Shown here piece after piece: positions 1 through 64,000 of a stretch of 64,000 bases of DNA. This DNA comes from Haladaptatus sp. ZSTT2. GTDB taxonomy: Archaea; Halobacteriota; Halobacteria; Halobacteriales; Halococcaceae. Location of the stretch: positions 2,418,001-2,482,000 of the forward strand of contig NZ_JBAMHQ010000001.1 in NCBI RefSeq assembly GCF_037081775.1, written 5' to 3'. Numbering within the stretch: the first letter of the stretch is position 1; each line of letters opens with the position of its first letter. Below the pieces are notes generated by a model. That model worked only from the letters and a program-made list of their open reading frames with translations, was not told where the DNA came from and ran no database searches. Made by a program: the position numbers and the translations under genes.

Positions 1-1029
1 ACGGTCGAGGAGATGGTTGGACAGGTCGAAGTGCTCAAACAGCGCACCGACGTCAAACAGCCAAAGGCGAAGAAGGTAGACCTCTCGTCTGTGCTCGCCC
101 CACTTGCGGGCGACGCACGCACGAAAACAGAAGCACAGAACCACGATATCGACTCGCAACTCGACCACGCGCTCATCAAGCAGGCGATGCCCGCCTTGCA
201 GCGCCGCGAACCCGTCGTGCTCGAAAGCGGGATTACGAACGTCGACCGCGCGGTCGGTGCGATGCTCTCGAATCGCATCTCCAACAAGTTCAGCGGCGAC
301 GGCCTCGCAGACGACACCATCGCCATCGACTTCGAGGGGACGGCGGGCCAGTCCTTTGGCGCGTTCCTCGCCTCGGGCGTCACGATGCACCTGACCGGCA
401 TCGCAAACGACTACGTCGGGAAGGGACTGTCGGGCGGGAAAATCGCCGTCCAGACGCCACCGACGGCGTCGTACAAGGCCGACGAAAACGTCCTCATCGG
501 CAACGTCGCGTTCTACGGTGCGACCGAGGGCGAGGCGTACATCAACGGTATCGCAGGCGAGCGGTTCTGTGTGCGCAACTCCGGCGTGAAAGCCGTCGTC
601 GAAGGCGTTGGTGACCACGGTTGTGAGTACATGACCGGCGGTGTCGCCGTCGTCCTCGGTGAGACGGGCAAGAACTTCGCCGCGGGCATGTCCGGCGGCG
701 TCGCGTACGTCGTAGACGAAAACGACACGCTGGCTTCGAAAGCGAACACGGGAATGGTCACGCTCGACAACACCCTCTCAGAGCGCGACCGCCGGATGCT
801 TCGTCGCCTCGTCGAAAACCACGCAGCCTACACCGACAGCGAGCGCGCCAAAGAACTGCTCGCAAACTGGGAGGAAACGCTCTCCTCGTTCGTGAAGGTC
901 ATGCCCGACGCCTACGCCGAGGTCATCGCAGAACACGATTCAGAGGACGTGCGCACGAAACTGCCGCGCGCCGCCTCGGAGTACGCGGAGGGGAACACGG
1001 GAAACAGTATCGCGCTCTCTGACGACTGA
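1..1029 (+). CDS. gltB: Glutamate synthase large subunit, C-terminal part (5' end outside window)
   Basis: The frame is open from base 1 to a TGA at 1027-1029, so only the last 342 codons are present. The visible part is the C-terminal GXGXG beta-helix domain of GOGAT, recognised by repeated glycine-rich turns (GLSGGKIAV, GATEGEAYING, GDHGCEYMTGG, GMSGGVAYV). The full enzyme makes glutamate from 2-oxoglutarate and glutamine; this domain is structural and positions the FMN/Fe-S synthase domain, which lies upstream of the window. The C-terminal tail after about codon 250 is helical and acidic. A perfect 9-bp inverted repeat spans the stop codon. The family assignment is firm; substrate and cofactor residues are outside the window. 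Confidence 0.9.
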   Translation, partial: TVEEMVGQVEVLKQRTDVKQPKAKKVDLSSVLAPLAGDARTKTEAQNHDIDSQLDHALIKQAMPALQRREPVVLESGITNVDRAVGAMLSNRISNKFSGDGLADDTIAIDFEGTAGQSFGAFLASGVTMHLTGIANDYVGKGLSGGKIAVQTPPTASYKADENVLIGNVAFYGATEGEAYINGIAGERFCVRNSGVKAVVEGVGDHGCEYMTGGVAVVLGETGKNFAAGMSGGVAYVVDENDTLASKANTGMVTLDNTLSERDRRMLRRLVENHAAYTDSERAKELLANWEETLSSFVKVMPDAYAEVIAEHDSEDVRTKLPRAASEYAEGNTGNSIALSDD

Positions 1030-1040
1030 GCAGAGAGCGC
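1012..1040 (+). terminator. Stop-spanning hairpin at the gltB 3' end
   Basis: Bases 1012-1020 (gcgctctct) and 1032-1040 (agagagcgc) are a perfect 9-bp inverted repeat with an 11-base loop that contains the TGA stop (1027-1029). It could be a transcription terminator or mRNA 3'-end stabiliser. There is no clear T-run directly after it, so the role is inferred. Confidence 0.5.
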
Positions 1041-1098
1041 CATCGTTCGACTGACCGCGTCCGCCACTATTTTGCGCACCCGTCACCCAGCACCAGAC

Positions 1099-2082
1099 AT
1101 GACAAACGCCCTCGTCATCGGTGGCACGCGGTTTATCGGCAAGTGGACGGTTCGAGAACTCCTCGACCACGACTACGACGTGACGATTTTCAATCGCGGG
1201 AACCACGAGAATCCGTTTGGCGAGACGGTCACGCACATTCAAGGTGACAGGACGAACGACGCCGAGCTCGCCGCCGCGGCGACCGAGGCCGACCCCGATG
1301 TCGTTATCGATTGCGTGGCGTACAAGCCCCGCGAGGTACGCACTGCAACCCGAATTTTCGAGGACGTGGACGCCTACGTCTACATTTCGAGTGGGAGCGC
1401 CTATGGCGACGAAGAAATCCCGAAACGCGAGGGCGTCACCCGACTCTTCGAGTGTACGAACGAACAGGCAGACGAGGACTCGGCCGAATCCTATGGCCCG
1501 CGGAAGGCAGAGGGCGACCGCGCCATCTTCGCCGCCGCAGACCGCGGCGTGAACGCGATGAGCGTCCGCCCGTGTATCGTCTACGGTCCGGACGACTACG
1601 GCGAGCGTTTCGACTACTGGATTACCCGCGTCAGAACCTACGACCGCGTCATCATCCCCGGCGACGGGACGAACCTCTGGCATCGCGCCTACGTCGAAGA
1701 CGTGGCGAGCGCGCTGCGTACCGTCGCAGAAGAGGGCGAGCCCGGCGAGGCGTACAACGTTGGCGACCAGCGGCTCGTGACCTTAGAGGAGATGCTGCAT
1801 CTCATGGCGGACGCGCTCGACACCGACATCGACGTCGTTCACGCGGGCGAACGCGAACTGTCGATAGTCGACCTCACGCCCGACGATTTCATCCTCTGGC
1901 GCGACTACCCGCACGTCCTCGCGACGGAGAAACTCGCCGCCCTCGGCTGGGAATCGACGCCCCTGCACGAGACGATGCAACGCACAGTCGATGACCACCT
2001 CGAAAGCGACCGCGACGGGAGCGAACACGACCCCGGCCGCGAAAATGAGGAACGGCTCCTTTCGGTTCTCGACACCATCTGA
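1099..2082 (+). CDS. NAD-dependent epimerase/dehydratase family protein (extended SDR)
   Basis: A 327-residue Rossmann-fold protein of the extended short-chain dehydrogenase family. The nucleotide-binding glycine motif is IGGTRFIG at the N terminus. A YGPRK segment near residue 135 fits the catalytic YxxxK, and SVRPCIVYGP follows as in nucleotide-sugar epimerases. Its relatives act on nucleotide sugars or are RNA-associated CSP41-type proteins, so the substrate is unknown. I chose the ATG at 1099 (MTNALVIGG) because the Rossmann strand starts there; an upstream TTG at 1072 would add nine unlikely residues. It stands alone between gltB and egsA. Confidence 0.85.
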   Translation: MTNALVIGGTRFIGKWTVRELLDHDYDVTIFNRGNHENPFGETVTHIQGDRTNDAELAAAATEADPDVVIDCVAYKPREVRTATRIFEDVDAYVYISSGSAYGDEEIPKREGVTRLFECTNEQADEDSAESYGPRKAEGDRAIFAAADRGVNAMSVRPCIVYGPDDYGERFDYWITRVRTYDRVIIPGDGTNLWHRAYVEDVASALRTVAEEGEPGEAYNVGDQRLVTLEEMLHLMADALDTDIDVVHAGERELSIVDLTPDDFILWRDYPHVLATEKLAALGWESTPLHETMQRTVDDHLESDRDGSEHDPGRENEERLLSVLDTI

Positions 2083-2139
2083 GCACACGTCAGCCGACAG
2101 AGAGTAAACGGTATCATGGCGGGCGGTTCATCTCATGGT

Positions 2140-3198
2140 ATGTTTACAAAGTCGTCGTGGATTCGGCTGCCACGAAACGTCCTGGTGGGTCACGGGGTCT
2201 TAGACCAGACGGTGGAGGCGGTCTCCGAACTCCACCTGCGCGGGACGCCGGTTCTCGTCACGAGTCCGACGCCGCGGAAAATCGCGGCCGACCGCATCAT
2301 CGAACAGTTCGAAGCCGCCGGCTTTTCGCCCGAAGTCGTCGTCGTCGAGACGGCGAGCTTCGCGGAGGTACAGCGCGTCATCGACGCCGCAGAGTCGGTG
2401 GACGCGGGCTTCCTCGTCGGCGTCGGTGGCGGCAAGGCCATTGACATTGCGAAGATGGCCGCAGACCGCATCGACCGTGGCTTCATCTCCGTGCCGACGG
2501 CGGCGAGTCACGACGGCATCGTGAGCGGGCGAGGGTCGGTCCCGGAGGGGGACACCCGTCACAGCGTGGCTGCAGACCCACCGCTCGCCGTCGTCGCGGA
2601 CACCGAATTGCTCGCGAACGCGCCGTGGGAACTCACAACTGCGGGCTGTGCGGACATCATCTCCAATTACACCGCCGTCAAAGACTGGCAGTTGGCCCAC
2701 CGCCTGAAGAACGTCGAGTACTCAGAGTACGCGGGCGCGCTCTCTCAGATGACCGCGGAGTTGCTCGTAGAACGCATCGACGCCATCAAACCCGGCCTCG
2801 AAGAGTCTTCGTGGGTGGTCGTAAAGGCGCTCGTCTCCTCGGGCGTGGCGATGAGCATCGCCGGGTCGTCGCGGCCCGCAAGCGGTGCAGAACACCTCTT
2901 TTCCCACCAGCTCGACCGGCTCGCGCCCGGGGCGGCGCTTCACGGCCATCAGGTCGGCGTCGGCTCAATTCTCATCGAGTATCTCCACTCGGGCGAACAC
3001 GGTCAGTGGCAGAACATCCGCGACGCGCTCGATAAACTCGGTGCGCCGACGACCGCAGAGGAACTTGGTATTGCTCCAGAAACCGTCATCGAAGCCCTGA
3101 CGACGGCCCACGAGATTCGCGACCGCTATACGATTCTCGGCGATGGCGTGAGCGAGGATGCCGCGATTGAAGTCGTAACCGTCACGGGCGTTATCTAA
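2140..3198 (+). CDS. egsA: NAD(P)-dependent glycerol-1-phosphate dehydrogenase
   Basis: Makes sn-glycerol-1-phosphate from dihydroxyacetone phosphate, the step that sets the archaeal stereochemistry of membrane lipids. The 352-residue protein has the family opening SSWIRLPRNVLVGHGV, the GVGGGKAIDIAK nucleotide-binding motif near residue 100, and metal-site regions around SHDGIVSGRGS and SGAEHLFSHQLD, with a further histidine in GAALHGHQVG. I place the start at 2140 rather than 2116: a TATA-like gtaaacg lies at 2104-2110, about 30 bases ahead, giving a leaderless start, and the alignment begins at MFTKSSW. Its stop overlaps that of the convergent Nudix gene by four bases. Confidence 0.95.
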   Translation: MFTKSSWIRLPRNVLVGHGVLDQTVEAVSELHLRGTPVLVTSPTPRKIAADRIIEQFEAAGFSPEVVVVETASFAEVQRVIDAAESVDAGFLVGVGGGKAIDIAKMAADRIDRGFISVPTAASHDGIVSGRGSVPEGDTRHSVAADPPLAVVADTELLANAPWELTTAGCADIISNYTAVKDWQLAHRLKNVEYSEYAGALSQMTAELLVERIDAIKPGLEESSWVVVKALVSSGVAMSIAGSSRPASGAEHLFSHQLDRLAPGAALHGHQVGVGSILIEYLHSGEHGQWQNIRDALDKLGAPTTAEELGIAPETVIEALTTAHEIRDRYTILGDGVSEDAAIEVVTVTGVI

Positions 3199-3710
3199 GC
3201 CGGAAGCGCGTCAGAAACCGTAGCGGGCGGATTTTTCCACCATTCGACGGCGGTAACCCCGTCGCCTTCACACAGTTCGCCGCCAGCCGGAACGCCAGAA
3301 AAGATGATTTGGAGTTGATACACGGGGGGCCGCTCGACGTTTCGTTCGTCGCCAATCCCCACAATCGACACCCGTGTGACTTCGTCGATGTCACAGTCGA
3401 GGCCTGTTGTTCGTTTCACGAGCCGCTTTGCGCCCGCTTCGAGGGTCTCGTCTGCGTTCACCGTTCCGCCGGGTTCGGCCCAGCGGTTCGTCCCCTCCTC
3501 GTCTTTGACCAGCAACACGCGCTCTTCTGCGTCTTCGAGGCGGACGCCCGCGCAGGCGACGCGACCCGCTGCGAACTGCTCGCACGCCCGCTCGTAGGCG
3601 GCCGGCGGCAGCGCAGTCGTGGTCTGGTCTACCGAAACCGACCCGTACTGTGTCGAAAGCGTAGAAAGAAGCTCCCCGACCTGCTCGCGGGAGCGTTCTG
3701 AGACGGTCAT
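3195..3710 (-). CDS. Nudix-fold protein with a degenerate catalytic box
   Basis: A 171-residue protein with an N-terminal helical part (1-55) and a Nudix fold (about 55-165). The box sits at residues 82-104. Gly82, Glu88, Arg96 and Gly103 align with the G-x5-E-x7-REUxEExGU consensus, but the glutamates of REUxEE are Leu97, Arg100 and Thr101. Those residues normally bind the catalytic Mg2+, so hydrolase activity is unlikely; a sensor or binding role is possible. Start at 3710 (MTVSERSREQ); the upstream extension to 3788 is not protein-like. Convergent with egsA, sharing four bases (CTAA) at the stops. Confidence 0.75.
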   Translation of the reverse strand: MTVSERSREQVGELLSTLSTQYGSVSVDQTTTALPPAAYERACEQFAAGRVACAGVRLEDAEERVLLVKDEEGTNRWAEPGGTVNADETLEAGAKRLVKRTTGLDCDIDEVTRVSIVGIGDERNVERPPVYQLQIIFSGVPAGGELCEGDGVTAVEWWKNPPATVSDALPA

Positions 3711-3888
3711 AGCCGCCCCAAAACAACCAGTTGTAATAAGTCTTCTACAACGGGAAATGTGCGGGTAGCTGACCTGTAACGATAACAAACTGCGTTTGAG
3801 AATAACCGTATCCGGTCAGTCTGTGGGTTCACATGCCTTTCGCAGAAAACGTCTCGCTAAAGCCGACATGTGTGTCCGTTTTCCTGCC

Positions 3889-5682
3889 TCAGACGTAGGT
3901 GTCGAGGAAGTCCGCGACGGTCGTGTAGGCGGTGACCCGATTTTCGATTTTCGAGAACCCGTGGCCCTCGTCGTCGAAAATGTGCTTTTCGACGGGCACG
4001 TGTTTGCTCGCTTCTGCGGCAATCTGTTCTGCCTCTCCGACCGGGACGCGCGGGTCGTTCTTGCCGTGGAGGACGAGCAGCGGCGCGCTGATGGCGTCGA
4101 TGTTGTTGATGGGGCTAATCGACTCTAAGAACTCGCGGTCGTCTGTAAGCGAGCCGTATTCGGCCTCGCGGAGTTTGCGCCGCCAGTCGCCGGTGTTCTG
4201 GAGGAACGTGATGAAGTTCGCAATGCCGACGATGTCGATGCCCGCAGCCCAGAGATCCGGGTACTCGGTGAGCGCGGCGAGCGCCATGAATCCACCATAC
4301 GAACCGCCCATCACTGCAATACGGTCTGGGTCGACGCTCGGGTGGGCGTGGAGCCACTCGACGGCGGCTTTGATGTCCGCCACCGAGTCCATGCGCTTTT
4401 CGACGTCGTCTAAGCGCGTGTAGGCCTTCCCGTAGCCCGTAGAGCCGCGCACGTTCGGCTCGAAGATGGCGTAGCCGCGATTCACCAGATACTGTTTGAC
4501 GGGGTTGAACGACGGTCGACGCTGGCTCTCCGGGCCGCCGTGGATGTCGACGACGACGGGCGTCGCGCCCGCTCTGGCGTCCTGTGGGAGCGTGAAGAAC
4601 GCCGGAATCTCGCGGCCGTCGAACGACTCGTAGCGGATGACTTCGGGTTCGCGGAACGTGTCTTTTTGAATCCCGGCAGTCGAGGCGTTCGTCCAGCGCT
4701 CTGCGTCGCCCGTCTCCACGTCCACGACGTAGACGTTCGCGTTCTCGGAACTCCCGGTGACCGTAACCGAGAACGCGCTCGCGTCGTCGTTGAAGCTGAT
4801 GCCGCCTTGGACGCCGCGGGGGAGCGCAGGCTCTGGATACTCCTCGATTTCGGTGGGGGCGGTGAGGTCGCCAACGGTGAGGCTCGTGTAGCCTTCGACG
4901 TTCCGAGCGTAGATGATGCGTCCGGTGTCCTCGTCGATGGCCGCCCCGGCGACGTTCCACGCTGGGTCTTCGACGACGGGTTCGAGTTCGAGTGTGTCGA
5001 GTGGGAGGCGAGCGAGCCAAAGTAAGTCAGAATCGCGGTCGGTGACGAGATAGAGGCTCTCGCCATCCGGCCCCCACTGGACGCTCCCGTAGCGGACGTG
5101 TCCCTCGTGGGGCGTGACGTGGGTCAACTCGCCGGTTTCGACGTCGAGGACGTACACGTCTTGGTCGAAACTGGAGTGCGCCTCGGAGACGATGAGACGG
5201 GTGTCATCCGGGCTCCATCCGCCCACCGTTAGCCAGCCGTCGCCTTCGTACACCAACTCGGCGGCTGCCCCGGTCTCGTCTCGGCCTTGGACATAGATGT
5301 CGAAGACGCTCCCCTCCCGGCGATTCGAAGAGAAGGCGAAGCGCTCGCCATCGTGGCTCCAGCCGCCCCACCAGTGTTTGGCCTCGGGCGTATCGGTGAG
5401 CGCTGTGACGAGGCCGTCGCTGTCGAGGCGAAACAGCTGTTCGCGTTCGTTGCCGCCCTCGTCCATGCCGAAGATGAGCTCCGGGTTCTCGGGTGACCAC
5501 GAGGCGAAGGTGATGCGCTCGTCGTAGAAGGTGCGCTGTTCTGGCCAGCGGCCGGGTTCGTGCAGCGACCAAATCTGGGAGGTTCCCGTCGTGTCCATCA
5601 AGAAAGCGAGCTCGCCGTGGGGGCCAAACGACGCGGACCCCGCACTGCGAATATTGAGATACCGCTCGACATCATACACCAT
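3889..5682 (-). CDS. S9-family prolyl oligopeptidase / acylaminoacyl peptidase
   Basis: A 597-residue serine peptidase. Residues 1-340 look like a seven-bladed beta-propeller (repeated SWSP, GGWSPDD, VQWGPDG turns) that gates access for short peptides. Residues 345-597 form the alpha/beta-hydrolase domain with HGGPE (oxyanion region, 381-385), nucleophile Ser461 in GGSYGGF, Asp543 in GKNDPRVP and His574 in EGHGF. No signal peptide is visible, so it should be a cytoplasmic peptidase removing dipeptides or acyl-amino acids. Transcribed alone, divergent from the glycosyltransferase gene. Confidence 0.93.
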   Translation of the reverse strand: MVYDVERYLNIRSAGSASFGPHGELAFLMDTTGTSQIWSLHEPGRWPEQRTFYDERITFASWSPENPELIFGMDEGGNEREQLFRLDSDGLVTALTDTPEAKHWWGGWSHDGERFAFSSNRREGSVFDIYVQGRDETGAAAELVYEGDGWLTVGGWSPDDTRLIVSEAHSSFDQDVYVLDVETGELTHVTPHEGHVRYGSVQWGPDGESLYLVTDRDSDLLWLARLPLDTLELEPVVEDPAWNVAGAAIDEDTGRIIYARNVEGYTSLTVGDLTAPTEIEEYPEPALPRGVQGGISFNDDASAFSVTVTGSSENANVYVVDVETGDAERWTNASTAGIQKDTFREPEVIRYESFDGREIPAFFTLPQDARAGATPVVVDIHGGPESQRRPSFNPVKQYLVNRGYAIFEPNVRGSTGYGKAYTRLDDVEKRMDSVADIKAAVEWLHAHPSVDPDRIAVMGGSYGGFMALAALTEYPDLWAAGIDIVGIANFITFLQNTGDWRRKLREAEYGSLTDDREFLESISPINNIDAISAPLLVLHGKNDPRVPVGEAEQIAAEASKHVPVEKHIFDDEGHGFSKIENRVTAYTTVADFLDTYV

Positions 5683-5713
5683 ACGACTGCTTCTCCGTTC
5701 GCCCGCAAAGCCG

Positions 5714-5769
5714 TTTTTATCGTCGGAGTGTCATATTGGACGAGCAAGCCGTTCGGGTGGTTTTTTATC
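5714..5769. promoter_or_regulatory. Divergent TATA boxes between the S9 peptidase and GT4 genes
   Basis: Within the 109-base divergent gap, tttttat at 5714-5720 reads as an ATA-rich box on the minus strand about 32 bases before the peptidase ATG. On the plus strand ttttttatc at 5761-5769 lies about 25 bases before the glycosyltransferase ATG at 5792, which predicts a leaderless or nearly leaderless transcript. The assignment rests on position and composition only. Confidence 0.5.
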
Positions 5770-5791
5770 AATTGATTTCGTCCCGAGGTGT

Positions 5792-6853
5792 ATGCGCGTC
5801 GCGTTCGTCTCGTCTCACACGACCGATAGACGAGACACCCCGGGCAACCGCCGGGTTCGCAGAGTCGCAGAAGGCCTTGCACGGAAGGGCCACGAGGTTG
5901 CCGTGTTCTGTACCCAGTGGTGGGAGGGCGAGACGGTCGCGGAGTTCGAGCGAGACGGCGTTACCTACCACGCCGTCACCGACACGCCCGCCCCGCTCAC
6001 GTTTGCCGCCAAAGTGCCGTTTGCGTTGTCGTCTTTTGACCCCGACATCGTCCACGCCACGCCAACGCCACCGGCACAGGTGGTCGGTGCGCGGCTTTCA
6101 ACGCTGTTCTCGCGAACGCCGCTCGTGGTCGATTGGTACGGCGATGACGACCCGCCCGAGTCCTGGAGCGGGCGGTATCCGGCCCGTGCCCCAACGGCGG
6201 TCATCACACCCTCACGGATGGTGAGTACGTGGGTCAGAGAGAGCGGGGCGTCAGCAGAAGCCGTCGAAATCATCCCAGAGGGCGTCGATGTGTCGCTCAT
6301 CGAGGACACTGACCCAACCGATGGTGTCGATGTCGTCACCGCCTGCTCGATGGACGAGCACGCGAATCTCGACAGCCTGTTTCTCGCGCTTGCAGAACTC
6401 CGCGATCGCGACTGGCACGCGGTCGTCATCGGTGACGGCCCACATCGTGCGGCGTTCGAACAACAGGCCACAGACCTCAGAATCGCAGACCGAATCACGT
6501 TCACCGGGTCGCTCTCGCCCGCAGAGCGCGTTGCTTACTACAAGGGTGCCCACGTGTTCACCCACACGGGCACGCGAACGCCGTTTGCCACCGACCTGCT
6601 CTGGGGGCTCGCGTGTGGCTGTATCGGCATCGTCGAGTACCACACCGACTCTGCGGCCCACGAACTCGTCGAAGGCTTAGAACGGGGTTTTCGGGCCACC
6701 TCACCACAGGAAATCGCAAACGCAATCGAAAAAGCGGGGTCGCTCGACACACGAACGACCGACGAGCGGTTTTTCAAGTACAGCCACGACGCATTGCTGT
6801 CCCGGTATCTCACCTGTTACGCCGCGGTGCGTGACGACGCCGGACTCTTCTAA
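5792..6853 (+). CDS. Group 4 (GT-B) glycosyltransferase
   Basis: A 353-residue retaining glycosyltransferase of the GT4 type. The N-terminal Rossmann half begins MRVAFVSSHTTDRRDTPGNR with the usual glycine/arginine acceptor loop. The C-terminal half carries IPEGVDV, a GDGPHRAAFE motif and LWGLACGCIGIVEY followed by HELVEG, the sugar-nucleotide site region. No membrane segment is visible. The acceptor may be a lipid or surface glycan but cannot be read from sequence. The start at 5792 was chosen because the frame upstream (to 5531) runs through the antisense of the peptidase and the promoter. Confidence 0.85.
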   Translation: MRVAFVSSHTTDRRDTPGNRRVRRVAEGLARKGHEVAVFCTQWWEGETVAEFERDGVTYHAVTDTPAPLTFAAKVPFALSSFDPDIVHATPTPPAQVVGARLSTLFSRTPLVVDWYGDDDPPESWSGRYPARAPTAVITPSRMVSTWVRESGASAEAVEIIPEGVDVSLIEDTDPTDGVDVVTACSMDEHANLDSLFLALAELRDRDWHAVVIGDGPHRAAFEQQATDLRIADRITFTGSLSPAERVAYYKGAHVFTHTGTRTPFATDLLWGLACGCIGIVEYHTDSAAHELVEGLERGFRATSPQEIANAIEKAGSLDTRTTDERFFKYSHDALLSRYLTCYAAVRDDAGLF

Positions 6854-7049
6854 TCGTGAAAGTAGCAGGGGCGTGGGTCGTGGTCGGCCCCCCTCTACGC
6901 GTGTGACGCCACGTGAGCATTCGTTCCACGCTCTTGCCCCCACTTCTCGCGGGCTACGCACACCCCACGAGTCATACGCAGCCACGCGAGCAGGTAACAA
7001 TTACCACACCACAGGCTTGTTTCGTTCGGTTGGCTGTTTAACGGATTTA

Positions 7050-7721
7050 TTACCGTCGTTCGCCCACTTCACTGCCGTTGAGCGAGCGAACGGCGTGGTA
7101 CACGGTTTTCTTTATCGCGGGTCGAAGTCGCTTTGAGACGGCTTGTGGTGTGATACCGAGCTCGTCGCTGAGTTCGTCGAGCGACACGAGCCGAGGACTT
7201 TCGAAGTAGCCGTGTTTCACGGCCAACACGAGGGCTTCTTGCTGCTCTTTGGTGAGTTCGACGGGCAAATCTGCCCCGTCTACGGTGTCAAGCGTAGTGA
7301 TGCGCTCGATTGTGACGGGGATGTTGTTGGCGTCACAGGCCGTATGGAACGCCGTCACTGAGTCGTGATTCTGGAATCGAACTCGAAAGAACCAGTGGTC
7401 GTCGCCATGGGCTTCGAGAATCGTGCCACCAGTCTCGAACAGTGCGCTCAGCAGAGTCCCTGCGGCCGGTGTACAGACGACGCGATACAGCAATCGGTCG
7501 TCAATCTGGTCAAGGAGGGTAGCCGATTCGACCTCCGGAGACTCCATGGCGAACTGTTCGAACGGTTCTGCTGCGGTGCCGGAAACCCAGATGTAGGGAA
7601 CCGGTTGCTCGCCAAGTGGGACGATACGTTCGAGTTCGATATGGACGCCCGACAACTGTGTGAGTGCAGGCCCAAAGATGAACGACTCTGCGGGGAGTAC
7701 GAACTCAATGATCGTGCCCAT
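7050..7721 (-). CDS. HTH_10 (Bat-type) transcriptional regulator
   Basis: A 223-residue protein. Residues 1-150 match the effector part found in haloarchaeal bacterio-opsin-activator-like proteins (MGTIIEFVLPAESF, then VSGTAAEPFEQF). Residues about 156-205 form the C-terminal HTH_10 domain (LTKEQQEALVLAVKHGYFESPR followed by LDELSDELGITPQAVSKRLR). It lacks PAS or GAF sensor domains. It ends in a 196-base gap facing the glycosyltransferase end, and that gap holds no gene I can support. Its target genes are unknown; it is not co-transcribed with folCP, which is a separate minus-strand unit upstream. Confidence 0.85.
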   Translation of the reverse strand: MGTIIEFVLPAESFIFGPALTQLSGVHIELERIVPLGEQPVPYIWVSGTAAEPFEQFAMESPEVESATLLDQIDDRLLYRVVCTPAAGTLLSALFETGGTILEAHGDDHWFFRVRFQNHDSVTAFHTACDANNIPVTIERITTLDTVDGADLPVELTKEQQEALVLAVKHGYFESPRLVSLDELSDELGITPQAVSKRLRPAIKKTVYHAVRSLNGSEVGERR

Positions 7722-7796
7722 ACACGTCCTAGGACGCCAACCATTAGAAATGTTTGTATTTTGAGAACTACTGTGTTTGTGTCATGCAGGCGTGAC

Positions 7797-10229
7797 TCAC
7801 TCGAACTGAGTAGGGTCGCGCGCCGCCTGTGTGGCACGAACCGCGGCGACGTTTGCGTCTACGTCGTGGACGCGCACGATGTCCGCCCCGCGTTCGACCG
7901 CGAGCGTCGTCCCCGCGATGGTCGCAGGCAGCCGGTCGTCGGTCTCCTGCCCGACGAGGTCGAACATCGATTTATGGGAGTGGCCAATCAGGACGGGACA
8001 GCCGAGGGCGTGGAGTTCGTTCGCGCGCCCGAGCAACTCGAAGTTCTCTGCTGGCGATTTCCCGAAGCCGAGGCCGGGGTCAACGATGATTTGTCGGCGG
8101 TCGAGTCCTGCCTTCTCTGCGAGCAACACCTTCTTGTTTAACTCCGCGATGACGTCCTCGACCACATCGTCGTACTCCACGGTGTGTTCCGGGACGACGG
8201 GCGCGTCGAGGCTGTGCATGACGACGATGGGCGCGTCGAACTCGGCAGCGACGAAGCGCATCTCCGGGTCTTCTAAGCCGGTCACGTCGTTTACGATGTC
8301 GCCACCGGCTTCGAGCGCCGCCCGCGCGACGGCCGCCTTTCGCGTGTCAATCGAGATGAGACAGTCGAGGTCTGCGAGTTGTTCGACCACAGGAACGACC
8401 CGCGCGATTTCGGCTTCGGTACTCACCTCGTCTGCGCCGGGGCGCGTGCTCTCGCCGCCGATGTCGATGATATCGGCTCCCTCTGCGACGATTTCTTTTC
8501 CGCGTGAAACGGCATCCTCGATGGCCTCGTACCGGCCGCCGTCGTGGAAGCTGTCCGGTGTGACGTTCAAGATTCCCATGACGACGGGGCCGTCCTCCCA
8601 CGGATAGCCGAGTTTTTCGGGGCGCGTCTGAATCGAGAGCGCCTCGCGAATGTCGTCTGCGAACGGCGAGAGGCCGTAGGGTTGGCCGTCGAGTTTGTCT
8701 GCGAGGCGCTTGAACTGCGCGAGCGTCCCCATCAACACGACGTCGAACGTCTCGTCGTCTTGGTCGTTGAGCCCCGACAGCGCACACTCACCGCCGAGTG
8801 AGAGCATCTCCTCTTTCAGGTACTGTGCCTGGCGCTTTTGGACTCGCGTTTTGAGCACGCGATGGACGGCCTTGCCCCGCATTCGCCAGACGCCTGCGTC
8901 GGTGACGTGTGCGCCCGAGAGCGTTTTGCGCGCGTCGTCTAAGTCCACGATGCGCTTTGGAATTTCGGCTCGTGTCCAGCGCCTGCGGGCTTCTGCGACG
9001 ACGAACAGCGACCCCGTAATCAGGACACAGTCGTTCGGTCCGGCGTTCGACAGCGCGAGCTCGACGGCGCTTTCGACAGCGCTCCGACGCGACACGTCTG
9101 CGACACCCGCGTCCTCGAAGATGCTCGCGAGCACCGCGCGGTCCTGTGAGCGGTCTAAATCTGGCTGGCAGGTCACCACCGAGTCGGGCGTCGGGAGCGC
9201 CGCCACCATCGCGCGGTGGTCTTTGTCGCTCATCGCACCGAACACGAGGTGGAGGTTGTCGTAGTCAAATTCGGCGAGCAAGTCAGCAACGACCTCGCAC
9301 GCACCGGGGTTGTGCGCGCCGTCGAGCACGGTGAGCGGCGACTGACTCATCACCTCGAAGCGCCCCGGCCAGTGGGCTTTGCGGAGGCCGCGGGCGATGG
9401 TTGCTTCGTCTACGTCTGCGACCTGTCGGGCAAGCGTGGCCGCGATGCCCGCGTTCGCCGCCTGGTGGTCGCCAAGCGCGGGGAGACGCGCCTCAATGTG
9501 CCAGTCGGGGCCGGAGAGCCTGACGCGGCCTTCGAGGCCGTCGCGCCCGTCGTAGGCGACCGTCACGTCCGCGTCGTCGCCGCCGACGGTGACGATGTCG
9601 CCCGCCTGCTTGCGAACCGCATCGAGTGCCGTGCCGGTTGCGGCGGTCACGAGCGGGTTCACGCCGGAGGCGACGTGTGCTTTATCGGTGGCGATTTCCT
9701 CGACCGTATCCCCGAGGTACTGGGTGTGTTCGAGCGAGACGTTCGTCACGGCGCTCGCAATCGGAGAAACGGCGCTCGTCGCGTCGTATTTTCCACCAAT
9801 CCCGACTTCGAGGACAGCCACGTCTACGTCCTTTCTCGCAAACTCCCACACGGCGAGCGCGGTGAGCGTCTCGAAGAAAGTTGGGGATTCGCCCGCCGCG
9901 GCCGCCTCGGTGAGATACGGTTTCGTCTGTTCGACAAACGAGATGAGAGCCTGCTTCGAAATCATCCGACCGTTCACGCGGACGCGCTCGCGGACGTCCT
10001 CTAAGTGCGGTGAGGTGTAGAGCCCGACCGACAGCCCGGCTTCGCGGAGGGTCGATTCGAGCATCCGAACGGTGCTGCCCTTGCCGTTTGACCCCGCGAC
10101 CTGTACGAAATCGATGTCGTCGTCGGGACTGCCGAGGTGGTCGAGCAGGGCCCGCGTGGCCTCGGTGCCCGCCCGTGGGGTGAACCGCCGCAGGTCGAAA
10201 AGAAAGTTCGCGGCGTCGTGGAACTCCAT
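7797..10229 (-). CDS. folCP: Fused folylpolyglutamate synthase / dihydropteroate synthase
   Basis: An 810-residue two-enzyme fusion of the haloarchaeal FolCP type. The FolC half has the P-loop GSNGKGST at residues 46-53 and Mur-ligase-like ATP and folate sites up to about 430. A linker of about 110 residues follows. The FolP half starts near PVVMGILNVTPDSF and contains DIIDIGGESTRPGA and the later VIVDPGLGFGK and LIGHSHKS segments that form the pterin/pABA site. It should make dihydropteroate and add glutamate tails. Start 10229 (MEFHDAANFL) is preferred over 10289 because FolC homology begins there. The 178-base gap upstream contains hairpins belonging to the end of purNH. Confidence 0.93.
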   Translation of the reverse strand: MEFHDAANFLFDLRRFTPRAGTEATRALLDHLGSPDDDIDFVQVAGSNGKGSTVRMLESTLREAGLSVGLYTSPHLEDVRERVRVNGRMISKQALISFVEQTKPYLTEAAAAGESPTFFETLTALAVWEFARKDVDVAVLEVGIGGKYDATSAVSPIASAVTNVSLEHTQYLGDTVEEIATDKAHVASGVNPLVTAATGTALDAVRKQAGDIVTVGGDDADVTVAYDGRDGLEGRVRLSGPDWHIEARLPALGDHQAANAGIAATLARQVADVDEATIARGLRKAHWPGRFEVMSQSPLTVLDGAHNPGACEVVADLLAEFDYDNLHLVFGAMSDKDHRAMVAALPTPDSVVTCQPDLDRSQDRAVLASIFEDAGVADVSRRSAVESAVELALSNAGPNDCVLITGSLFVVAEARRRWTRAEIPKRIVDLDDARKTLSGAHVTDAGVWRMRGKAVHRVLKTRVQKRQAQYLKEEMLSLGGECALSGLNDQDDETFDVVLMGTLAQFKRLADKLDGQPYGLSPFADDIREALSIQTRPEKLGYPWEDGPVVMGILNVTPDSFHDGGRYEAIEDAVSRGKEIVAEGADIIDIGGESTRPGADEVSTEAEIARVVPVVEQLADLDCLISIDTRKAAVARAALEAGGDIVNDVTGLEDPEMRFVAAEFDAPIVVMHSLDAPVVPEHTVEYDDVVEDVIAELNKKVLLAEKAGLDRRQIIVDPGLGFGKSPAENFELLGRANELHALGCPVLIGHSHKSMFDLVGQETDDRLPATIAGTTLAVERGADIVRVHDVDANVAAVRATQAARDPTQFE

Positions 10230-10289
10230 ACAGATGGAATCTTGAGGTGTCCGCTTTAGCCTGTCGAACGTCGGTGGGTGTCGCGTCAC

Positions 10290-10422
10290 ACGCGAGGTGA
10301 GTGCTACTCGCGCCGAACTTCAAACACTCCTGCACTACGTTTAGTCGTGTTTGAAACACCGTTGCTCGCTTCGCTCGCAACGAGCTTTAAGCACGATTTC
10401 ACTGTGCTCAATCGTGCTTAAA
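10290..10422 (-). terminator. Composite hairpin region at the purNH 3' end
   Basis: Bases 10386-10397 (tttaagcacgat) and 10411-10422 (atcgtgcttaaa) form a perfect 12-bp inverted repeat with a 13-base loop. The purNH stop (10408-10410) is in the loop and one arm encodes the last four residues, FKHD. Further downstream are a cgttgc/gcaacg pair around a gctcgcttcgctcgc core (about 10360-10382), the near-palindrome gtgtttgaaacac (about 10346-10358) and a caaacac/gtgtttg pair. The cluster looks like a composite terminator or RNA-stability element. Confidence 0.6.
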
Positions 10423-11985
10423 GGAACGCTGGCCGGTGAACACCATCGTCATGCCGTGTTCTTCTGCGGCAGCAATCACGTCGTCGTCGTTGACCGAGCC
10501 GCCGGGCTGGATGACGGCGGTGATACCGGCTTCCGCGGCGGCTTCGATGCCGTCTGGGAACGGGAAGAAGGCGTCTGAAGCCATCACTGCACCCTTCGCG
10601 TCCTTGCCCTCTGCGTGTTCCTCGGCCTTCATCGCGGCGAGGCGGACGGCGTCCACGCGGGAAACCTGTCCCATGCCGACGCCGACGGTTTCCGTGCCCT
10701 TCGCAAAGAGAATCCCGTTGGATTTGACGTGCTTCAGCGTCTGCCACGCGAACAACATCGTCTCCAATTCCTCGTCGGACGGCTCTTTTTCGGTGGCGAC
10801 TTCGAGGTCATCGACGGTGAGTTTCTGGAGGTCGCGTTCCTGAATCAGACGGCCGCCGACGATTGGTTTCTCCACGAGTGTGGACGTAATCTCGTTGAGC
10901 GGGCCAACGTCGAGCACGCGCAGGTTTTTCTTCTCGGTGAGTACGTCGAGGGCGGCTTCGGTGTAGCCCGGCGCGACGACGACCTCTTTGAACGAATCGA
11001 TGATGCGCTCTGCCGTTTTCGCGTCACACGTGCGATTGAGCGAGACGATGCCTCCGAAGGCACTCATCGGATCGGTCGAGAGCGCGTTTTCGTAGGCTTC
11101 AGCGAGAGTGTCGGCGGTCGCACAGCCTGCGGGGTTTGCGTGCTTGATGACCGCGGCGGCGGGCTCGTCGAACTCCTTGATGAGGTTCAGCGCGGCGTCG
11201 GCGTCGTTGTAGTTGTTGTACGACAGCGCCTTCGCGCCCTCGTTGAGCTGGTCTGCATGGACGACGCTCGCCTCTTCGCAGGTCGCGTCGGCGTAGACGG
11301 CGGCTGCTTGGTGGGGGTTTTCCCCGTACCGCAGGTCGGTGAGGTGATCTGCGGTTTCGACGCGGCGGGCCGGGAACTCGCCGCCTACGTCGGCATCGAT
11401 TTCGACGCCGTCTTCTGACACCGTGACGGCGTCGTCAGCGAACCACTTGATGGCGCGCGGGTAGGCCTTAAACTCGCCCTCGTAGAGCACGCGCTCTTTG
11501 AGCGTCTCCTCGGTGTCGCCGTCGTAGATTGGAATCGGCTCTTGGGTGACGATTGGCCCGGCATCGACCTCCTCGTTGACGACGTGGACAGTGCAGCCGG
11601 TGACCTTCACGCCCGCGGAGAGCGCGTCGCCCCACGCGTCCATTCCCTTGAACATCGGGAGCAGGGAGGGGTGGACGTTGAGCGTCGTCGGAGCATTGTT
11701 CAAGAATTCGCCGGTCAGGACGCGCATGTAGCCGTCGAGACAGACGAGGTCGAAATCGTAGTCAGCGAGGCGTGCGAGGATGCGCTGTTCGTGTGACTCA
11801 CGCGATTCGCCCTCCTCGCGTTCGACGACTTCCGTGGCGATGCCGCGCTCTGCTGCGGCGTCGAGCACCGGCGCGCCCTCTTGGTTCGTAAGGACGACCT
11901 CGACTGCCGCGCCGCCGGGCGCGAGGTCTGCGATGTGCATGAGATTCCGTCCGCGGTTGCTCGCCAGACCAGCGATTCGTGTCAT
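10408..11985 (-). CDS. purNH: Bifunctional phosphoribosylglycinamide formyltransferase / AICAR formyltransferase
   Basis: A 525-residue fusion. Residues 1 to about 190 are Pur[10 protein letters not shown] at the start, [16 protein letters not shown] (catalytic Asn/His) and EEVDAGPIV (catalytic Asp). Residues about 205-525 are the AICAR transformylase domain of PurH, with [19 protein letters not shown] (catalytic Lys-His) and [11 protein letters not shown]. The inosinicase (MGS-like) domain of bacterial PurH is absent; archaea usually use PurO for that step. Both 10-formyl-THF steps of purine synthesis are thus in one chain. Start ATG at 11985, with a TATA-like agtaaagtaat at 12008-12018. Confidence 0.93.
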
Positions 11986-12007
11986 GTGCGAGAGCGCGTC
12001 CGCCGGG

Positions 12008-12130
12008 AGTAAAGTAATTGCGATTGCTGGAGCTATTCTATACGAGTTCGTGCATAAAATGGGTGCGAAAACAGCACTCGTCCAGCGGTTCTATGCACGC
12101 CCCTGTGTCCCTCGACCGACACGCTTTTGC
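12008..12130. promoter_or_regulatory. Divergent purNH / purB promoter region
   Basis: The 168-base gap separates two purine genes. On the minus strand, agtaaagtaat at 12008-12018 lies 23-33 bases before the purNH ATG. On the plus strand, cgcttttgc at 12122-12130 lies 24-32 bases before the purB ATG at 12154. Both spacings fit leaderless transcripts. Shared purine regulation is an inference; I see no strong operator palindrome. Confidence 0.45.
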
Positions 12131-12153
12131 TATGCCGGGCGGCAGTCGAAGGT

Positions 12154-13557
12154 ATGTCATCATTCGACGCAGACGGCCCGTTGTTCGCCGTCTCGCCGCT
12201 CGACGGGCGATACGGGCGCTACACCAAACCGCTCGCGCCCTACGCCAGCGAGGCCGCGCTCATGCGCGCCCGTGTGCAAGTGGAAGTGGAGTATCTCATC
12301 GCGCTCGCCGACCTCGACGTGACGCCCCTCGAAATCACTGACACAGACCGCGAGACGCTGCGCGCCCTCTACAAGGAGTTCGACGCAGACGACGCGGACA
12401 TCATCAAGCAACTGGAAACGACAGGCTACAAGGAGTACACCGCGACCAACCACGACGTGAAAGCCGTCGAGTACTTCATCCGCGAGGGCCTCCCCGCGTC
12501 GCTCGCAGACGCCGGACCGTGGGTGCATTTCGGCCTCACGAGCGAGGACGTGAACAACCTCGCCCACCGCTTGCTCGTCAAGCCCGCTGTCAAAGAGATT
12601 CTCTTGCCCGAACTCTACGAAACCCGCGACGTGCTCATCGCCATGGCCCGCGAGTTCCGCAACCTGCCGATGCTCGCGCGCACCCACGGCCAGCCAGCCA
12701 CGCCAACGACGTTCGGCAAGGAGATGGCCGTCTACGCCGCCCGCCTCGGGCGCACCATCGCCACCCTCGAGCGCGCGAGCGACGAAATCTCGGGCAAGCT
12801 CGCGGGCGCAAGCGGCACGTACGCTGCCCACCACGTCGCCTATCCGGACGTTGACTGGCGCGCGTTCTCCCGCGAGTTCGTCACCTCACTCGGCCTCGAC
12901 TACACCCCGCTGGCCACGCAGGTCAACCCGTGTGACGACCTCGCCGCGCTGTTCGGGGCCATCCGCACCGCGAACACCGTCCTCATCGACTTAGACCGCG
13001 ACATGTGGCTCTACATTTCAGATCGGTATTTAGGGCAGGAGACGGTCGAAGGCGAGACGGGCAGTTCGACGATGCCCCACAAGGTCAACCCAATCGACTT
13101 CGAGAACAGCGAGGGTAACCTCTCGAAAGCCAACGCAGACCTCGTGTTCTTAGGTGACTACATCACCACTTCCCGACTCCAGCGCGACCTCTCGGATTCC
13201 ACCGTCAAACGCAACATCGGCGCGGCGTTCGCCTACTGCCTTATCGCCTACGGTAAGGTGCAAAAAGGGCTCTCGAAGGTCGTCCCGAACGAGAAAGTCA
13301 TGCGCGAAGAGCTGGATGCGACGCCGGAAATCATCGGGGAAGCCGTCCAGACCATCCTCCGACGCGAGGGCCACGAGGACGCCTACGAGCGCGTGAAGGC
13401 CCTCTCGCGGGGCCAGCGCGTCACCCTTGACGACTTCCGTGCGCTCTTTGATGACTTAGACGTCTCAGAGGACGTGCGCGACGAACTCCACGCGCTCACG
13501 CCTGCGGGCTACACGGGCATCGCGGCCGACCTCGTAGACGAACTCGATTCGGCGTAG
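12154..13557 (+). CDS. purB: Adenylosuccinate lyase
   Basis: A 467-residue member of the fumarase/aspartase superfamily that cleaves SAICAR to AICAR and adenylosuccinate to AMP. It carries the family opening SPLDGRYGRYTKPL, the TARTHGQPATPTTFGKE-type segment with the catalytic histidine (LARTHGQPATPTTFGK), and the flexible signature loop GSSTMPHKVNPIDFEN around residue 300. Start 12154 (MSSFDADGPLF) is preferred over 12127 because of the TATA spacing and homology. It is divergent from purNH, whose AICAR transformylase uses its product. Confidence 0.95.
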   Translation: MSSFDADGPLFAVSPLDGRYGRYTKPLAPYASEAALMRARVQVEVEYLIALADLDVTPLEITDTDRETLRALYKEFDADDADIIKQLETTGYKEYTATNHDVKAVEYFIREGLPASLADAGPWVHFGLTSEDVNNLAHRLLVKPAVKEILLPELYETRDVLIAMAREFRNLPMLARTHGQPATPTTFGKEMAVYAARLGRTIATLERASDEISGKLAGASGTYAAHHVAYPDVDWRAFSREFVTSLGLDYTPLATQVNPCDDLAALFGAIRTANTVLIDLDRDMWLYISDRYLGQETVEGETGSSTMPHKVNPIDFENSEGNLSKANADLVFLGDYITTSRLQRDLSDSTVKRNIGAAFAYCLIAYGKVQKGLSKVVPNEKVMREELDATPEIIGEAVQTILRREGHEDAYERVKALSRGQRVTLDDFRALFDDLDVSEDVRDELHALTPAGYTGIAADLVDELDSA

Positions 13558-13592
13558 ACAGTTATCCACGTCCCTCGCGTACAGCTAGGTAC

Positions 13593-14282
13593 GTGAAAAT
13601 TTTCGTTTCGGCTGACGGGCGGCGCGGATTCGTGCTTCGTGTAGCCGCCTTCGTGCTCTTTTTTGCCGCCCTCCTCTTGGTGAGTCGACAGGCACTCCCG
13701 CTGTTCGCAAACCCGGAGTATGCTCGCACGCTCATCGCAGGCTACGGCTCGCTCGCGCCGCTCGTCTTCATCGCCCTCCAAATCGCGCAGGTCGTCATCG
13801 CTCCCATCCCCGGGCAGGCGATGGGCGTGGTGAGTGGCTACCTCTTTGGCGCGGCCCTCGGCACGCTCTACAGCGTGATTGGCGCGGCCATCGGGAGCTT
13901 TCTCGCCGCGGGCATCGCCCGGCGGTTTGGCCGCCCCTACGTCACCCGTGTCGTCCACCCGGACACGCTCGCTCGGTTCGACGGTGTTACCGACCGCCGG
14001 GGCGCAGCGGGCCTGTTTCTCGCCTTTCTGGTTCCCGGCCTGCCAGATGACGCCATCTGTTTCGTCGCCGGACTCACTCGGCTCTCGCTGTCGCGTATCG
14101 TCCTCATCGCCATTCTCGGGCGCGCCCCGTCGCTCTTGCTCACGAATCTGGTGGGCGCGGAACTCGCCAGCAGGAATCTTGCGACGGCGGCGATACTCGG
14201 CGTGCTGGTGCTCGCGCTCTCAATTTTCGGCTACGCGAATCGTGAGGCGCTCGCCGCGTGGGTCGCAGGCGACGGGAGTTAG
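13593..14282 (+). CDS. TVP38/TMEM64-family (VTT domain) membrane protein
   Basis: A 229-residue integral membrane protein with about six hydrophobic segments. The VTT-domain core runs from about residue 60 to 165, including PIPGQAMGVVSGYLFG and FLAFLVPGLPDDAICFVAGL, which resemble the glycine/proline-rich motifs of DedA/TVP38 proteins. In other organisms these proteins take part in lipid handling at membranes, but the function here is not established. The start is GTG at 13593, after purB. The gene overlaps the stop of convergent dapE by four bases (TTAG). Confidence 0.85.
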   Translation: MKIFVSADGRRGFVLRVAAFVLFFAALLLVSRQALPLFANPEYARTLIAGYGSLAPLVFIALQIAQVVIAPIPGQAMGVVSGYLFGAALGTLYSVIGAAIGSFLAAGIARRFGRPYVTRVVHPDTLARFDGVTDRRGAAGLFLAFLVPGLPDDAICFVAGLTRLSLSRIVLIAILGRAPSLLLTNLVGAELASRNLATAAILGVLVLALSIFGYANREALAAWVAGDGS

Positions 14283-15352
14283 GAGAGGAACGACGCGACG
14301 GTTTCGGTGATGGCGGCACCCGCTGCTTCGACCTCTGCGAAGCGGACGTACTCGCGCGGCGCGTGGGCAACTGCGCCCTCGTCGTCTGCGAGCACGCCGG
14401 GGCCGAACACGACCGTCGGCGCGTCTGTGGCGAAGTAGGACGCTTCGGTCGCCGCCGAGAACGGGCGGATGTCGCCACCCGACGCGGCCGCGAGCGTCTG
14501 CGCCAGTTTGCCGTCGTCGTCGGTCTCGAACGCTTCGAGAAACGGCGTCGGGCGCTCGGTGAGCGCGAACGTACACTCGAAGTCGGGGACGTGTTCGCGG
14601 AGGTGGGCTTCGAGCGAGGTTGTGAACGAGTCTGCGGTTTCGGGCGGGACGCTCCGGCGGTCGACGGTGATGCGACACTCGGCAGGAACCTGATTCGACG
14701 CGGTTCCGCCGTCAATCATCGTGGGCGTGAGCGTCGCTGCGCCGAGTTCGGGATGCACCGGCGGGGCGTCGTCGCGTTCGAGGAACGTTTCGAGCGCACG
14801 AAGCACTTGCCCCGCCCCGGAGACGGCGTTTTTCCCCGACTGTGGCTCTGCGGCGTGGGCGTTGTCGCCGTGGACGGTAATCGTCCCCTCGAAGCGGCCT
14901 TTCGCCGCGTTGCACACGTCGAGGTTGGTGGGTTCGCCAACGATGTAGGCGTCTGCTGAAATGTCGAGGGCGGCCGCGCCGAGCGACAGCACTTCCTCGT
15001 CGGGTGTGATGGCGAGGGTGAGTTTGCCGCGCGCTACGTTGGTATTGAAAAACGCGACGAGAAGGGCGGTGAGCGGCCCCTTCGCGTCGCACGACCCGCG
15101 CCCGCGGATGATGTCGCCGTCGCGCGAGAACTCGACGTGCGGCGGGACGGTGTCGATGTGGGTATTGAGGACGACGTGTGTCCCGGGTTCGTCGCCGTCG
15201 CGTGTGGAAATGGTGTTGCCCGCGTCGTCTACGCGCACGTCAAAGCCTTCGGCTTCGATGGTCGAAACGAGCAACTCACGCATCGCAGACACATCCTCGG
15301 TTGAGGGTGTCTGTACCGCAGTTTCGAGAAATGATTCGGGGTCGAACGCCAC
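14279..15352 (-). CDS. dapE: M20 peptidase, probable succinyl-diaminopimelate desuccinylase
   Basis: A 357-residue zinc amidohydrolase. Metal-site motifs are visible: LNTHIDTVPP (His, Asp), GRGSCDAKGPLTALL (bridging Asp) and PDEEVLSLGA (catalytic and ligand Glu). Position as last gene of the dap operon argues for removal of succinate from N-succinyl-LL-diaminopimelate rather than an ArgE role. The GTG start at 15352 follows the dapF stop by one base, which implies translational coupling; a longer frame to 15652 would overlap dapF. The stop overlaps that of the convergent TVP38 gene. Confidence 0.88.
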   Translation of the reverse strand: MAFDPESFLETAVQTPSTEDVSAMRELLVSTIEAEGFDVRVDDAGNTISTRDGDEPGTHVVLNTHIDTVPPHVEFSRDGDIIRGRGSCDAKGPLTALLVAFFNTNVARGKLTLAITPDEEVLSLGAAALDISADAYIVGEPTNLDVCNAAKGRFEGTITVHGDNAHAAEPQSGKNAVSGAGQVLRALETFLERDDAPPVHPELGAATLTPTMIDGGTASNQVPAECRITVDRRSVPPETADSFTTSLEAHLREHVPDFECTFALTERPTPFLEAFETDDDGKLAQTLAAASGGDIRPFSAATEASYFATDAPTVVFGPGVLADDEGAVAHAPREYVRFAEVEAAGAAITETVASFLS

Positions 15353-15353
15353 C

Positions 15354-16220
15354 TCAGGCCTCCGTCGGGTCAAGCCGTCCAGGCTTGCTTCCGGCCACCT
15401 CACCCCGAAAATCGAGTTCGACTGGCCCCCAGAGGTAGGCGGGGCCGTCGGTGAGCGTGACTTCGAGGTCGCCGCCGGGCGGCGTAACGGGAACCGGGTC
15501 TGCCCCCGAAACGAGGCCGAGTTCGCGCGCCGCGGCAGCGATTGCGACCGCGCCCGTGCCACACGACTTGGTCTCGCCTTCGACGCCGCGCTCGAAGGTG
15601 CGCTGGTCGAACCCACCGTCTGCGCGCTGGCTGGCGAAGTTGACGTTCGCACCCTCGGGGAAGCATTCTGCGTGGCGGATGGCCGGGGCCACCGCTTCGA
15701 GGTCGATCTCGGAAACGTCGTCCACGAAGATGACGGCGTGCGGGACGCCCGTGTTCACGGCCGTGACGCGGTAGCCTTCGATTTCCTGGTCTACGACCGG
15801 CGCGTCTGCGACGACCGGAACGGCGTCGGGTTCGAATGCGGGCTTTCCCATCTCGATGGTCACGCCGTCGGGTTCGATGCGGGCGTGACGGGTTCCCGCC
15901 TGCGTATCAATCATTATCTCCGCTTCGCCGGTGCGTTCTGCGGCCCACGCCGCCGCACACCGCGCGCCGTTGCCGCACATCGCCGCCGTCGAGCCGTCTG
16001 GCTGGACGAGCGTCATGACGACGCGCGGCGGCGAGTAGCGGTCTTCGAGCGCGAGAAAGAGCACGCCGTCTGCGCCCACGCGGTCGCTTGCGGGGTCTGA
16101 AACGCCGGTCTCGCGGTTACACAGCGAGGTGGCGAGCGCCCGTCGGTCGGGGACTGCCTCTGCTGCGTCTACTAGTACGAAGTCGTTTCCGGTTCCGTGG
16201 TACTTGTCGAATCGAATCAT
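15354..16220 (-). CDS. dapF: Diaminopimelate epimerase
   Basis: A 288-residue PLP-independent epimerase converting LL- to meso-diaminopimelate. The two catalytic cysteines are in MCGNGAR (Cys82) and KSCGTGAVA (near residue 225), one in each half of the pseudo-symmetric fold. It opens with the family motif MIRFDKYHGTGNDFVLVD. Its ATG overlaps the lysA stop by four bases (ATGA). The length is typical. Confidence 0.95.
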   Translation of the reverse strand: MIRFDKYHGTGNDFVLVDAAEAVPDRRALATSLCNRETGVSDPASDRVGADGVLFLALEDRYSPPRVVMTLVQPDGSTAAMCGNGARCAAAWAAERTGEAEIMIDTQAGTRHARIEPDGVTIEMGKPAFEPDAVPVVADAPVVDQEIEGYRVTAVNTGVPHAVIFVDDVSEIDLEAVAPAIRHAECFPEGANVNFASQRADGGFDQRTFERGVEGETKSCGTGAVAIAAAARELGLVSGADPVPVTPPGGDLEVTLTDGPAYLWGPVELDFRGEVAGSKPGRLDPTEA

Positions 16221-17461
16221 GGTTCTTCTAAGCTGGTTACGTCGGCGAGGGTTTCGCGGCGTACCGCCAGATACGCCTCGCCCTCGTCGAGACAGACGAC
16301 CGCGGGTCGCGGTCGCGAGTTGTACTGACTGGCCATTTCGTAGCCGTATGCGCCAGCGTTACCGATACAGAGCAGGTCGCCACGGGCGGGTGCTGGCAGA
16401 ACCCGGTCGGTGGCGAAAATATCGCTCGTCTCACAGATTGGGCCTGCGACGAGCGTTTCTACGGCCTCGCGCTCCCCTGCATCGGGCGCGAGGTTTCGAA
16501 TCTCGTGGTACGAACCGTACATCGCCGGTCGGACGAGCGTCGTCATTCCGGCATCGACGCCCACGACGAGCGTCTCGGGCGTCGGCTTCGCGGTGTTGAC
16601 GCGGGTGAGCAACACGCCCGCGTCGGCGACGAAGTAGCGACCCGGCTCGATGGCGAGTTGGGCGTCCACCTCACCGAGCGCCTCGCGGGTCGCCTCGGCC
16701 ACTGCTGCGATGTCGAGCGGCGGTTCGGCTTCTTTGTATGGAACGCCGAAGCCGCCACCGACGTTGACGAACTCAAGCGAGACGGGCGACTCGCGGGCGA
16801 GCGCGCCCATTCGGCTCACGAGTTCGCGGTGGGCGGAGAGGTCGTCGCCCGAGATGCCGCTGCCCGCGTGGGCGTGGATTCCGACCACGTCGAAGCCGCG
16901 GTCTGCGGCGGCTGCGAGCAAAGATGGAACCTCGTCGTACGGGACACCGAACTTCGGGTCGGTCCCCGTCGTCACCTTCGCGTGGTGCCCCGCGCCGACG
17001 CCCGGATTCACGCGGACGGCGAGCTTGCCGAAAAAGTCGCGCTCTGCGAGGCGGTCGAGCGTGTCTGCGGCCCCTATGGTGATGGTGAGCGGGTGGTCGG
17101 CTGCGAGCGCGCACACGTGGTCTAAATCCTCACTCGGGGGGTTAACCGCGGTGTAGCGCACCTCACTTCCCGTGAAACCGGCGTCCAGCGAGCGCTGGAC
17201 TTCGCCTGCTGAGGCGCACTCCGCGCCAACTCCCTCATCTTGCAGGGCTCGGAGGACGGGCTTCGAGGTGTTTGCCTTCGTCGCGTAGCTCACCTCAGCG
17301 TCGGGGAACGCTGCGCGGATGCGCCGGGCGTTCTCACGGACGCGAGCGATGTCGTAGACGTACAGCGGCGTGTCGTAGGCCTCTGCGAGCTGGTGCAGGC
17401 GGTCTGCCCCCCACTCGCTGAGTCTGCGTACGTCGGGGTTCACGCCGCTCACGTCGTTCAT
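16217..17461 (-). CDS. lysA: Diaminopimelate decarboxylase
   Basis: A 414-residue fold-III PLP enzyme catalysing the last lysine step (meso-DAP to lysine and CO2). The PLP lysine is Lys62 in YATKANTSKPVL. The glycine-rich phosphate site is VNVGGGFG, and GPICETSDIF and GAYGYEMASQYNSRPRP carry the substrate-binding cysteine and tyrosine of the dimer-built active site. It overlaps dapF downstream and dapD upstream by four bases each. Confidence 0.96.
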   Translation of the reverse strand: MNDVSGVNPDVRRLSEWGADRLHQLAEAYDTPLYVYDIARVRENARRIRAAFPDAEVSYATKANTSKPVLRALQDEGVGAECASAGEVQRSLDAGFTGSEVRYTAVNPPSEDLDHVCALAADHPLTITIGAADTLDRLAERDFFGKLAVRVNPGVGAGHHAKVTTGTDPKFGVPYDEVPSLLAAAADRGFDVVGIHAHAGSGISGDDLSAHRELVSRMGALARESPVSLEFVNVGGGFGVPYKEAEPPLDIAAVAEATREALGEVDAQLAIEPGRYFVADAGVLLTRVNTAKPTPETLVVGVDAGMTTLVRPAMYGSYHEIRNLAPDAGEREAVETLVAGPICETSDIFATDRVLPAPARGDLLCIGNAGAYGYEMASQYNSRPRPAVVCLDEGEAYLAVRRETLADVTSLEEP

Positions 17462-18288
17462 TCGCGCAGTGCCTCCTCGCGGGCGGTCGCTTCGAGCGTG
17501 GTCGCCTCGATGTCCGTCGCCACGACGGCTGGCTTGTACGCCCCGCCGGCAAACAGGTCGTGGTCGCCAATCGAGGACTCGACAAAGCGCGTAAAGGCGC
17601 GGCGGTTTGCGGGCAGTTCGCCGTAGATGACTTCCTCAGAGACGAGGTCGTAGACGGGGATACGCGGGGTCAACAGTGTGTTTTCGCCCACAATCGAGTT
17701 CTCACCGACGACGAACCCGGAGGTCACCCGACAGCCCGCACCGAGCGAGACGCCATCTTCGACGATGACGGGCGCGTTCTCGACGGGTTCTAAGACGCCG
17801 CCGATGAGCGTGTTCGCGCCGAGCTTGACGTTCTCGCCAATTTGGGCACAGGAGCCAACGGTGTCACAGGAGTCGACGAGGGTGCCGTCACCGACGTGCG
17901 CGCCGATGTTGACGTAGGCCGGACTCATCAAAATCGCGTTCGAGCCGATGTACGCGCCGCGGCGGATGACCGTCCCGTCCGGCGTGTTGCGCGTGCCCTT
18001 CTCCAGCAGGTCGCTCGTGTCGCGCAGCGGGAGCACGTCGTGGTAGGTCACGTCGCCGTAGGTGCGCGGTTCGGTGTTACGGAGACCGAAGTTCAGCAGG
18101 ATGCCCTGCTTGACCCACTCGTTTGCCTCCCACGAGCCGCCGCGCTTTTCGGCGGCGCGAATCTCACCGGCTTCGAGCGCTTCTAAGAACGCGTCGAGTT
18201 CTGCGAGTTCGGCGTCGCCGACGTCGGCGGCCGTCAGTCCGTCTTGCTTTCGTTGCCACAGGGTTTCTATTGTCGCTTGTAAGCTCAT
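17458..18288 (-). CDS. dapD: Tetrahydrodipicolinate N-succinyltransferase
   Basis: A 276-residue acyltransferase that succinylates tetrahydrodipicolinate, committing the operon to the succinylase DAP branch. An N-terminal helical domain is followed by a left-handed beta-helix made of hexapeptide repeats (VNIGAHVGDGTLVDSC, IGENVKLGANTLIGG, VGENSIVGENTLLTP) between about residues 120 and 235. Start 18288 (MSLQATIETLW) overlaps the dapB stop as ATGA, so I reject the longer frame to 18348. Confidence 0.95.
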   Translation of the reverse strand: MSLQATIETLWQRKQDGLTAADVGDAELAELDAFLEALEAGEIRAAEKRGGSWEANEWVKQGILLNFGLRNTEPRTYGDVTYHDVLPLRDTSDLLEKGTRNTPDGTVIRRGAYIGSNAILMSPAYVNIGAHVGDGTLVDSCDTVGSCAQIGENVKLGANTLIGGVLEPVENAPVIVEDGVSLGAGCRVTSGFVVGENSIVGENTLLTPRIPVYDLVSEEVIYGELPANRRAFTRFVESSIGDHDLFAGGAYKPAVVATDIEATTLEATAREEALRE

Positions 18289-19049
18289 TGAGCGTCTCCA
18301 ATTACGTCTGCAAAGTCGTACCAGCCAGCGTCGCGTGGGGCGACCCACACGGCCGCATCGAGCGCGCCGGCGGCGAACACCCCGCGGCTTTCCGCGCGGT
18401 GGGTGAGTGTGACTACCTCATCGTTCCCAGCAAGGAGTACCTCGTGTTCCCCGCGAATGTTGCCCGCTCGTCGCACGAGGACGCCGACTTCGTCGTCTGC
18501 ACGCGGGGCGTCTCCCTCGCGGCCGTACACGCGAGTGAGGTCGCGTTGTTCATCGATGCGGTCTAAAAGCATGTTCGCCGTCCCGCTTGGCGCGTCGCGC
18601 TTTGCGTTGTGGTGGGTTTCGACGAGTTCGATGTCGTAGTCGGGCAGGGCCGCAACGGCCTCGTCTACGACATTGAGCAACGCCTGAATCCCACGGGCGA
18701 AGTTCGAGGATTCGAGGACTGGAACCGATTCGCTCGCCGTTTCGAGCGCGGCGTACTGTTCTTCACTGAATCCGGTCGTCCCGACGACGACGGCGACGCC
18801 CGCCTCCGCACAGGCGGTGACGTATTCGACCGACGACTCGGGGACGGTGAAGTCTACGAGCACGTCGGGTTGGTGTTCTTCGAGCAAGGCGGGCAGGGCG
18901 TCGTCTGCTTCGAGCGTCACGTCCATCGCGACGTCTTCTGGATCGCGGCTCACGGCGAAGACGAGTTCAACGTCGTCACGGTCGCGCGCGAGCGCGATGA
19001 CCTCCTGTCCCATCCGGCCCGTCGCACCGGTGACCGCAACCCGCGTCAT
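18285..19049 (-). CDS. dapB: 4-hydroxy-tetrahydrodipicolinate reductase
   Basis: A 254-residue NAD(P)H reductase. The N-terminal Rossmann motif is VTGATGRMGQEV. The catalytic substrate-binding segment is ETHHNAKRDAPSGTA, containing the His-His-x-x-Lys arrangement and the SGTA loop. It reduces the DapA product. Its start codon overlaps the dapA stop by four bases. Confidence 0.96.
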   Translation of the reverse strand: MTRVAVTGATGRMGQEVIALARDRDDVELVFAVSRDPEDVAMDVTLEADDALPALLEEHQPDVLVDFTVPESSVEYVTACAEAGVAVVVGTTGFSEEQYAALETASESVPVLESSNFARGIQALLNVVDEAVAALPDYDIELVETHHNAKRDAPSGTANMLLDRIDEQRDLTRVYGREGDAPRADDEVGVLVRRAGNIRGEHEVLLAGNDEVVTLTHRAESRGVFAAGALDAAVWVAPRDAGWYDFADVIGDAQ

Positions 19050-19951
19050 CGGGCGAGCGGTGCCTCCGCGTCTTGTAAGTCTGCGAGCACCTCACGGAGT
19101 GCGTCGAGGTTCTTCTCGCCCATGCGCGACAGCGGCGGGCGCATCGCACCCGTGCCGTGCCCGCGGATGGCGAGCGCTTCGTTGATTGGAATCGGGTTGG
19201 TCTCGATGAACAGCGCGCGGAACAGTGGCCCGAGTTCGTAGTGGAGTTCGCGGGCCATCTCGTAGTCGCCGTCGAGTGCCGCGCCGACCATCGCGCAGGT
19301 GCGCTCTGGTTCGACGTTTCCGGCGACGCTGATGGTGCCGGTCGCGCCCATCGAAATCATCGGGAGCGTGAGGCCGTCGTCACCGGAGAGCACCGCGAAG
19401 TCCTCGTCTTGGGTCTTCTCTAACACTTCACCGACCCGATTCAGGTCGCCGCTTGCGGCCTTGTAGCCGAGGATGTTTGGGTGGCTGGCGAGGTTGACGG
19501 CGGTTTGTACCGCAATGTTTCGCCCGGTGCGGCTCGGGACGTTGTAGATAATCTGTGGAAGGTCAACCTCGTCTGCAACCGTCCGGAAGTGTTCTTCCAT
19601 GCCCGCCGGTTCCGGCTTATTGTAGTACGGCGAGATGAGCAAGAGGGCGTCTGCGCCCGCGTCCGCCGCGCGGTGTGAGAGCGAGACGGCTTCTCGGGTC
19701 GAGTTCGAGCCGGAGCCAGCGATGACGGGCACGTCGGAGACGGCATCGACGACGCACTCGATGACCTCGATGTGTTCGTCGTGGGTCAGCGTCGCGCTCT
19801 CGCCAGTCGTCCCGACGGGAACGAGGCCGTCTACGCCAGCTTCTTCGAGTCGCTGGGCGTCTGCTGCAAGTTGGTCAAAGTCGATACTCAGGTCGTCTGC
19901 GAACGGCGTGACCATCGCGGGGAACACGCCACTGAATGTTTGGTCTGTCAT
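19046..19951 (-). CDS. dapA: 4-hydroxy-tetrahydrodipicolinate synthase
   Basis: A 301-residue class I aldolase-fold enzyme condensing pyruvate with aspartate semialdehyde. The Schiff-base lysine is Lys164 in LGYKAASGDL. Tyr136 (YNVPSRTG), Arg141 and the GTTGESATL loop (48-56) complete the site. It is the first gene of the six-gene lysine operon and probably carries its promoter. Aspartokinase, aspartate semialdehyde dehydrogenase and the aminotransferase are not in this window. Confidence 0.96.
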   Translation of the reverse strand: MTDQTFSGVFPAMVTPFADDLSIDFDQLAADAQRLEEAGVDGLVPVGTTGESATLTHDEHIEVIECVVDAVSDVPVIAGSGSNSTREAVSLSHRAADAGADALLLISPYYNKPEPAGMEEHFRTVADEVDLPQIIYNVPSRTGRNIAVQTAVNLASHPNILGYKAASGDLNRVGEVLEKTQDEDFAVLSGDDGLTLPMISMGATGTISVAGNVEPERTCAMVGAALDGDYEMARELHYELGPLFRALFIETNPIPINEALAIRGHGTGAMRPPLSRMGEKNLDALREVLADLQDAEAPLAR

Positions 19952-20290
19952 TGTGGTTGGGGTCTGTCGTAATTTACGTGCGCTCTGCGGTCAAAGAGTA
20001 GCTCACAACGGAGGTGCCAGTTCCGCCGCGAACAAGGTGTGCTCACGCACGTTTGCGTTTAGGGCCCCAAAAACGTCGCACGCCACCCACACCACTGGCT
20101 GTTATCGTGGTGGTCGTTGGTGTGGCGCGTCGCATACAAATCTCACAGTGTCGCCGCTACTTAGGCATTGCGCCAGTTGCGAACCCTGCCGTCGCCGTCT
20201 TAGAGTCTCATGACATGTGTGCACACGGTCCATGCCCAACCACCGTCGCAAAAAACCGGCGAGGGTAACACCTTTCTTTCAGGCGTCTGA
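19952..20290. other. 339-base intergenic region with an unexplained hairpin
   Basis: This is the only gap above 300 bases, between divergent dapA and the NYN gene. Apart from the dapA promoter it holds a bulged hairpin at 20081-20127: cgcca and cacca on the left (split by ccca) pair with tggtg and tggcg on the right. A 10-bp palindrome gtgtgcacac sits at 20217-20226, and an A-run (about 20247-20254) may serve the NYN gene. No reading frame with protein-like composition and no tRNA is seen. A small RNA or regulatory structure is possible. Confidence 0.35.
19968..19978 (-). promoter_or_regulatory. TATA-like palindrome upstream of dapA
   Basis: Bases 19968-19978 read cgtaatttacg, a perfect 5-bp inverted repeat around one base. 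On the minus strand it gives a taaatta box 17-27 bases before the dapA ATG, which implies a leaderless lysine-operon mRNA. Its symmetry would also allow dimer binding by a repressor at the core promoter. Confidence 0.45.
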
Positions 20291-20797
20291 ATGGTGGACA
20301 TGGGTATTCACCATACGGGCCAGCGCGTCGCCCTTCTCGTTGACGCGCAGAATCTCTATCACTCCGCACAGAGCCTCTATTCACGGAATATCGACTATAC
20401 GACGCTTCTCAACGAGGCGGTCGATGGCCGCAGACTTACCCGGGCGATTGCGTACGTGATTCGGGCAGATTCCCCAGACGAAGAGAGTTTTTTTGATGCA
20501 CTGAACGACATCGGTTTTGAGACGAAAATCAAGGACATCCAAACGTTCGCAGACGGCTCGAAAAAGGCCGACTGGGACGTTGGCATGAGTTTAGACGCGG
20601 TCACCCTCGCGCCACACCACGACACGCTCGTGCTCTGTACCGGCGACGGTGACTTCAGCCGCCTTTGTTCGCACGTCCGCCATCAGGGCTGTCGCGTCGA
20701 GGTGATGGCGTTCAAAGAATCGACCTCGGAGTCACTCATCAACGCCGCAGACTCCTTTACTGACTTCAGCGAAAATCGAGACGACTTCTTGCTTTAG
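20291..20797 (+). CDS. NYN-domain (LabA/DUF88) protein, putative PIN-like ribonuclease
   Basis: A 168-residue protein spanning a single NYN domain. Strand-end acidic residues that would bind metal are visible: VALLVDAQNLYHSA (Asp), DWDVGMSLDAV (Asp cluster) and VLCTGDGDFSRLC (Asp-x-Asp). The pattern fits PIN/NYN nucleases, so RNA cleavage is plausible but untested. Two ATGs are possible, 20291 and 20300; the domain starts just after the second. Its TAG stop shares TTAG with the TAA of the opposing small membrane gene. Confidence 0.82.
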   Translation: MVDMGIHHTGQRVALLVDAQNLYHSAQSLYSRNIDYTTLLNEAVDGRRLTRAIAYVIRADSPDEESFFDALNDIGFETKIKDIQTFADGSKKADWDVGMSLDAVTLAPHHDTLVLCTGDGDFSRLCSHVRHQGCRVEVMAFKESTSESLINAADSFTDFSENRDDFLL

Positions 20798-20976
20798 ACC
20801 GGGCGACCGGTTTCCGACGTGCCGATGAGAAGCGACCCTGCAGCCATGCCAAGCGCGGCGAGTGCGCCAAGGACGACGGGTACTGGGGAACCGAGGAAGC
20901 TAATCGCGAACAGCACGATAGTGCTCACCAGCAGGGCCAGCGTGCCGAAAGTTACTCTCGTTTTCTCGTTGCTCAT
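20794..20976 (-). CDS. Small two-helix membrane protein
   Basis: A 60-residue protein starting MSNEKTRVTFGTLAL. Two hydrophobic helices (about 9-28 and 33-52) are joined by a short Gly-Ser-Pro turn, and the C-terminal tail is polar. The family is not recognised. The longer frame to 21222 would run into the upstream region of the PUA gene and is not protein-like. The overlap of stops with the NYN gene argues for a real, tightly packed gene. Confidence 0.65.
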   Translation of the reverse strand: MSNEKTRVTFGTLALLVSTIVLFAISFLGSPVPVVLGALAALGMAAGSLLIGTSETGRPV

Positions 20977-21125
20977 ACCCGGGCTATAGCAGTTCTCCCA
21001 TATGAGCGTTCTGGAAAACCGTGACACTGCGGCGCAATACCAATGATAATTCGTGATTGTGGTATGGGTACAATTAACACGGCCGGGTAAAAGGCGTTTT
21101 ATCTCCGAGTCCCAAACTCCGGGCA

Positions 21126-21593
21126 ATGAGTAACGCAGGCGAGCGTGCGGACCTCCGCACCATCGCAGACTATCAGTTCGGCGCGGGCGCAGGCGAGGGG
21201 CTCTTTGCGGGCGACATCGCAATCGAGCGCTCCAGCAACGGCCGCCCTCAGCAGATTCGCGTTGAGGGCGAGCGCATCGTCTCGTTCGGTCTCGACGGCC
21301 GATTTACCCTCGGCGCCCGCGGCGGTCGTCGCCTCCGTGACGCTTTGCCTGCGCCACAGGCCAGAGTCGTCGTCGGAGACGAGAGCGAGCCGTTCGTCCG
21401 CGACGGCAAGAACGTGTTCGCAAAGTTCGTGAGCGACGTAGACCCCGAAATTCGCCCCGGCGACGAGGTGCTCGTGGTACACAAAACCGGTTCCCTGCTT
21501 GCGGTCGGGCGCGCAGAGCTGTCGGCAGCGGCCATGCGCGACTTCGAGACGGGGATGGCGGTCAAAGTCAGACACGGCGCGTCAGAGCAGTAG
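21126..21593 (+). CDS. Stand-alone PUA-domain RNA-binding protein
   Basis: A 155-residue protein. Its second half (about 70-150: ARVVVGDESEPFVRDGKNVF, then IRPGDEVLVVHKTGSLLAVGRAELS) is a PUA domain like the one at the C terminus of archaeal tRNA-guanine transglycosylase/archaeosine enzymes. The first half resembles the small domain preceding PUA in those proteins. No catalytic domain is present. It lies upstream of nac and trmI, suggesting a role in tRNA or ribosome function. Confidence 0.8.
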   Translation: MSNAGERADLRTIADYQFGAGAGEGLFAGDIAIERSSNGRPQQIRVEGERIVSFGLDGRFTLGARGGRRLRDALPAPQARVVVGDESEPFVRDGKNVFAKFVSDVDPEIRPGDEVLVVHKTGSLLAVGRAELSAAAMRDFETGMAVKVRHGASEQ

Positions 21594-21645
21594 CTGAGAG
21601 CGGCCGGTCGCTAGTCTTTTGCCTCCGGGCTTCAAGTCTGCAGGT

Positions 21646-22044
21646 ATGTTTGGAGGAGGCGGACTCAACCCGCGCAAGATGAAGCAGATGATGAAACAGA
21701 TGGGCATCGAAGTCGAAGACATCGATGCAGAAGAGGTCATCATCCGAACGAAAGACGAAGACCTCGTGTTCACTGACGCCGACGTCCAGCAGATGGACGC
21801 TCAGGGCCAGAAAACCTACCAGATCGTTGGCGAGCCAGAATCCCGCCCACGCGGTGCGGGCGACAGTACGCCAGCGGTCGAAGGTGACGCCGTGGCCGAA
21901 GAAGACGCGTCCACCGAGGTGGAGATTCCTGACTCGGACGTCGAAATCGTCGCCCAGCGAACGGGCGCAAGCGCCACCGAGGCCCGCGACGCACTCGAAG
22001 CGGAAAACGGCGACCTCGCCGCCGCAATCTCCCGGTTAGAGTGA
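21646..22044 (+). CDS. nac: Archaeal nascent polypeptide-associated complex protein
   Basis: A 132-residue homodimeric chaperone that binds nascent chains at the ribosome exit. The NAC beta-barrel domain occupies about residues 20-65 ([20 protein letters not shown], then [16 protein letters not shown]). An acidic linker follows, then a C-terminal UBA domain (about 95-132: [20 protein letters not shown]). Start 21646 ([11 protein letters not shown]) is the conserved opening. Its TGA overlaps the GTG start of trmI by four bases. Confidence 0.95.
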
Positions 22045-22763
22045 CCGTCCTACTGGTACACGGCTCTCGTGAGTACCTGCGCGAGCCGGGCGATGAGTTA
22101 CAAACAGACCTCGGCGTGCTGCAAATTCCGGAAGACGTAGAACCCGGCCAGACGCTCTATACGCACTTAGATGAGCCGTTCACCGTCCGCCGGATGCGCG
22201 GCCCCGACTTGTTCAACCACTTAGAGCGGACGGGCGCGCCGATGCTCCCGCGCGACATCGGCCTCATCGTCGGCACCGTGGGCCTTGCCGCAGACGACAC
22301 CGTCCTCGATGCGGGTACGGGCACCGGCATCCTCTCTGCGTACATGGGTCGCATGGGCGCAGACGTGACGACCTTCGAGCGAAACGAGGAGTTCGCAGCG
22401 GTTGCGCGCCAGAACATGCAGATGGCAGGCGTCGCGGACACGGTTTCCGTGCGAACCGGCGACATCACCGACAATCTGGACGACCTTGGCGAGTTCGACG
22501 TACTCACCCTCGACACGGGCGATGCCGCAGCCGTCGTGGCGCACGCCCCGGACCTGCTCGAAAGCGGCGGGTTCGTCGCTATCTACTCGCCGTTCGTCGA
22601 ACACACGCGCGATGCGGTCGAGGCCGCCCGCGAGGCTGGCCTCAGTGACATCGAGACAATCGAGACTATCCAGCGCAAGATGGACTTCGACGAACGCGGC
22701 TCGCGGCCCTCGACGAAAGGCGTCGGGCACACGGGCTATCTCACGTTCGCAAGAAACAGCTAA
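22041..22763 (+). CDS. trmI: tRNA (adenine-N1)-methyltransferase, TrmI type
   Basis: A 240-residue SAM-dependent methyltransferase. An N-terminal beta-barrel (1-65) is followed by the Rossmann domain with motif [16 protein letters not shown] near residue 93 and acidic post-I loop [10 protein letters not shown]. Archaeal members methylate A57/A58 in the T-loop. The GTG start at 22041 lies inside the nac stop region (GTGA), so translation is probably coupled. The last base abuts the stop of the convergent secreted-protein gene. Confidence 0.93.
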
Positions 22764-24452
22764 TCAGGCCGTCACCGACGTGTCGGTGCCGCCGTCGGTC
22801 ACATTTTCCGAGGTATTCCGAACCGCCGTCACCACCTCGTCAGTCGCGTTGGTCGGGTCGTCGGTGACGTTTCCGCCAATCGGGTCTTGCGTCACGGTGT
22901 CCGGGGCGTCAGTGGTCGTCTCCGGCGTGGTTGTCGAATCGGTTTCACGGGAGTCAGATGCGGGTCTGGTGGTCGGCTCGTCCGTTTTATCGCTCTCTCG
23001 GGCACCGCCGTCGAGCGTCGCCGTGCCGTTTTCGATGACGAACGTGAACGCCGCGCCGAGCTTTCCTTTCGCAACTTCGATGTCGAGGGTGTCTGTGGCG
23101 TCAGTCGCAAACTCCACCGTGCCGTCTGCGTTCGTCCGGCCAACCTCGCGGCCCTCAGCGAAAACGAGTGCGCCCGGAACGGGTTTGTCGTTGTAGAGTA
23201 TGGTCACCGTCGCAACGCCATTTTCGACGGTGGCTGTGGCATCTAAATCACGAAAAACCGAGTCGCGTTGGTTCTTGGTATTAAAATCGAATTCGAGTTC
23301 GCCTTCTGCATCACCGCGGACGCCTGTGATAGTCACGTCTTCTTCGGGCAACGTGAGCGTGAGTTGTCCGTCTGCATTCGTCGTCCCCACCCGCTCGCCG
23401 TTCACCAAGATGGCGACATCACCGGCCACCTCGCCGTTCGAAAACGCTTGAATCGTCACTTCTTGACCGGGCGCGGCCGTTCCCTGTGCGACGACGAGCG
23501 CGAGTTCTTCTTGGCGTTTGTCATCAGCTCCGTTCCCGCGTTTGAGCGATTCATCGAGCGAGAACACCGTCCCGGTTGAGGCGTCTACGAGTACGGTCGC
23601 CGTTCCAGCGCCAGTCGCCGTGTCGAGTCGGAATTCGAAGCGGTAGAACCCGCGGCGTTCGTTCACGCTCGATTTGGTGAGCCGCCAGCCGTCTGCTGGG
23701 CCGCGAAGGGCGTCGCGCGCGGCGTCAAGCGCCTCTTGCTGAGTGATAGAGACGCTGTTGTCATCGTCTCGCTGGTGTTTCGTCGTCCGTGAGCGGTCGG
23801 TGTCGCCGTCTTCGACCCGGATGGTCAGCCCGTTGTCCGTTTCGAGGTGGACGTTGCCGGTACCTTCACCGACGAACCGCTTGTGGAGCGCGGACGCCCC
23901 CGGCCCGGTGAGCGGTTCGAGGTCGGTCGCCGCTCCGTCGAGCGTGCTCTGATTTACACCCACCGCAGAAAGGTCGAGGCCCGAAAGCCGTTCGACGCGG
24001 GTTTCGGTCTGTTCGATGCTCCGCAGGACGTTCTCGGCGCGCGCGTTCAACATGGCAAGCCGCTGGGCGTACTGTGCGCGGGTGAGGTCGCCTGCTTCGT
24101 ACTGCGCCGTCACTCGTTCGTACGCTGCCCGGATGTCCGCTGCTCTCGCGTCGAGTCGCTCGATGCGTTTGGCGACGATTCGAGCCTGAGTGCTCGCGTT
24201 CGCCTCGCCTACTTGACTCTCGAACACTTCGTCATCGAACTCAGTTTGGAGGCTATCGCCCGTCGTGGCCATCACTGTCGAGAGTTGGGCACCAACAGTA
24301 ACAGACACGTTCGAATCGTTTTCCGCCGCTTGCTGGGCACTCGCACTCGCAGCAACACCGCTTGCGTCGAATGGGAGAGCCAGCACAGGGGCGGCTCCTC
24401 CGATGACGAGTATCGCGGCGAGGAGCACAGCGAGGTTCTTCCCCAGTGTCAT
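22764..24452 (-). CDS. Secreted multidomain protein with PepSY-like and beta-sandwich repeats
   Basis: A 562-residue exported protein. A signal peptide (about 1-27, LAVLLAAILVIGGAAPVLAL) is followed by a coiled-coil region (about 70-165). Next comes a PepSY-like domain (about 235-305: QQEALDAARDALRG, then GTATVLVDASTGTVFSL). Two similar beta-sandwich units follow, each with a VGxTNADG turn (ILVNGERVGTTNADGQ and FAEGREVGRTNADGT). The last 70 residues are Thr/Ser/Asp-rich, a likely O-glycosylated spacer, but no C-terminal anchor helix is present. The role is unknown; protease inhibition or surface assembly are possibilities. Confidence 0.75.
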   Translation of the reverse strand: MTLGKNLAVLLAAILVIGGAAPVLALPFDASGVAASASAQQAAENDSNVSVTVGAQLSTVMATTGDSLQTEFDDEVFESQVGEANASTQARIVAKRIERLDARAADIRAAYERVTAQYEAGDLTRAQYAQRLAMLNARAENVLRSIEQTETRVERLSGLDLSAVGVNQSTLDGAATDLEPLTGPGASALHKRFVGEGTGNVHLETDNGLTIRVEDGDTDRSRTTKHQRDDDNSVSITQQEALDAARDALRGPADGWRLTKSSVNERRGFYRFEFRLDTATGAGTATVLVDASTGTVFSLDESLKRGNGADDKRQEELALVVAQGTAAPGQEVTIQAFSNGEVAGDVAILVNGERVGTTNADGQLTLTLPEEDVTITGVRGDAEGELEFDFNTKNQRDSVFRDLDATATVENGVATVTILYNDKPVPGALVFAEGREVGRTNADGTVEFATDATDTLDIEVAKGKLGAAFTFVIENGTATLDGGARESDKTDEPTTRPASDSRETDSTTTPETTTDAPDTVTQDPIGGNVTDDPTNATDEVVTAVRNTSENVTDGGTDTSVTA

Positions 24453-24476
24453 TGTCAGTATTTCTATCCTATTACA

Positions 24477-24485
24477 CTATAAAAG
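24477..24485 (-). promoter_or_regulatory. TATA box of the secreted multidomain protein gene
   Basis: ctataaaag on the plus strand (cttttatag on the coding strand) lies 25-33 bases before the ATG at 24452. The spacing predicts a leaderless mRNA. An adjacent gaacgttc palindrome follows at about 24491-24498. Confidence 0.55.
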
Positions 24486-24622
24486 GGCGCGAACGTTCGA
24501 ATCGGTTTGAGACCGTTCATTCCCCGAATTCGACAGGTATGAACTGTCTGACGAACGTCTGACGCTCGTTTCTGTGGGCGTCTCAGGGGGTTTATACCCT
24601 TGCTAAGAGCGGCTGGCTGTGG

Positions 24623-24937
24623 TCAGTGGTCGTCTTCGCGCCATCGGTGTTCGCAGTTGGTACAGACGAAAAAGCGCGTCTCGCTTTCGTCTGCCGACCG
24701 AATCTGCTGCATGTACCAGTAGGCTTCGTCGTTCTCACACTGTGGGCAGTGCACCTTCGTGGTCGGGAGGCCACGGTCTTCGGCGTCGCTCACGTCGACA
24801 ATCTCTGAGACCTCCTGACTCTCGGTGAGGACGTAGTTTTTGTTCGCGTCTTTGAGTTTTGTGAAGTCACACTGACTGCACACCCATTCGCCGTCCTCTG
24901 CGCGCATCATCGAGCCACATTCGTCGCAGAATTCCAT
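24623..24937 (-). CDS. tfs: Transcription factor S (RNA polymerase cleavage factor)
   Basis: A 104-residue TFIIS/Rpb9-like factor that stimulates transcript cleavage by stalled RNA polymerase. The N-terminal zinc ribbon uses Cys4, Cys7, Cys20 and Cys23. The C-terminal ribbon uses Cys64, Cys67, Cys92 and Cys95. The catalytic acidic pair Asp83-Glu84 lies in SADESETRF at the tip of the second ribbon, so this is an active TFS and not a TFS4-type inhibitor. A TATA-like cttatatt at 24961-24968 precedes the ATG by 24 bases. Confidence 0.95.
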   Translation of the reverse strand: MEFCDECGSMMRAEDGEWVCSQCDFTKLKDANKNYVLTESQEVSEIVDVSDAEDRGLPTTKVHCPQCENDEAYWYMQQIRSADESETRFFVCTNCEHRWREDDH

Positions 24938-24960
24938 ATCACGCTTAGGAAACTGGGTTC

Positions 24961-24968
24961 ACTTATAT
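24961..24968 (-). promoter_or_regulatory. TATA box of tfs
   Basis: cttatatt (aatataag on the coding strand) is 24-31 bases upstream of the tfs ATG at 24937, matching the leaderless pattern common in this window. Confidence 0.5.
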
Positions 24969-25025
24969 TGTTGGTTGTCGGCTCACGGTGGATGATAGCT
25001 AACAACCGCTATCGAAAAAGTGTGC

Positions 25026-25283
25026 TCAGGCGTCGCCTTCCGACTGCCCCGGCTCGCCAACCGCCGCGATTGGCATGTACATGAACAGGTCGTTTCGCAG
25101 TTCTTCGACGGTCTCGTACATCGCGCTTGGCACCTGCTTCATGACGCTCGGAATCGTCGCCTCGCCGTCCGCGAGTAGCACCGTCACATCGGAGAGTTCC
25201 GCCATCGCGTCCGTCCGCGAGATTGGGTAGGAGAGTTCAGAAAGCGTCCCATCGACGCGGCTTAATTTAACGACTCGTGTCAT
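25026..25283 (-). CDS. Small haloarchaeal protein of unknown function (DUF5789-like)
   Basis: An 85-residue protein starting MTRVVKLSRVDGTLSELSYP. It has a regular mix of strands and helices, an acidic tail, and no membrane segment or metal motif. From memory it resembles the haloarchaeal family DUF5789; I cannot confirm this here. Start 25283 is preferred; the frame continuing to 25361 would pass through AT-rich promoter DNA. A single-gene unit between tfs and the MFS transporter. Confidence 0.75.
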   Translation of the reverse strand: MTRVVKLSRVDGTLSELSYPISRTDAMAELSDVTVLLADGEATIPSVMKQVPSAMYETVEELRNDLFMYMPIAAVGEPGQSEGDA

Positions 25284-25509
25284 GGCAGGAGAGTCTGTTG
25301 GGAGGAGTATTAGTATGATGCGATTAATCATGAATAATTTGTGCCTTGATGCCTGCCACAACTGCCGCCCACAAACGGCGCGCGCCGAGTATGTTCAGAA
25401 CCACAAACCATCACACACAACGGGCGTTCGCCACGCATTACCTCATACACGCGCTGATTGACCGCATTGGAAACCGTTTTCGGGCGCATCACCATATCAC
25501 GAACAACGA

Positions 25510-26769
25510 ATGGTCCTCGGAACAGACCGGCGCGTCCTCGTCCTCGCACTGGCGAGAATGGCAGACGCCATTGGTAACTCCTTTCTCATCATCGTCTTGC
25601 CGTTGTATCTCGCCTCGGACATCATTCCGTTGGAGGGCTTACTCGGGGCAACCGTCCCCGTCCTCGGCATCACCGTCACCACCGAACTCCTGATTGGTGT
25701 GTTGCTCTCGCTGTTTGGCTTCCTGAACTCCTTTGCCCAGCCGTTTACCGGTCGGCTCTCAGACCGCACGGGCAAACGCCGCATCTACATCCTCTTTGGC
25801 CTCGTCCTGCTCGGCGCGGCGAGTGCGGCCTACGTCTTCGCACCGAACTACGAGACGCTTGTTCTGTTGCGGGCCCTGCAAGGACTGGGCGCGGCCTTCA
25901 CCATCCCCGTCACCATCGCGCTCGTAAACGAACTCGCCACCACCGAGTCGCGCGGGGGCAACCTCGGCGTGTTCAACACCTTTCGGCTCATCGGCTTTGG
26001 CTTCGGCCCCATCATCGCCGGGTTCGTCGTCGCCGCAGGACCCTACACGTTCTCCGGCATCTCGCTGAGCGGCTTCGATGCGGCCTTCTACGCCGCCGCC
26101 CTCGGCGCGTTCATCAGTTTCGGTCTCGTCACCGCGTTCGTCTCAGACCCCGAGAAAACAGACGACCTCGCCGCAGACGACCTCTCGTTTCAGGTGCGTG
26201 ATTCGACCGGAAAGCAGGCGCTCGACCCCGTGTTCGCCCTCGGCGTGGCGACGCTGTTCATGGGCATTTCGATTGCGCTGTTCGCCACCCTTCAAGAGAA
26301 CGTGAACACCCGCCTCGGCCAAGGCGAGTTCCTGTTCTCCATCCAGTTCGCCGCCGTCATCATCGCAAACGTCCTCCTGCAGGTTCCCATCGGCCGCGCG
26401 AGCGACCAGTATGGCCGTCGCCCCTTCCTGCTCGGCGGGTTTCTCTTGCTCGCGCCCGCCGTTTTCGTCCAAGGCATCGTGACCTCGCCGATCACCATGA
26501 TTGTCGCCCGCCTCATCCACGGCGTCGCGGTGGCGATGGTGTTCGCCCCCGGCCTCGCGGTGGCTGGCGACCTCGCAAAAGAGGGCCAGTCGGGAACCAC
26601 GCTCTCGGTGCTCACGATGGCGTTCGGCCTCGGAACCGCAATCGGGCCGCTCGCCTCGGGCTATCTCGTGCGCTTTAGCTTCCTCACGCCGTTCGCGTTT
26701 TCCGCGGTGCTCGCGGTGGTCGCGCTCGCGCTCGTGTACTCGCAGGTAGAAGAAACGCTGCCCGCCTGA
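25510..26769 (+). CDS. Major facilitator superfamily transporter
   Basis: A 419-residue protein with about 12 hydrophobic helices. The loop 2-3 motif is GRLSDRTGKRRIY and its counterpart in the second half is GRASDQYGRRPFLL, both typical of drug:H+ antiporter-type MFS proteins. RALQGLGAAFTIPVTIALV resembles motif B and the FNTFRLIGFGFGPIIAG segment motif C of antiporters, so efflux is more likely than uptake. The substrate is unknown. The ATG at 25510 is followed directly by the first helix. Its stop abuts the convergent enoyl-CoA hydratase stop. Confidence 0.9.
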   Translation: MVLGTDRRVLVLALARMADAIGNSFLIIVLPLYLASDIIPLEGLLGATVPVLGITVTTELLIGVLLSLFGFLNSFAQPFTGRLSDRTGKRRIYILFGLVLLGAASAAYVFAPNYETLVLLRALQGLGAAFTIPVTIALVNELATTESRGGNLGVFNTFRLIGFGFGPIIAGFVVAAGPYTFSGISLSGFDAAFYAAALGAFISFGLVTAFVSDPEKTDDLAADDLSFQVRDSTGKQALDPVFALGVATLFMGISIALFATLQENVNTRLGQGEFLFSIQFAAVIIANVLLQVPIGRASDQYGRRPFLLGGFLLLAPAVFVQGIVTSPITMIVARLIHGVAVAMVFAPGLAVAGDLAKEGQSGTTLSVLTMAFGLGTAIGPLASGYLVRFSFLTPFAFSAVLAVVALALVYSQVEETLPA

Positions 26770-27543
26770 TTATTCGAACTCTGGGTCGCGCTTTTCGACG
26801 AAGGCGGTCATGCCTTCGCGCTGGTCGTCGGTGCCGAACAGGGAACTCCAGATGCGCCGTTCGTAGGTCAGCCCCGAATCGAGGGTCATCTCGTGGACCT
26901 GATTCAGCGACTCTTTTGCCGCCTGCATGGCGAACTTCGGTTTCGCCTCCAGTTCCTTTGCCATCTCCATCACGCGCGAGTCGAGTTGGTCGTGTGCGAC
27001 GACCTCTCCGACGAGCCCCATCTCGTTTGCGTCCTGTGCGTCAACGCGCTCGCCGAAGAAGACGAGGCGACGGGCGAGTTCGTCGCCAACGAGGCGCGAG
27101 AGGCGCTGGGTGCCACCCCAGCCGGGGATGATGCCGAGGTCGATTTCGGTCTGGCCGAGCACCGCCCGCTCGCTCGCCACACGGAGGTCACAGGCTAGGG
27201 CGAGTTCACACCCGCCACCGAAGGCGTAGCCGTTGATGGCCGCGATGACCGGCGCGGGGAACTCCTCTATGAGGTCGGTGACACGGTGGCCCTGCTCTGC
27301 GTAGGCCTGTCCTTCCGCCACCGAGAGGTCTTTCATGAAGGAGATGTCCGCACCCGCGACGAACGCTTTGTCGCCTGCGCCGGTGAGGATGAGGACGCGC
27401 GCACCCTCGTCTTTCGCCTCACCGAGGGCCGCTTCGAGCGCATCTAATGTCTCCGTATTCATCGCGTTCAGCCGGTCTGGCCGGTCGACGGTAATCGTCG
27501 CAACTTCGCCCTCCCACTCCAGGTTCACGGTGTCCCATGACAT
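26770..27543 (-). CDS. Enoyl-CoA hydratase
   Basis: A 257-residue crotonase. Both catalytic glutamates are present, in GGGCELALACD and LGQTEIDLG (the equivalents of Glu144 and Glu164 of the rat enzyme). The oxyanion-hole segments AFVAGADI and GYAFGGG and the GWGGTQRL loop are also standard. It should hydrate short-chain 2-enoyl-CoA in beta-oxidation. Start 27543 (MSWDTVNLEW); the frame upstream to 27762 overlaps the divergent gene. It is distant from the other acyl-CoA genes at 48-60 kb. Confidence 0.93.
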   Translation of the reverse strand: MSWDTVNLEWEGEVATITVDRPDRLNAMNTETLDALEAALGEAKDEGARVLILTGAGDKAFVAGADISFMKDLSVAEGQAYAEQGHRVTDLIEEFPAPVIAAINGYAFGGGCELALACDLRVASERAVLGQTEIDLGIIPGWGGTQRLSRLVGDELARRLVFFGERVDAQDANEMGLVGEVVAHDQLDSRVMEMAKELEAKPKFAMQAAKESLNQVHEMTLDSGLTYERRIWSSLFGTDDQREGMTAFVEKRDPEFE

Positions 27544-27625
27544 GGCAACACCGATGGGAAGGACGGGCTTAATCGTTCCCCCGCAGTCAGAAAGGCCAAT
27601 GTACCACCCGTTCGTACGGCGACAT

Positions 27626-28120
27626 ATGACGCTGTCCGAGGAGGCCGAGGAGCGACTCGCTGACATCGTGGCGCTCCAGCCCACGAAGAACAAAGACCTC
27701 CAAAAGCGGTGGGGCCTAGAAAGCGGGAGTGAAGTCCACCAGTACTTGGAAAACGAACTCAAAGAGTACTACTACCGCGACGAAAACAGCCTCATCCGCG
27801 CGACGCCGGAGGCTGCAGAACTCGTCGGTGTAGACCCCGGCCTCGTCGATGAAGGCGACGGCCCGCGGGCGATTCGCGTCCCTTTGCTTCAGAAACAAAT
27901 CGTCGAAGTCGCCCCCGACCACGACACAGAGTCCAAAAGCGTCGTCGCCATTCTCCACGCCATCCGCGACGCGTTCGACGTAGACCCCGACGTCGAAGAC
28001 GTGCGCTCCGGGCTGCGCAGTCTCGAACAGAAAGGCGTTATCGAAATCGAATACCGCACTGTCCCGACGTTCCGGCTTGCCATCGAGCGCGACTCGCTGA
28101 CGGTCGAGCTACTCGACTAA
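27626..28120 (+). CDS. Haloarchaeal HTH-like protein of unknown function (DUF5797-like)
   Basis: A 164-residue protein with an N-terminal segment (NKDLQKRWGLESGSEVHQYL) that looks like a winged-helix DNA- or RNA-binding unit. A helical C-terminal part includes DVEDVRSGLRSLEQKGVIEI. Start 27626 (MTLSEEAEERL) follows an 82-base divergent promoter shared with the enoyl-CoA hydratase gene. I recall the family as DUF5797 but cannot verify it. Its end overlaps the convergent putative nuclease gene by 12 bases. Confidence 0.75.
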   Translation: MTLSEEAEERLADIVALQPTKNKDLQKRWGLESGSEVHQYLENELKEYYYRDENSLIRATPEAAELVGVDPGLVDEGDGPRAIRVPLLQKQIVEVAPDHDTESKSVVAILHAIRDAFDVDPDVEDVRSGLRSLEQKGVIEIEYRTVPTFRLAIERDSLTVELLD

Positions 28121-29116
28121 CCCGGGCCGATTCTCGCAGCGCTTGCGGGCGAGAAACCGTTTGATTGCCTTGCCGGGGCCGCCCTCGATGGGCCAGCCAC
28201 CCATCCGGGCTGCCGGTGGTTCGGGCGTGAACTTCGGACACGACCCCGAACACGCGACGCGCGTCGGGAACACTTCTTTCGCCGCACACCACGGCAGCCA
28301 CGTCTCCGCCTCGTGTTTGAGTTTGAAGTGCGAACAATCAGGACGCATCGTGTCCGCATACGAGCGCCAGCCGCGGGCGTAGGCGCGCTCTGCGAGTGCG
28401 AGGCGCTTTTTCGCCTTCGTTTCCGCGGACATTTCGTGTCCTTTTGCGGTCGTACCCGCTTCTGTGACGGGGAGCGAACTCGGATACCACTCAACGCTCG
28501 CGTCGGGGAAATCCAGCGTCAGAATCCCGACTTCGACGGGCATCCGTTCGAGCAGTGCAGGTTCGATTGACTCGCCGGTCTGGTTTGTTGCCACCCACAC
28601 CTCGTCGGCGAGTGCGAGGTTCGTGTCCTTCTCGACTTGGCCGCGAAGGGCGCGCGCGGCACTCGCATCCAAGTCCGGCTTGTTCTCGATGGCGACGATG
28701 CGTGACACCCAGTCTGGATACGGGCCAATGCGTCGAATCTCGATTTTATTGCCGTTGCGTCGGGTTTTCAGGATGCCACGGTCTGCGGCTTCGTGAATCG
28801 TCTCGCGCACGTAGCGCCACGGATAGCCCGGATTCGGCAGGGCGTCTTTGTACCACGCCCACGACTCGGGCGCGTGGCGAACAACGTGCAGCAGGTCAGA
28901 ATCGAGTTCCTGTGGGCCAAACAGCGCGCGCTGTCTGAGCAACTCGCGGTCTGCCTCGATGACAATCGTATCCCAGCGCCGCCCGCGCGTCCCCAACTGG
29001 CGGGCGACGACGAGCGCGGTGTCCGGGTCGCGCGTACCCGTCGGTGGCCAGTGGCGCTCTGCCCACTGGCACATCACCAACTCGAAGATGAACTCTGCGT
29101 CACCGAGGTTGCACAC
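28109..29116 (-). CDS. Putative RecB/Cas4-like PD-(D/E)XK nuclease with a cysteine cluster (DUF5787-like)
   Basis: A 335-residue haloarchaeal protein without an assigned function. Residues 130-165 read PYPDWVSRIVAIENK (Asp135, Glu144, Lys146) followed by Gln160, an order like the D-ExK-Q core of RecB-family nucleases. A cysteine near the N terminus (Cys16, in FELVMCQWAER) and a late group (Cys261, Cys277, Cys289, Cys293) recall the Fe-S cluster of Cas4 and AddB. The conserved RRWDTIVIE strand (Asp49) precedes. The start is GTG at 29116. The family name DUF5787 is from memory, and the nuclease assignment is inference. Confidence 0.6.
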   Translation of the reverse strand: MCNLGDAEFIFELVMCQWAERHWPPTGTRDPDTALVVARQLGTRGRRWDTIVIEADRELLRQRALFGPQELDSDLLHVVRHAPESWAWYKDALPNPGYPWRYVRETIHEAADRGILKTRRNGNKIEIRRIGPYPDWVSRIVAIENKPDLDASAARALRGQVEKDTNLALADEVWVATNQTGESIEPALLERMPVEVGILTLDFPDASVEWYPSSLPVTEAGTTAKGHEMSAETKAKKRLALAERAYARGWRSYADTMRPDCSHFKLKHEAETWLPWCAAKEVFPTRVACSGSCPKFTPEPPAARMGGWPIEGGPGKAIKRFLARKRCENRPGLVE

Positions 29117-29172
29117 GAGACGCAGTTTGCACTCAGAGAACTAAGGCGTTCGTGCAGGCTTGCGACGCCGAC

Positions 29173-29610
29173 TCAGAGGTCGCCGTTCTCGTTCAGCTCA
29201 TCTAAGAACGCGTGGGCGTCTCTGAGGATGTCGCGTGGCCCATCTTGGGTGATGGTGTTGATTGCCTGCTCGTAGTCGCGCCACTGGAGGTCGCGGTGTT
29301 CTTTCGAGAGTTCCGCACTCGCTTCGAACGACTTTGCGATGAACAGGTGGACCGTCTTGTGGATGGTCTTCCCGTTCGCTTCGAACACGTAGTGGTAATC
29401 CTCACGGAACCCGTCAATGAGACGGAACTTACTGATGCCCGCCTCCTCTTTCACTTCACGAATCGCGGTCTGCTGGAGTTCTTCTTCTCCTTCGACACCG
29501 CCTTTGGGGAATTCCCAATCCCCGGGACGGCTCTTCAGCAGGAGATATTCACGGCGGCCCCTCGTATCGCGAAAGAGGATAGCCCCCGCGCTTGTCGCTT
29601 TGACAGCCAT
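29173..29610 (-). CDS. Nudix hydrolase, probable Ap4A/diadenosine polyphosphatase type
   Basis: A 145-residue Nudix protein with an intact box at residues 37-59: Gly37, Glu43, then REVKEEAGI with Arg51, Glu52, Glu55 and Glu56. The preceding WEFPKGG and the compact size fit bis(5'-nucleosyl)-tetraphosphatases, which degrade Ap4A. ATG at 29610. It is divergent from the S10-like gene across a 153-base gap. Confidence 0.88.
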   Translation of the reverse strand: MAVKATSAGAILFRDTRGRREYLLLKSRPGDWEFPKGGVEGEEELQQTAIREVKEEAGISKFRLIDGFREDYHYVFEANGKTIHKTVHLFIAKSFEASAELSKEHRDLQWRDYEQAINTITQDGPRDILRDAHAFLDELNENGDL

Positions 29611-29763
29611 TACACGTTGATACTGCGTGGTGGTTTAATTTCTTATTGCTTCGGCTGGCCGCCAGCGAGGCCGAAACTTCTCCAGCGAGAGACAGTATCG
29701 ACGACGAGCGGCTTTGGATGAGTTTTTAGGGGTTGAGCACACAGGGACGTGATACCCAACTCT

Positions 29764-30090
29764 ATGAGCTTCACGACTACTCTCACACTCACGAGCGGGG
29801 ACCGAAACGTCCTCGACGAGGTTGTAACCGAAATCAAACGAACCGCGAATCGAAAAGGGGCCGCACTCCACGGTCCGCACACGAAACCAACGGAAGTCCA
29901 CGCCGCTCCGCAGGCAAAGTGCCTCCATCCGACCGGCGACTCCTACCCGCAGTGGGAGTACACCGTCTACACGCGCGTTATCGAAATCGAGGGCCACGAC
30001 GATTTCGCCCGCGCAGCAACCCAGTGGGACTTCCCCGCAGGCGTCCATGTCGAAGCAGAAATCAAGCAAGTTCGTGCGGCCGGTCGCTGA
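29764..30090 (+). CDS. S10-like (uS10/mL48 family) small protein
   Basis: A 108-residue protein whose fold pattern (MSFTTTLTLTSGDRNVLDEV, then KGAALHGPHTKP, then WEYTVYTRVIEIEG) resembles ribosomal protein uS10: a beta-alpha-beta core with the GP(H/I)P-like loop. The genuine rpsJ of haloarchaea is in the translation-factor operon, so this is probably a second uS10-like protein of unknown role. Start 29764 is preferred over 29749, as homology begins at MSFTTTL. Confidence 0.7.
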   Translation: MSFTTTLTLTSGDRNVLDEVVTEIKRTANRKGAALHGPHTKPTEVHAAPQAKCLHPTGDSYPQWEYTVYTRVIEIEGHDDFARAATQWDFPAGVHVEAEIKQVRAAGR

Positions 30091-30135
30091 TTCTTCTAAC
30101 ACTATCTTAAGAGCCTCCGTTGCAGAGAGTGTTCT

Positions 30136-31425
30136 ATGCAACAGAGTGTGCACGACCATCTCGTTTCGCTCCGCCGTGACCTCCACCGCCACCCGGAACC
30201 CGCGTGGCGCGAATTTTATACGACGAGTCGCATCGTTGACGAACTCGAACGCATCGGCGTCGACCAGTTATATGTGGGCAAAGACGCCCTCGGAACCGAA
30301 CACGGCGACCTCCGACTTGCGGTTCCCGACGACGCCGTCCTCGAGGAGTGGTTCGAACAGGCGCGCGCAGACGGTGCGCGCGCAGACGTGCTGGAACAGA
30401 CCCGCGGCGGCTACACCGGCGCGGTCGCCGTCCTCGAAAAAGGCGAGGGGCCAACCGTCGCCCTGCGCGTGGACATCGACGCCCTACCCCAGCCAGAGTC
30501 CACCGCAGACGACCATTTCCCCGCCGCTGAAGGCTTCCGCCCACCGCACGACAACGCGATGCACGCCTGTGGCCACGACGCCCACATCACGTTCGGCATT
30601 GGCGTCTTAGAACGCGTCAAAGAGAGCGATTTCTCGGGGACGTTCAAGGTGTTTTTCCAGCCCGCAGAGGAGGTCATCGGCGGCGGCAAGCCAATGGCGA
30701 AAAGCGGCCATCTCGACGACGTTGACTACCTCCTCGGCGTCCACGTCGGGCTCGACCACCCGACGGGCGAAGTCGTCGCAGGCATCGACGGCTTCCTCGC
30801 GGTCAACCATTTCAACGTCGAGTTCACCGGCCTCCCCGCCCACGCGGGTGCTGCGCCGAACGAAGGGAAAAACGCGGTCCAAGCACTCGCCGCCGCCATC
30901 CAGAACTGCTACGCCATTCCGCGCCACAGAGACGGAGACACCCGCGTGAACTGCGGCGTCGTCGGCGGCGGGACGGCAGCCAACATCATCCCCGAATCGG
31001 CGTTCATGCACGTAGAGGTGCGCGGGAAGACGACCGAACTCATGGACTACATGAAGGAGAAGGCGGTTCGCGTCATCGAATCGTCGGCCGACATGTACGA
31101 CTGCACTGTCGAGTTCGAGGAGATTGGCGAAGCCCCGAGCGCGACGAGCGACCAGTCGCTCGTGGACATCGTAAAGCGCGTCTCTGAAGGCTCAAAGTTC
31201 GTCACCTCGACCGTCGAACGCGACGACTTGGGCGGCAGCGAGGATGCGACGTTCCTCATGCAGGAAGTCCAGCAACACGGCGGCGACGCCGCCTATATCT
31301 GCATCGGTACTTCTCACCCGACGGGCCACCACACCGCGACGTTCGACGTCGAAGAAAAGAGCATTGACGTTGCGGTCGACGTGCTTTCGAACTCGATTCT
31401 CGAAATAGCTGCTCGACGTCCCTAA
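30136..31425 (+). CDS. M20-family amidohydrolase (AbgA/AbgB-like)
   Basis: A 429-residue zinc aminoacylase-like enzyme. Metal-site motifs: MHACGHDAHITFG (Cys/His/Asp), FFQPAEEVIGGG (catalytic Glu) and the late GTSHPTGHHTATFD histidine. The central LPAHAGAAPNEGKNAVQA segment is the dimerisation domain. Relatives hydrolyse N-acyl amino acids or p-aminobenzoyl-glutamate; the substrate here is unknown. A close paralogue is at 53830-55107, sharing long identical stretches. Transcribed just after the S10-like gene with 45 bases between. Confidence 0.9.
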   Translation: MQQSVHDHLVSLRRDLHRHPEPAWREFYTTSRIVDELERIGVDQLYVGKDALGTEHGDLRLAVPDDAVLEEWFEQARADGARADVLEQTRGGYTGAVAVLEKGEGPTVALRVDIDALPQPESTADDHFPAAEGFRPPHDNAMHACGHDAHITFGIGVLERVKESDFSGTFKVFFQPAEEVIGGGKPMAKSGHLDDVDYLLGVHVGLDHPTGEVVAGIDGFLAVNHFNVEFTGLPAHAGAAPNEGKNAVQALAAAIQNCYAIPRHRDGDTRVNCGVVGGGTAANIIPESAFMHVEVRGKTTELMDYMKEKAVRVIESSADMYDCTVEFEEIGEAPSATSDQSLVDIVKRVSEGSKFVTSTVERDDLGGSEDATFLMQEVQQHGGDAAYICIGTSHPTGHHTATFDVEEKSIDVAVDVLSNSILEIAARRP

Positions 31426-31528
31426 GCTCTGAACCGCGGCGTTCTGCGGGCTGGGATTGGATAACGACACTGACTCTCGCGACGACGGCTGAGGAAACAG
31501 ATTTGCTCGCCCCCGATAATCCCCGTCT

Positions 31529-31909
31529 ATGGACGTCACGATTTTCGATACTGAAGTGACCATCGACGAGTCGCTGGTCGAAGAATCACCCGACGAAATC
31601 CGCACGCAAGTCGGCGAGTACGAATCCGGCGAGCGCACGCGTTTCGACCTCACGGTTCGCTATCCAGACAGCTACACGGGCCGTGTGATGCAGGCGATGG
31701 CGGAGATTCCCTACGGCGAGGTGAAAACCTACGGCGAAGTCGCAGCCGGTATCGACTCGGGAGCGCGCGCCGTTGGCAGTGCGTGTGCGCGCAATCCCGT
31801 GCCGCTGGTCGTCCCATGCCACCGCATCGTCCGCCACGACGGCATCGGGAACTTCGCGTATCCCGGCCTCAAAGAACAGTTACTGGCCTTAGAGGGCGCA
31901 GAGGTTTAG
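31529..31909 (+). CDS. ogt: Methylated-DNA-[protein]-cysteine S-methyltransferase
   Basis: A 126-residue suicide repair enzyme that removes methyl groups from O6-methylguanine. The acceptor is Cys97 in VVPCHRI. The DNA-binding helix-turn-helix with the arginine finger is in YGEVAAGIDSGARAVGSACARNP (residues 68-90, arginine at 80). The N-terminal domain is short, as in small archaeal members. Its TAG overlaps the stop of the convergent membrane protein gene (TTAG). Confidence 0.92.
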   Translation: MDVTIFDTEVTIDESLVEESPDEIRTQVGEYESGERTRFDLTVRYPDSYTGRVMQAMAEIPYGEVKTYGEVAAGIDSGARAVGSACARNPVPLVVPCHRIVRHDGIGNFAYPGLKEQLLALEGAEV

Positions 31910-32700
31910 GCCGGTTCGGCTTCGAGCAGCTCGAACTCGGCGAGGCGCACGCCACAGTCACGACACGAGAACGCGACCACGTCGAACGCGCGACAGCACG
32001 ACTCGACGACCTCTTCACCGATTTCTACCTCGCCACCGCAGGTTGGGCAGGCTTCGAGGAACATTCGAATCGCCCCAACCATTCTCGCTCTCGTCTCGCG
32101 ATCGTAGTCCAGATAGTTCGGGAGCGCAGAGATGAGCGTCTGGTGGGCCGCCACGTCCGCGATGAGTGCGGCCTGTGATTCCCAGTTTCCAGCCGGAGCC
32201 CCGTTTGCGAACACCATCGTGCGAGTGTGGTCGTCTTCGATGATGAGCGGTTCGTCGGTTTCTAAAAACGCGCCGAGCGCGTCCATAAGCGAGTCCGCTC
32301 CGACGTGTGCGATGGCGGCTTCCCACTCTGCGGTAAACTGCGGGTCGAGCGCGAGGTCGTCGCCTGCGTCGACGATGATTCCCTCCGCGGTGAGTTCGGC
32401 TTCGATATCGACTGGCCCCTTCGTGGTTGGCTCTGTTGGCGCATGCGTGCCGAAAAGCCGGTGGATGCGGGCTGGCAGGTAGCGTTTCGTGAGTTCGGGC
32501 GTGCCGGGGACGAGATAGCCGCGGACGTAGATGATGAGCACGCTTGCGAGAAACGCGGCGAGCGCGACGGGTGGCGACCAGACCGCGAGCAAGAGGCTCC
32601 CTGCGGCGGCGATGGTGACGTTCACGACAGTACACGGCAGACAGCGGTTCTCGCCAGTGTACGCCGGTTGGGTGAATCGTGTGAGAATGGCGGACGTCAT
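31906..32700 (-). CDS. Membrane protein with a C-terminal zinc-ribbon-like module
   Basis: A 264-residue protein. The N-terminal part has a Cys-Leu-Pro-Cys motif (NRCLPCTVVN) followed by two hydrophobic helices (about 28-62). A soluble acidic domain occupies about 85-210. The C-terminal CPTCGGEVEIGEEVVESCC and FSCRDCGVR segments give a four-to-six-cysteine metal site. The family is not recognised. Cytoplasmic placement of the ribbon is likely but not shown. Confidence 0.7.
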   Translation of the reverse strand: MTSAILTRFTQPAYTGENRCLPCTVVNVTIAAAGSLLLAVWSPPVALAAFLASVLIIYVRGYLVPGTPELTKRYLPARIHRLFGTHAPTEPTTKGPVDIEAELTAEGIIVDAGDDLALDPQFTAEWEAAIAHVGADSLMDALGAFLETDEPLIIEDDHTRTMVFANGAPAGNWESQAALIADVAAHQTLISALPNYLDYDRETRARMVGAIRMFLEACPTCGGEVEIGEEVVESCCRAFDVVAFSCRDCGVRLAEFELLEAEPA

Positions 32701-32754
32701 AAGTGGGACACCGAGTTATCCCACCAAACGGGAGATTCAGACTTCGTTATGCAC

Positions 32755-34125
32755 TCAGTACTTCGGGTCTGCGCCGGTCGTTGCGTAGATATCGTCCATG
32801 ATGTCGTCGCGGGTTGCCTGCCACGATTCGAAGCCCATCGGTGAGGTCGGATACGTCTCGTAGTGAGTCAGCAGGTCGTCTGCGAGGTTCTTCGTCTTGT
32901 AGAAGTCATAGAGCGTCCCCCAGTAGCCGTAGCTTTTGAGCGCCGTCTGGAGTTTGAGGCCGAGGCCGACGTTCGCGCTGCCCGAGTAGAGCGCCTCTGA
33001 GAGTTTGTCCATCGGCAGCGCCGCCATCAGCCCTTGGAGCACGTCCGTGTCGTAGGCGGTGGTGAAAATGTTGTAGATGTCGAGGGCGGCATAGCGCCCG
33101 CCGAAGTGCTCCATAATGCGGGTGTTGTACCGCCAAAGCAGTTCCTCTGAGACGTCGCCCTGTTCGAGGGCTTTGATGGCCTGTTCGCCGGCGTACTTTC
33201 CGGCGTAGGCCGCGCCGGCGATGCCGCCGCCGGTGGTTGGGTTGACGTGGCCTGCAGCGTCACCAACCGCCATGTAGCCCTCTGCGACGGCCGAGTCGTA
33301 GGGACGACGCGTCGGCAGCGCCGCACCGAGTTTGTCGGTGACCTTCCCACCTTTGAACTCGGGGCGATTGCGGAGGTCTTGTTTCAGGTCCTCGACGAGC
33401 TTCATCGGCTGTTCGGTCATTTGGAAGCCAAGCCCGGCGTTGATTTCCGTCCCCGTGCGTGGGAAGTACCAGAGGTAGCCTGCCGCGCGTTTCGTTGGCT
33501 TGAACACGAGCGCGTCGCTCCACTCGACTTCGTTTGGCACTTCAATGATTTCGCGGTAGGCAGAACAGAACTGCGAGTAGCTGACATTCGTGTCGAACGT
33601 CGAGCCGTTGAAGTCGACCTTGTCCTGCAGGAGCGAGAGCGCGCCCGCGGCGTCGATGGTGATGTCGGCGTCGTACTCGACGACGTCGCCTTTGCGCTTG
33701 CTACGGACGCCCGTAACCCGGCCAGATTTGTCCTGAGTAACGTCCTGAACGACGGTGTCGTAGTGGAAGGTCGCCCCGGCTTCTTTTGCGCCTTTGATGA
33801 TGAGCCGTCCGTACTCCCAGCGGTCGATGACGGCGAGTTCGCCCGGAATCGGGATGTCGAGAACCACATCTTCCTGTGGAATCTCGAACCGGCCGTGGTC
33901 TACGTCCGTGTTGGTGAACGCCGGCATGATCTTTTCTTTCGGGATGGCTTCGGGGAAGGCGTCCGCGCCCTTGAGTGCGTCACCGCAGGCGATGTGCCCG
34001 GCTTCCTGTTCGGTCTTTCGCTCGATGACGACGACCTCGTAGCCCGCGTCTGCGAGGGTTGCTGCGGCGTAACAGCCTGACGTGCCTGCGCCAACGATGG
34101 CGACGTCAGGAGAATATGTGGTCAT
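32755..34125 (-). CDS. Geranylgeranyl reductase-family flavoprotein 1
   Basis: A 456-residue FAD enzyme of the digeranylgeranylglycerophospholipid reductase family, which saturates isoprenoid chains of archaeal lipids. The FAD Rossmann motif is GAGTSG (12-17). The active-site cysteine is Cys47 in IACGDALKG. The conserved GYLWYFPRTGTEINAG substrate-site motif and AVGDAAGHVNPTTGGG flavin motif follow. Start 34125 (MTTYSPD). It is divergent from a 2Fe-2S ferredoxin gene, a plausible electron donor. A paralogue lies at 41142-42515, and both end in PKY. Confidence 0.88.
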   Translation of the reverse strand: MTTYSPDVAIVGAGTSGCYAAATLADAGYEVVVIERKTEQEAGHIACGDALKGADAFPEAIPKEKIMPAFTNTDVDHGRFEIPQEDVVLDIPIPGELAVIDRWEYGRLIIKGAKEAGATFHYDTVVQDVTQDKSGRVTGVRSKRKGDVVEYDADITIDAAGALSLLQDKVDFNGSTFDTNVSYSQFCSAYREIIEVPNEVEWSDALVFKPTKRAAGYLWYFPRTGTEINAGLGFQMTEQPMKLVEDLKQDLRNRPEFKGGKVTDKLGAALPTRRPYDSAVAEGYMAVGDAAGHVNPTTGGGIAGAAYAGKYAGEQAIKALEQGDVSEELLWRYNTRIMEHFGGRYAALDIYNIFTTAYDTDVLQGLMAALPMDKLSEALYSGSANVGLGLKLQTALKSYGYWGTLYDFYKTKNLADDLLTHYETYPTSPMGFESWQATRDDIMDDIYATTGADPKY

Positions 34126-34153
34126 GCACACGATTGCTCCCCCAACGGAGAAA

Positions 34154-34228
34154 ACTCTTTATCTTGGCCCTGTCGTTCGATTCTCTCGACGAGGGCGACA
34201 GGGGGAGTCGAATGCCTACATAAAGAGT
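34154..34228. promoter_or_regulatory. Symmetric divergent promoter between geranylgeranyl reductase 1 and ferredoxin
   Basis: The 131-base gap contains actctttat (34154-34162) and its reverse complement ataaagagt (34220-34228). Each gives a TATA-like box facing its own gene, 29-37 bases from either start codon. Between them ccctgtcg (34168-34175) and cgacaggg (34196-34203) form a perfect 8-bp inverted repeat that could be an operator controlling both genes. Confidence 0.55.
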
Positions 34229-34256
34229 AAAGGTGCGGTCTTTCGTAGACGTAGTA

Positions 34257-34592
34257 ATGACTGATTACACCGTTGAGTTTGTCGGCACGGGCGAGAAAAT
34301 CACCGTCTCCGACAAGCAAACCATCCTGAAGCGATGTATCGAAGAAGGTGTCGCCCAGGAGTACTCGTGTCGCGTTGGCATGTGTCTCGCGTGTTCTGCT
34401 GAAATCGTCGAAGGCGAAGTCGCCCAACCGGCCGCCCGCGGCCTCACCGAAGAAGAGCGCGAAGGCTACGCGCTCACCTGCATGGCCCGCCCACTCTCCG
34501 ACCTGAAAATCGACCGCGGCAAGTACCCACCGAGCATCGAAGACGACGCGACCTCCGACGCGAGCGCGGAACCCGCCGCCGCAGACGACTAA
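34257..34592 (+). CDS. 2Fe-2S ferredoxin (plant type)
   Basis: A 111-residue electron carrier. The cluster ligands are Cys38, Cys43, Cys46 and Cys75 (C-x4-C-x2-C-x28-C), in YSCRVGMCLACSA and ALTCMARP. The acidic tail suits high salt. It lacks the N-terminal insertion of the main haloarchaeal ferredoxin. Start 34257 (MTDYTVEF). The divergent geranylgeranyl reductase may be its electron acceptor; the reductant could be Kor at 43-45 kb. These partner choices are inferences. Confidence 0.92.
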   Translation: MTDYTVEFVGTGEKITVSDKQTILKRCIEEGVAQEYSCRVGMCLACSAEIVEGEVAQPAARGLTEEEREGYALTCMARPLSDLKIDRGKYPPSIEDDATSDASAEPAAADD

Positions 34593-34733
34593 CTCGCCTG
34601 TTTTTGCGGTTTTCTCCACTGCCAGTGAGCGGCTGCGCTGGGTGGCGGGGCGACTTTCACGAACTCAGGGCCAGTTTCGGTGCTGAATGTGGCCGACGAA
34701 ACGATGATAAAAACGGCCCCCGAAGGCAGGCAC

Positions 34734-35381
34734 ATGAAGAACGTAGACGACCTCATCGAAAGTGCGCGGGAACTCGAAGCCCACGGCCTCTCGAAAGGCG
34801 AGATTGCAGACGAGCTCAACGTCTCGCGTGAAACCGCAAAGTGGTTGGTCGAACAGAGCGCGAAGACCGCGCGTCGCCCGGCCAGCACGTCGGATACCAC
34901 GGACACGAGCCCCGACGACATCCACGTCGATTGGAGTTCGCTTGGCCGCAACAGCCAGCGCCTCGCCTACACGGCCAAGACAATGGCGAACGTCATCGAC
35001 GCGGAGGCAGAAACCATCGAATCGACCGTCGGTATCGAGAAAGCTGGCGTCCCGCTCGCCACCGCTGTCGCTCGCGCGCTCGACACCGAACTCGCCGCCT
35101 ACGCCCCGGCGAAACACCGCTGGGAGGAAGGCGACATCGAAGACCAAGAGTTCGGCGGGAGTTTCTCGCGGAACTTCGCGCAGGTCGAGGGGAAAAAGTG
35201 CGTCATCGTAGACGACACCATCACGAGCGGGACGACGATGACCGAGACCATCGAAGCGGTCAAAGCCGAAGGCGGCGAGGTCGTTGCCTGTGTCGTGCTC
35301 GTGGACAAACAGGGCGTCTCCGAACTCGAAGGCGTCCCCGTCCACTCGCTCGTTCAAGTCATGCGCGTCGACCGCGAGTAA
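34734..35381 (+). CDS. gfcR: GfcR-type regulator (HTH plus phosphoribosyltransferase-like domain)
   Basis: A 215-residue protein. A small helix-turn-helix occupies about residues 15-42 (LSKGEIADELNVSRETAKWL). A type I phosphoribosyltransferase-like domain carries the PRPP-binding loop VIVDDTITSGTT at 157-168. This architecture matches GfcR, the activator of semiphosphorylative Entner-Doudoroff sugar-degradation genes in Haloferax. Start 34734 (MKNVDDLIESA); the upstream frame to 34680 is not conserved in character. No sugar genes are nearby, so it acts in trans. Confidence 0.85.
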   Translation: MKNVDDLIESARELEAHGLSKGEIADELNVSRETAKWLVEQSAKTARRPASTSDTTDTSPDDIHVDWSSLGRNSQRLAYTAKTMANVIDAEAETIESTVGIEKAGVPLATAVARALDTELAAYAPAKHRWEEGDIEDQEFGGSFSRNFAQVEGKKCVIVDDTITSGTTMTETIEAVKAEGGEVVACVVLVDKQGVSELEGVPVHSLVQVMRVDRE

Positions 35382-35551
35382 GCCAGCGCCGTTCAGCCCG
35401 TACTGGTTAGGGAAAACCTTCTTTTCACCCGCCGAGGTATGTCACACCAACCCACAGAATCAGGGTGATTCGATGTCGGCGCTCGTGGGGCGGGCGCCGC
35501 CAGTGGGTCTTCGGCGCAAGGATTTTAGACCGCGAGTGGCTACGATGGGCC

Positions 35552-35893
35552 ATGACATTCCAGCCCGGCGAGTCACTCAGCCAAGACGAAGTCACAGAAC
35601 GCGTAGACACGGCCATCGAGGACAACGAAGTCGTGCTGTTCATGAAAGGTAACCGGCTCATGCCCCAGTGTGGCTTTTCGATGCGCGCGGTCGAACTCAT
35701 CTCCCAGTACCGCGAGGACTTTGAGACGGTGGACGCGCTCGCCTCGCTCGACGAGTTCCGTGTCGCGCTCAAAGAACACAGCGGCTGGGAAACCATCCCC
35801 CAGACCTACGTGAACGGCGAGTTCATCGGCGGCAGCGACATTTTGGCCGAATTAGACAAACGTGGCGAGCTCGAAGCGGCGCTCGACGCCTGA
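35552..35893 (+). CDS. CGFS-type monothiol glutaredoxin family protein
   Basis: A 113-residue thioredoxin-fold protein with LFMKGNRLMPQCGFSM (Lys32, Cys40) and the IPQTYVNGEFIGGSDI glutathione-site pattern. CGFS glutaredoxins carry or insert Fe-S clusters. Haloarchaea use gamma-glutamylcysteine, so the thiol partner may differ. Start 35552. The 170 bases upstream contain a ten-codon mini frame at 35439 but no supported gene. A gggaga/tctccc hairpin follows the stop at about 35910-35930. Confidence 0.88.
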   Translation: MTFQPGESLSQDEVTERVDTAIEDNEVVLFMKGNRLMPQCGFSMRAVELISQYREDFETVDALASLDEFRVALKEHSGWETIPQTYVNGEFIGGSDILAELDKRGELEAALDA

Positions 35894-36062
35894 AATCGGA
35901 GTTCCGTCTCCCCACCTTGTGGGAGATAATCGCCGGACAGCCCGGCGGCTTGCGTCGCTCGAAACGCGGCCGAAACGAAAGGGTAGCCCATATAAGCCCC
36001 GAACGCCTATGTACATTCGACCCTATACAGAGCCACTTCGACTCTGCTAACGCCCCACACAC

Positions 36063-36653
36063 ATGACCAGCCGCGTATATCGACTCCATTCAACGCTCGA
36101 ACTGCCTCTCGAAGATGTCCATGAGTTCTTCGACAATCCAGAACTCCCCGAAGAAATCGCGGACATCGACATCACTCGACGCAATAACACGCTCATCATC
36201 AGCGCCGTCTCCGCTGATGACAGCATCAGCAAGTACACGCCAACGGCGCAGCTGAAAGCCAGCGTCACGGAAAACCGCGTGTACGAAGTCCCACTCGACG
36301 AGTGGAACAAAGCCCAGCGCGGCGGCGCACCCAACTGGGGAGCCGCCCAGCAAGAAGAGCAGGAAAAACCCCCATCCGAACTCGTCGAGTACGCCTGCTT
36401 CAAAGGCGACCGCGAGACTGTCTTACAAAATACCGCACTCCAGTACCCGATGTTCGAGGTGCTCTGCTCGCTCGCGAAGATTGCAGAGAAAGGCACGCTC
36501 ACGGCCATCTCGGCCGTGGACGACGACCTCGTCGCCACGCGCATCGTAGACGGCGAAGTCCGGCCAGCATCCATCGACGTCGTCGAGAACCCGACCGAAG
36601 ACGCCGCCTCGAAGAAAGGTGTCAACTGGCGCGACAACAAGTTCATCTCGTAA
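36063..36653 (+). CDS. Conserved haloarchaeal protein of unknown function (DUF7110-like)
   Basis: A 196-residue soluble acidic protein beginning MTSRVYRLHSTLELPLEDVH. It has two alpha/beta halves, the second with ACFKGDRETVLQNTALQYPM. There is no membrane segment, metal motif or nucleotide loop. From memory it resembles DUF7110, unverified. A TATA-like catataag (about 35989-35996) lies about 70 bases upstream, so this gene may have a short leader. Confidence 0.75.
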   Translation: MTSRVYRLHSTLELPLEDVHEFFDNPELPEEIADIDITRRNNTLIISAVSADDSISKYTPTAQLKASVTENRVYEVPLDEWNKAQRGGAPNWGAAQQEEQEKPPSELVEYACFKGDRETVLQNTALQYPMFEVLCSLAKIAEKGTLTAISAVDDDLVATRIVDGEVRPASIDVVENPTEDAASKKGVNWRDNKFIS

Positions 36654-36743
36654 CGCGGTTGGTTTTCTCGGCTCTCTCTCCTGTGAGCCACTGCTCCACC
36701 CGCCCCATGTGTGTCAGTATCACCCGTTTCCGGGGCCGTAACG

Positions 36744-36773
36744 CCTTTTACACACCTAATTATATCTAATTAC
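36744..36773 (+). promoter_or_regulatory. Promoter of the first CysD-like gene
   Basis: ccttttac at 36744-36751 is 27-34 bases before the ATG at 36778, a leaderless spacing. Just downstream, taattatatctaatta (36758-36773) is an almost perfect palindrome that would cover the transcription start and could bind a regulator. Confidence 0.45.
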
Positions 36774-36777
36774 GAAG

Positions 36778-37737
36778 ATGGCAACGAACTTCCCCGACTA
36801 CGTCACCGTCGATTACACCGACGGCGAAGGCGAGAACCCCGAAGATTACCCATCTATCGAGCATAAAATCGAGAAAGCAATCGAGGTCACCAAAAAGGGC
36901 CTCGAAGAGTACGAGAATCCCGCCATCATGTGGACCGGCGGGAAGGACTCGACGCTCGTGCTCTACTTCGTCAAAGAGGTCGCAGAGCGATTCGACCTCG
37001 ACATGCCGCCTGCGGTGTTCATCGACCACTTCCAGCACTTCGATGATCTGCTCGACTTCGTCGAACACTGGGCCGACGAGTGGGACGTAGAGGTCATCTA
37101 CGCCCGCAACGACGACGTTGGCTCGCTCGCAGACGAGCCGGGCGACACCATCAACGTCTCCGACCTGAACGAGCAGAACCAACACCACGTCCGCAACATC
37201 CTCGAATACGAGGAGGACACGTTCCCGTTCCTGCTCGACACCTACGTCGGCAACCACCTGCTCAAGACCGTCGCGCTCAACAACGCCCTTGAGGAGTACG
37301 ACATCGATGGCGTCATCTCCGGCATCCGCTGGGACGAACAGGAAGCGCGCGCAGACGAGACGTTCTTCAGCCCTCGACACGACCCCGACATCTACCCACC
37401 GCACGACCGCATTCAGCCGATTCTCCAGTTCGACGAGGCAGACGTGTGGGAAGCGTTCTGGAACTTCGTCGTCCCGGAGACGGTCGAAGGCTTCCCGGCA
37501 GAAGGCTACGTCCCACAGGACTACGACGACCTGCCAAACGGCCTGACGCACAAAGACATCCCGGTCAGCCCGAAGTACTTCGAAGGCTTCCGCAGCCTCG
37601 GCAGCGAAGTCAGCACCGAAAAGAGCGACACCGAGCCTGCATGGCTGCAGGACTTGGCCAACACGACCGAGCGCGCGGGCCGCGCACAGGACAAAGAAGA
37701 CCTGATGGAGCGCCTGCGCGACCTCGGCTACATGTGA
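36778..37737 (+). CDS. CysD-like PP-loop ATP pyrophosphatase 1
   Basis: A 319-residue PP-loop protein that would commonly be labelled PAPS reductase family. The PP-loop is TGGKDST at residues 53-59. It contains no cysteine at all, so it cannot be a CysH-type reductase. The RWDEQEARADETFF segment (184-197) and the C-terminal TTERAGRAQDKE...LGYM (296-319) align instead with CysD, the small subunit of ATP sulfurylase (RDEEKSRAKE and TSERQGR...GYF motifs). No CysN GTPase gene is nearby. It is the first of a tandem pair with equal length; the second copy starts 264 bases downstream. Confidence 0.8.
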   Translation: MATNFPDYVTVDYTDGEGENPEDYPSIEHKIEKAIEVTKKGLEEYENPAIMWTGGKDSTLVLYFVKEVAERFDLDMPPAVFIDHFQHFDDLLDFVEHWADEWDVEVIYARNDDVGSLADEPGDTINVSDLNEQNQHHVRNILEYEEDTFPFLLDTYVGNHLLKTVALNNALEEYDIDGVISGIRWDEQEARADETFFSPRHDPDIYPPHDRIQPILQFDEADVWEAFWNFVVPETVEGFPAEGYVPQDYDDLPNGLTHKDIPVSPKYFEGFRSLGSEVSTEKSDTEPAWLQDLANTTERAGRAQDKEDLMERLRDLGYM

Positions 37738-37757
37738 AGTCGGTCGGCTGACTTACA

Positions 37758-37782
37758 CCCGACAGCTGTCATCCCTGTCGGG
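37758..37782 (+). terminator. Hairpin after the first CysD-like gene
   Basis: cccgacag (37758-37765) and ctgtcggg (37775-37782) form a perfect 8-bp stem with a 9-base loop, 20 bases after the stop of the first CysD-like gene. It probably ends or attenuates that transcript before the second copy. Confidence 0.45.
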
Positions 37783-37788
37783 CTCCGT

Positions 37789-37911
37789 TCACGCTCCCAC
37801 GGTGGCATACTCGGGGTCTGGGGAGGCTCCGACACACGCATGGTTGGGTTCCACACTCGCCACCGAGGAGTCGGCTTTTTCCGTTTTCACGCCCGTGAGC
37901 TGTGCTGCCAT
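37789..37911 (-). CDS. Possible 40-residue small protein between the two CysD-like genes
   Basis: An ATG at 37911 opens a 40-codon frame (MAAQLTGVKTEKADSSVASV...) ending at a TGA at 37789. Third positions are mostly G/C, as in neighbouring genes, and the product is Ala/Val/Ser-rich with one cysteine. It would be divergent from the second CysD-like gene. No family is recognised, and an open frame of this size can arise by chance. Confidence 0.25.
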   Translation of the reverse strand: MAAQLTGVKTEKADSSVASVEPNHACVGASPDPEYATVGA

Positions 37912-38001
37912 GGTGTGTCGAGTAAGCAGTGCCAACCGACTGTCCGTAGCCCGGTAGGCAGCCCATACCAATATGCCGCGGGCGCGCAAATGCAGATACC
38001 A

Positions 38002-38961
38002 ATGCCTGAAGGGTTTCCTTCGTATCTCAGCGTAGACTACGAAGACGGTCACTCGCAGAGCGCCGCAGACTACCCAAGCGTAGACGAGAAGATTGCAAAG
38101 GCAATCAACGTCACCCAGACCGCGCTCTCGCAGTACAAGAACCCCGCCATCATGTGGACCGGCGGGAAGGATTCGACGCTCGTGCTCTACTTCGCAAAGG
38201 AAGTGGCAGACGAATTCGGCTACGAGATGCCGCCGGTCGTGTTCATCGACCACTACGAACACTTCGACGACGTGACGGCGTTCGTCCACCACTGGGCCGA
38301 CAAGCTCGATTTAGACCTCATCATCTCGCGCAACGAGGACTTCGCCCGCCTCGGCGCATCGCCGGGCGACGAGATTCTCGTTTCTGACCTGAGCGCGCAA
38401 AACCAGCGCGAACTGCGCGACCGGCTCGACCACACCGACGACACGTTCGTGCTCTCTGCGGATTCGTACGCGGGCAATCACCTGCTCAAGACCGTCGCGC
38501 TCAACAACACCATCACCGAACACGACATCGACGGCGTGTTCTCCGGCGTGCGCTGGGACGAACAGGACGCCCGCAAGAATGAGACCTTCTTCAGCCCGCG
38601 CCACGACTCGGAGAAGTACCCGCCACACGACCGGGTGCACCCGATTCTCCAGTTCAACGAACGGTCGCTCTGGGACGCCTTCTGGTACTACCTCGTCCCC
38701 GACCTCGTGGCCGACTACCCACAGGAAGGCTACGTGCCACAGGGCTACGACGACCTGCCGAACGGCCTGACACCAGAAGACCTGCCGGTTGGGCCAAAAT
38801 ACTTCGAAGGTTTCCGCAGCCTTGGAACCTCAAAGGGTTCTGCGAAGAGTGACGACCGCCCGGCGTGGCTCCAGGACTTAGAGCACACCACCGAACGCGC
38901 CGGTCGCGCCCAGGACAAAGAGGGGCTGATGGCGCGCCTGCGCGACCTCGGCTACATGTGA
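38002..38961 (+). CDS. CysD-like PP-loop ATP pyrophosphatase 2
   Basis: The 319-residue tandem paralogue of the preceding PP-loop protein, with the same TGGKDST loop, RWDEQDARKNETFF and TTERAGRAQDKE...LGYM signatures and again no cysteine. The ATG at 38002 gives exactly the same length as copy 1 and aligns from the first residue; ATG 37990 would add four residues. Divergence is concentrated in the region after the PP-loop (ISRNEDFARLGASPGDE). Adenylylation of sulfate or another oxyanion, or activation of a different substrate, is possible. Confidence 0.8.
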   Translation: MPEGFPSYLSVDYEDGHSQSAADYPSVDEKIAKAINVTQTALSQYKNPAIMWTGGKDSTLVLYFAKEVADEFGYEMPPVVFIDHYEHFDDVTAFVHHWADKLDLDLIISRNEDFARLGASPGDEILVSDLSAQNQRELRDRLDHTDDTFVLSADSYAGNHLLKTVALNNTITEHDIDGVFSGVRWDEQDARKNETFFSPRHDSEKYPPHDRVHPILQFNERSLWDAFWYYLVPDLVADYPQEGYVPQGYDDLPNGLTPEDLPVGPKYFEGFRSLGTSKGSAKSDDRPAWLQDLEHTTERAGRAQDKEGLMARLRDLGYM

Positions 38962-39001
38962 GCGGGAAACCGTTTTGCCTGCGGTTCGTCTATCAGCTAC
39001 T

Positions 39002-39469
39002 GTGACCGACTCACCCGTCTACTTCCGTGAGACCCAACGCTTCAGACAGCCGTGGCTGTGGGCGATTCTCATTTTTGTGTCTCTCATCCTGTTTTGGGCG
39101 GCGCTCGCTGAGGCAGAATCCGTATTTCAGCGCGTCCTGTTTGGAGCGCTCGGCCTCGTCTTTCTGCTGTTTTTCGCCGTCCTCGGCCTCAGAACCGAGG
39201 TACGCGAAGACGGCATTCACCTCAAATTCTTCCCGCTGCACCTTTCAGAACGCCACATTTCCGCCAACGAACTCACTGGCTTCGACGCCCGCGAGTACCG
39301 CCCGCTTGCCGAGTACGGCGGCTGGGGCATTCGCCGGGGGAGAAACGGCTGGGCGTACAATGTGCGCGGAACAGCGGGCGTCGAACTCAGATACCGGGGG
39401 AAAACGCTGCTCGTCGGGACACAACAACCACGAGAATTTATCGAGGCACTCGACCGACTTGGCCGTTAG
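39002..39469 (+). CDS. Two-helix membrane protein with a PH-like soluble domain
   Basis: A 155-residue protein. Two hydrophobic helices (about 18-60) precede a beta-rich domain with YGGWGIRRGRNGWAYNV and LLVGTQQPREFIEAL, resembling bacterial DUF6141/PH-like proteins. The start is GTG at 39002, 40 bases after the CysD-like copy 2, so it may be co-transcribed with it. The function is unknown. Its TAG shares TTAG with the opposing gene. Confidence 0.7.
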   Translation: MTDSPVYFRETQRFRQPWLWAILIFVSLILFWAALAEAESVFQRVLFGALGLVFLLFFAVLGLRTEVREDGIHLKFFPLHLSERHISANELTGFDAREYRPLAEYGGWGIRRGRNGWAYNVRGTAGVELRYRGKTLLVGTQQPREFIEALDRLGR

Positions 39470-40209
39470 TCGCGCGCCGGTCGCAACACGTCTGCGATGG
39501 TGACGAGAATGCCGAGCAGCCAGCCAAGCGGCACCGCGATGCCGAACCACATGCCAACGTAGGCCACGCCCTCTAAGTCGTATCTCGTGCGGATGTAGGT
39601 GTTCAGATTGCCAATCGAGAGCAGGTTGTCGAGAATCCACCGCGCGAGCGTCGTGCTCTGGGGGAAGATGGCGTCTGCGAGCGTGGGCGAGTAGAGCGCC
39701 GCCACGACCGGCGGGAGAAACAGCGCCGTCATCCCGAACGGATAGGCGAGCATGACGGTCGTGCCCCTGCCGCCGACGCGGTTGAAAAGGACGGCGAGCA
39801 CCGCAGCGAGGGTGGCGACGACGCTCGCGGCAGCGACGGCGATGAAACCGTCTGCAGAAAAGCGGATTCGGGCGAGCGCGGTGAGTCCACCCCAGACGAG
39901 CAGCGAGAGCAAGAGGACGCCGACGACGCCGAGGCGCGTGGCTGTCCCGTCTATTTTTCGTGTGTAAAACCGCGTCATGTAGCCAAAGAGGGCGAGCGGG
40001 TAGAGAATGGCGACGAGCGGCACGCCGAGGGCACCCCAGAGACGATAGGCGACCATCCCGAGGGTGTTGTTCGGCTTCCACTTCCCGAGAACGGTGTGCG
40101 CTGTGTCCAGCTGGCGCGGGAACACTAGCTCCATCCACGTCTCGTGTAAGCGCGTCACGTCGACGCGTATGCCCGACACCAGCCCGCTGTTTCGTTCACC
40201 GACCGACAT
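39466..40209 (-). CDS. Polytopic membrane protein of unknown function
   Basis: A 247-residue protein with about five to six hydrophobic helices after a 50-residue soluble N terminus (SVGERNSGLVSGIRVDVTRL). It contains a run of Gly/Pro-rich helices (LLVWGGLTALARIRF, MLAYPFGMTALFLPPVVAAL) as in Yip1-type proteins, but I do not recognise the family. ATG at 40209. Confidence 0.75.
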   Translation of the reverse strand: MSVGERNSGLVSGIRVDVTRLHETWMELVFPRQLDTAHTVLGKWKPNNTLGMVAYRLWGALGVPLVAILYPLALFGYMTRFYTRKIDGTATRLGVVGVLLLSLLVWGGLTALARIRFSADGFIAVAAASVVATLAAVLAVLFNRVGGRGTTVMLAYPFGMTALFLPPVVAALYSPTLADAIFPQSTTLARWILDNLLSIGNLNTYIRTRYDLEGVAYVGMWFGIAVPLGWLLGILVTIADVLRPARD

Positions 40210-40265
40210 TGCACCTGAATTTCGGGCGCGTGCCCTTAACTCTCAACCTTCTGGAACCGAGACTG

Positions 40266-41090
40266 TCACCACGGCGCGAACGACGGGTCGACCTTTCGGT
40301 CGGTCTGGTCGAGCTCGTCGATGGCAGCGATTTCTGCGTCGGTGAGGTCGAGGTCGAGCGACTGCCAGTTGTCGCTGATGTGGGCTTCGCTCGTCGCCTT
40401 CGGAATCGCCGTGATCCCCTTCTCGCGCAGCCACGCAAGACTGACCTGTGCGGCGGAGGCGTCGTGATCGTCTGCAATCGCGGTGAGTTCAGGGACGTCA
40501 AAAACGTCGCCGCGGGCGAGCGGCGAGTAGGCGACGAGTTCGATGTCGTGTGCTTCACAGTACTCGCGTAGGTCGTGTTGGGGGAGCAGCGGGTGGAGTT
40601 CGACCTGATTGGCGAACACGTCGTCACCGAGGATTTCTTGGGCAGTTTCAAGTTGTTCGGGTTCGAAGTTGCTCACGCCGATACGGCGAATTTTCCCCTC
40701 GGCTTTTAGTTCCTCGAACGCCGCCAAGGTCGCTTCTGGGTCGTATTCGCGGGCGGGCCAGTGGACGTAGAGCAGGTCTACGTAATCCACACCGAGTTTG
40801 TGGAGGCTCTCTTCCGTGGAGGCTTTCACGTCTTCGGGTGCGAGTTCGTCAATCCACACCTTCGTCGCGAGGAAGATGTCTTCACGGGACACGTCCGCCT
40901 GCGCGATACCGCGGCCAACGCCCTCCTCGTTGCCGTAAATCTGGGCGGTGTCGATGTGGCGATAACCCATTTCGAGGGCGGTTTTGACGCTCTCTGCACA
41001 CTGTGCTTGGTCTTCGTTCTCCCACGTGCCGAGGCCGAGAAGCGGCATGCCGTCGGTACGCGGACAGTCGTCACTGGTTGGCAGGGACAT
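40266..41090 (-). CDS. Aldo/keto reductase
   Basis: A 274-residue NADPH-dependent (alpha/beta)8-barrel enzyme. The catalytic tetrad is visible: Asp and Tyr in HIDTAQIYGNE, Lys in ATKVWID and His in LLYVHWP. The cofactor region IPKATSEAHISDN is at the C-terminal end. It is of the prostaglandin-F synthase/2,5-diketogluconate reductase subgroup; its physiological substrate is unknown. Start 41090 (MSLPTSDDC). Confidence 0.9.
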   Translation of the reverse strand: MSLPTSDDCPRTDGMPLLGLGTWENEDQAQCAESVKTALEMGYRHIDTAQIYGNEEGVGRGIAQADVSREDIFLATKVWIDELAPEDVKASTEESLHKLGVDYVDLLYVHWPAREYDPEATLAAFEELKAEGKIRRIGVSNFEPEQLETAQEILGDDVFANQVELHPLLPQHDLREYCEAHDIELVAYSPLARGDVFDVPELTAIADDHDASAAQVSLAWLREKGITAIPKATSEAHISDNWQSLDLDLTDAEIAAIDELDQTDRKVDPSFAPW

Positions 41091-41141
41091 AATCACCCGG
41101 CCCTATGTGAGCCAGCAGAAAAGGGATTGGGAAAGCGGAAC

Positions 41142-42515
41142 TCAGTACTTCGGGGTCGCGCCCGTGATTCGGTACACGTCGTCCATCACGGCGTCGCGCG
41201 ACTCGCGCCACGACTCGAACCCGCTCGGGTCGTCTGGGTACTCGTCGTACACGCTCCGCAGTTCGTTTGCCTTCTGTTGGACCTTATAGAGCTCGTAGAG
41301 GACGTTCCAGTGTCCGATGGTCTTGAGCGCGGTTTTGACTTTGAGGCCGAAACTCATCGATGCCGTGCCTTCTTTGCCAAGCGTGTCGAGGAGCTGTTGG
41401 CCCGGCAGCGCACTGATGACCTTCACGAGTTCGTTCACGTCGTGGGCCCCACCGAAGATGTTGTAGATGTCCATCGCCGCAAACCGTTTGCCGAAGTCCT
41501 GCATCACGCGCTGGTTGTAGTTCCAGAGGTTTGCTTCGGTCACGTCGCCTTCGCTGATTGCGTCGATGGCTTCGAGCGCGGCCCAGTGGCCGGCTTTCGC
41601 CGCACCCGGAATGCCGCCGCCCGTCGTTGGGTTGACGTGGCCCGCGGCGTCGCCCACCGCGATGTAGCCGTTTGCGGTCGCAGAATCGTACGGCCGCCGG
41701 GTCGGCAGCGCCGCACCGAGCTTGTTCTTGATTTTCGCGCCGTCGAATTCAGGGCGCGAGCGAATGTCGTTTTTCAACACCTCGACGAGCTTCATCGGCG
41801 GCTTGTTCATCTGGAAGCCAAGCCCGACGTTGATTTCCGTCGGCGAACGTGGGAAGTACCAGAGGTAGCCCAGTTCTTCGGTTGGCTTGAACACGATGGC
41901 GTCGTGGTAGTCAACCGGCTCTTTCGTGATGAGCACTTCCCGGTAAGCAGAACAGAACTGCGAGTAGCTCACCTTGGTGTCGAAGGTAGTGTTCGAGAAG
42001 TCGACTTTGTCCTGGAGCAATGAAAGGGAACCGGCGGCGTCAATGACGATTTCTGCCTCGTAGTTTTTAACGTTCCCTTTTCGCGTCGTCGTGACGCCGG
42101 TGACCCGCCCGCTGTCGTTTTGGATGACATCGCGGACGACCGTGTCGTAGTGAATCTCTGCACCGGCGCGCTCTGCTTCTTCGAGCAGCACCTCGCCGTA
42201 ACGCTTGCGGTCTACGACTGCTCCCGGTGCCCGGAACGGGATGTCCAAGTGCGACTCGGTCAGCGGGTTCTCGAAGCGCGCTTTCAGGATGTTCTCGTTC
42301 GTGAACGATTCGGCCCGGAGATACTCGCGGTCGATGACGTCGGGGAACGTACTTTTCCCCTTGATTGCATCACCACAGGCAATCATGCCACCATCCTCTC
42401 TGGACTTCCGCTCGAGAATAACGACGGAGAGACCCTCGTTTGCAGCCGTAGCGGCCGCAAAGGTCCCGGAGGTGCCACCCCCAACAATGATAATATCGTA
42501 GCGTTCGGCTGCCAT
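41142..42515 (-). CDS. Geranylgeranyl reductase-family flavoprotein 2
   Basis: A 457-residue paralogue of the flavoprotein at 32755-34125. The FAD motif is GGGTSG, the active-site cysteine is Cys47 in IACGDAIKG, and the signatures GYLWYFPRSPTEINVG and AVGDAAGHVNPTTGGG are kept. Start 42515 (MAAERYDIII); the frame open to 43136 runs antisense through korB and is rejected. A T-rich box (ttaaaaaaac, 42539-42548) is 24 bases upstream. Its place beside korAB suggests coupling to reduced ferredoxin. The two copies may differ in substrate, such as lipid versus quinone side chain. Confidence 0.86.
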   Translation of the reverse strand: MAAERYDIIIVGGGTSGTFAAATAANEGLSVVILERKSREDGGMIACGDAIKGKSTFPDVIDREYLRAESFTNENILKARFENPLTESHLDIPFRAPGAVVDRKRYGEVLLEEAERAGAEIHYDTVVRDVIQNDSGRVTGVTTTRKGNVKNYEAEIVIDAAGSLSLLQDKVDFSNTTFDTKVSYSQFCSAYREVLITKEPVDYHDAIVFKPTEELGYLWYFPRSPTEINVGLGFQMNKPPMKLVEVLKNDIRSRPEFDGAKIKNKLGAALPTRRPYDSATANGYIAVGDAAGHVNPTTGGGIPGAAKAGHWAALEAIDAISEGDVTEANLWNYNQRVMQDFGKRFAAMDIYNIFGGAHDVNELVKVISALPGQQLLDTLGKEGTASMSFGLKVKTALKTIGHWNVLYELYKVQQKANELRSVYDEYPDDPSGFESWRESRDAVMDDVYRITGATPKY

Positions 42516-42538
42516 TACACCCACTATACCGTCGGGTC

Positions 42539-42548
42539 TTAAAAAAAC
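42539..42548 (-). promoter_or_regulatory. TATA-like box of geranylgeranyl reductase 2
   Basis: ttaaaaaaac (gttttttta reading into taa on the coding strand) lies 24-33 bases before the ATG at 42515, consistent with a leaderless transcript. Confidence 0.45.
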
Positions 42549-42625
42549 GATGTATGTGCCCCTGCTCTCGGGTCGTTTTTCACTTTGTTTGCCTGTCGCC
42601 CCTTCCGAAAATAGGTTAGATGGCC

Positions 42626-42665
42626 AACACATACTTGTTATTTGGGTAATATGTGTTCGAACAAG
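42626..42665. promoter_or_regulatory. Interlocked inverted repeats upstream of the small gene near korAB
   Basis: aacacata (42626-42633) pairs with tatgtgtt (42650-42657), and the adjacent cttgtt (42634-42639) pairs with aacaag (42660-42665). The centre is AT-rich (tatttgggtaat). The arrangement resembles an operator or an RNA switch element rather than a simple terminator. Confidence 0.4.
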
Positions 42666-42693
42666 GCGTCGTATCGTCGGCGTCAAATCACCC

Positions 42694-42855
42694 ATGGGAC
42701 ACATCAAACTCACCAATAGCCTCCTGAACCGAACCATCCCCGTAGACGGATTTACGGGCGTCATCACCGTTGACCTCTCTGGGGACGAACCGTGCGTAAT
42801 CCTCCCGGAACACGTCGTAGTAAAGCGAAAAGACGCGCCGCTCACCGACGAATAA
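42694..42855 (+). CDS. Small conserved-looking protein, 53 residues
   Basis: A 53-codon frame, MGHIKLTNSLLNRTIPVDGF and onward to TDE, with a beta-strand-rich pattern (GVITVDLSGDEPCVILPEHVV) and normal codon use for the region. It sits between divergent geranylgeranyl reductase 2 and the end of korB. No family is recognised. A longer frame from 42550 crosses the promoter and is less likely. Confidence 0.5.
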   Translation: MGHIKLTNSLLNRTIPVDGFTGVITVDLSGDEPCVILPEHVVVKRKDAPLTDE

Positions 42856-42874
42856 ACAAAAAATTGGGTTTCGC

Positions 42875-43738
42875 TCAGTAGAACTCGCGGACGAGGTCCA
42901 TTGCGCCTTCCGGCGGCTTGTCCTCGATTTGGGACATGTCCTCTGAGATGCCCCAGCGTTCCTCGAACGGAACCGAGTTCTCGTCTTTGTAGATGACGCC
43001 CATGTACTCCTTTTCGGAGTCGAAGATGACGTCCTTCGCGGCGTCTTTGTCCGTTGGGTCGTGGTCTTCTTCTTTGAGGTCCACGAGCGAGTCGCGGAAG
43101 TAGTCGTAGGTGTCCACGTCGTTGAACGTGACACACGGACTGTAGCAGTTGACGAACGCGAAGCCGGGGTGCTCGATTGCCTGTTTGATGATCTCGACAT
43201 GACGCAGTGCGTCAGAGGAGAACGACTGGGCGATGAACGTGCCACCCGCAGCGAGCGCGAGCGCGTGTGGGTTGACCGGGGCCTGCATCGGGCCATCGGG
43301 CGTCGTTGAGGTCTCGAAGTCCTCACGGCTGGTCGGGGATGCCTGTCCCTTCGTCAGCCCGTAGATGCGGTTGTCCATCACGACGTACGTCATGTTGACG
43401 TTCCGGCGAACGGCGTGGACGAAGTGGCCCGCGCCAATCGAGAAGCCGTCACCGTCGCCACCCGCAACCATCACTTCGAGGTTCGGGTTTGCGAGTTTGG
43501 CACCGATGCCAACGGGGAGGGCGCGACCGTGGACGCCGTGCAGCGCGTAGCTGTGCATGTACGTCCCGATTTTGCCCGAACAGCCAATCCCGGCGACCAA
43601 GAACGTGTTGTCCGGGTCGTTGCCGGTTTCGGCGAGGCCTTTCATCATGCCGTTCATCGTCCCGAAGTCACCGCATCCGGGACACCAGGTCGGCTGCTTG
43701 TCGGATTTGAAATCAGTGAATCGAACGTCGGAGCTCAT
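42875..43738 (-). CDS. korB: 2-oxoacid:ferredoxin oxidoreductase, beta subunit
   Basis: A 287-residue thiamine-diphosphate subunit. The TPP/Mg site is GGDGDGFSIGAGHF followed by VVMDNRIYGLTKGQ. The 4Fe-4S ligands include Cys19 and Cys22 (WCPGCG), the cysteine in GIGCSGKIG and that in NCYSPCVTF. Subunit size (287 with a 587-residue alpha) fits the haloarchaeal 2-oxoglutarate enzyme (Kor) better than pyruvate synthase, whose beta subunit is longer. Its ATG overlaps the korA stop (ATGA). Confidence 0.85.
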   Translation of the reverse strand: MSSDVRFTDFKSDKQPTWCPGCGDFGTMNGMMKGLAETGNDPDNTFLVAGIGCSGKIGTYMHSYALHGVHGRALPVGIGAKLANPNLEVMVAGGDGDGFSIGAGHFVHAVRRNVNMTYVVMDNRIYGLTKGQASPTSREDFETSTTPDGPMQAPVNPHALALAAGGTFIAQSFSSDALRHVEIIKQAIEHPGFAFVNCYSPCVTFNDVDTYDYFRDSLVDLKEEDHDPTDKDAAKDVIFDSEKEYMGVIYKDENSVPFEERWGISEDMSQIEDKPPEGAMDLVREFY

Positions 43739-45498
43739 GGGGTTGCCTCCACAGACTCGGAGAGAGCCTGTTTAATTTTTGCTGCCAGCTCGTCTGCCTT
43801 GAAGCGGACACCGTTGTACTTGTTTAGGCGCTTTACGCGGCGAAGTGCGTCGTGTTCGATGAGGTCTGCGAACTGACCGGTCGCGTTACATTCGACGACG
43901 ATAACGTCGTCTGCAGCGGCGATTTCCTCGGTCAGATCTGGCCGTGGGAAGATGTACGGCACAGAGAGGAAGCGCACGGAGACGTCGTCTTCTTCGAGGA
44001 ACTCCATCGCCTCGCGGATTGCGCCTTCGTTCGACCCCCACGAGATGACGAGATTACCGGAGTCTGCGTCACCGAACTCGCGTGGCGACCAGTCTTCGTT
44101 TTCGATTGCCGTCTCGACTTTGCGGTTGCGCTTGTCGACCTGTTCTACGCGCATATCCGTGTCCTCGGTACGACGACCGAGTTCGTCGTGTTCGAGACCA
44201 GTGGACATGTGCGCACCGCCTTTCGTGCCGGGGAACGCGCGCGGCGAGACGCCGTCTTCGGTGAGCGCGTGTGGCTTGAACTGCTGTTTGTCGTTGACCC
44301 ACTCGCCAAGGGACTCTTCGTCGACAACCTTGCCGCGGTCGATTTCGACCTTGTCCATGTCGAACTCTTCCGGTGGGAAGGTCTGTTCGCTCACGGCGAG
44401 CGCGAGGTCTGCGGCCAGATAGACCGGCGTCTGGTACTTTTCTGCTAAGTTGAACGCTTCGACGGTCTTGTGGAAACACTCGGAGATGCTCGTTGGCGTG
44501 AGGACGAAGCGCGGAATCTCGCCATGGCCGCCGTAGAGCATCTGATTTAAGTCGCCTTGCTCTTGCTTGGTTGGCATCCCAGTGGATGGGCCAGAGCGCA
44601 TGACGTTCGTGATGACGAGCGGCGTCTCGCTCGTTGCGATGAGGCCAAACGTCTCGGTCATGAGGTCGATGCCCGGCCCAGAGGTTGCGGTCATCGAACG
44701 GGCACCGGCGCGCGCCGCACCGAGGGCCATGTTGATGGCGGACAGTTCGTCCTCTGCCTGGACGACAGCGCCACCGAACTGCTCTACGCGTCCGGTCATG
44801 TACTCCATGACGTTGGTCGCGGGCGTGATTGGATAGCCAGCGTAGAACCGACAGCCAGCCGCGATTGCGCCCATGCCAATCGCCTCGTCACCGTTCAATA
44901 GCACGTAGTCTGCGTCGGTGGTTTCGAGTTCGTAATCGAGGTCTAAGTCGTAGTTCTCGCGGACGTACTCCTGGCCCGCGCGCGCGGCTTTCGAGTTGTT
45001 CTCGACGATGGAGCCACCTTTCTGTCCGAATCGCTTTTCGAGCGATTCATCGAGGTTCTCGATGGGGAACTCGGAGACTTCACACGCCGCGCCGAGAGCG
45101 ACGATGTTCTGCATGATGGCTCCCCCGGCCTCTTCTGCGAGGCGGCGAAGCGGGACGTTCAGCCCAATCATGCCGTCTGGGGCTTCGAAGTCCTTCATCG
45201 TAGTTCGCTCACCGTCGTAGATGATGACCGAGCCCTCGTGGAGCTCTTCCATGTTCTCTTCGACCGTGCGTTGGGTCAGTGCAATCAGAATGTCGAGTCG
45301 GTCTACGACACTCTCGACGCGGTCGACCGAGGTTCGAATCTTGTATGCGGTGTAGCCACCACGAATACGCGATGCGAAGTCTTTGGATGTAAAGACGTGT
45401 CGGCCTGCGCGAGAGAGTGCCTGGGCGAAAATCTTCCCAGTGGAGTCGATTCCATCGCCGGCTTCACCGCCGATGGCCCAGTTCAGGTCCTCTGGCAT
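43735..45498 (-). CDS. korA: 2-oxoacid:ferredoxin oxidoreductase, alpha subunit (gamma-alpha fusion)
   Basis: A 587-residue chain. Residues about 1-180 are the gamma domain (GGEAGDGIDSTGKIFAQAL, RGGYTAYKIRTS). The alpha domain follows (NGDEAIGMGAIAAGCRFYAGYPITPATNVMEY region), and the C-terminal transketolase-like domain carries SWGSNEGAIREAMEFL. With KorB it oxidises a 2-oxoacid to acyl-CoA and CO2 while reducing ferredoxin. Start 45498 (MPEDLNWAIGG); a caaaagg box at 45527-45533 is 29 bases upstream. Substrate (2-oxoglutarate) is inferred from family size. Confidence 0.86.
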   Translation of the reverse strand: MPEDLNWAIGGEAGDGIDSTGKIFAQALSRAGRHVFTSKDFASRIRGGYTAYKIRTSVDRVESVVDRLDILIALTQRTVEENMEELHEGSVIIYDGERTTMKDFEAPDGMIGLNVPLRRLAEEAGGAIMQNIVALGAACEVSEFPIENLDESLEKRFGQKGGSIVENNSKAARAGQEYVRENYDLDLDYELETTDADYVLLNGDEAIGMGAIAAGCRFYAGYPITPATNVMEYMTGRVEQFGGAVVQAEDELSAINMALGAARAGARSMTATSGPGIDLMTETFGLIATSETPLVITNVMRSGPSTGMPTKQEQGDLNQMLYGGHGEIPRFVLTPTSISECFHKTVEAFNLAEKYQTPVYLAADLALAVSEQTFPPEEFDMDKVEIDRGKVVDEESLGEWVNDKQQFKPHALTEDGVSPRAFPGTKGGAHMSTGLEHDELGRRTEDTDMRVEQVDKRNRKVETAIENEDWSPREFGDADSGNLVISWGSNEGAIREAMEFLEEDDVSVRFLSVPYIFPRPDLTEEIAAADDVIVVECNATGQFADLIEHDALRRVKRLNKYNGVRFKADELAAKIKQALSESVEATP

Positions 45499-45597
45499 TG
45501 TCGGTGATGGGTTTGCTGTACCGGTGCAAAAGGCTTCTGAATCAGTCAGTAAACTGGGAACGAAAGTGCATTTGCCGATAACCCACATGTGTGGGGT

Positions 45598-46233
45598 ATG
45601 GAACCACGCGAAGTAACCGTCGCTGCGAATCGCCGCGTCGGCCCAGATACGGTCGCACTGGACGTGAAAACGCCGGATGGCTTCAGCGCAGAGCCCGGCC
45701 AGTTCGTCAAACTCACCCTTGACGTAGAGGGTGAATCCGTCTCACGCTTCTATACGCTCTCCTCTCCGAGCGTGACCGACACCTTCGAACTCACCGTCGG
45801 CATCGACCCCGAAGGAGATGTCGCCCCGCACATCGAAGCGCTCGAAGCCGGAGACACGGTCACCATCGCCGGGCCATTCGGCAACGACTACTACGAAGGT
45901 GAGGCGCGCGTCGTCATCCTCGCGGGCGGCCCCGGCGTCGGGCCAGCAATCGGCATCGCAGAGCGCGCGCTCGAAGACGGCGGCGAAGCGGGCATCGTCT
46001 ATCTCGACGACGCGCCCGTCCACGAAGCCAGACTCGCCGCGCTCGAAGAGCAGGGCGCAGCCGTGTTTATTCTCGACGCAGGCGAGTCGATGACCGACGC
46101 CGTTGCGTCGGTGCTGACCGGCGACGAACAGCTGTTCATCTACGGCTTTGCGGACTTCTTAGACGCCGCAACCGACGCCCTGCAGGCGGCAGGTGCAGAC
46201 CCCGAAACCGCGAAAGTCGAGAACTTCGGCTAA
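45598..46233 (+). CDS. FAD/NAD(P)-binding oxidoreductase (ferredoxin reductase-like)
   Basis: A 211-residue protein of the ferredoxin-NADP+ reductase superfamily. The FAD domain has SRFYTLSSPS and the pyridine nucleotide domain starts AGGPGVGPAIGIAERAL. It has no cysteine, hence no Fe-S cluster of its own. Being divergent from korAB it could exchange electrons between ferredoxin and NAD(P)H. Start 45598 (MEPREVTVAANR) is preferred over the GTG at 45589. Confidence 0.83.
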   Translation: MEPREVTVAANRRVGPDTVALDVKTPDGFSAEPGQFVKLTLDVEGESVSRFYTLSSPSVTDTFELTVGIDPEGDVAPHIEALEAGDTVTIAGPFGNDYYEGEARVVILAGGPGVGPAIGIAERALEDGGEAGIVYLDDAPVHEARLAALEEQGAAVFILDAGESMTDAVASVLTGDEQLFIYGFADFLDAATDALQAAGADPETAKVENFG

Positions 46234-46272
46234 GCCAGTAGCGTTTTCCTGCGCGAACCCAACGGTCGGTTC

Positions 46273-46854
46273 GTGTCCCACACCCCGCACGCAGAGCGAG
46301 AAGCCACGCGGCTCACAGACCGCCTGTGCGCCGACTACGGCGACCTGCCCGACGTGTACGAGGAGACACTGGCAATCTCGGGCGCGCGCTTTGACGGCTT
46401 CTGGGACTACGCTGAGGACGGCTTCGTCTCGGCGGCTGGCGCGCGCGTCGTAGACGAGGCGGGGCGTCTGCTCATGCTGCGCGACCGGGACGACCCGAAT
46501 GACTGGACGTTCCCCGGTGGCGGGGTCGAACCCGACGACGAGTCGCTCGAAGCCACGGCAGTGCGCGAGGCACAAGAGGAGACGGGCATCGAGTGCGAGT
46601 CGACCGGCGTGTGTCTCCCCTACCGCTTTTACTACACGACCGACACGCGCGACGAGACGATTCTCGCGTTCGGCGTGTTTTTCGACGCGATAGCCACCGG
46701 CGGCGCGTTCTCGACGCCGAACGACGAGGTGCTAGAAGCGCGGTGGTTCGAGACGCCGCCGCCGCTCGACACCATCCCAGTGATGCTCCGGCCGACGGTC
46801 GAGGCGTGGGAGTCAGCGCAGGCCGGAGAGCGCACCGATGCCGAATCCAAGTAG
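46273..46854 (+). CDS. Nudix hydrolase
   Basis: A 193-residue protein with an N-terminal helical extension (1-50) and an intact Nudix box at residues 84-106: Gly84, Glu90, then REAQEETGI with Arg98, Glu99, Glu102 and Glu103. FYYTTDTRDETILAFGVFF follows. The substrate is unknown. The start is GTG at 46273, 39 bases after the FAD reductase stop. Its last 42 bases overlap the end of the convergent LysE gene, an unusually long coding overlap here. Confidence 0.85.
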   Translation: MSHTPHAEREATRLTDRLCADYGDLPDVYEETLAISGARFDGFWDYAEDGFVSAAGARVVDEAGRLLMLRDRDDPNDWTFPGGGVEPDDESLEATAVREAQEETGIECESTGVCLPYRFYYTTDTRDETILAFGVFFDAIATGGAFSTPNDEVLEARWFETPPPLDTIPVMLRPTVEAWESAQAGERTDAESK

Positions 46855-47430
46855 CACCACTCCTGCGGCGCGATTGACCCAGTGGAGCCACTGCGTCGTC
46901 ACGCGCGCGCTGATGCGCAAGACGAGCGTTGCGAGAAACAGCCACCACGCGACCGACCCGAGAAAGACCCCTGCGACGAGCGCCCCGGCTTCGACCGCGG
47001 AGCCAACGGCCACACTGTAGCCCGTGACGATGGCGACGAACGCGAGAATCGTGACGGGGTTCGCAAGCGTGAGCGCGAGCGTCGTGGTGTAGTCAGAAAC
47101 GAGGCCACAGCCACTCGATTCGTCTGCTGGCTCGGTGGCCGGTGACGCTCGGAGCGTCTGAACCCCGAGGCAGATGAGCAACAGCCCGCCAACCAGCCGC
47201 AGCGGTGACGCATAAGCGAGCAGCAGCGACGAAATTACCGTCACGCCAAAGGCGACAACCGCGCCGTACATCGCGTCCGCAGACGCCGCACCAAGCCCCG
47301 AGACGACGCCCGACCGCCAGCCGCGAGTCAGCGTCCGCTGGATACAGAGAATCCCGATTGGGCCAACCGGCGCGGCGATGGAGACGCCGAACACCGCCCC
47401 GAGCACGAACGTCTCAAGCGGTGCGGGCAT
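46813..47430 (-). CDS. LysE/RhtB-family amino acid exporter
   Basis: A 205-residue protein with six hydrophobic helices. The N-terminal GAVFGVSIAAPVGPIGILC and the LGAASADAMYGAVVAFG segment are the family signatures, including the conserved proline and aspartate. Likely exports a basic or neutral amino acid. It ends inside the Nudix gene on the other strand. Confidence 0.87.
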   Translation of the reverse strand: MPAPLETFVLGAVFGVSIAAPVGPIGILCIQRTLTRGWRSGVVSGLGAASADAMYGAVVAFGVTVISSLLLAYASPLRLVGGLLLICLGVQTLRASPATEPADESSGCGLVSDYTTTLALTLANPVTILAFVAIVTGYSVAVGSAVEAGALVAGVFLGSVAWWLFLATLVLRISARVTTQWLHWVNRAAGVVLLGFGIGALSGLR

Positions 47431-47432
47431 CG

Positions 47433-47849
47433 TTACTCGTCCGTCGGAACCGACTCGTCGTAGGCGACGAACTCAACTGAGTGGCCGTCCGGGTCCTCGA
47501 AGTAGAGCGAGCGCCACTTGACCCAGCCGTGGGTCGCCGTCCGAACGTCGAGGCCCGCGGCTTCCAGTCGGTCTTTCTCCGAGTCGAAGTCCGCGAGGTC
47601 GATGGCGAAGGCGACGTGGTCCATCGTCGTGTGCCGTTTGTCGAGTCCCTCATACTCGTCCAACTCGGTGCGGTCGAACAGGACGAACACCTGCGTGTGC
47701 CCGCCGTAGGACTCACCGAGGTCGAAAAAGGCGTACGTGTCGCCGCGTTTCAGCAGGGACAAGCCGACCACGTTCTCGTAGAACTCCACCATCTCGTCGA
47801 GCGATTCCGTGCGGAAGGCGATTTCGCCGAGGGCTTTGACGGTGGGCAT
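47433..47849 (-). CDS. VOC-family (glyoxalase-fold) protein
   Basis: A 138-residue protein with two beta-alpha-beta3 repeats. Candidate metal ligands are in GEIAFRTES, MDHVAFAID (His) and YFEDPDGHSVEFVAY (Glu). Its start overlaps the mce stop by one base (TAATG on the coding strand), so it is translationally coupled to methylmalonyl-CoA epimerase. It could be a lyase, dioxygenase or second epimerase; the substrate is unknown. Confidence 0.82.
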   Translation of the reverse strand: MPTVKALGEIAFRTESLDEMVEFYENVVGLSLLKRGDTYAFFDLGESYGGHTQVFVLFDRTELDEYEGLDKRHTTMDHVAFAIDLADFDSEKDRLEAAGLDVRTATHGWVKWRSLYFEDPDGHSVEFVAYDESVPTDE

Positions 47850-48232
47850 TAGTGTTGGACGAACTCGATGAGAATACCGCCGGTCGATTTTGGGTGGAGG
47901 AAGGCCACGTCATGGCCCCACGCGCCGGGGCGCGGCTCCTCGTCGATGAGCGTCACGCCGTGGTCGCGGGCGTTGTCGAGCGCGGCGTCGATGTCGTCGG
48001 TCGCCAGCGCGAGGTGGTGGATGCCCGGCCCGTTTTTTTCGAGGTAGCGCGACACCGTGCCCTCCTCGATTGGTTCGAGTAGTTCGAAGTAGCCGTCGCC
48101 GCAGTCTAAGAAGACGACGCGCAGGTCACCGAACTCCTCTTCGTGGACGGCGGGCATCGAAAACAGGTCACCGTACAGGTCGATGAGCGCGTCTGCGTCG
48201 TCGGTGGCAATCCCCGCGTGGTCGAAGTGCAT
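47849..48232 (-). CDS. mce: Methylmalonyl-CoA epimerase
   Basis: A 127-residue VOC enzyme interconverting (S)- and (R)-methylmalonyl-CoA. Metal ligands and catalytic residues fall in FDHAGIATDD (His), GIHHLALATDD (His) and GGILIEFVQH (Glu), with YFELLEP carrying another glutamate. It lies directly downstream of the mutase gene, with 47 bases between. Length matches the family. Confidence 0.92.
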   Translation of the reverse strand: MHFDHAGIATDDADALIDLYGDLFSMPAVHEEEFGDLRVVFLDCGDGYFELLEPIEEGTVSRYLEKNGPGIHHLALATDDIDAALDNARDHGVTLIDEEPRPGAWGHDVAFLHPKSTGGILIEFVQH

Positions 48233-48279
48233 GGCTGACGTAGGGGCCGAACAGGTGATAAAATCGAGGGAGTGCGAAC

Positions 48280-49962
<1,683 letters not shown>

Positions 49963-50098
49963 GAATAGAAGCGAGGTGACCCGCCGCCTTAAGGTTTGAG
50001 AGACCATCCCAACCTTGCCGTGAGCCTGCGGCTCGGTTTCGTGAGTGTGCGGTGAAAAGTACCCGAAAAATCGGGTGTTTAGTGGTCGAAAGTCGAGA

Positions 50099-51559
50099 TT
50101 ACGCTGCTGGGAGGCCGAGCATCACGGTCATGGTGATGGCCATGATGATGAAGCCGCCAACCATTGCGACCGTGGAGTAGCCGATGATGTCACGGGCACG
50201 CAGGTTTGCGAGTGCCAACAGTGGGAGCGCCCAGAACGGCTGCACCATGTTGGTGAGCTGGTCGCCCATCATCTCGATGAGGATTGCCGTTTCGAGTGGC
50301 ATCCCGAGTTGTGCGGTGGTGTCGAGCAGGATTGGACCCTGTGCGACCCACTGGCCACCGCCGGATGGCACGAAGATGTTGACGATTCCGGCGCTGATGA
50401 GGCCGATAACTGGCCACGTCGTTGGCGTGGCGATGGACGCGAAGAAGTTCGCGATAGTTGCGGTCAGCGCGGTGCCGGTGAGCAGTCCAGAGATACCCGC
50501 GTAGAACGGGAACTGGAAGATGATGCCACCGACGTTTTCGACGGATTCGTCCATCTGCTGGACGATGCGCTTTGGGGTGACCCAGAGAATCATCGCGAGG
50601 AAGATGAACATCGCGTTGATGCTGTTCAGCGTGAGGCTGGAAATGCCCCCTCCGCTGAGGATCCACGCGTCTATGACATAGTAGAGTGGGAACAGTGCGA
50701 TGATGAGTCCGAGAATTTTCGAATTGTTCAGTTTGTCTGCGAACGTCGTCCCAGCAACGCCGGATGCGACGCCCGTCTTCGATTCTTCTGCCACGCCGCC
50801 GTCGGTGGCGGCTTTGTCACCGGACATCTGCCGGTAGACTTTGTCGGGCAGCGTTTTGATTTCGTCATCCTCTTTGGGGTGAAGTGCACCCATCAGCGGT
50901 GGGATGAGGACGAGCATGAGGCCAACCGTCACCAGGTTCACTGGGTGGCCAATGGTTCGACCGAGCGAGAAGCCATTCTCCATGACGTTCTCGTTCGGGA
51001 ATTGCGCGAGTGCCGCCTCGAACGTTGGTGGGATGAGCGCTGGGTCGGCCATGATGAGCCCACTTGAGGTGGTCAGCCCGGAGTGCCAAATCATGAGCGC
51101 GGTGTACCCGGCTGCGGCGAGCAGTGGGTAGTGAAGATTCATCCCCTTTTCTTTGCCCTGGTAGGCGACTTGCTTTGCCATCACCGCACCGACGATGAGA
51201 CCAAGCCCCCAGGAGATGAGGCCAGCGACCATTCCGACGAACGAAACGAAGGCCACCGCGGTGAACGGGCTGGATGGCAGCTTCGCAATCCGTGCGAGGA
51301 AACGAGTTACTGCAGGTGATTTTGCGATAGCGTCTCCCATCATCAGCGTCACGGCGAACGCGGCCATGAAGCCAAGGAGCGTCCACACGCCACCGACCCA
51401 GGCGTCCATCGCGGCTGTTGGGGACGACCCAACAGCAATTGCACCACCAAATGCAAGTACTGTTAATATTATTACAAGAACGTACGGGTTTGGAACGTAT
51501 CTCAGTGAAAGCTCTGCGAAAATGCCACCAAGACGACGTATTGGATCTGTGATTGCCAT
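50099..51559 (-). CDS. atoE: Short-chain fatty acid transporter (AtoE family)
   Basis: A 486-residue membrane protein with 12 or more hydrophobic helices. Family motifs include [37 protein letters not shown] and [17 protein letters not shown]. Members take up acetoacetate, butyrate and similar acids. A ctatataatgg box at 51596-51606 is about 40 bases before the ATG, so a leader of about 12-15 bases is expected. Position near mcmA and acyl-CoA genes fits uptake of short fatty acids. Confidence 0.9.
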
Positions 51560-51595
51560 TACCTTACTGCACCGTGTTCATCCATTGAAGAAGTG

Positions 51596-51606
51596 CTATA
51601 TAATGG
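51596..51606 (-). promoter_or_regulatory. TATA box of atoE in an AT-rich gap
   Basis: ctatataatgg (ccattatatag on the coding strand) lies 37-47 bases before the atoE ATG. The 264-base gap (51560-51823) around it is strikingly AT-rich for this genome, notably about 51600-51680, and holds no supported gene. Confidence 0.55.
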
Positions 51607-51810
51607 TTTGGCACACGTTGTCACCAATCATATTGTTAATTGATTAAGAAATAATGTAGAAATAAAGATATTTCTGCAGAGAGTGTCCGGAATTATCATG
51701 CTACATTGCTGGATGCCACACACACAATATTCTCCAGAGTGGAATGGTCAGTTCAGTGGTTTTGTCCCAACGATTCGTCGTGTTCACACCGCTGATCATC
51801 ACGAATTTCC

Positions 51811-51840
51811 TAAATGTAAAACATCAGTTAGTTACATTTA
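51811..51840 (-). terminator. Stop-spanning hairpin at the quinone reductase 3' end
   Basis: taaatgtaa (51811-51819) and ttacattta (51832-51840) are a perfect 9-bp inverted repeat with a 12-base loop holding the TGA stop (51824-51826). One arm encodes the final residues of the protein. It is AT-rich, unlike the similar element at gltB. Confidence 0.5.
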
Positions 51841-52807
51841 TCACTATTTTTCCTAACACTCCCGATGACGCGGCGTGTTTCATCGCAGCCGATGCCTCAG
51901 AAAGTGGGTAGGTTGCTTCGATACTCGGGCTAATTTCTCCGGTTTCGAGCAACGGCGAAACGGCGTCAAGAACCCGTCGCTGGTCATCCGTTGACGCCAT
52001 AATTGACATGAAGCGCACATCCACGTCGTCAAACATTGCAGCGAGCGATACCGACGGTGAGAGCGTCACGGGGGCACCTTGCCCGATGACGACGATGCGA
52101 CCGCCACGACCAACCGCGGCGAGGTCGGTTTCGAGGTGTTTGGCGGCGTGGGCGTCGAGCACAACGTCTGCGGGCCGTCCGCCGAGAGCCTCGTGGACGG
52201 CGTCGGCCAACTCGTCCTCGCGGTAGTCGAGCACCGCATCCGCGCCCAGTCCGGTGACGAACTCGGCCGCTTCCGCGCCGTGGGCGGTACCGACAACGGT
52301 CGCGCCAGCACGAGCCGCGATTTGCACGGCAACGTGACCGACGCCACCACTCGCCCCGTGAACCAGACACGTCTCCCCGACGCGGAGGTCACCGCGCGTC
52401 ACGAGCGCGCGCCACGCCGTCGTACAGACGAGCGCGGCGGCCGCACCCGTCTCGAAGGAAACGCCCTCGGGAAGCACGGCAAGTCGGTCTGCCGGAACCG
52501 CCGCAAACTCCGCGTACGTCCCGTCGTCTTGCCAGCCAAACCCGGTGCCGTACACGCGGTCGCCCGGTTCGAGACGGGTGACGCCCGCGCCGACTTCGTC
52601 GACGACGCCAGCGAGGTCAACGCCGCAGACGTGGGGGAGCCCCGCCGTTGGCTTGAGCAACCCCTCGCGGAGTTTGGCATCGATTGGGTTGACGCTCGCC
52701 GCCTCGATGGCGACGCGAACCTCGCCTGCCGCGGGTTCCGGGCGCGGAACCTCGTCGAGCGAGAGCACCGACTCGTCGCCGTAGTCGTGGTATCGAATAG
52801 CACGCAT
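51824..52807 (-). CDS. NADPH:quinone oxidoreductase / zeta-crystallin-like MDR protein
   Basis: A 327-residue medium-chain reductase without the catalytic zinc cysteines. The GroES-like N-terminal half ends near residue 125. The Rossmann half has VHGASGGVGHVAVQIA and DAVLDYREDE. It should reduce quinones or enone groups with NADPH. Start 52807 (MRAIRYHDYG). A divergent-direction gap of 264 bases separates its end from atoE. Confidence 0.9.
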   Translation of the reverse strand: MRAIRYHDYGDESVLSLDEVPRPEPAAGEVRVAIEAASVNPIDAKLREGLLKPTAGLPHVCGVDLAGVVDEVGAGVTRLEPGDRVYGTGFGWQDDGTYAEFAAVPADRLAVLPEGVSFETGAAAALVCTTAWRALVTRGDLRVGETCLVHGASGGVGHVAVQIAARAGATVVGTAHGAEAAEFVTGLGADAVLDYREDELADAVHEALGGRPADVVLDAHAAKHLETDLAAVGRGGRIVVIGQGAPVTLSPSVSLAAMFDDVDVRFMSIMASTDDQRRVLDAVSPLLETGEISPSIEATYPLSEASAAMKHAASSGVLGKIVINVTN

Positions 52808-52840
52808 AGTGGGTGCTATGGAGAGCACCCGGAAAACGCT

Positions 52841-53833
52841 TCAGATGCCGGACATCGACGCAAGTTCGACGTACTCGCGCACCTCGGCTGGGTCGTCGCT
52901 CGCAGAGAGCGCGAGCGCGAGCGCGAGTCGCGCTTTGTGTGTCGGGAGGTCGCCGCCGAGTATCGCACCGTGGTCTTCGAGCGTGCGCGCGCCGCCACCC
53001 TTGCCGTAAATTCCGTTGACTGCGCCGCCGTGACACCGCGAGGTGACGACGACGGGGACGCCGTCTGCAATCGCACCTGCGACGGCCGATTCGAGTGCAG
53101 GCGTGGTGTTTCCAAGGCCGGTTCCTTCGAGCACGAGACCGTCCACACCGGCGTCAAGGGCGCGTTCGATTTGTCGCCCGTCGACGCCCGCGCCGCTTTT
53201 GACCATCTCGACGCTGGCGGTGATTTCACTCACTGGAATCGACACCGTCTCGCTTCCCGGCTGGCGGAAAAAGCGCACGTCCCCGCGCAGGAAGTTGGCA
53301 ACGGGGCCTGCATCCGGCGCGTAGAACGTGTCGAGGTTGCTCGTGTGCCCCTTCGTCACGGTACGCGCCGAATAGAGGCTGTCAGCGAACGCGATGTACG
53401 CACCACCCGCTTCCCGAATGCGCTCGTTGCTCGCCGCACGAACCGCGGTGAGTAGGTTTGCAGGCCCGTCTGCGCCCGGCTCGTCCGGGCGTCGCTGTGC
53501 GCCCGTGAACACCACGGGAATTGTATCGCCCGCGACCACGTCAACGAAGTAGGCCGATTCCTCCATCGTGTCCGTGCCGTGGGTGACTACGACACCGTCG
53601 GTGCCGTCTGTGGCCAGTTCTCGCACGCGCGCTGCGATCGCGGCAAGTGTCTCGAAGTTCATGGCGAAACTCGAAATCTGGGCCACCTCATCGACGCTGA
53701 TGTCGGCGTAGTCGGTGAGTTCGGGAACCGCCTCGACGAGTTCGCCGCCTTCTTTCGTCGGGGTCGCACCCGCGGACGTGCCGGTGCTCGCAATCGTGCC
53801 GCCTGTCGAGAGGACGGTAATGTGTGGGGTCAT
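52841..53833 (-). CDS. L-asparaginase (type I/II)
   Basis: A 330-residue amidohydrolase. The nucleophile is Thr13 in STGGTIAST, with the second conserved triad residues Thr90-Asp91 in VTHGTDTMEE. No signal peptide is visible, so it is cytoplasmic. It hydrolyses asparagine to aspartate and ammonia. Its ATG overlaps the stop of the upstream M20 amidohydrolase (ATGA), so the two are one operon. Confidence 0.93.
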   Translation of the reverse strand: MTPHITVLSTGGTIASTGTSAGATPTKEGGELVEAVPELTDYADISVDEVAQISSFAMNFETLAAIAARVRELATDGTDGVVVTHGTDTMEESAYFVDVVAGDTIPVVFTGAQRRPDEPGADGPANLLTAVRAASNERIREAGGAYIAFADSLYSARTVTKGHTSNLDTFYAPDAGPVANFLRGDVRFFRQPGSETVSIPVSEITASVEMVKSGAGVDGRQIERALDAGVDGLVLEGTGLGNTTPALESAVAGAIADGVPVVVTSRCHGGAVNGIYGKGGGARTLEDHGAILGGDLPTHKARLALALALSASDDPAEVREYVELASMSGI

Positions 53834-55107
53834 ACTCGGTTTTCAAGTTCCAGCAGTGCGCCCGAGAGCACGTCGATGCCGACGAAGATGTCGTCCTCGT
53901 TCACGTCGAACGTCGCGGTGTGGTGGCCGCCGGGGTGGTCGGTGCCGATGATAGGGAATGCGGCGATTCCGCCGTTTTCCTTGACCGCTTTCATCAGGTA
54001 GGTGGCGTCCTCGCTCGCGCCGAAGTCCGCCCGGCGCACCAGCGACGTGACGCCTTCGACTCTCTCTGCGGCGGTCGCAACGGCGTCAACGGCGGCTTCG
54101 TCGCTGTCCTCGCGCGGGGCGATGCTCAGCAGTTCGGTTTCGACTTCCACGTCGTGCATGTCGGCGGCCGCCCGGAGCGTGCGCTCGACTTTCTCGTTCA
54201 TGTAGTCGAGCAGTTCGTTCGTCTCGGCACGGATTTCGATGCCGAGTTCGCCGTCGTCCGCGATGACGTTCGTCGCCTCTCCCACGTCCGCCCAGCCGAC
54301 GTTCACGCGCGTCAGGCCGTCACGGTGGCGCGGAATCGCGTAGAGGTTCTGGATGGCCGTCCCGACCGCTTGCATGACGTTTCGTCCCTCGTTCGGTGCG
54401 AGTCCTGCGTGGGCCGACTCACCCGTGAAGGTGACGCGCGATTGGCGAACAGCGAGCGGCTTGTCGCTCCCCGCAACCACTTCGCCGGAGGGGTGATCGA
54501 GGCCAATGTGGACGGCAAGGAGCGCTTCGACGTCGTCTACGAGCGGCGATTCTGACATCGGCTTGCCGCCACCGAGGACTTCCTCTGCGGGCTGGAAGAA
54601 CACCTTGAGCGTGCCCGAAAAGTCGCTCTGCTGGATGGCTTCAATGGTGCCAAGGCCCATCGTCATGTGCGAGTCGTGGCCGCAGGCGTGCATCGCGCCG
54701 TCGTTCTCGGAACGGAAGCCTTCTTGGTTCGGATAGTGGCTCTCGTCGGTCGATTCGGGCCGCGGTAGCGCGTCGATATCCACGCGCAGGCCGAGCACGG
54801 GACCGTCGCCCTTCTCGATGACGGCGACGACGCCGGTGTGGCCGCCTTTCGTCTTTTCGAGCACGTCTTCGCGTGCGCCGTTTTCGCGCGCTTTCTCGAA
54901 CCACTCATTGAGGACAGCGTCGTCGGGGACGCTCATCCGCGACTCGGAGACGAGCACGTCAGACCCAACGTGTAGTTCGTCTACGCCTAGCGCTTCGAGT
55001 TCGTCCACCAGCCGACTGGTCGTGAGAAATTCGCGCCACGACGGCTCCGGATATCGATGGAACGTCCGCCGAATCTCGACTGCCCGGTCTCTGATTCCTT
55101 GGCTCAT
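53830..55107 (-). CDS. M20-family amidohydrolase, paralogue 2
   Basis: A 425-residue zinc amidohydrolase closely related to the one at 30136-31425. It keeps MHACGHDSHMTMGLG, FFQPAEEVLGGG and GTDHPGGHHTATFD. Start 55107 (MSQGIRDRAVEIRR); the longer frame to 55194 overlaps the end of the acyl-CoA ligase gene. Coupling to asparaginase suggests it releases an amino acid amide or acyl-amino acid that feeds that enzyme, an inference. Confidence 0.88.
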   Translation of the reverse strand: MSQGIRDRAVEIRRTFHRYPEPSWREFLTTSRLVDELEALGVDELHVGSDVLVSESRMSVPDDAVLNEWFEKARENGAREDVLEKTKGGHTGVVAVIEKGDGPVLGLRVDIDALPRPESTDESHYPNQEGFRSENDGAMHACGHDSHMTMGLGTIEAIQQSDFSGTLKVFFQPAEEVLGGGKPMSESPLVDDVEALLAVHIGLDHPSGEVVAGSDKPLAVRQSRVTFTGESAHAGLAPNEGRNVMQAVGTAIQNLYAIPRHRDGLTRVNVGWADVGEATNVIADDGELGIEIRAETNELLDYMNEKVERTLRAAADMHDVEVETELLSIAPREDSDEAAVDAVATAAERVEGVTSLVRRADFGASEDATYLMKAVKENGGIAAFPIIGTDHPGGHHTATFDVNEDDIFVGIDVLSGALLELENRV

Positions 55108-55162
55108 GGGTTCACCACCCACGATGCGAGAGAAGAATATAGTGTTCAGGGTGGCGGCGAGG

Positions 55163-56800
55163 TTACAGCGAGCGCGCGCGACTCCGGAGTTCAACGCGCC
55201 GAATCTTCCCGCTCGACGTTTTCGGCAGTTCGTCGACGATGTGCACCCGCCGCGGATAGGCGTGGCGCGCGAGTTTTCCTTTCACGAACGAGACGATGTC
55301 CTCGCGGAGGCCGGGACTCGCCTCAAACCCGCCACGGAGGACGACGAACGCCGTCACGACCTCGCCGCGTTGGTCGTCCGGCACGCCGATGACCGCCGCC
55401 TCCGCGACCGATTCGTGTTCGAGGAGCGTGCTCTCGACCTCGAAGGGGCCGATGCGATACCCAGAGGAGATGATAACGTCATCTGCCCGCCCGACGAACC
55501 AGTACACACCGTCCTCTTTGGTGACCGCGTCGCCGGTCAGGAAGTACTCCTCGCCGTCGAGCGTCGTCCACGCCTTCTCGGTCGCCTGCGGACGGTTCAG
55601 ATAGCCGGAAAAGTACGTGCCGTCGGTGCGCTTGACTGCGAGTTCGCCCGTCTCACCTTCCGGGACACGCTCGCCATCGCCGAGCACTGCCACCTCGAAG
55701 CCGGGCAGTGGCGTTCCCATGCTCCCTTGCACGAACTGCTCGGGTGCTGCGTGCTGGTTGCAGACGACCATGCCCGCCTCGGTGACGCCGTACTGGTCGT
55801 AAACGGGAACCGAGAGTTCGTCTTCGAACCAGCGGACGACCTCTGGGTTGAGCGGTTCGCCCGCGCTGTTGCCACGTTCGAGCGCGAGGTCGTACTGTTC
55901 GTGCAACTCGGCTTCGGCCATCAGCCCGCGATACGCGGTCGGGCTGCTCGCAAGCATGGTGACGCCCGCGCGCTCCATCACGTCGTACCACGCCGTCGGA
56001 TCGAACTCACCCGCGTACATCACGTTCTGGACACCCATGCTCACGGGCGCGACGCCCGCAGACAGCAGGCCGTACATCCAACCCGGGTCTGCTGCGCCCC
56101 AGAACACCTCATCGCCGGTGAGGCCCATGCCGTACCAGAGGTAGGGGTAGAGCGCGCCGAGCACGCGGTGGGTCAGGAGACAGCCCTTCGGCGGCCCCGT
56201 CGTACCGGAGGTGTATTCGAGCGTGCACACGTCGTCTGCGCTCGTTTTGACCGTCTCGTGGCTGGTGGACTGGTCTGCGAGGAGGCTCTCGTGAGAGATG
56301 TCGTCGCCCTCTATGCCGACGTCCTCGCGGTAGAGCACGACGATGTGTTCGAAACCGATTTCGTCCTCGACGGCGGCCACGCGGTCACGGTACTCGGGCG
56401 TCGTGAAAATTACGTTCACGTCGGCGTCGCCCGCCCGCGCCGCAATCGCATCAGGACCGAAGGCGGTGAACAGTGGGACATACACCGCGCCGGTCCGCCA
56501 GATGCCGAGAAAAAGCGGATAGAGTTCTGGAACTCGGGGAACCAGCGTCGCCACGGGGTCGCCGCGTTCGACGCCGAGGTGCGCGAGGGCGTTTGCCACC
56601 TTCGAACTCTCGGCTTCGAGGTCTTCGTAGGTCTGTTCGACCTGCTCGCCATCTGCGCCGAACCACGAGAGTGCCGTGCCGCGCCCGACGTTCCGTGTCA
56701 CGACTTCGTGGGTGATGTTGAGTTCTGCGGGTGCGTCCCAATCGAACTGTGCCCAGACCGCCTCCCAAGAGAACTCGTTGGCTGCTGGAATGCCCGTCAT
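55163..56800 (-). CDS. Acyl-CoA synthetase (AMP-forming)
   Basis: A 545-residue ANL-superfamily ligase. The phosphate loop is TSGTTGPPKG near residue 195. YDQYGVTEAG is motif A5, YFLTGDAVTKEDGVYWFVGRADD is the hinge region split by the domain motif, and the adenylation lysine is near the end in LPKTSSGKIRR. It activates a carboxylic acid, acetate to medium or aromatic size not being distinguishable. It heads a run with enoyl-CoA hydratase and thiolase genes. Confidence 0.9.
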   Translation of the reverse strand: MTGIPAANEFSWEAVWAQFDWDAPAELNITHEVVTRNVGRGTALSWFGADGEQVEQTYEDLEAESSKVANALAHLGVERGDPVATLVPRVPELYPLFLGIWRTGAVYVPLFTAFGPDAIAARAGDADVNVIFTTPEYRDRVAAVEDEIGFEHIVVLYREDVGIEGDDISHESLLADQSTSHETVKTSADDVCTLEYTSGTTGPPKGCLLTHRVLGALYPYLWYGMGLTGDEVFWGAADPGWMYGLLSAGVAPVSMGVQNVMYAGEFDPTAWYDVMERAGVTMLASSPTAYRGLMAEAELHEQYDLALERGNSAGEPLNPEVVRWFEDELSVPVYDQYGVTEAGMVVCNQHAAPEQFVQGSMGTPLPGFEVAVLGDGERVPEGETGELAVKRTDGTYFSGYLNRPQATEKAWTTLDGEEYFLTGDAVTKEDGVYWFVGRADDVIISSGYRIGPFEVESTLLEHESVAEAAVIGVPDDQRGEVVTAFVVLRGGFEASPGLREDIVSFVKGKLARHAYPRRVHIVDELPKTSSGKIRRVELRSRARSL

Positions 56801-56841
56801 GGCTGCAGGTTTTCACCCCCAGAACTATGTGTGTGTTGTTC

Positions 56842-57606
56842 TCATTCAGCATAGTCCGGGTCGCGCTTTTCGAGAAACGAGAGTGCCCCTTCGTGTGCCT
56901 CCGGTCCGGCGAACAGGTAGCCAAGCCCGGTTCGCATCGCGTCGTCTTCACCCGCGAACTTGAGGCTCGTGTTCAGCCACGCTTTGGTCGTCTCGATGGC
57001 GGGCGGCGACCCGCGTTTGAGGTTCGCCACGAGCGATTCGACGGTTTCGTCCACGTCGTCGCGGGAGACGGCTCTGGCGAACAGTCCCCACTCTGTGGCC
57101 TCCTCACCGGAGAGCGTGCGCCCCGCGAGCGCGAGGTCGGCGGCGCGCTGGCGGCCAATCATCCGCGCGAGGCGCTTTGCGCCGTAGAACGGGTACGCCC
57201 CAATCTGCACCTCCGGCAGGGCGTATTCCGCGTCGTCGGGAACCACGGTGAGGTCACAGGCGAGGAGCAACTCGAAGCCGCCGCCGTAGGCCGAACCATT
57301 AGCTTTCCCGACCACGGGCATCGGTGCGTCTTCAATCGCGCCAAAGCAGTCTAAGGCAATTTTGGTGAGTTCACGCACTGTTCGCGTGTCGTCGATGTCG
57401 CGCAACGTGGCGATGTCGTCGCCCGCACAAAAGGCGCGCCCTTCGCCCGTGAGCACCGCGACGCGCGCGCCGTCTCGGTCTGCTCGGGTGAGCAAGTCGT
57501 CTACGGCTTCCCACATTTCGAGCGTGAGCGCGTTCAGCTTCTCCGGCCGTGAGAGGGTAATCGTCGCAACGCCGGCTTCGAGGTCGTAGGTGACGTGGTC
57601 AGTCAT
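56842..57606 (-). CDS. Enoyl-CoA hydratase/isomerase 2
   Basis: A 254-residue crotonase. Both catalytic glutamates are kept (GGGFELLLACD and LPEVQIG), and the oxyanion loops AFCAGDDI and GSAYGGG are present. The usual GGTQRL loop is PFYGAKRL, so substrate preference may differ from the hydratase at 26770-27543. Start 57606 (MTDHVTYDLEAG). It is upstream of the acyl-CoA ligase on the same strand with 41 bases between, a likely operon, and divergent from the thiolase. Confidence 0.88.
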   Translation of the reverse strand: MTDHVTYDLEAGVATITLSRPEKLNALTLEMWEAVDDLLTRADRDGARVAVLTGEGRAFCAGDDIATLRDIDDTRTVRELTKIALDCFGAIEDAPMPVVGKANGSAYGGGFELLLACDLTVVPDDAEYALPEVQIGAYPFYGAKRLARMIGRQRAADLALAGRTLSGEEATEWGLFARAVSRDDVDETVESLVANLKRGSPPAIETTKAWLNTSLKFAGEDDAMRTGLGYLFAGPEAHEGALSFLEKRDPDYAE

Positions 57607-57680
57607 ACGCCACACTCCACGGCCACGGTGATAAACGGTAACACAGGTAGGCTTATTCGCCTCCACCGGAAGCTAGCACC

Positions 57681-58838
57681 ATGCGAGATGTGAGTATCGT
57701 TGGCATGGGCACGACCGAGTTCGGGGTGCTCGATGCTGGCGTCAAAGACCTCGGGGTACGGGCCGTCTCACGAGCATTGCGCTCGTGCGACGTGAGTAGG
57801 GCGGACGTCGATGCGCTGTATCTCGGCAACTTCGTCGCGGGGATTCTCGAAGGACAAGAGAACATCGCGCCGCTCGTCGCAGACAGCGTGGGACTCACGG
57901 GCATTCCCACGATGAAAACCGAAGGTGCGTGTGCGAGTTCGGGTATCGCCCTGCGGCAAGCCTATCAGGCCGTCGCCACCGGCGTCCACGACGTGGTGGT
58001 CGTCGCGGGCGTCGAGAGCATGACGAGCGCCGAAACCACGGAGTTCACCCGCGCACTCAACAGCGCCGCAGACACCCAAACCGAAGGGAAAACCGGCCTC
58101 ACCTTCCCCGGCTTCTACGGCCTCTGGCTTGACCGCTATATGTACGAACACGGGACGACCCGCGAGGAGGTGGCCGCGATTCCAGTGAAAAATCGCAAAA
58201 ATGGGGCGACCAATCCACGAGCGCGATTCCGCGACCCAATCACCATCGACGATGTCGTCGAGTCCAGACTGGTCGCAGACCCGCTGCGTCTCTACGACTG
58301 TTGTCCGGCCGCAGACGGCGGCGCAGCGCTCGTCATCGCCGCGAGCGACCGAGCGCGCGAGTTAACCGAGACACCAATTCAGGTGCTCGGGAGCGGCCAC
58401 GCGAGCGGGCGAAGCGGCGCGTATCGCTACGACGACCTGACCACGCTCGACGCGACGGTCACTGCCGCGACCGACGCCTACGCGCAGGCGAACATTTCAC
58501 CGACCGACCTTGACGTGGTCGAACTCCACGACTGCTTCAGCGCCGCAGAAATCGGCGACTCAGAAGACCTTGGGCTGTTCGAGAAAGGCGAGGGAGCAAC
58601 GGCGGCCGCAGAGGGCGTGACCGCGGTCGATGGCGACGTGCCAATCAACCCGAGCGGTGGCCTGCTCTCGAAAGGGCATCCGGTCGGCGCGACGGGTATC
58701 GGGCAGGTGTACGAAGTCTGTCTCCAACTGTTCGGCGAACACGAAAATCAGGTCGATGGTGCAGAACTCGCGCTCACGCACAATCTGGGTGGGAGCGGTG
58801 CCGTCTGTACGGTCACCGTCCTCGGGAGGGATGCGTGA
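57681..58838 (+). CDS. Thiolase (acetyl-CoA acyltransferase / SCP-x type)
   Basis: A 385-residue thiolase. The acyl-accepting cysteine is Cys84 in EGACASSGIAL. The histidine motifs are ELHDCFSAAEIG and SKGHPVGATGIGQ, and HNLGGSGAVCTV holds the second catalytic cysteine region. It is of the archaeal type that partners with a DUF35 protein, encoded immediately downstream with one base of overlap (TGATG). It may cleave 3-ketoacyl-CoA or condense acetyl-CoA. Confidence 0.9.
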   Translation: MRDVSIVGMGTTEFGVLDAGVKDLGVRAVSRALRSCDVSRADVDALYLGNFVAGILEGQENIAPLVADSVGLTGIPTMKTEGACASSGIALRQAYQAVATGVHDVVVVAGVESMTSAETTEFTRALNSAADTQTEGKTGLTFPGFYGLWLDRYMYEHGTTREEVAAIPVKNRKNGATNPRARFRDPITIDDVVESRLVADPLRLYDCCPAADGGAALVIAASDRARELTETPIQVLGSGHASGRSGAYRYDDLTTLDATVTAATDAYAQANISPTDLDVVELHDCFSAAEIGDSEDLGLFEKGEGATAAAEGVTAVDGDVPINPSGGLLSKGHPVGATGIGQVYEVCLQLFGEHENQVDGAELALTHNLGGSGAVCTVTVLGRDA

Positions 58839-59155
58839 TGCCCGCGTTCCCCGCCACGGAGTGCGCCGACTGTGGCGAACTGTATGGCTTCCCGGTCGTC
58901 GCCTGTCGCGCCTGCGGGAGCGAGTCGTTCGAGGCTCACGACGTAGACGGGTCGGGAACCGTCTACGCTCGGACAACCATCCGCGTGCCTGGCGCAGACC
59001 ATCAGGGCCAAGAGCCGTTCGAGGTGTGCGTCGTCGACCTCGCAGCCGACATCCGCATCACCGCACGGATTCTCGACAACCCCGGCCTTTCTCCGGGCGA
59101 CTCTGTACAGTTTGTCGAAGCCCGCGACGGCGTTTTCTTCTTTGAGGCGGCCTGA
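58838..59155 (+). CDS. DUF35 zinc-ribbon/OB-fold partner of thiolase
   Basis: A 105-residue protein. The N-terminal rubredoxin-like zinc ribbon uses Cys9, Cys12, Cys23 and Cys26. The C-terminal OB-fold runs from about residue 35 (GTVYARTTIRVPG). In archaea such DUF35 proteins bind thiolase and shape the acyl-CoA tunnel. ATG 58838 is the A of the thiolase stop overlap. Confidence 0.92.
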   Translation: MPAFPATECADCGELYGFPVVACRACGSESFEAHDVDGSGTVYARTTIRVPGADHQGQEPFEVCVVDLAADIRITARILDNPGLSPGDSVQFVEARDGVFFFEAA

Positions 59156-59161
59156 CGCAGC

Positions 59162-60667
59162 TTATTCGAGCACGAACGGGTCGCCCACTTCGCCCGCGTG
59201 GTTGTACCAGACGCTTTTGGTCTGATAGTACTCCTCTAGGCCTTCGCGGCCGTTCTCGCGGCCGAGGCCGCTCGCCTTGTAGCCGCCAAACGGCGAGTTC
59301 GGCGCGATGAGGCGATACTCGTTTACCCACACCGTCCCGGCCTCGACAGTTTCGACGAACTCGTTTGCGCGGTCCATGTCTTGGGTCCAGATGGCCGCCG
59401 CGAGGCCAAAGTCGGTGTCGTTGGCGATTTCGAGCGCCTCGTCTAAGCTCGAAAATGAGATGACGCTCGCAACGGGGCCGAAAATCTCCTCGCGGGCGAC
59501 GGTCATGTCGTTTTCCACGTCCACGAACACCGTTGGCTGGATGAAACACTCACCCGGCTGGTCTGCGGGCATCTCGCCGCCGATTTCGAGCGTTGCACCC
59601 TCTTCGAGTCCTGACTGGACGTACTTGTGGACAGTCTCCCACTGCCCGCGGAAGGCGACCGGTCCCATCTGCGTGTCCATGTTCCGGGGGTCGCCCATCT
59701 TGATGTCGCCCGCCCGTTCGGTCAATTTCGACACGAACTCCTCGTGAACGTCTTCGTGGACGAGCACGCGCGACCCCGCCATGCAGGTCTGGCCCGTCGC
59801 GGCGAAAATGCCCTTCATCACGCCGTTTACCGCGTCATCAAGGTTGGCGTCAGAGAAGATGACGTTCGGACTCTTCCCGCCGAGTTCGAGCGAGACTTTG
59901 GTGAGGTTCTCGCCCGCCGCTTTCGCCACTTTGCGTCCGACGGCGGTACTCCCGGTGAATGCGAGTTTGTTCACGTTCGCGTGTGCGGTGAGCGCCGCGC
60001 CGGTCTGCCCCTGTCCAGGTACGACGTTGTACACGCCGTCTGGTAAGTCGGTGTGCTCGTAGATGAGTTCCACAAATCGGAGCGCGCTCACGGGCGTCTC
60101 TTCGCTCGGTTTGTGGACGAACGTGTTGCCCGCTGCGAGCGCGGGTGCGAGTTTCCATGCCGTCAGGAGTAACGGCGAGTTCCACGCCGTAATCGCGCCG
60201 ACGACGCCGAACGGCTCGTGGCGGATGTAGTTGAACATCTGCCCGTCTTTCTTATCGACGGGAACCGTGCGCCCGGATTCGACCTCCTCTGCGATGCGGC
60301 CGTAGTAGCGATACCACTCCCCCAACCCGCTCAGTTGCTCTTTCATTTCGCGCAGCAGCTTGCCGTTCTGGAGCGTTTCGAGTTCGGCGAGTTCGTCTGC
60401 GTGCGCGTCAATGGTGTCGGCGATTTGGTTTAGGATGACGCGTCGGTCGCTCGGCTTGGTGTCTCGCCACTCGTCGCGCTCAAAGGCGGCGCGTGCCGCG
60501 GCGACAGCGTCGTCTACGTCTTCTTCGGTCGCATCTGGGACGGTCGCCCACACCGTTCCGTCGTACGGGAACGACACATCGATACGGTCGTCGCCGTGGG
60601 ATGCCCGGAACGCACCGTCGATGAACAACTCGTAGTCTGTGACTCCCTCGATGTTTGTTGTTGACAT
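59162..60667 (-). CDS. NAD(P)-dependent aldehyde dehydrogenase
   Basis: A 501-residue ALDH. GITAWNSPLLL-type cofactor region, VSLELGGKSPNV (catalytic Glu) and GQTCMAGSRV (catalytic Cys) are visible, as is EIFGPVASVISF. It oxidises an aldehyde to the acid, perhaps feeding the neighbouring acyl-CoA ligase. Start 60667 (MSTTNIEGVTDYE). Only six bases separate its stop from the convergent DUF35 stop. Confidence 0.93.
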   Translation of the reverse strand: MSTTNIEGVTDYELFIDGAFRASHGDDRIDVSFPYDGTVWATVPDATEEDVDDAVAAARAAFERDEWRDTKPSDRRVILNQIADTIDAHADELAELETLQNGKLLREMKEQLSGLGEWYRYYGRIAEEVESGRTVPVDKKDGQMFNYIRHEPFGVVGAITAWNSPLLLTAWKLAPALAAGNTFVHKPSEETPVSALRFVELIYEHTDLPDGVYNVVPGQGQTGAALTAHANVNKLAFTGSTAVGRKVAKAAGENLTKVSLELGGKSPNVIFSDANLDDAVNGVMKGIFAATGQTCMAGSRVLVHEDVHEEFVSKLTERAGDIKMGDPRNMDTQMGPVAFRGQWETVHKYVQSGLEEGATLEIGGEMPADQPGECFIQPTVFVDVENDMTVAREEIFGPVASVISFSSLDEALEIANDTDFGLAAAIWTQDMDRANEFVETVEAGTVWVNEYRLIAPNSPFGGYKASGLGRENGREGLEEYYQTKSVWYNHAGEVGDPFVLE

Positions 60668-60781
60668 GGCTCAATTGAGTGGTTCAGGTACTCGTTAATA
60701 AGCGCATGGACAACTGCAAGACAGGCGACTGGAACGTGACAAATACGGATGATTACTGCAGGAGGCACTGTTAAACTACCC

Positions 60782-60791
60782 TCCATACGGA
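60782..60791. promoter_or_regulatory. TCCATACGGA motif in the transporter promoter
   Basis: tccatacgga at 60782-60791 differs by one base from the palindrome tccatatgga at 62934-62943 upstream of urocanate hydratase. It lies just after a ttaaact box (60771-60777) and 41 bases before the transporter ATG. A shared binding site for the nearby HTH_10 regulator is possible. Confidence 0.35.
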
Positions 60792-60831
60792 AATCGAACG
60801 TCTATGCAATACGTTCACATTGGACGGGAGT

Positions 60832-62253
60832 ATGGCTACTGAAGGCGGCAGAACGTGGACGGTCGACGGCGACCAACGGGCACGGAGTATCGAGGAGATT
60901 GACTTACACGACTTGGCGATGCAGCCGGTGCTGAAATTCCTGCTCGCCTTCCTCATCGGCGGCGTGTTCTTCCTGCTGCCGGTTCGCTACGGCGGCGAAA
61001 TCACGGTTCCCTTCGACATCGCGGTGAGCTACATCACCGAAACTTTCCCCGGCGCAGTCGGCGTCTACGCGCTGGCGATTATCGTCGCGGGCGGCGTGTT
61101 GACGACGCTTGCGATGCTCACCGACGAACCGATTGTGGGCGTTGACCTCTCGTATTTCGAGACTTCGGTCGTGTTTTGGATACTCAGACTCGCTGGGCTG
61201 GTGCTCGCCCCCATCATGTTCTTCAACCTCGGCCCGGCGTGGCTTCACACGCCCGGCACGGGTGGATTGATGTGGGGAACGCTCGTCTACAGCGTCGGCA
61301 TCATCATCCCCATCGGCGCGGTGTTCATCACCATCTTCGTCGAACTCGGCGGCCTCGAATTCGTCGGAACCCTCTCGCGGCCGGTGATGAAGCCGCTGTT
61401 CAAGGTGCCCGGCCGCGCCGCCCTCGACAGCCTCGCGTCGTGGGTTGGCTCCTACAGCGTCGGCCTCTACGTCACTCGCAACGTGTTCGAACAGGGCGGC
61501 TACCACAAGCGCGACGTGTTCACCATCGCAACCTGCTTTTCGACGGTGAGCATCGGCTTTGTCGGCGTCGTTGCCGCTACCCTCGACATGCTTGCACTGT
61601 TCCCCGTCATCTTTGGCGCGTACTTCGTCTGCGTCGTCCTCACGGGCATCATCCTCGTCCGGATCCCACCCATCTCCACGACGCCGAAAGAGTACATCGC
61701 AGAGCCGGATCCAGAAGTCGGCTTCACCGGCTCACTCGCAGACTACGCCCGCTTTGCGCTCTCTGAAGCTGTCAAAAAGGCGGACGAGGGTGAATCGTTC
61801 CTTGAAGCCGCAACCCGCGGGTTCGTCGATGGTCTCAAACTTACAAGCCTCATCTTGGGAACCATCCTCGCCGTTGGCTTGGCAGCCACCCTGCTGTCTG
61901 CGAACACGCCCGTCTTCGACATCCTCGGGCGGCCCTTGGTTCCCATTATCGCTGCCCTCGGCATCCCGAATGCCGCCGCCGTCGCGCCCGCGACCATCGT
62001 CGGCATCACCGAGATGTACGTCCCCGTCTTGCTTGTGACCGAGACCGCACCGATGGCGAAGTTCTTCATCGCCGTCCTCGCCGTGTCCCAGCTCATCTTC
62101 TTCTCCTCTGTGGGGCCGATGATTATGGACATGTTCAGCGACGTGCCGATTCGCTTTCGCGACCTCGTGGGGCTGTTCGTCATCCGGACGGTCATCCTCG
62201 TCCCGGTCATCGCCGGGATGACCCATCTCGTCGCGGCATTGGGCCTGCTCTAA
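60832..62253 (+). CDS. YjiH-family membrane protein (nucleoside-recognition/Gate domain)
   Basis: A 473-residue transporter-like protein with about ten hydrophobic helices. Two Gate-type repeats are seen around GRAALDSLASWVGSYSVG and near FIAVLAVSQLIFFSSVGPM. The N terminus (1-35) is soluble and acidic. Its neighbours (HTH_10 regulator, then urocanate hydratase) suggest transport of histidine, urocanate or a related compound, but nothing in the sequence proves the substrate. Start 60832 is preferred over the TTG at 60820. Its stop abuts the convergent regulator stop. Confidence 0.82.
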   Translation: MATEGGRTWTVDGDQRARSIEEIDLHDLAMQPVLKFLLAFLIGGVFFLLPVRYGGEITVPFDIAVSYITETFPGAVGVYALAIIVAGGVLTTLAMLTDEPIVGVDLSYFETSVVFWILRLAGLVLAPIMFFNLGPAWLHTPGTGGLMWGTLVYSVGIIIPIGAVFITIFVELGGLEFVGTLSRPVMKPLFKVPGRAALDSLASWVGSYSVGLYVTRNVFEQGGYHKRDVFTIATCFSTVSIGFVGVVAATLDMLALFPVIFGAYFVCVVLTGIILVRIPPISTTPKEYIAEPDPEVGFTGSLADYARFALSEAVKKADEGESFLEAATRGFVDGLKLTSLILGTILAVGLAATLLSANTPVFDILGRPLVPIIAALGIPNAAAVAPATIVGITEMYVPVLLVTETAPMAKFFIAVLAVSQLIFFSSVGPMIMDMFSDVPIRFRDLVGLFVIRTVILVPVIAGMTHLVAALGLL

Positions 62254-62898
62254 TCAGAGAAATTCAACCAGCATATCCGCAAATTTCTGTTCTGCGCGTC
62301 TGAGGTGGTGTTCGACGGTTCGCCGTCCCACGCCGACTTGTTCAGCGATTTCAGTTGTCGTCGTCCCCCGAGGAATTTCGTAGTATCCACCCTCGTGTGC
62401 CGCGAGGAACACCTCGCGTTGGCGAGCAGAGAGCGTCGGAAGCGCCGATTCAATCGACATGAGCGGCGTGTCCGAGGCGATGCTTTCGAGTTCCTGTTTC
62501 GATTCGACCGTCACCTGCTGGTCTGCGGTAATCGCCCGATAGAAGTTGGTGAGATTCGCCGAGTCGAGGGCCAGCACGCGCACTATTTTCGCCCCCTTCT
62601 CGTAGCGAAGCGGCGGCAACAGCAAGCAGTCGTGGTCGGCGAGATACGATTCGATGTAGTCTGTGCCGTGTTCTTTCAGACAGGCGTTCGTGATGATGAC
62701 TTGGTCTGCGCCGTTATCGATGCGCTCGCGGACGCCCACCTCCGCTTCGACGCGCGCGAGCACGTCGTCTGTGTGCTCGCCAGTCAGGTGCAGGAGGTCG
62801 CAGTGGTCGTTACACCAGAGTTCGATTTCCGTGTCGTTTCGCGCGGTTGCCCGGGCGTATGGGCCGCTTCCTGTGATACGGAACACGGCTTTGTACAT
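62254..62898 (-). CDS. HTH_10-family transcriptional regulator 2
   Basis: A 214-residue protein. Residues 1-150 form an effector domain with several cysteines ([23 protein letters not shown]). The HTH_10 domain is at about 155-207 ([42 protein letters not shown]). It lies between a transporter gene and hutU and is divergent from hutU, so local regulation of histidine use is likely. ATG 62898, with a T-rich TATA box 22-31 bases upstream. Confidence 0.87.
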
Positions 62899-62919
62899 GC
62901 GGCCACTTCGGGGCGTCAG

Positions 62920-62943
62920 TATAAAAATACAGTTCCATATGGA
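62920..62943. promoter_or_regulatory. Divergent promoter of the HTH_10 regulator and hutU with a palindrome
   Basis: tataaaaata at 62920-62929 serves as a TATA box in both directions: 22-31 bases from the regulator ATG (leaderless) and about 60 bases from the hutU ATG (leader of about 35 bases). The perfect 10-bp palindrome tccatatgga at 62934-62943 sits between this box and the expected hutU transcription start, as an operator would. Confidence 0.5.
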
Positions 62944-62986
62944 GACTCCACCCTCTCGGCGTCTCGCCTACTTGGTATGCGTATAC

Positions 62987-64000
62987 ATGGGACACAAGCA
63001 ACCGACCGACCGAAAGAGCCGACTCGGTGAACCCTCCGCGCAGTGGCGCGAGTATCAGGGTGCACCAACCGGTACTGATATCGAATGTAAGGGCTGGCGA
63101 CAAGAAGCGGCCCTCCGAATGCTCAACAACAACTTAGACCCTGACGTAGGCGAAAACCCCGAAGAACTCGTCGTTTACGGTGGAACGGGCCGCGCCGCCC
63201 GCAGTTGGGACGCCTACGACGCGATTCTCGCAGAACTCCGCGAGCTCGACGACGACGAAACCCTGCTCGTCCAGTCTGGCAAGCCCGTGGGCCGATTCAC
63301 CACCCACGAGCGCGCCCCGCGTGTCCTGATTGCGAACTCGAATCTGGTGGGCAAGTGGGACAACTGGGAGCACTTCCACGAACTCGAAGCGAGGGGACTC
63401 ATCATGTACGGCCAGATGACCGCCGGGTCGTGGGCGTACATCGGCACCCAAGGCATCATTCAGGGAACCTACGAAACGCTCGCGGAAGCCGGTCGCCAGC
63501 ACTTCCCTGAAGCCAAGGGACTCACAGGAACCATCACCGTCACCGGCGGCCTCGGCGGGATGGGCGGCGCACAACCGCTTGCAGTGACGATGAACCATGG
63601 CGTGTGCATCGCCGCGGAGGTGGACGAACACCGCATCGACCGTCGCATCGAGACGCGCTACTGCATGGCGAAAACCGACGACTTGGACGAAGCCATCTCG
63701 ATGGCAGAGGAAGCCGCCGCGAAGGGCGAACCGCTCTCGATTGGCCTCCACATGAACGCCGCCGACATGTTCGACGGGATGCTCGAACGCGGCTTCGTCC
63801 CGGACATCGTCACCGACCAGACGAGTGCCCACGACGAACTTGAGGGCTACTATCCAAGCGGCTACACCGTCGAAGCAGCCGACCAACTGCGCGCCGAAAA
63901 TCCCGAGAAGTACGTCGCAGAGAGTCTCGATACGATGGTTCGCCACGTCGAAGGCATCTTAGCGATGCAGGAGCAGGGCGCTATCGCCTTCGAGTACGGG
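62987..64000 (+). CDS. hutU: Urocanate hydratase, N-terminal part (3' end outside window)
   Basis: An open frame of 338 codons from ATG 62987 to the window end, roughly 60 percent of the family length. It converts urocanate to imidazolonepropionate in histidine degradation. Family features: [57 protein letters not shown] and the NAD-site glycine run [14 protein letters not shown]. Other hut genes probably follow outside the window. Confidence 0.95.

Follow-up and report, generated by a model that had tools for sequence, protein, structure and literature searches.

Two neighbouring genes of a near-complete haloarchaeal genome encode PP-loop proteins that contain no cysteine and are annotated in databases as belonging to the PAPS reductase family. 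Haloarchaea have been reported to be without the APS/PAPS sulfate pathway, yet Natrinema J7-2 grows on sulfate alone, and the Natrinema genome paper proposed direct reduction by sulfite oxidoreductase (PMC3402447). Both genes lie in the window, i.e. the whole analysed stretch of 64,000 nucleotides (G000:C1:2418001-2482000), to which positions below refer unless a contig or locus is named. PP1, a stand-alone CysD-like PP-loop protein, is encoded at 36778..37737 (+ strand) and PP2, its tandem paralogue, at 38002..38961 (+ strand). The two products are 319 amino acids long and 64% identical from end to end, and neither contains a cysteine, confirming the first-pass annotation, which had described two cysteine-free copies of this length. 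The length of PP2 applies to a start at the ATG at 38002; the ATG at 37990 would add four residues, and the mechanical ORF starts at 37840. The intergenic gap is 264 bp and ranged from 120 to 1569 bp among relatives. At the local cysteine frequency of 1.0%, taken from 17 neighbouring proteins, the chance that both proteins are free of cysteine is about 0.0014; among 100 relatives, 93 had none and seven had one.

Both proteins were matched by the Pfam family PF01507 (E=1.3e-17 for PP1) and by NCBIfam CysD models. The PP-loop ATP motif TGGKDST of PP1 (36934..36954, + strand; residues 53-59) is intact as in CysD and degenerate in APS/PAPS reductases, and the C-terminal tail ERAGRAQDKEDLMERLRDLGYM (37669..37734, + strand; residues 298-319) is of the CysD type and replaces the ECGLH tail of the reductases. 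The loop and the TTERAGR...LGYM tail had been pointed out before and were found as described; the segment RWDEQxARxxETFF, which had likewise been called C-terminal, is in fact central (residues 184-197). TGGKDST, RWDEQ, AQDKE and the terminal LGYM were each present in 102/102 family members, and the catalytic-cysteine motif CGLH (E-C-G-L-H) was found in none of them. The best NCBIfam models were those of CysD (82 bits for PP1, 80 for PP2), with the best CysH models scoring 30 and 18 bits, respectively; DndC was not among the NCBIfam matches listed. The CysD cut-offs were nevertheless missed by a wide margin (82 versus 195 bits for NF003587, 61 versus 397 for TIGR02039), which would allow for a different substrate.

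In a maximum-likelihood tree, the haloarchaeal proteins and two Desulfolutivibrio proteins formed a group (100/98) that was sister to nine CysD sequences (95/84), with the reductases apart, although the program warned of long branches among the latter. PP1 and PP2 are thus placed in a sister group outside the canonical CysD clade and not inside the reductase (CysH/APR) clade; a position within CysH, raised in the first-pass annotation as a finding that would speak against its reading, was examined by means of this tree. The alignment, which took in E. coli CysH and five bacterial APS/PAPS reductases, gave a similar picture: among the residues invariant in haloarchaea, 20 were common to CysD only, three to reductases (APR) only and 13 to both, one of the 13 being the initiator methionine. 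All aligned reductases had a degenerate PP-loop and a CGLH-type tail, and all except E. coli CysH had cysteine pairs. The [4Fe-4S] cysteines of the APR type (CC and GCxxC) are missing from PP1 and PP2, their alignment positions being occupied by GN and GSEVS/GTxxGS. By tblastn, the alignment of PP1 with CysD extended to residue 318, and the ERAGR...LGYM tail is common to anaerobic-type CysD proteins of archaea with an adjoining CysN-type GTPase (G209, G142, G212) and also occurs in CysD of Ilyobacter and Gemmatirosa. The core of the structural model matched PAPS-reductase-fold enzymes including CysD (1zun_A, TMt 0.64). Foldseek listed reductases, FAD synthase and also CysD as top PDB matches, so the predicted fold alone does not discriminate between these enzymes. 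The intact TGGKDST, the missing CGLH tail and the tree argue that, as judged from sequence, PP1 and PP2 are not PAPS/APS reductases, that the label 'PAPS reductase', found throughout the class, is wrong, and that the proteins are relatives on the CysD side, a stand-alone variant of CysD. On the label and on the likeness to CysD, the earlier annotation was borne out.

Characterised CysD works together with CysN, and it is CysN that couples the hydrolysis of GTP (PMC4373884). No CysN gene adjoins PP1 or PP2, as had been noted before, and this now holds for the genome, whose only full-length CysN-like genes are two EF-1A genes, and for the 97 haloarchaeal genomes searched by profile, none of which had a CysN above the cut-off (0/97). 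The two matches found elsewhere in the genome (301 and 290 bits) were rejected as CysN, since they are EF-1A, as in each of the 97 genomes. The search for a CysN homologue elsewhere in the genome, which the first-pass annotation had named as a finding that would speak against it, gave none; the one caveat is the divergent paralogue of EF-1A that tends to accompany PP2 (see below).

Stand-alone relatives were found in two genomes of the family f18, on two Desulfolutivibrio plasmids and in the genome G123. The f18 genomes are of low GC, belong to the same phylum as haloarchaea and are probably Methanonatronarchaeia, as far as their GC and gene content suggest. Ahead of HLLKT, the haloarchaeal proteins and the stand-alone relatives share an insertion of about 35 residues that is missing from CysD and the reductases; it is one of two clade-specific insertions in PP1 and PP2, the second of which occurs in haloarchaea only. 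Neither f18 genome nor G123 had a CysN above the cut-off. As this cut-off is strict (archaeal CysN beside CysD in G209 and G142 also scores under it), the absence of CysN in these genomes rests on each having a single EF-1A-like gene. The stand-alone set is not uniform, as the f18 proteins still have the cysteines of CC and GCKPCT and receive their highest scores from CysH models; in the tree, they branch outside the CysD and haloarchaeal group. Viral contigs yielded no relatives, and a single match in a phage collection proved to be a bacterial chromosomal CysD.

PP1-type genes were present in 96/97 haloarchaeal genomes and in 382/392 of a larger draw, with 75-86% identity between the proteins across the class, and Natrinema genomes are among those that carry PP1. 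PP2 was found in 11/97 genomes and in about 45/392 (table read by eye), i.e. about 12%. Most genomes thus carry PP1 alone (86/97 are without PP2), and the hetero-oligomer of the two copies proposed in the first-pass annotation, if obligate, is not supported. Canonical Sat was found in 3/97 genomes and APS kinase in 6/97 at a cut-off of E<1e-40, the many weaker matches mostly covering only part of the profile. A gene of the NIR_SIR family (sulfite or nitrite reductase) was present in 82/97 genomes; 14 of the 15 genomes without one retain PP1, indicating that sulfate reduction is not its sole role. Among the 97, PP1 is missing from a single genome, G021, where genes for Sat and APS kinase lie next to one that is transposase-like. 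Sat occurred in 2/10 PP1-lacking genomes of the larger draw and in 2/96 with PP1 (Fisher p=0.04), the numbers being small and the draws different. Good-quality genomes without PP1 numbered 8/392, and seven of the eight were also without Sat, indicating that PP1 is dispensable in some lineages. Several good-quality genomes without PP1 and Sat (G232, G294, G383, G460, G472) belong to one genus that usually has PP1.

We propose, at about an even chance of being right, that PP1, together with its tandem paralogue PP2, is a putative stand-alone, GTPase-independent enzyme of the ATP sulfurylase type. For the activation of sulfate in haloarchaea, no better candidate than PP1 is at hand, and we regard this assignment, too, as about as likely as not. 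Counting against it are the pairing of CysD with CysN in characterised systems, the lack in this genome of a candidate APS or PAPS reductase that could use the APS, and the small number of genomes (6/97) with a true APS kinase. The ancestry, the retained ATP motif, the loss of the reductase cysteines, the lack of CysN, the near absence of Sat and the near-universal distribution were observed here; we infer that sulfate is the substrate, that APS is the product and that no GTPase is needed in the cell. ATP would be bound by the PP-loop TGGKDST, and the oxyanion would be held, and the site closed, by the conserved residues R184, D186-E187, R191, R200 and R211 and the ERAGR tail. ATP and sulfate would then yield APS and pyrophosphate, CysN not being required. 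Haloarchaea inhabit sulfate-bearing brine, and at high sulfate the CysN-free reaction could run with the help of pyrophosphatase and APS consumption. The enzyme descends from the CysD side, with the Desulfolutivibrio stand-alone proteins as nearest relatives and without the CC and GCxPCT of anaerobic-type CysD, and may supply APS for sulfation and/or assimilation in haloarchaea, nearly all of which are without Sat and CysDN. A literature search, mostly of papers outside subscription, yielded none that assigned PP1 to sulfate activation.

Sulfated glycolipids are well known in haloarchaea. PP1-type genes on plasmids (L177, L178; Halopiger, Natrinema) were observed amid genes for glycosyltransferases, sulfatase, aglF/aglM and flippase, and this glycan-gene setting counts for sulfate activation because sulfation would be used there. 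APS kinase without Sat in the genomes G022, G057 and G087 was not counted as proof of APS made by PP1. In G022, APS kinase and an HxGH nucleotidyltransferase domain (PF01467) form a fusion protein, and this domain might itself make APS as an alternative ATP sulfurylase; the kinases of G057 and G087 are similar in length and sequence. In these genomes, which have neither Sat nor CysN, APS kinase is clustered with a sulfotransferase (L190 in G022, L191 in G087, L192 in G057), and the cluster of G022 also contains a YqcI/YcgG protein. Haloarchaeal APS kinases (L173, L174) end in a motif like RLxxLGYL/M, similar to CysD and PP1, and small RHH/CopG-like proteins near CysD-like genes end in RLxxLGYL/M (L169:8605-8850, L170:8260-8535, L171:11490-11720, L172:10420-10674). 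This ending may be a shared docking tail.

The substrate could also be something other than sulfate: another oxyanion or a tRNA or cofactor precursor might be adenylated by a protein of CysD ancestry with changed specificity. The strong conservation across the class and the 14 genomes that keep PP1 without a NIR_SIR-family gene would fit such a housekeeping role, as would the two clade-specific insertions and the scores far below the CysD cut-offs. However, CysD-specific residues are kept, including those around the presumed sulfate site, and the absence of the gene from some genomes runs contrary to an essential housekeeping function; we regard a non-sulfate substrate as possible but rather unlikely. 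Much less credible is a role as APS/PAPS reductase that dispenses with an enzyme cysteine and draws on an external reductant such as glutaredoxin or gamma-glutamylcysteine. The database label, the PF01507 match and a fold that matches APR and CysH would agree with it, and the genome is otherwise without a candidate for an APS/PAPS reductase, the only PF01507 matches above the cut-off being PP1, PP2 and an NcsA-like protein. A glutaredoxin gene is often a neighbour of PP1, and gshA adjoins it in Natrinema, but the latter arrangement was seen in only 2-3/80 loci, and no link to gshA was drawn from it. Also against a reductase, CGLH is missing from every family member, GGKDST is retained where the aligned reductases have a degenerate PP-loop, and both the tree and the residues side with CysD.

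A further alternative concerns PP2 and the divergent second EF-1A of the genome, EF-1A-B (G000:C1:95133-96395, in L196, G000:C1:91000-100500), which is not linked to PP2; together they might be a re-invented CysDN, with PP1 acting alone. In favour of this, CysN arose from archaeal EF-1A (PMC4342817). The EF-1A-B sequences form one clade in the tree (99/95, 26 rows), and extra EF-1A copies from genomes without PP2, where placed, fall elsewhere, with the exception of G246. Despite the lack of linkage, PP2 was present in 34/37 genomes with EF-1A-B versus 11/355 others, spread over three families (Fisher test), in counts made by eye from tables of genomes that are not independent and show strong genus effects. 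The remaining three of the 37 comprised two genomes with an untyped second family member and one with none. Against this pairing, PP2 occurs without a second EF-1A in the family f9 (seven genomes), in two g2 genomes and in one f3 genome, and G246 has EF-1A-B without PP2. Moreover, the identity of EF-1A-B to canonical EF-1A is 83-87%, almost every invariant column is intact, and the protein may simply act in translation like any other EF-1A; for this reason, the partnership is not the best reading, and we consider it improbable. That EF-1A-B was recruited as the GTPase of PP2 independently of the EF-1A transfer behind bacterial CysN, PP1 acting alone, appears less probable still. The co-occurrence possibly reflects a CysN-like partner or simple co-inheritance. 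The reading of PP1 as a stand-alone ATP sulfurylase-type enzyme was preferred.

Upstream of PP1, the window contains genes for a DUF7110 protein (36063..36653, + strand; PF23422, E=1.4e-96) and a Grx4-type monothiol glutaredoxin (35549..35893, + strand; Pfam/NCBIfam match and synteny), which were found upstream of PP1 in 56/80 and 42/80 loci, respectively. Although both are frequent there, the region is syntenic anyway, and no function was inferred from them. Two genes of the geranylgeranyl-reductase family flank the PP1/PP2 region (32755-34131 and 41142-42521), and 2-oxoacid:ferredoxin oxidoreductase genes lie by them at 42875-45501.

For the activation step that is missing, PP1, a near-universal and mislabelled relative of CysD, offers a concrete candidate whose gene is easy to delete. 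Should this be borne out, a CysD-type ATP sulfurylase would be able to act without its GTPase, and the class-wide label 'PAPS reductase' would be corrected. Among known systems, CysH and APR share with PP1 and PP2 the PF01507 fold and the core residues R184, R191, R299, G301 and R302, but have no GKDS PP-loop and carry CGLH-type tails and mostly cysteine pairs, reductase traits that PP1 and PP2 do not show. Homo-oligomeric Sat with APS kinase, as in G021, would perform the same first step, but Sat is an unrelated protein and was found in only 3/97 haloarchaeal genomes. With CysD (1zun_A; TIGR02039, NF003587), PP1 and PP2 share the GKDS PP-loop, RxDE..R, SPR, R-x-HP and the ERxGR...GY tail, as well as full-length alignment and a sister clade; unlike CysD, they have no CysN in the neighbourhood or genome, carry the pre-HLLKT and haloarchaea-only insertions, contain no cysteine and score below the cut-offs. 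The f18 proteins differ from PP1 and PP2 by their four cysteines (CC, GCKPCT), shorter length and best scores to CysH models, and the Desulfolutivibrio proteins by having no second insertion, but both resemble them in the pre-HLLKT insertion, the tail and a neighbourhood free of CysN-type genes.
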